A DNA stretch of 13,536 nt from an uncultured Clostridia bacterium. GTDB taxonomy: Bacteria > Bacillota > Clostridia > Lachnospirales > Lachnospiraceae. Below are positions 1-13,536 of this stretch, one piece after another. Below the pieces are notes generated by a model. That model did no database searches. It saw only the letters and a list, made by a program, of their open reading frames with translations, and was not told where the DNA came from. How positions within the stretch are numbered: position 1 is the first letter of the stretch; the number at the start of each line of letters is the position of its first letter. Made by a program: the position numbers and the translations under genes. The stretch is taken from contig CAMWWR010000010.1 of NCBI GenBank assembly GCA_947178045.1, forward strand, positions 1 to 13,536. Direction: 5' to 3'.

Positions 1-209
1 CTGCATGCCGCGTTGATACGCGCGATCCAGAGCTGTCTGAACTGTCTCTTTCTCTCTCTGCGTCCGGCGAACGAGGATGTCAGCGCTCTCATGACAGACT
101 GCTTCGCAACGCGGTACTGCTTGCTTCTGGCGCCCCTGTAGCCCTTCGCCAGCTTCAAAACTCTATTGTGCTTCTTTTTAGCGTTTAATCCGCCCTTCAC
201 TCTTGCCAT
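1..209 (-). CDS. rplT: 50S ribosomal protein L20, N-terminal part (cut by window edge)
   Basis: This is the first 69 codons of ribosomal protein L20; the rest lies beyond position 1. L20 binds 23S rRNA and is needed for early assembly of the large subunit, and in Firmicutes it can also repress its own operon by binding the infC leader. The translation starts [20 protein letters not shown] and continues with [19 protein letters not shown] and a region containing FAGRRER and [10 protein letters not shown], all hallmarks of the basic L20 N-terminal helix. The ATG at 207-209 follows a GGAGGG site at 217-222. The gene starts 24 bases after rpmI ends, in the conserved order infC-rpmI-rplT. The identification is secure; the C-terminus cannot be seen. 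Confidence 0.97.
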
Positions 210-233
210 TGTCTTTCCCTCCTTACGCCAATC

Positions 234-431
234 TTACAGATATGGTAAAATCTTCTTCATATTTTTAACGTTCGTCGAATCGGTCATGGTGGCCTTTCTG
301 AGATTCCTCTTGGTCTTCTGCGACTTCTTCGTTAAGATATGCTGCTTTCCAGCCTTGAATCTCTTCAGCTTTCCCGTACCGGTCTTTGAAAAACGCTTTG
401 CTGCTGCTCTGCTTGTCTTTAACTTCGGCAT
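234..431 (-). CDS. rpmI: 50S ribosomal protein L35
   Basis: This is a complete 65-residue L35, the usual length for the family. It begins [20 protein letters not shown] and contains [16 protein letters not shown], the typical lysine-rich core, and ends MKKILPYL. L35 is a small basic protein of the large ribosomal subunit. The start is fixed by a GGAGG site at 439-443, seven bases before the ATG. It lies 82 bases downstream of infC and 24 bases upstream of rplT, so it is the middle gene of the standard infC-rpmI-rplT transcript and should share the leader control described at 1021-1257. Nothing about it is odd. Confidence 0.98.
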
Positions 432-513
432 GATAATTCCTCCTTAATCTCTTGCGGGCTTGCCGCCCATTTTATTTAACACATCCTGACTCAGTCAAAA
501 TGTCATTAACCAA

Positions 514-1020
514 TCAGTGCTTCTGCGAAAGAAACATAATCATGCTTCTTCCCTCCACCTTTGCAGGCTTGTCAACAACCGCAATGTCCGAGAGCTTCTC
601 GAAGAAGGTGTCGAGGATCTGCCGGCTCGAATTGATGTGCGCCATCTCGCGCCCGCGGAACCGCAGGGAGATCTTGACCTTATCCCCCTTCGTGATGAAC
701 TTCCTGGCCTGGTGCGCCTTTGTGTTCAGATCGTTGTCATCAATGCTCGGCGAGAGGCGGATCTCCTTGATCTCGGTGATTCTCTGCTTCTTCCGGGCCT
801 CCTTCTCCTTTCGGAGCATGTCATACTTATACTTTCCGTAATCAATGATCTTGCAGACCGGCGGCTTTGCGGTCGGTGCGATCTTCACCAAATCAAGCTC
901 TGCGTCCTGAGCAAGCTTATACGCCTCCCTGGCCGACATAATACCAAGCTGTTCTCCGTTTTCTCCGATCAGTCGAACTTCCCTGTCTCTGATCTGCTCG
1001 TTAATCATTAAATCGCTAAT
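514..1020 (-). CDS. infC: Translation initiation factor IF-3 with AUU start codon
   Basis: IF-3 binds the 30S subunit, prevents premature 50S joining and checks the start codon and initiator tRNA. The product is 168 residues, close to the usual length. After a short N-terminal stretch it reads INEQIRDREVRLIGENGEQL, then GIMSAREAYKLAQDAELDLV and PPVCKIIDYGKYKYD (N-terminal domain and linker). The C-terminal domain has KEIRLSP, DKVKISLRFRGREM and EGRSMIMFLSQKH. The start chosen is the ATT at 1018-1020, seven bases after a strong GGAGGTG (1028-1034). The in-frame ATG at 1006-1008 lacks such a site. AUU starts are a known device by which IF-3 represses its own translation. The frame stays open upstream to 1182, but that region is a structured leader. 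First gene of the operon. Confidence 0.97.
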   Translation of the reverse strand: MSDLMINEQIRDREVRLIGENGEQLGIMSAREAYKLAQDAELDLVKIAPTAKPPVCKIIDYGKYKYDMLRKEKEARKKQRITEIKEIRLSPSIDDNDLNTKAHQARKFITKGDKVKISLRFRGREMAHINSSRQILDTFFEKLSDIAVVDKPAKVEGRSMIMFLSQKH

Positions 1021-1027
1021 AGTCTTG

Positions 1028-1034
1028 CACCTCC
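1028..1034 (-). promoter_or_regulatory. Ribosome binding site that selects the AUU start of infC
   Basis: GGAGGTG on the minus strand lies seven bases before the ATT at 1018-1020. It is nearly perfectly complementary to the 3' end of 16S rRNA and at the ideal distance for the ATT, but 19 bases from the first in-frame ATG, so it argues for non-AUG initiation. A short inverted repeat just upstream (ATTGA at 1046-1050 with TCAAT at 1035-1039, transcript sense) abuts the site and could modulate its access. Confidence 0.85.
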
Positions 1035-1110
1035 ATTGATTATGGTCAATCGGGCAGGGGGAACACTTTTCCCCTGCGATCAAGCAGGGAAGCTTCTCCT
1101 CCCTGCGCAT

Positions 1111-1138
1111 AAAAAGAGCGGACAGCATCGCCATCCGC
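1111..1138 (-). terminator. Intrinsic terminator (attenuator) inside the infC leader
   Basis: In transcript sense, GCGGATGGC (1138-1130), the loop GAT, then GCTGTCCGC (1126-1118) form a nine-pair stem including two G-U pairs, followed directly by TCTTTTT (1117-1111). It sits about 120 nt after the predicted transcription start and about 90 nt before infC. It would therefore stop transcription before the operon unless an upstream structure competes with it. This is the expected arrangement for leader attenuation. Confidence 0.75.
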
Positions 1139-1263
1139 CTTACAACAGCAGGACGCAGCCCGCTCCGGGCCTCCTGCCGCAATACACATCATAAACCCTT
1201 TCGCCTTCTGCTGGGGGTGAGAGCGGATACTCTGCTTCCTTGTGATTTACTCACAGCGTTAAC

Positions 1264-1292
1264 AGAATACCACGATTTACCCTCTGTGTCAA
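1264..1292 (-). promoter_or_regulatory. Sigma-70-type promoter of the infC operon
   Basis: On the minus strand there is a perfect -35 box TTGACA (1292-1287), a 17-base spacer, and the -10 box TATTCT (1269-1264). This predicts transcription starting near 1257, just before the leader structures. The region upstream of the -35 is A/T-rich (runs of A and T at 1292-1312), as often seen for strong ribosomal-protein promoters. Confidence 0.85.
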
Positions 1293-1367
1293 GTTTTTTC
1301 AAATTTTTTTCCGCAGCAAACGCATGGGGGCACTCGTGCGTTTGTCTTGCAGCCAGCAGGCAAATCA

Positions 1368-1396
1368 TGGACAGATTTTCCTTTGCATGCTATAAT
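1368..1396 (+). promoter_or_regulatory. Sigma-70-type promoter of the deaminase-like gene
   Basis: On the plus strand, TGGACA (1368-1373) is separated by 17 bases from a perfect TATAAT (1391-1396), which is preceded by TGC, an extended -10 element. Transcription would start near 1403, about 65 bases before the ATG at 1468. It points away from the infC promoter, whose -35 lies 75 bases to the left, so the two form a divergent pair. Confidence 0.8.
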
Positions 1397-1467
1397 GCTT
1401 CTACCGGCCCTTTCCAATGCATTATACAGAGGGCGTAAAATTTTTCACGAAAGCAGGTGCAGAATTC

Positions 1468-1851
1468 ATGAGCATAAACAAATTTCCAGCCGGGTTTGAA
1501 AAGCTGCGGGAGCAGGCCCGCGAGCTCCTGAGCTCCGACCCGTCCGCCGAGCAGGCTGTCGCCGTACTGACCTCCGGGGAGCGCATTTTTTGCTTCGCCA
1601 ACCACGATGTCACTTCCGGCAGCACTGCGGACGAGGCAGCCTTTGTCCGGACCCTTGCGGAAAGCGGGGACACAGAGATTCGAGCTGCCGTATGTATGTG
1701 GAGCGATTCCGCGCTCGACGTCCCGTCGCATCATTTGCGGAAGCTGCTGGCGGACCTGAATCCTTCCAACCTGGAAGCCGGATTTCTCCTCAACGGCGGC
1801 GAATGCTCCATCGTCAAGCCGCTGAAAATACTGCTCTCTCCGGGGCGGTAA
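1468..1851 (+). CDS. Cytidine-deaminase-like protein lacking the zinc ligands
   Basis: The product is 127 residues, close to the 130-136 of tetrameric cytidine deaminases, and follows the same order of elements. There is an N-terminal helix, a strand pair (QAVAVLTSGERIFCFANHDV), then the active-site helix as STADEAAFVRTLAESGDTEI, a strand (AAVCMWSD), the second helix as DVPSHHLRKLLADLNP, and a C-terminal strand ending PLKILLSPGR. In active enzymes the equivalent motifs are (C/H)AE and PCxxC, which hold zinc and the catalytic Glu. Here they read TADE and PSHHL, so all three cysteine positions are lost and Glu has become Asp. It is probably not a deaminase; a regulatory or binding role is possible but unproven. 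The start is the ATG at 1468, eight bases after AGGTG (1455-1459). An in-frame ATG at 1417 has no ribosome site. It appears to stand alone. Confidence 0.7.
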   Translation: MSINKFPAGFEKLREQARELLSSDPSAEQAVAVLTSGERIFCFANHDVTSGSTADEAAFVRTLAESGDTEIRAAVCMWSDSALDVPSHHLRKLLADLNPSNLEAGFLLNGGECSIVKPLKILLSPGR

Positions 1852-1853
1852 AC

Positions 1854-1885
1854 CGGGCAAGGAAGATTTTTTTCTTTCCTGCCCG
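1854..1885 (+). terminator. Imperfect hairpin after the deaminase-like gene (weak terminator candidate)
   Basis: CGGGCA (1854-1859) pairs with TGCCCG (1880-1885), and GGAA and GA inside can pair with bulges. The T-run lies in the loop rather than after the stem, so this is not a canonical intrinsic terminator. It is the only stem-loop right after the stop at 1849-1851. Confidence 0.3.
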
Positions 1886-1975
1886 CCGTGCCGCCGATGC
1901 GCCGGTCCGCCCGGATCAAAAATTGACATATTCTGTTTTTCTTTTAGCATTACCTGCTGTCAGGCGTCTGCGGAC

Positions 1976-2005
1976 TTTACGTCCCCCGTGCGTGTCCGGT
2001 ATAAT
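1976..2005 (+). promoter_or_regulatory. Probable promoter of the esterase gene
   Basis: A perfect TATAAT at 2000-2005 is preceded by TTTACG (1976-1981, four of six -35 matches) with an 18-base spacer, predicting a start near 2012 and a 100-nt leader. A second possible promoter, TTGACA at 1923-1928 with TAGCAT at 1945-1950 (16-base spacer), has the better -35 but the poorer -10. Either could serve the esterase. Confidence 0.55.
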
Positions 2006-2023
2006 ATTGTCAGAAATTATACC

Positions 2024-2078
2024 TGCGCCAATTTGCGCCCGGCATAAGGGGGACGCCGTCCATAGCAAATTGTGCGCA
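2024..2078 (+). repeat. Long inverted repeat in the esterase leader
   Basis: TGCGCCAATTTGC (2024-2036) is inverted as GCAAATTG-T-GCGCA (2065-2078): thirteen pairs with one bulged base around a 28-nt loop. It falls between the predicted transcription start and the ribosome site of the esterase gene, so it could be an RNA stem-loop or a spaced operator. No known regulator motif is recognised. Confidence 0.5.
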
Positions 2079-2112
2079 ATGAGAACACACTGATAATATG
2101 GGAGGTAAATTC

Positions 2113-3276
2113 ATGAAGCGCACTGCAAAATTTCTTTTCCTTACTCTTTCCGCCGCGCTGCTCGCTTCCTGCGGTCAGAAAGAGCCGCAGGCGGACCCGA
2201 CCCGGGAGCCGGAGCTGTCGGCAACACCGGACGCCGCGGGAAATCCGACCACACCAGAGACCAAGCCAACTGCTGAACCGGAACCAACCACACCGGCGAC
2301 CGAGCCAACTACCGAACCGGCTCCAACCAAACCGGCGGCCGAGCCAACCGCTGAGCCGGACCCGACGGAACCGGCAGCCGATCCAACCGCTGAACCGGCC
2401 CCGACCGAACCCGCGGCTGACCCGACCGCCGAGTCAAATCCGACCGAATCCGGCACCCTGCCGGATGGCTTTTCCGCCCTCTGCCCGGACGAGGTTTCGA
2501 AAAAGCGAGCGGATACCGCCTACGGGACGGTGATCCACAAGACCTATGCCTCAAAGACGACCGGGCTGGACCGGGGCGTGAGCATCCTGCTGCCTCCGAA
2601 TTACAGCGATGAGAAAACCTATCCGGTACTCTACCTGCTGCATGGCATCTTCGGAAATGAATATACGCTTATCCAGGACGCGAGCTGCAAAATTCCGGAG
2701 ATTTCCGCGAACCTTGCCGCGGACGGTCTGGCAAAGGAGATGCTCATCGTGCTGCCGGATATGTACGCCAAAACCGATCCGGCGCAGGCTCCGGCCTTCA
2801 CCGCCGAGGCGGTCGCCCCTTACGATAATTTTATCAACGACCTGGTCAACGATCTGATCCCGTATATCGAAGAGAATTTCTCCGTGCTGACCGACCGGGA
2901 AAACCGCGCGATCGCAGGTTTCTCCATGGGCGGCAGAGAAAGCCTGTTCATCGGCTTCTCCCGCCCGGATCTGTTCAGCAGCGTCGGCGCTATCTCGCCG
3001 GCTCCGGGTCTGACGCCCGGCAGGGACTGGGCGATGAGCCATCCGGGACAGTTCCAGGAGGAGGAGCTCGTGTTCGACGCCTCCGCAGAGGTTCCGTATC
3101 TGATGGTCTGCTGCGGCGACAGCGACAAGACCGTCGGTAAATTCCCGGAAAGCTACCATCGGATTATGACCGAAAACGGGGTGGAGCATGTCTGGTACGA
3201 GATACCGGGCGCAGATCACGACTCCACCGCCATCCGCAGCGGACTGAACAATTTCCTGTCCTCGATTTTCCGCTGA
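2113..3276 (+). CDS. Lipoprotein esterase, CE1/Esterase_D type (feruloyl or acetyl xylan esterase-like)
   Basis: The product is 387 residues. Residues 1-20 are a lipoprotein signal (hydrophobic FLFLTLSAALLASC, lipid Cys20), so it is predicted to be anchored on the outer face of the membrane. Residues ~27-113 form a Pro/Thr/Glu/Ala linker with four 13-residue repeats (58-109). The rest is an alpha/beta-hydrolase esterase: PVLYLLHGIFGNE with the oxyanion-side HG, nucleophile Ser271 in GFSMGG, an acidic candidate in CGDSDK (Asp336 or Asp338), and catalytic His369 in GADHDS. CE1 enzymes of this layout remove feruloyl or acetyl groups from xylan, but formylglutathione-hydrolase-like esterases share the fold, so the substrate is inferred. 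The start at 2113 is six bases after GGGAGGT (2100-2106), preferred over the ATG at 2098. It is convergent with the GH5 gene and shares its anchor-linker-enzyme design. Confidence 0.88.
   Translation: MKRTAKFLFLTLSAALLASCGQKEPQADPTREPELSATPDAAGNPTTPETKPTAEPEPTTPATEPTTEPAPTKPAAEPTAEPDPTEPAADPTAEPAPTEPAADPTAESNPTESGTLPDGFSALCPDEVSKKRADTAYGTVIHKTYASKTTGLDRGVSILLPPNYSDEKTYPVLYLLHGIFGNEYTLIQDASCKIPEISANLAADGLAKEMLIVLPDMYAKTDPAQAPAFTAEAVAPYDNFINDLVNDLIPYIEENFSVLTDRENRAIAGFSMGGRESLFIGFSRPDLFSSVGAISPAPGLTPGRDWAMSHPGQFQEEELVFDASAEVPYLMVCCGDSDKTVGKFPESYHRIMTENGVEHVWYEIPGADHDSTAIRSGLNNFLSSIFR
2284..2439 (+). repeat. Four 39-bp tandem repeats coding the Pro/Thr linker
   Basis: Four in-frame units of 39 bases encode 13-residue repeats with the pattern PT(T/K/E)PA-(T/A)-(E/D)-PT(T/A)E-x-x. 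The last two units are closest to each other. The repeat makes an extended linker that holds the esterase domain away from the membrane anchor, and copy number would be prone to change by slippage or recombination. Confidence 0.85.
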
Positions 3277-3291
3277 CGCTCCTGCGCATAA

Positions 3292-3333
3292 ACAGCGGCG
3301 GCAGAAGGCTTCTCTTCCTTCTGCCGCCGCTGT
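3292..3333. terminator. Bidirectional intrinsic terminator between convergent genes
   Basis: A perfect 17-bp stem (3292-3308 with 3317-3333, arms ACAGCGGCGGCAGAAGG and its complement) encloses an 8-base loop. It lies 15 bases after the esterase stop and 24 bases after the GH5 stop on the other strand. Flanking T-tracts are short on both sides (GTTTATG on the minus strand; CTTTCTTT only further out on the plus strand). The GC-rich stem and convergent placement make a shared terminator likely. Confidence 0.82.
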
Positions 3334-3357
3334 CTGCATCCTGTCATTCTGCTTTCT

Positions 3358-4758
3358 TTATTCCGCGTACTTCATCAGCGCAGGCACAATCTCCCCAAAT
3401 CTCCACTTCAGCGCCTTGCGGTCGATGAGGCCGAAAAGTTCCCCTTTGCCGACGAACGCGTTGTTGTCCCACCAGCAGCAGGTGATTCCGCGCGCGCGCG
3501 CCGCCGCGACGTAGGCGGTGGAAAAATCAATTCGCGCCTGCGTATTGCTCTTCGCGCGGGCTCCGAATTCCCCGATCACGATCGGAATGCCGTTCTTGAT
3601 AAACTTTTTGTAGAGATTATCCATAAAGCTGGTAAAGCCGACCAGGTCGCTCTTCTTTTTCCAATCGAATTCTGCGGTGCCGTTTTCGTTCAACGCAAAA
3701 TCATAAGGCGAGTAGGCGTGCACAGAGACGATGAGCTTGTTCTCGGCGCTGTCCTCCGGCAGCACAAAGCCGGAATTGAGCACTCCGTCCGGCGAAGCGC
3801 AGTAGCCCGGCACCATAATGTAGCGCTGCGCATTATTGCCCTCCGACGCGCGGATGGTGTTCACAATCACCTGATTCAGCTCGTTGAGCGCCGCCACGGA
3901 ATCCTTGCAGGAGTCATCGTTCCCGTTGAGCCACCACTCGAAATTCGTCCCGACCATTCTCGGCTCGTTCAGCGTCTCAAAAATCAGATGATCATCATAG
4001 TCCGCGAAGCGCGCGGCGATCTGCTCCCACACGCAGGTCACATAATGCGTCGATTGTTCCAGATACTCGGTGGTCGGATACATAAATTCCGTACTGTTGT
4101 CATGATGGATATTGAGGATGACATACATCCCCTCATCAAGCGCCATATCGACGACCTCCTGCACTCTCGCAATCCACGGCTCACTGATCCGGTAATCGTC
4201 CCCCGTCACATGATTGTGCCAGGACACCGGAATGCGGATGGTCTGAAAACCCGCCTCCTTTATGGCCTGAATCAGCCTCAGCGACGCCTTCGCCCCGCAC
4301 CATGCCGATTCGTAGGCAAGCTCATCCTTCACATTGCAGTCTATGGCGTCAAACGAATTTCCGAGATTCCAGCCGATTTTCATATCCCTGACAAACGCGA
4401 GCGAATCGTTTTCCGGAATTTCAAAGCTCTCTGGCGGTATATCCGGAATCTCGTACTGGATCTCCGGAACAGCCGTCGGCTCGGTGGTCGGCGTCGGTTC
4501 CGGCGTTGCCGTCGGCTCCGGAGTCGGCGTCGGTTCTACAGGTGTCGTCGGCTCTGCAGCAGGGGTCGCTTGCGCCGGTGTTGTCGGATCGGCCGGCGTC
4601 TTCCCCCCGTTTCCGCCGCAGCCGGTCAGCGCGCCCGCCGAAAGCACTCCCGCCAGCAGCAGGGCCAGTATCCTCCGGCTCCCTGTTCTCTGTCCGCCTG
4701 CTCTCCTCCCGGCTCTGTTCTCTCCCAGAGCCCTTGGTTTTTCCGCATTCTTCCTCAT
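3358..4758 (-). CDS. GH5 family cellulase-like lipoprotein (endoglucanase, GH5_4-like)
   Basis: The product is 466 residues. An Arg-rich N-terminal region and hydrophobic core end in the lipobox LTGC (lipid Cys47), so it is predicted as a surface lipoprotein. Residues ~50-100 are a Pro/Thr/Glu linker. From ~120 on it is a glycoside hydrolase family 5 barrel: MKIGWNLGNSFDA (124-138), RIPVSW with Arg175, NIHHD (216-220), FETLNEPR with acid/base Glu265, SVHAYS with His347, IVIGEFGA with nucleophile Glu397, and CCWWDNN (427-433). All GH5 catalytic residues are present. GH5 enzymes cleave beta-1,4-glucans and related glucans; the N-terminal motif resembles subfamily 4 (cellulase, xyloglucanase, lichenase), so the exact substrate is inferred. 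The ATG overlaps the exporter stop (ATGA, 4755-4758) with AGGAG at 4769-4773, which indicates translational coupling. The 46-residue signal region is long for a lipoprotein. Confidence 0.93.
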   Translation of the reverse strand: MRKNAEKPRALGENRAGRRAGGQRTGSRRILALLLAGVLSAGALTGCGGNGGKTPADPTTPAQATPAAEPTTPVEPTPTPEPTATPEPTPTTEPTAVPEIQYEIPDIPPESFEIPENDSLAFVRDMKIGWNLGNSFDAIDCNVKDELAYESAWCGAKASLRLIQAIKEAGFQTIRIPVSWHNHVTGDDYRISEPWIARVQEVVDMALDEGMYVILNIHHDNSTEFMYPTTEYLEQSTHYVTCVWEQIAARFADYDDHLIFETLNEPRMVGTNFEWWLNGNDDSCKDSVAALNELNQVIVNTIRASEGNNAQRYIMVPGYCASPDGVLNSGFVLPEDSAENKLIVSVHAYSPYDFALNENGTAEFDWKKKSDLVGFTSFMDNLYKKFIKNGIPIVIGEFGARAKSNTQARIDFSTAYVAAARARGITCCWWDNNAFVGKGELFGLIDRKALKWRFGEIVPALMKYAE

Positions 4759-6566
4759 TCTCTACCCTCTCCTTTCTTCTGAGCTGTCCGGCCGCTGCCG
4801 TCAGCCTCCTTGTGCAGCTGCAGCTCGTACAGCTTTTTGTAGATTCCGTTCCGGGCCAGCAGCTCCTGATGTGTGCCGCTCTCCCTCAGCTCGCCCTTGT
4901 GCATGACGATAATCTTGTCCGCATGCTGAATGGTTGAGAGACGATGGGCGACCATGATCGTCGTCCTCCCCCTCATCAGCTTCTCCAGCGCCTCCTGAAT
5001 CAGCAGCTCCGTCTCCGTATCAATGTTGGCCGTGGCCTCGTCCATAACAAGGATGGACGGGTCAAAGGCCAGCGTGCGCGCGAAGGACAGCAGCTGCCTC
5101 TGGCCTGCGGAAAGCGTGCTGCCGCGCTCCGTCACCGGCTCGCGGTAGCCGCCCGGAAGCCTGCGGATAAATTCGTCCGCATTAACATACTTTGCGGCCT
5201 GCTCCACCTGATCGTCCGTGATGGACGCATTCTTCAGGCGAATATTACCGCCGATGTCCCCGGTAAAAATAAATACATCCTGCTGCACCTGCCCGATGGC
5301 GGCCCGCAGCCGCGATTTATCCAGCTCGCGGATATCGATGCCGTCCACGGTAATCCGTCCGCGCTGAATGTCGTAATAGCGCCCGATCAGGTTCAGGATC
5401 GAGGATTTGCCCGCGCCGGTCGCACCAACAAACGCCACCCTGGAGCCCGGCTCGATCGTAAAGCTGACATCCTTCAGAATCCACTCCTCGCCCTGATACG
5501 CGAACCATACATGCTCGAACGCGATCCGCCCCCGGAGCTTCTCCGGAGATACCGGCTGCTTCGGCTCCGGGATCATCGTGTCCTCGTCGAGCAGCGTGAA
5601 TATTTTTTCCGCCGACGCCATGGCCGACTGAAGCGTGCCGAACTGCTCCGCCAGCTCCTGAATCGGCTGGAAGAACGAGTTGATGTATTCGATAAAGGTA
5701 TAGAGGGTTCCGACCGTGATCACGCCCTCCAGAACCGAGGCACTGCCCGTGTATATGATACTGACGAGCGCGATGATCGAGAGGAAGTAGATGCTCGGGC
5801 GAAAAACCGCAAACACCATCATTTCCCGGTAATTCGCCCGGTACAGATCCTTGTTTTTCCGGCCGAACTCCGCGTTCTTCTCCCTTTCGCGTGCGAAGAT
5901 CTGGATCACCCGCATGCCCGAGAGATGCTCGGAGAGATAGGTGTTGAGCGCGGTGAGCTTCGTCCGCGTGATCCGGTAGGTCATTCTCGAAATCCTTTTG
6001 AACAGCACTGTCAGCGCTACAATGAACGGCAGGAGCGCAAAGGAAAACAGCGCGATGCGCACGTTGAGCACGAGCATCATCGCCGCAAGCCCGACGATTT
6101 TTACCACATTTTTAATCAGCCGGACAAGAATATTGGCGTACATCTCGTGCAGCGCCTCCACATCGTTCGTGACGCGCGTCACGATCCTGCCGACCGGCGT
6201 AATGTCAAAAAAGCGGAGCGACAGCCGGGTGACATGGTCAAATACCTCCTCGCGGATATTATAAATGATGCTCTGCCCGGTCAGCTGCAGAACCCAGGTC
6301 TGCAGGAAATTGCAGGCGAAGCTCGCGAGCAGCACCGCCAGATAGAGCAGTCCCTGATTCCGGACGGCCGCGAAGGACGCCTGATCCATAAACAGGTCGA
6401 TCACCTTCCCGACAATGATCGGCCGGTAGAGCTCGAGCATCGTGATAAAGAGCACGAGCACAAGGGAGAAAAACATCCAGTGCATGTACGGCCTCGCGTA
6501 CGCGAGCAGCCGCCGGAACACGCCGCGGCCCGCGGATTTTTCTATATCGATCTCTTTTCTGTCCAT
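4755..6566 (-). CDS. ABC exporter half-transporter, catalytic partner (TMD-NBD)
   Basis: This is a 603-residue half-transporter of the type I exporter fold (multidrug/lipid class). Six membrane helices (~30-300) precede the ATPase domain: A-loop Tyr357, Walker A GATGAGKS (381-388), Q-loop VQQD (Q429), signature LSAGQ (485-489), Walker B ILVMDE with catalytic Glu510, and switch His541. Its signature is slightly off consensus (A for G) while its Walker B keeps Glu. The partner upstream shows the reverse, as in heterodimers of the BmrCD/LmrCD/TM287-288 type. Its ATG lies 37 bases after the partner's stop with GAGGT at 6576-6580, and its stop overlaps the GH5 start. The cargo cannot be read from sequence: drug, lipid and peptide exporters all look like this. 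Confidence 0.93.
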   Translation of the reverse strand: MDRKEIDIEKSAGRGVFRRLLAYARPYMHWMFFSLVLVLFITMLELYRPIIVGKVIDLFMDQASFAAVRNQGLLYLAVLLASFACNFLQTWVLQLTGQSIIYNIREEVFDHVTRLSLRFFDITPVGRIVTRVTNDVEALHEMYANILVRLIKNVVKIVGLAAMMLVLNVRIALFSFALLPFIVALTVLFKRISRMTYRITRTKLTALNTYLSEHLSGMRVIQIFAREREKNAEFGRKNKDLYRANYREMMVFAVFRPSIYFLSIIALVSIIYTGSASVLEGVITVGTLYTFIEYINSFFQPIQELAEQFGTLQSAMASAEKIFTLLDEDTMIPEPKQPVSPEKLRGRIAFEHVWFAYQGEEWILKDVSFTIEPGSRVAFVGATGAGKSSILNLIGRYYDIQRGRITVDGIDIRELDKSRLRAAIGQVQQDVFIFTGDIGGNIRLKNASITDDQVEQAAKYVNADEFIRRLPGGYREPVTERGSTLSAGQRQLLSFARTLAFDPSILVMDEATANIDTETELLIQEALEKLMRGRTTIMVAHRLSTIQHADKIIVMHKGELRESGTHQELLARNGIYKKLYELQLHKEADGSGRTAQKKGEGRE

Positions 6567-6603
6567 AACTGGTAAACCTCATTTCCGGCTCGTCCGCCCG
6601 TTG

Positions 6604-8580
6604 CTATGCCGTCTCCAGCTGCTTTTCCAGCTGCTGCTTCTCATAGAGCTGCGCGTAGATGCCGCCCGCCTGTAAAAGCTCCTCGTGTGTGCCGTACTCC
6701 GCCATCCTGCCCTGCTCCAGCACAAGGATGTGGTCGGCATTCTGAATGGTCGAGATGCGGTGCGCGATGATGATGGTTGTCCTGCCCGCGCGCTCCTCCT
6801 TCAGATTGCGGAGGATTTTCTCCTCCGTATCCGTGTCGACCGCCGAGAGGGCATCGTCCAGGATCAGGATCGGCGCGTCCTTCATCAGAGCCCGCGCGAT
6901 GGAACTGCGCTGTTTCTGCCCGCCGGAGATCGTCACGCCGCGCTCCCCGACCATCGTCGAATATTTTTTCGGAAAATCCATGATATTGTCGTGAATGCAC
7001 GCCTTTTTCGCCGCCTCGGTCACCGGCCCGAGATCGTTGTACGCCTCGTCCATCCGGTTTTTTGAGCGGAAGAAATCCTGCTCCAGATATTCCTCCAGCC
7101 GCTCCTTGTGCGACATAAAGATCCGCGAGGACGCCTCGCCCTCCCGGAACACCTCCTCCGGCACGTCGGAGAGCTTTCTCACGCCGAAGGCAATATTGGT
7201 CTGAAGCGTGTCCGAAAACAGGAAATTGTCCTGCGGCACATAGGCGATCGACTCCCGCAGCACCGCGAGCGGAATCGCGCGGAGATCATGACCGTCGATG
7301 CGCAGCATTCCCTCCTCCACGTCGTACATGCGGACGAGAAGATTGGCAAAGGTCGTTTTGCCGCTGCCGGTGCGCCCGAGAATAGCCAGCGTCTCCCCTC
7401 TTGCGATCTCAAGACTGAGGCCGGACAGCGCGGGAGGAATCACGACCGGCTCGCTCCGAGGTCCGTCCGCGCCCGTTCCGTCAGCTCCCGCAGCCTGCCG
7501 TGCGCCGTCCCGCTCCATGCCGGAGTCGTCCGCCGCACTCCGCTCCGGGCCTGTCTGGTAGGAGAAGGTCAGCCCCCGCACGGATATCCTTCCCTGCAGC
7601 CGCTCCGGCCCGCCGGCCGCCGCCGGGCCGTCGACAATCTCCGGCTGTTCACGGAAGATTGCCTCCACTCTCTTCATGGACGCAAAGCCCTGGGAAAACG
7701 AATTGATGCTGTCCCCGACCGCCAGCATCGGCCAGACAAGCATATTTACATAAGAGGAGAACGCGACAAACTGGCCCGCGGTAATCTTTCCCCGCAGCAC
7801 CAGACTTCCTCCGTAAAACAGCGTGATCACGCTGGAAATACCGATAATCACATCCAGCAGCGGCATGACGATCGCCTGCAGCCGGACGACGCGCAGATTT
7901 TTTTCTTTATTGTTCCGGTTTGCCTCCGCGAAGGCCTCCCTCTCCATTTTCTCCTGCACAAACGCCTTGATGACCCGTATGCCGGAGATGCTCTCCTGCA
8001 CCTGATCCGTCATGTCGGAAAAGGCTTTCTGCTTCTCGTCGAACCGCCGCTCCGCCGCCTTGCCGTAGTAGATTCCCCCGGCAAGAATGAACAGCATCGG
8101 GATACAGGCGAGCAGAGTAAGGCTGAGGCTGACATGGAAAATCATTTTTGCAATCACCATGACCGTCATAACGACCGCGTCAAAGGTCGAGATGACCGCC
8201 GGCCCCATGGACATCCGGATTGCACTCAGGTCGTTTGTAAAATGCGCCATCAGATCTCCGGTTTTATGCTCGTTGTAATAGCGCATGGACAGCCCGCTCA
8301 GATGCTCGAACATCTCCCCGCGCAGCTCGTACTCGATCTTCCTCGCCGCGCCAAAAATAAAATACCGCCATCCGAACCGGCCGAGCGCCATACCGGCGCC
8401 CACGAGGAGAATTCTGCCGATCAGCCGCAGAACTCCCTCTATGCCCATTCCTCCGCGCAGGCCGTCGGTGATCTCTCCCGTATACTGCGGGATAAAAAGT
8501 CCGAGATAATCGACGGCCAGAAGAATCAGCATTCCGATCAGATAGCTGTATTTATATTTCCTTATGTAATTTCGGATCAT
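6604..8580 (-). CDS. ABC exporter half-transporter, degenerate-site partner with NBD insertions
   Basis: At 658 residues this is about 70 longer than usual half-exporters. Membrane helices occupy ~10-300. The ATPase domain has A-loop Tyr341, Walker A GRTGSGKT (402-409), Q-loop Gln450, signature ISGGQ (551-555), Walker B ILILDD (571-576) and His607. The catalytic Glu after Walker B is Asp576, the hallmark of the non-hydrolysing site in heterodimeric exporters, so its ATP site would bind more than it hydrolyses. Two extra segments explain the length: ~343-380, a Gly/Ala/Asp-rich hydrophilic stretch after the A-loop, and ~469-521, a charged stretch between the Q-loop region and the AAKKACIHDNI helix. 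The start is at 8580 with GAGGGGTG at 8585-8592. It is the first gene of the exporter-GH5 operon, with a promoter at 8617-8645. Confidence 0.93.
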   Translation of the reverse strand: MIRNYIRKYKYSYLIGMLILLAVDYLGLFIPQYTGEITDGLRGGMGIEGVLRLIGRILLVGAGMALGRFGWRYFIFGAARKIEYELRGEMFEHLSGLSMRYYNEHKTGDLMAHFTNDLSAIRMSMGPAVISTFDAVVMTVMVIAKMIFHVSLSLTLLACIPMLFILAGGIYYGKAAERRFDEKQKAFSDMTDQVQESISGIRVIKAFVQEKMEREAFAEANRNNKEKNLRVVRLQAIVMPLLDVIIGISSVITLFYGGSLVLRGKITAGQFVAFSSYVNMLVWPMLAVGDSINSFSQGFASMKRVEAIFREQPEIVDGPAAAGGPERLQGRISVRGLTFSYQTGPERSAADDSGMERDGARQAAGADGTGADGPRSEPVVIPPALSGLSLEIARGETLAILGRTGSGKTTFANLLVRMYDVEEGMLRIDGHDLRAIPLAVLRESIAYVPQDNFLFSDTLQTNIAFGVRKLSDVPEEVFREGEASSRIFMSHKERLEEYLEQDFFRSKNRMDEAYNDLGPVTEAAKKACIHDNIMDFPKKYSTMVGERGVTISGGQKQRSSIARALMKDAPILILDDALSAVDTDTEEKILRNLKEERAGRTTIIIAHRISTIQNADHILVLEQGRMAEYGTHEELLQAGGIYAQLYEKQQLEKQLETA

Positions 8581-8616
8581 AGCGCACCCCTCGAATTTTC
8601 AAACGTCATGGTGTCT

Positions 8617-8645
8617 ATTATCCTACGTTTTCCTCTATTTTGCAA
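8617..8645 (-). promoter_or_regulatory. Promoter of the exporter-GH5 operon
   Basis: On the minus strand TTGCAA (8645-8640), a 17-base spacer and GATAAT (8622-8617) form a plausible promoter (four and five of six consensus matches). It predicts a start near 8610, about 30 bases before the exporter ATG. It lies in the 82-base gap after the coiled-coil gene, so the exporter can be transcribed separately from genes upstream. Confidence 0.65.
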
Positions 8646-8662
8646 TGTATTTTTTTATCCTG

Positions 8663-9532
8663 TCAGATTCGGGAATCCACGAGCATGCCGAGCATATCGT
8701 CCTGCGTCAGCAGATTTTCCCTGCGGATCTTGTCGAGCTGCCGGTTTACCTGCTGCTGTTGCTCGGAGATTTTGGACGACGACGTGCTCTGCAGCGTATT
8801 GCTTTCCTTCGAGGAGCTCTTCTCCGGCTTCATTGCCTCCTCGCGCTCGCGGCGCGCTGCCTCGGCCTCCTTCTCCTCGTCCGCCGCTTTCTTCTTCTCC
8901 TCGGCCTTCTTGACAACCTCTTCGATCTTCTCGTCGATGTTGTTTACGCCCTCCTGCATCATCGAATAAGCGGCATCCTTTGCGGCGGTCTTCAGCGCCT
9001 CCTGCTCATGCGCGACGGCATCCACCATCGGATGCTCCTTCAGACGCTCAAGCTTCGTATCCTCCAGGCTTTTCCGCCCTGCGGACAGCGCCTTCGCATT
9101 GCCGTCCAGCTGCCGGTCCGCATTCTCCACCGCCTCGCGAAGCGAAGCTGTAGCCGATTCCTTCTCCTCTGCGGTCAGATTCTGATCGTTCTCATACTCC
9201 GCGATCTGCTCCTCGTAGCCCTTCCGGGTCTGAATAATCTCCAGGGAGGCATCCTCCAGGCCCTGCAGCGTTTCCTTTGTCTGTGCGACGCTGTCATCCA
9301 GCGCCGACTCGCCCGCCCAGGCGTCCGTCACAAACTTGATCGCCTTTTTTACGGCCTCCTCCCGGCGGCGCTCGATCGCGTTATCCTCCTGCCGGCTTCC
9401 GAAAAGGCCCTTGTTGGAAAACGGACTCTGCGGCTGATTGAGATTGCCCGCAAATATGGTTTTCCCCTGCTGTTTTGTACTTTGCTCCGTTATATTCGGA
9501 TTGATGTAATAATGTCCCTCGCCGACTTTCAT
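8663..9532 (-). CDS. Unrecognised charged helix-rich (coiled-coil) protein
   Basis: I do not recognise a defined family. The product is 289 residues, has no signal peptide or membrane segment, and is predicted cytoplasmic. Residues 1-50 are polar with a KTIFAGNLN motif. Residues ~55-250 are dominated by Glu, Lys, Ala, Gln and Arg with heptad-like spacing, including a highly charged stretch with VVKKAEEKKKAADEEKEAEA. The tail (DDMLGMLVDSRI) is short and more hydrophobic. From memory, Lachnospiraceae genomes carry hypothetical proteins with a similar start and a following DAW motif (here VTDAWAG), but this is recall, not a search. The start is placed at the ATG at 9530-9532, six bases after GGGAG (9539-9543); the ATG at 9538 is too close to that site. 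It has a possible promoter at 9657-9685 and lies between the importer and exporter operons with its own spacing. Confidence 0.75.
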   Translation of the reverse strand: MKVGEGHYYINPNITEQSTKQQGKTIFAGNLNQPQSPFSNKGLFGSRQEDNAIERRREEAVKKAIKFVTDAWAGESALDDSVAQTKETLQGLEDASLEIIQTRKGYEEQIAEYENDQNLTAEEKESATASLREAVENADRQLDGNAKALSAGRKSLEDTKLERLKEHPMVDAVAHEQEALKTAAKDAAYSMMQEGVNNIDEKIEEVVKKAEEKKKAADEEKEAEAARREREEAMKPEKSSSKESNTLQSTSSSKISEQQQQVNRQLDKIRRENLLTQDDMLGMLVDSRI

Positions 9533-9656
9533 AAGCATCTCCCTTTCCCCTGAACGTGTCTGCAAGCTTCCCTTTTTCCGTGGAACCGCAATTCCTCAAT
9601 CCCTGCCCGACTCTGCCGGAGTCATTTCTTCCTCGCTGCGCACAGCTTCTGTTCTT

Positions 9657-9685
9657 ATTATATCGGCTAAATATGGTAAAAACTT
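9657..9685 (-). promoter_or_regulatory. Possible promoter of the coiled-coil gene
   Basis: A perfect -10 box TATAAT (9662-9657, minus strand) sits in an A/T-rich stretch. The best-placed -35 at 17 bases is AAGTTT, a poor match. Transcription would start near 9650, about 118 bases before the ATG at 9532. The AT-rich segment 9657-9715 stands out from its GC-rich surroundings. Confidence 0.4.
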
Positions 9686-9736
9686 AAGAGCTTCGGAAAA
9701 ATTTTTTTGCAGCAGTTCAATGCAAAGCCTCTTTTG

Positions 9737-9776
9737 CAAATCCGGCACAGGAAACGCTCTACTCAGCGTTTCCTGA
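9737..9776 (-). repeat. Palindromic intergenic repeat, copy 1 (short form)
   Basis: The copy begins seven bases past the stop of the fused ATPase gene. On the minus strand a perfect 11-bp stem (9775-9765 with 9758-9748, arms CAGGAAACGCT and complement, six-base loop) is followed by GTGCCGGATTTGC. Over 39 aligned bases it matches the copy at 11586-11548 at 32 positions. A second short hairpin (GCAAA/TTTGC) follows where copy 2 has GCCGC/GCGGC. It may act as a transcript end or stabiliser for the importer mRNA, though there is no T-run. Confidence 0.7.
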
Positions 9777-9780
9777 AATA

Positions 9781-11376
9781 TTACAGTCTCGCCTCCAGCA
9801 GCTTCTTCGTATATTCGTGCTGCGGATTTCGAAACACCTCGTCCGTGCTGCCGCTCTCCACGATCTCTCCGCGGTACATGACAAGCACCCGGTCGCAGAG
9901 CCGGTGTATTACGTTCATATCGTGCGAGATAAACAGGTAAGAGAGCCCGAATTCCTTCTGGAGCCCGACCAGCAGGATCAGAATCTGTTCCTGCACCGTG
10001 ACATCCAGCGCGGATACCGGTTCGTCGAGCAGGATGAGCTTCTGCCGGAGCATGAGCGCCATCGCGATAGCAACCCTCTGCCGCTGTCCGCCCGAGAGCG
10101 TGCCCGGATACCTGTCGTAATATTCCTCCTCCAGCCCCACCTTCCGCAGCATCTCGCACGCTCTCGCCCGGCGCTCCTCCCTAGTTCCGACGCGTCCGAT
10201 GCGCAGCGGCTCCGTCAGAAGCCAGCCGATGGTCTTCGCCGGGTTCAGGCTTCCGTACGGGTCCTGGAACACCATCTGCGGCCGGCTGCATGCGAGCGTG
10301 AGCTCCCCCGCGGTGAGCGGATTGAGCCCCGCCATCGCCTTTGCGAGGGTCGATTTGCCGCAGCCGGATTCTCCAACAATGCCGACGATCTCCCCCTCGC
10401 GGACATCGAAGGAAACGCCTTTTACGACCTCGCGCTTCTCCCTGGCGGCAAACAGTTTTTTCGCCCGTTCCTCATAGTACACGGAATAGTCCCGGACGAC
10501 CGCCGCCATCTGCTCTCCCGGGGCGGACTCCCGCTGCAGCACGCTTCCCTTGCCGAGCGCGGCCGCGAGCAGGCGCTTCGTATATTCCTGCTGCGGATGC
10601 TCGAACAGCTCCTCCACCCGACCCTGCTCGACCACCTCCCCCGCGCACATGACGACCGCCCGGCTGCATACGCTCCGGATCACGCCGAGATCATGGGAGA
10701 TCAGAATAATCGTCGTGCCGTATTCCTCCTGAAACTTTTTCAAAAGCGCCAGAATTTTTGCCTGGATCGTCACGTCCAGCGCCGTCGTCGGCTCGTCCGC
10801 AATCAGAAGGCGCGGGCGCAGAAGCATCGCCATGGCGATCATCACGCGCTGGCGCATTCCGCCCGAAAGCTCGTGAGGGTATTTTTCATACAGCTCCTCG
10901 ACGCCGGAGAGCCCTGCCTCGCCCAGCATGGCGAGCACGCGCTCCCTGCGCGCCTCCTTCGGCGCGTCGTCATGCAGAAGCAGCATTTCCTCCACCTGCG
11001 CTCCGATCGTCATAACCGGATTCAGGGAGGTCATCGGCTCCTGAAAGATCATGGAAATGTCATCGCCGCGCACCGCGCAGAGCTCCTTCTCCGTCAGGTG
11101 GTTCAGCTCCAGGGAGGAACCGTCGCCCGGATAGAACCGGATGCTTCCCTCAACCACCCGCCCCCCGTTTCCGAGCAGTCCGAGCGCCGCCAGCATGCTG
11201 ACGCTCTTGCCTGAGCCGGATTCGCCGACGATGCCGAGCGCCTCGCCGCGGTCGACATGGAAGGATACCCCGTGCGTCACGACACTCATCTCATGCCGCC
11301 GCATCGGAAAGCCGACCGCCACTCCGTCCAGCTCCAGCAGGCGCTCCGCCGCTTTGCCGTTTTTCTCTCCGCTCAT
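9781..11376 (-). CDS. Peptide/nickel-type ABC importer, fused double ATPase (DppD-DppF)
   Basis: One 531-residue protein holds both ATPase domains that are usually separate DppD and DppF (or OppD and OppF). The first has Walker A GESGSGKS (51-58), signature LSGGM (170-174) and Walker B ending ADEP with Glu195. The second has GESGCGKS (335-342), LSGGQ (427-431) and LLDEP with Glu452. Both carry the family's [10 protein letters not shown] or [11 protein letters not shown]-loop and SALDVT or TALDVT D-loops, so both look active. The usual cysteine-bearing tail after each domain (oligo_HPY) is reduced to the EYTK segment with no cysteine cluster. Fused forms such as YejF and GsiA are known. It energises the two permeases upstream; the substrate is probably a peptide, but nickel or a glycan is possible. 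The start follows GGGAGGGAGGA. Confidence 0.93.
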
Positions 11377-11434
11377 GTGATATCCTCCCTCCCGTTTATT
11401 TTCCGGTATCTTGGTATATTTCCGGCTGCCCGCA

Positions 11435-11473
11435 TTACATTCTCCGCGGATCCACCCGCTCTATCGCGGCTGC
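11435..11473 (-). pseudogene. Displaced 3' end of the DppC-like permease gene
   Basis: On the minus strand this segment reads AAAIERVDPRRM and a stop. That is the kind of C-terminal tail (ending in a DPR motif) expected after the final helix of DppC/OppC proteins, and the neighbouring permease itself ends QRVDPRVRIE. It is in a different frame from the permease at 11584-12393 and is separated from that gene's premature stop by about 113 bases of repeat. It is read as the original end of the gene, cut off by the repeat. The restored junction would be close to ENLR followed by AIERVDPRRM; the exact target bases cannot be fixed. Confidence 0.6.
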
Positions 11474-11586
11474 CGCACCTTTGCGGCACAGCTCGTTCTC
11501 CGTCAGTTGCACACGGACTTGCAAAGGAATATGCCGCTTCGCGGCGCAGATTCGGCACTGAAAACGCTTTAAGCAGCGTTTCCTTA
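11474..11586 (-). repeat. Palindromic repeat, copy 2 (long form), inserted in the permease 3' end
   Basis: About 113 bases with three hairpins in transcript sense: AAACGCT/AGCGTTT (11581-11575 with 11568-11562), GCCGC/GCGGC, and TGCCGCA/TGCGGCA near the far end. It starts with TAA, which is the permease stop. TGCGG occurs at both edges and could be a target duplication or chance in GC-rich DNA. It encodes no protein of note and resembles small non-autonomous (MITE- or REP-like) elements. The 5' third matches copy 1 near 9737-9776 at 32 of 39 positions. Confidence 0.65.
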
Positions 11587-12393
11587 CCGCAGATTCTCGC
11601 TGATCAGGCTGAAGCCCAGCACGGTAAACACGATCATAAGCCCCGGCGCGAGCGCCGTCCACGGGGCCGTCATCAGATAGGCCTGCGCCTCCGACAGCAT
11701 CCGTCCGAGGCTGGCATCCGGCGGCTGCACGCCAAGCGAAAGATAGCTCATCCCCGCCTCCGCGAGTATCGCATTGTTCAGGCCGATCGTGATCGTCGAG
11801 AGCAGGATCGGCTTCGTGTTCGGCAGTATATGCACAAACATGATGCGCAGATTGCCCGCGCCGAGCAGCCTCGCATTCCTCACATAGTCGAGCTCCTTCT
11901 GCACAATATATTCGCTGCGCACCACCCGGGCAAAGCTCGGTATGAAAATAATGCCGAGTGCGAGGATGATATTGTATTTTCCGGTGCCGATCACGCTGAC
12001 CAGCACAAGCGCGAGCAGAATGCTCGGGAACGAGGTGAGCGTGTCGTTGAGGCGCATCAGAAGCTCATCGACCACCCCGCCGTAATAGCCGGTGAGCGCG
12101 CCGATCACTGTTCCCGCCGCAAGTCCGATCGCCACAGTGACCAGACTGATCAAAAACGTTGTGCTCGCCCCGTCCATCACGCGGCTCAGGACATCCCTTC
12201 CCATGTTGTCCGTGCCGAACGGATGCGCCGGGCTCGGCGGCTTGTTCTTCAGGGCTACGCTGATCGCCGTCGGATTGTAAGGCGTCCAGAACAGGCCGAT
12301 CACAACGAAGAGCAGCACGGCGGAAACCAGCACGACGCCGAGCACCAGGCTCCAGTTTTTCGTATTCTGTTGTGAACCGCGCCGTTTTTTCAT
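11584..12393 (-). CDS. Peptide-type ABC importer permease, DppC-like, C-terminally truncated
   Basis: This 269-residue membrane protein is the second permease of a peptide-family importer. It has an N-terminal helix (~14-36), the conserved HPFGTDNMGRDVLSRV segment (57-72), five further helices, and the EAA coupling loop (LDYVRNARLLGAGN to HILPN, ~168-192) that docks on the ATPase. The start is the ATG at 12391-12393, six bases after GGGAGG (12400-12405). The frame is open upstream to 12495 but that stretch is low-quality linker. The protein stops at ENLR, about a dozen residues before the family's usual DPR tail. The stop is the first codon of an inserted repeat, and the missing tail is readable downstream. 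The lost part is after the last helix, so function may survive. It lies 119 bases after the DppB-like gene and 207 before the fused ATPase. Confidence 0.92.
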   Translation of the reverse strand: MKKRRGSQQNTKNWSLVLGVVLVSAVLLFVVIGLFWTPYNPTAISVALKNKPPSPAHPFGTDNMGRDVLSRVMDGASTTFLISLVTVAIGLAAGTVIGALTGYYGGVVDELLMRLNDTLTSFPSILLALVLVSVIGTGKYNIILALGIIFIPSFARVVRSEYIVQKELDYVRNARLLGAGNLRIMFVHILPNTKPILLSTITIGLNNAILAEAGMSYLSLGVQPPDASLGRMLSEAQAYLMTAPWTALAPGLMIVFTVLGFSLISENLR

Positions 12394-12400
12394 ACCGCGC

Positions 12401-12434
12401 CTCCCGTATTTTTTGATTTCCCGCACTTTTTGAT
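12401..12434 (-). repeat. Two imperfect 17-bp direct repeats before the DppC-like gene
   Basis: In transcript sense ATCAAAAAGTGCGGGAA (12434-12418) is followed directly by ATCAAAAAATACGGGAG (12417-12401), matching at 14 of 17 positions. The second unit supplies the ribosome site of the DppC-like gene. It looks like a local tandem duplication. Confidence 0.6.
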
Positions 12435-12496
12435 GTTTTGTGCTTTCCGGTTCCCCGCACTGTCCGCTTTTCGGCTGCCTTGTCGGCGGCCGCATC

Positions 12497-12512
12497 CCCG
12501 GGCGAGGCCCGG
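12497..12512 (-). other. GC-rich hairpin right after the DppB-like stop
   Basis: On the minus strand CCGGGC and GCCCGG, separated by CTC, form a 6-bp stem beginning at the base after the TAG. There is no T-run, so it is more likely an mRNA stabiliser or partial attenuator between the two permease genes than a terminator. Confidence 0.4.
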
Positions 12513-13454
12513 CTATTCTATCCTGACACGCGGATCGACCCTCTGGTAGAGGATGTCCACGATAAAATTCACAATCAGCACGATCGCCGCAATGTAGACG
12601 ACGATCGCCTCGACAACCGGATAGTCCCGGTTCCCGATCGCAACGACAAGCAGTCTGCCGACGCCCGGCAGATTAAATACCTTCTCAATCACGATACTCC
12701 CTGCGAGAACGTCCGCGATCACCATTCCCATAAAGGTGATAACCGGAATCAGCGCGTTCTTCAGCACATGACGCCACAGCACGGCGCGCTCCGTATTTCC
12801 CTTGCTGCGCGCGGTCCGCACATAGTCCAGCTTGCGCTCCCGCAGCACGGAGGTCTTTAAAAATTTGACGGTCATCGCGATCTTGGGAACCGAGATCGCC
12901 GCCGCCGGGAAAATTATATAATGCAGGAACTTTCCAAAATTTTCCCCCGGCGAGACGTAGCTGCCCGGCGAAAACCACTTTAAGATTACGCCGAAAAAAA
13001 GAGTGATGAGCATTCCGAGAAAAAACGCGGGCACGGCCATCAGCGTCTGCGTCAGCAGCGTGACCGCACGGTCCGCGATCCCGCCCTCCTTTTTCGAGCA
13101 GAGCAGCCCGAGCGGAACCGAGATGACCGCGATCATCAGGATCGAGACGGCGGCGAGCCCGACCGTCGCCGGAAGCCGCGCCGCCAGCAGCTCCGATACC
13201 GGCGTGCTGTACTGGTAGGATATGCCGAAATCACCGCGCACCGCGCCGCCGAGAAAGCGGAAAAACCGCTCCGCCAGGCTTTTGTTCAACCCCAGGGATT
13301 CCCGCAGCGCCTCAACCTCCTCCGGCTCGGCATCCACGCCGAGCCGCGAGATTGCCCCGTCCCCCGGAATAACCTGAAAGGCGAGGAAGGTCAGCAGCAT
13401 GATCAGAAACAATACCATAATGAGAGAAACGATTTTTTTCACATAATACCGCAT
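12513..13454 (-). CDS. Peptide-type ABC importer permease, DppB-like
   Basis: This 313-residue inner permease has the DppB/OppB layout. A first helix (~8-28) ends FQVIPGD, followed by the extracellular segment with LGLNKSLAERFFRFL and GDFGISYQYSTPV (the family's G-D-x-G-x-S motif), then five helices with VPAFFLGMLI (141-150). The EAA coupling loop is LDYVRTARSKGN to HVLKNALIPV (~209-238), and the tail is DILYQRVDPRVRIE. Length and features are normal for the family. The ATG at 13452-13454 follows a strong AAAGGAGGGG (13461-13470). It forms the translocation path with the DppC-like protein and is driven by the fused ATPase; the binding protein is not in the window. A GC-rich hairpin (CCGGGC/GCCCGG) directly follows the stop. 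Confidence 0.94.
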   Translation of the reverse strand: MRYYVKKIVSLIMVLFLIMLLTFLAFQVIPGDGAISRLGVDAEPEEVEALRESLGLNKSLAERFFRFLGGAVRGDFGISYQYSTPVSELLAARLPATVGLAAVSILMIAVISVPLGLLCSKKEGGIADRAVTLLTQTLMAVPAFFLGMLITLFFGVILKWFSPGSYVSPGENFGKFLHYIIFPAAAISVPKIAMTVKFLKTSVLRERKLDYVRTARSKGNTERAVLWRHVLKNALIPVITFMGMVIADVLAGSIVIEKVFNLPGVGRLLVVAIGNRDYPVVEAIVVYIAAIVLIVNFIVDILYQRVDPRVRIE

Positions 13455-13536
13455 GCCTTCCCCCTCCTTTCCTGTTTATTTTGCAGCTGTTACTGACAGC
13501 TTCCTGCGTACGTCACTTCTGCTTTACATAATATAC

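Follow-up and report, generated by a model that had tools for sequence, protein, structure and literature searches.

A probable IS5-type miniature repeat behind the stop codon of an apparently intact DppC-like permease gene, and its structured core in Lachnospiraceae

MITEPsy1 of Pseudomonas syringae is a 100-nt non-autonomous element with a GGAAGG-type end that has been ascribed to the IS5-family element ISPsy2; it inserts behind CTAG or YTAA, duplicating 4 nt, and is present in six copies in the strain studied (PMC3189936). The repeat described here is likewise an IS5-type MITE with the same class of target, but the accessible text on MITEPsy1 mentions neither a conserved core nor a stop-codon bias. 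The pneumococcal BOX element is reported, in the accessible part of its description, to provide 36 of the 58 genes that it overlaps with their stop codons, with truncation lacking strong evidence, and the similarity of its ends to ISSpn2 is described as low (PMC3049150). Compared by description only, BOX resembles our repeat in being modular and structured; it differs in its host and its modules, whereas in the present case the IS that donates the ends was itself read and the core is found again next to other ends. REP/BIME sequences and their RAYT partners offer a further likeness, as these too are described in the available text as short palindromes, single or composite (PMC2817692), but the ends of our repeat are the inverted repeats of a DDE transposon and five carrier genomes gave no Y1 match. 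IS5-family IS (NF033581) have terminal repeats and a YTAR target in common with the repeats, which differ in lacking a transposase gene and in bearing a structured core absent from the IS that was read. Placement at stop codons is an already known phenomenon; here it comes with a direct target-site explanation. The literature searched, with most subscription journals lying outside it, gave no description of this repeat or of a family-wide core with different ends.

The window is the whole stretch of DNA analysed, 13,536 nucleotides from the genome that we label G000. On its minus strand, a DppB-like permease gene (12513–13454, C-terminus RVDPRVRIE) lies upstream of a DppC-like permease ORF (11584–12495; 303 aa as listed, or 268 aa from the ATG at 12390), and a fused peptide-transporter ATPase gene with two ABC_tran stretches and an oligo_HPY domain lies downstream (9781–11376, start codon at 11376). 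The DppC-like ORF terminates as ENLR followed by TAA (11586–11584), and a hairpin-rich repeat stands directly behind it. The sequence-only reading had placed a small mobile repeat between two genes of apparently one operon, which our results support, and its account of the permease reading to ENLR and a TAA, with a AAAIERVDPRRM-stop stretch in another frame at 11476–11435 (minus strand), was confirmed; this stretch lies outside the repeat.

The repeat copy occupies 11495–11586 (minus strand) and is right-truncated, the terminal palindrome of full copies being missing. It consists of a left terminal hairpin, GGAAACGCTGCTTAAAGCGTTTTC (11560–11583), which bears an IS5-type terminal inverted repeat, and a decayed structured core (11495–11558) that matches model R1 over all 64 model positions (cmsearch 61.6 bits, E 3.7e-11). 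A GCGAAGC mini-hairpin (11536–11542), read from the sequence and from alignment A3, closes the inner stem of the core, while the long stem contains two mismatches and the second mini-hairpin is absent. BLAST similarity to the repeat consensus stops at 11498, and no similarity to the repeat was seen in 11377–11494. The 113-bp element originally proposed thus stands as repeat-derived DNA with an extent of about 90 bp, the rest being ordinary intergenic DNA, and the decay of the copy contradicts the idea of a recent insertion. The TAA stop codon (11584–11586) sits at the position of the element's target duplication, where the left flank is GTAA, one base short of YTAR; the right end is absent, so the copy's own target duplication is unreadable. 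Folded alone, the window copy is unexceptional (z −1.55 for the minus strand, −0.79 for the plus strand; 11460–11600), and structural support for the element comes from the repeat family, not from this copy. Rfam 15 returned no family at gathering score in the window and, for the one full copy searched, none at E ≤ 1.

The further copies anticipated in the genome were found: the 113-bp query hit at least 40 places in G000 at E ≤ 0.001 (40 of the 83 candidates scored), and, with a single mismatch allowed, the terminal word GGAARCGCTGATTNAA occurred 95 + 102 times versus 0 + 0 for a reversed-pattern control. Copies take three forms: a short hairpin of ~24–28 bp; a 27-bp palindrome equivalent to a pair of abutting terminal repeats; and a composite in which a terminal hairpin is followed by the core and then by a terminal palindrome. 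Thirty-six full composites from four genomes measure 109–141 nt without the target. The repeat is short, present in many copies and non-coding, coding potential having been judged by length and stops alone. Many of the copies (L113, L114, L124, L131 and others) are solo 27-bp palindromes, two terminal inverted repeats with nothing between, which may be the smallest possible MITE. At L125 (~3855–3935, G000:C69), one terminal palindrome appears by eye to interrupt a second copy of the same sequence, as a nested self-insertion.

A partner for these ends was read in G144, a repeat-rich relative, where two facing terminal words enclose one 338-aa ORF within 1.22 kb. The element runs from GGAAACGCTGATTAATT to AATTAATCAGCGTTTCC with CTAG on either side, and encodes a transposase of the IS5 family (NF033581, E 4.6e-85; DDE_Tnp_1 and DUF772). 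G171 carries a 70%-identical copy, also flanked by CTAG, plus a fragment, and the terminal word of the repeat is the inverted repeat of the IS5-family element in both genomes. The transposase found no match in ten other genomes searched, among them G000, whose assembly is 69% complete. A transposase scan with one genome per species yielded 52 loci, and 35 loci were checked for ends and flanks (33 of those 52 and two from the G144/G171 search, with one locus entered twice, some from the same genome and some cut by contig ends). Inverted ends with identical 4-bp flanks were found at 18 of the 35, and 16 of these 18 flanks were YTAR, in a search that favoured identical flanks.

The repeats themselves point to the same target. 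Among 94 copies with both ends known, from four genomes, 34 have identical 4-bp flanks, compared with a mean of 11.8 and a maximum of 21 over 1000 shuffles, and YTAR occurs on both sides of 38 copies, on one side of 38 and on neither side of 18. The 60 copies without identical flanks and the 18 with YTAR on neither side count against this account. A TA or 3-bp target duplication, suggested by the first copies, was dropped for the 4-bp YTAR once the IS had been read. Since the reverse complement of YTAR is again YTAR, a TAA or TAG is available in the target whichever way it is read, and insertion behind a stop codon would keep the protein intact.

Where insertions fall relative to genes was counted in 86 fetched loci from G000 (282 kb with some overlap), which were selected for holding repeats; gene calls came from ORF scoring of our own and not from an established gene-finding program, and the background consisted of YTAR sites in these loci that lay 200 nt or more from any repeat. 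Twenty-four of 89 insertions were at a stop codon, 17 within 60 nt downstream, 40 in other intergenic DNA and eight in genes, whereas background sites were distributed as 14, 35, 229 and 200 over the same classes. Stop-abutting sites made up 24/81 of non-coding insertions versus 14/278 of background sites, an enrichment that holds against other non-coding positions (odds ratio 7.9, p 1e-8) and, with an odds ratio of 3.5 (p 0.005), against the 60-nt zone, and coding sites were avoided (odds ratio 0.14, p 3e-10). An initial count with TTAR sites agrees (24/82 vs 14/269). Neighbouring genes were in tandem at 31 of the 89 insertions, convergent at 19 and divergent at five, with one insertion inside a gene and 33 undecided at the edges of contigs or loci; the shift away from divergent neighbours relative to background was not significant (p 0.07).

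Because TAR is part of the target, a gene that reads TAR in frame would have ended there before the insertion; two of the 24 stop-abutting genes (L011, L116) end in TGA instead. An NCBIfam scan covered 20 of the 24, leaving out the permease, L016, L131 and L140. Twelve of the 20 match a model to within ~5 positions of the model end and ~15 residues of their own end in our judgement, many of the NCBIfam matches falling below the model's naming cut-off. None of the other eight had a best match that reached the protein end while far short of the model end, and by reading we saw no cut-off gene among the 20 scanned.

We consider it highly probable that the repeat in the window is an old non-autonomous MITE with IS5-type ends, which inserted directly behind the permease's native TAA and later lost its right end. 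The position of the TAA at the target duplication suggests that the in-frame stop predates the insertion. An IS5 transposase would have moved the repeat in trans, making the YTAR duplication; with a stop codon available in both orientations the protein would have stayed intact and the copy been tolerated, and the core may have been retained because of the structure it forms, which could act at the level of single-stranded DNA. A repeat lying against a stop codon need not mean a truncated gene, since the IS5-type target has stops in both orientations.

The core forms a hairpin whose pairs covary strongly; its bulged T is invariant, and its mini-loops are of GNA type. In the 36 composites, 93.1% of cells are paired versus at most 44% when the alignment is slid, and 16 pairs are changed on both sides versus 8.2 in shuffles. 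Alignment A3 (53 copies from 47 sources), which was fitted to the model and so leans towards it, has 96.3% of cells paired versus 21–53% when slid, with 15 of 18 pairs changing on both sides and a covariation of 0.518 versus 0.174. All 53 copies have an unpaired T at one and the same position, and in 27 of them the inner loop reads GAA. Downstream, 39 of the 53 accommodate an NNN-GNA-NNN mini-hairpin (~33 in the expected form; shuffled mean 4.2, maximum 10), which has no fit in the window copy. A3 also keeps TTCC and ATCC segments. Covariation of this kind renders the core structure directly testable.

With a model built from 19 copies, the core was detected in 113 of 397 genomes of the host family, Lachnospiraceae, and in 106 of 334 genera (E ≤ 0.001, at most 13 candidates scored per genome), exposing a structured module whose ends vary by genome. 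A class-level draw gave seven of 391 genomes at E ≤ 1e-5, of which four lie outside the host family. Core places number 25 in G364, 37 in G096, seven in G219 and 26 in the single-contig G347. Fifteen of the 26 in G347 score identically, which suggests recent spread; the strand of its 26 places relative to replication, judged by eye from an assumed origin, had no clear bias. The composites L183 and L198 of G171 have core stems very unlike that of L179 yet largely paired, so that two core subfamilies coexist in that genome.

The core is not confined to IS5-type ends. Searches with the DNA consensus returned core-like matches in G004, G009 and G118 with other terminal hairpins, and in 35 genomes, one copy each, the IS5-type word was present on both sides in 10, upstream only in four and on neither side in 21, the loose terminal word possibly accepting chance matches among the upstream-only cases, as in G118. 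Inverted repeats exceeded the 95th percentile of controls at 21 of 34 upstream and 29 of 34 downstream flanks. By eye, G004, from the window's own genus, contains decayed IS5-type copies (L050, L055) alongside a distinct group whose ends are of the GGTATAATGTC type. The occurrence of IS5-type and other ends around one core argues against the core being a mere IS5 remnant. In G004, L059, L062 and L065 (G004:C11:25108-25398) are core units that carry GGTATAATGTC-type hairpins and follow one another in tandem every 111 bp. In G347, ACCACCTGAAAGAGGTGGGAGTCT stands exactly behind four of seven copies (L329, L333, L337, L340, L344, L348, L352), is changed in two and absent in one; we take it to resemble an IS200/IS605-type right end.

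According to the accessible text of one report, a DNA mini-hairpin that has a GNA or GNNA loop and two or more G-C pairs, GCGAAGC for example, is extraordinarily stable (PMC4686876). Together with the bulged T, the core's GNA mini-hairpins suggest that it is recognised as single-stranded DNA in folded form. The hairpins read by single-strand transposases and integron integrases have bulged bases among their features. We tentatively hypothesize, at less than even likelihood, that the core is an independent transferable module, a folded single-stranded DNA hairpin with its invariant bulged T and two GNA-loop mini-hairpins, which would be recognised by a protein and acquired repeatedly across Lachnospiraceae by unrelated mobile elements exchanging their terminal repeats around it. 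If the fold does act as single-stranded DNA, a binding protein and a step in the biology of mobile elements would await discovery.

Paired changes in the core might instead be the product of neutral palindrome correction, by template switching at hairpins, with no selection on the fold. Such correction can make imperfect palindromes perfect, and the single transitions common in individual copies are in keeping with it, but by itself it leaves unexplained the T unpaired in 53/53 copies, the frequent GNA loops and the kept TTCC/ATCC segments, and we regard it as unlikely.

Less probable again, and in our judgement quite doubtful, is retention of the repeat for a role in mRNA, as a 3' stabiliser, a processing site or a partial terminator at the permease–ATPase gene junction. 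The concentration of copies behind genes favours it, but selection against insertions in genes and promoters would give the same location without any function, and the window copy lacks the right hairpin together with two pairs of the stem. Counts of wobble cells are mixed, and to that extent an RNA role may hold: G-U versus A-C cells stand at 32 to 9 in A3, an RNA-like excess of which 18 of the 32 come from one pair (14 to 9 in the remainder), whereas in A1, the composite alignment, a hand count gave 25 to 25.

The sequence-only reading had held that the repeat split the permease gene, an insertion having recently removed the last dozen residues and left AAAIERVDPRRM as their remnant, and this we consider very improbable. 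Five same-genus orthologues (G001–G005, ~81–85% identity) end in ENLK, ENLKN, ENIGKKNG, ENIKGSAA and ENIGRRERDFGGK, that is, zero to nine residues beyond the end of the window protein; none has the tail, and no element word occurs within 200 nt behind the permease gene in any of the five. The nearest homologue, P0001 (92% identity), ends exactly at ENLR. Its locus may itself carry the element, so the element-free orthologues are the independent evidence. Classical DppC/OppC proteins do bear a DPR/DPK tail, which the earlier reading had seen in AAAIERVDPRRM, but among the 120 homologues listed (of 4837 matches) none has DPR or DPK in its last 16 residues. Among 17 further orthologues, a DAFDPK tail is present only in the most distant (~35–38% identity), the one such case that favours the remnant, and one other is fused to an ATPase. 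The Pfam domain has 184 positions, of which the window protein reaches 171 and eight tested homologues 170–181, so that the domain extends 13 positions past the window protein and the homologues are likewise 3–14 positions short. The C-terminus of the permease (11584–12495) thus matches the pattern of its homologues, and the gene is, as judged from these alignments, whole; damage to it by the repeat is not supported, and the outcomes that the sequence-only reading had itself set as contradicting a split gene were obtained. The decay of the repeat also speaks against a recent event.

The similarity of the RVDPR reading to the DppB-like tail lends the remnant some support: 14 of 16 bases are common to 11445–11460 and 12529–12544, a score of 22 versus a maximum of 21 in 300 shuffles, for a comparison with the dppB 3' end that was picked after the fact. 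This match falls outside the MITE account and counts against it. Set against the orthologous intergenic DNA of the five relatives, the RVDPR reading had no convincing homology.

A REP/BIME element mobilised by a Y1 (RAYT) transposase, which many copies, palindromes and a location behind genes might recall, is the least probable origin of all, given that the ends match the IS5 element, that G000, G003, G004, G144 and G171 contain no Y1_Tnp match, and that Y1 matches in seven of 19 core-rich versus nine of 16 core-less genomes have no association with the core.

Two smaller observations concern the genes themselves. At L047 (G017:C11), a DppC-like permease continues in frame into the transporter ATPase in an 865-aa open frame, a natural fusion. 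Elsewhere in the window, ORFs at 2098–3276 and 3358–4758, esterase-like and glycoside-hydrolase-like by eye, are convergently transcribed, and both have long Pro/Thr/Glu-rich linkers.
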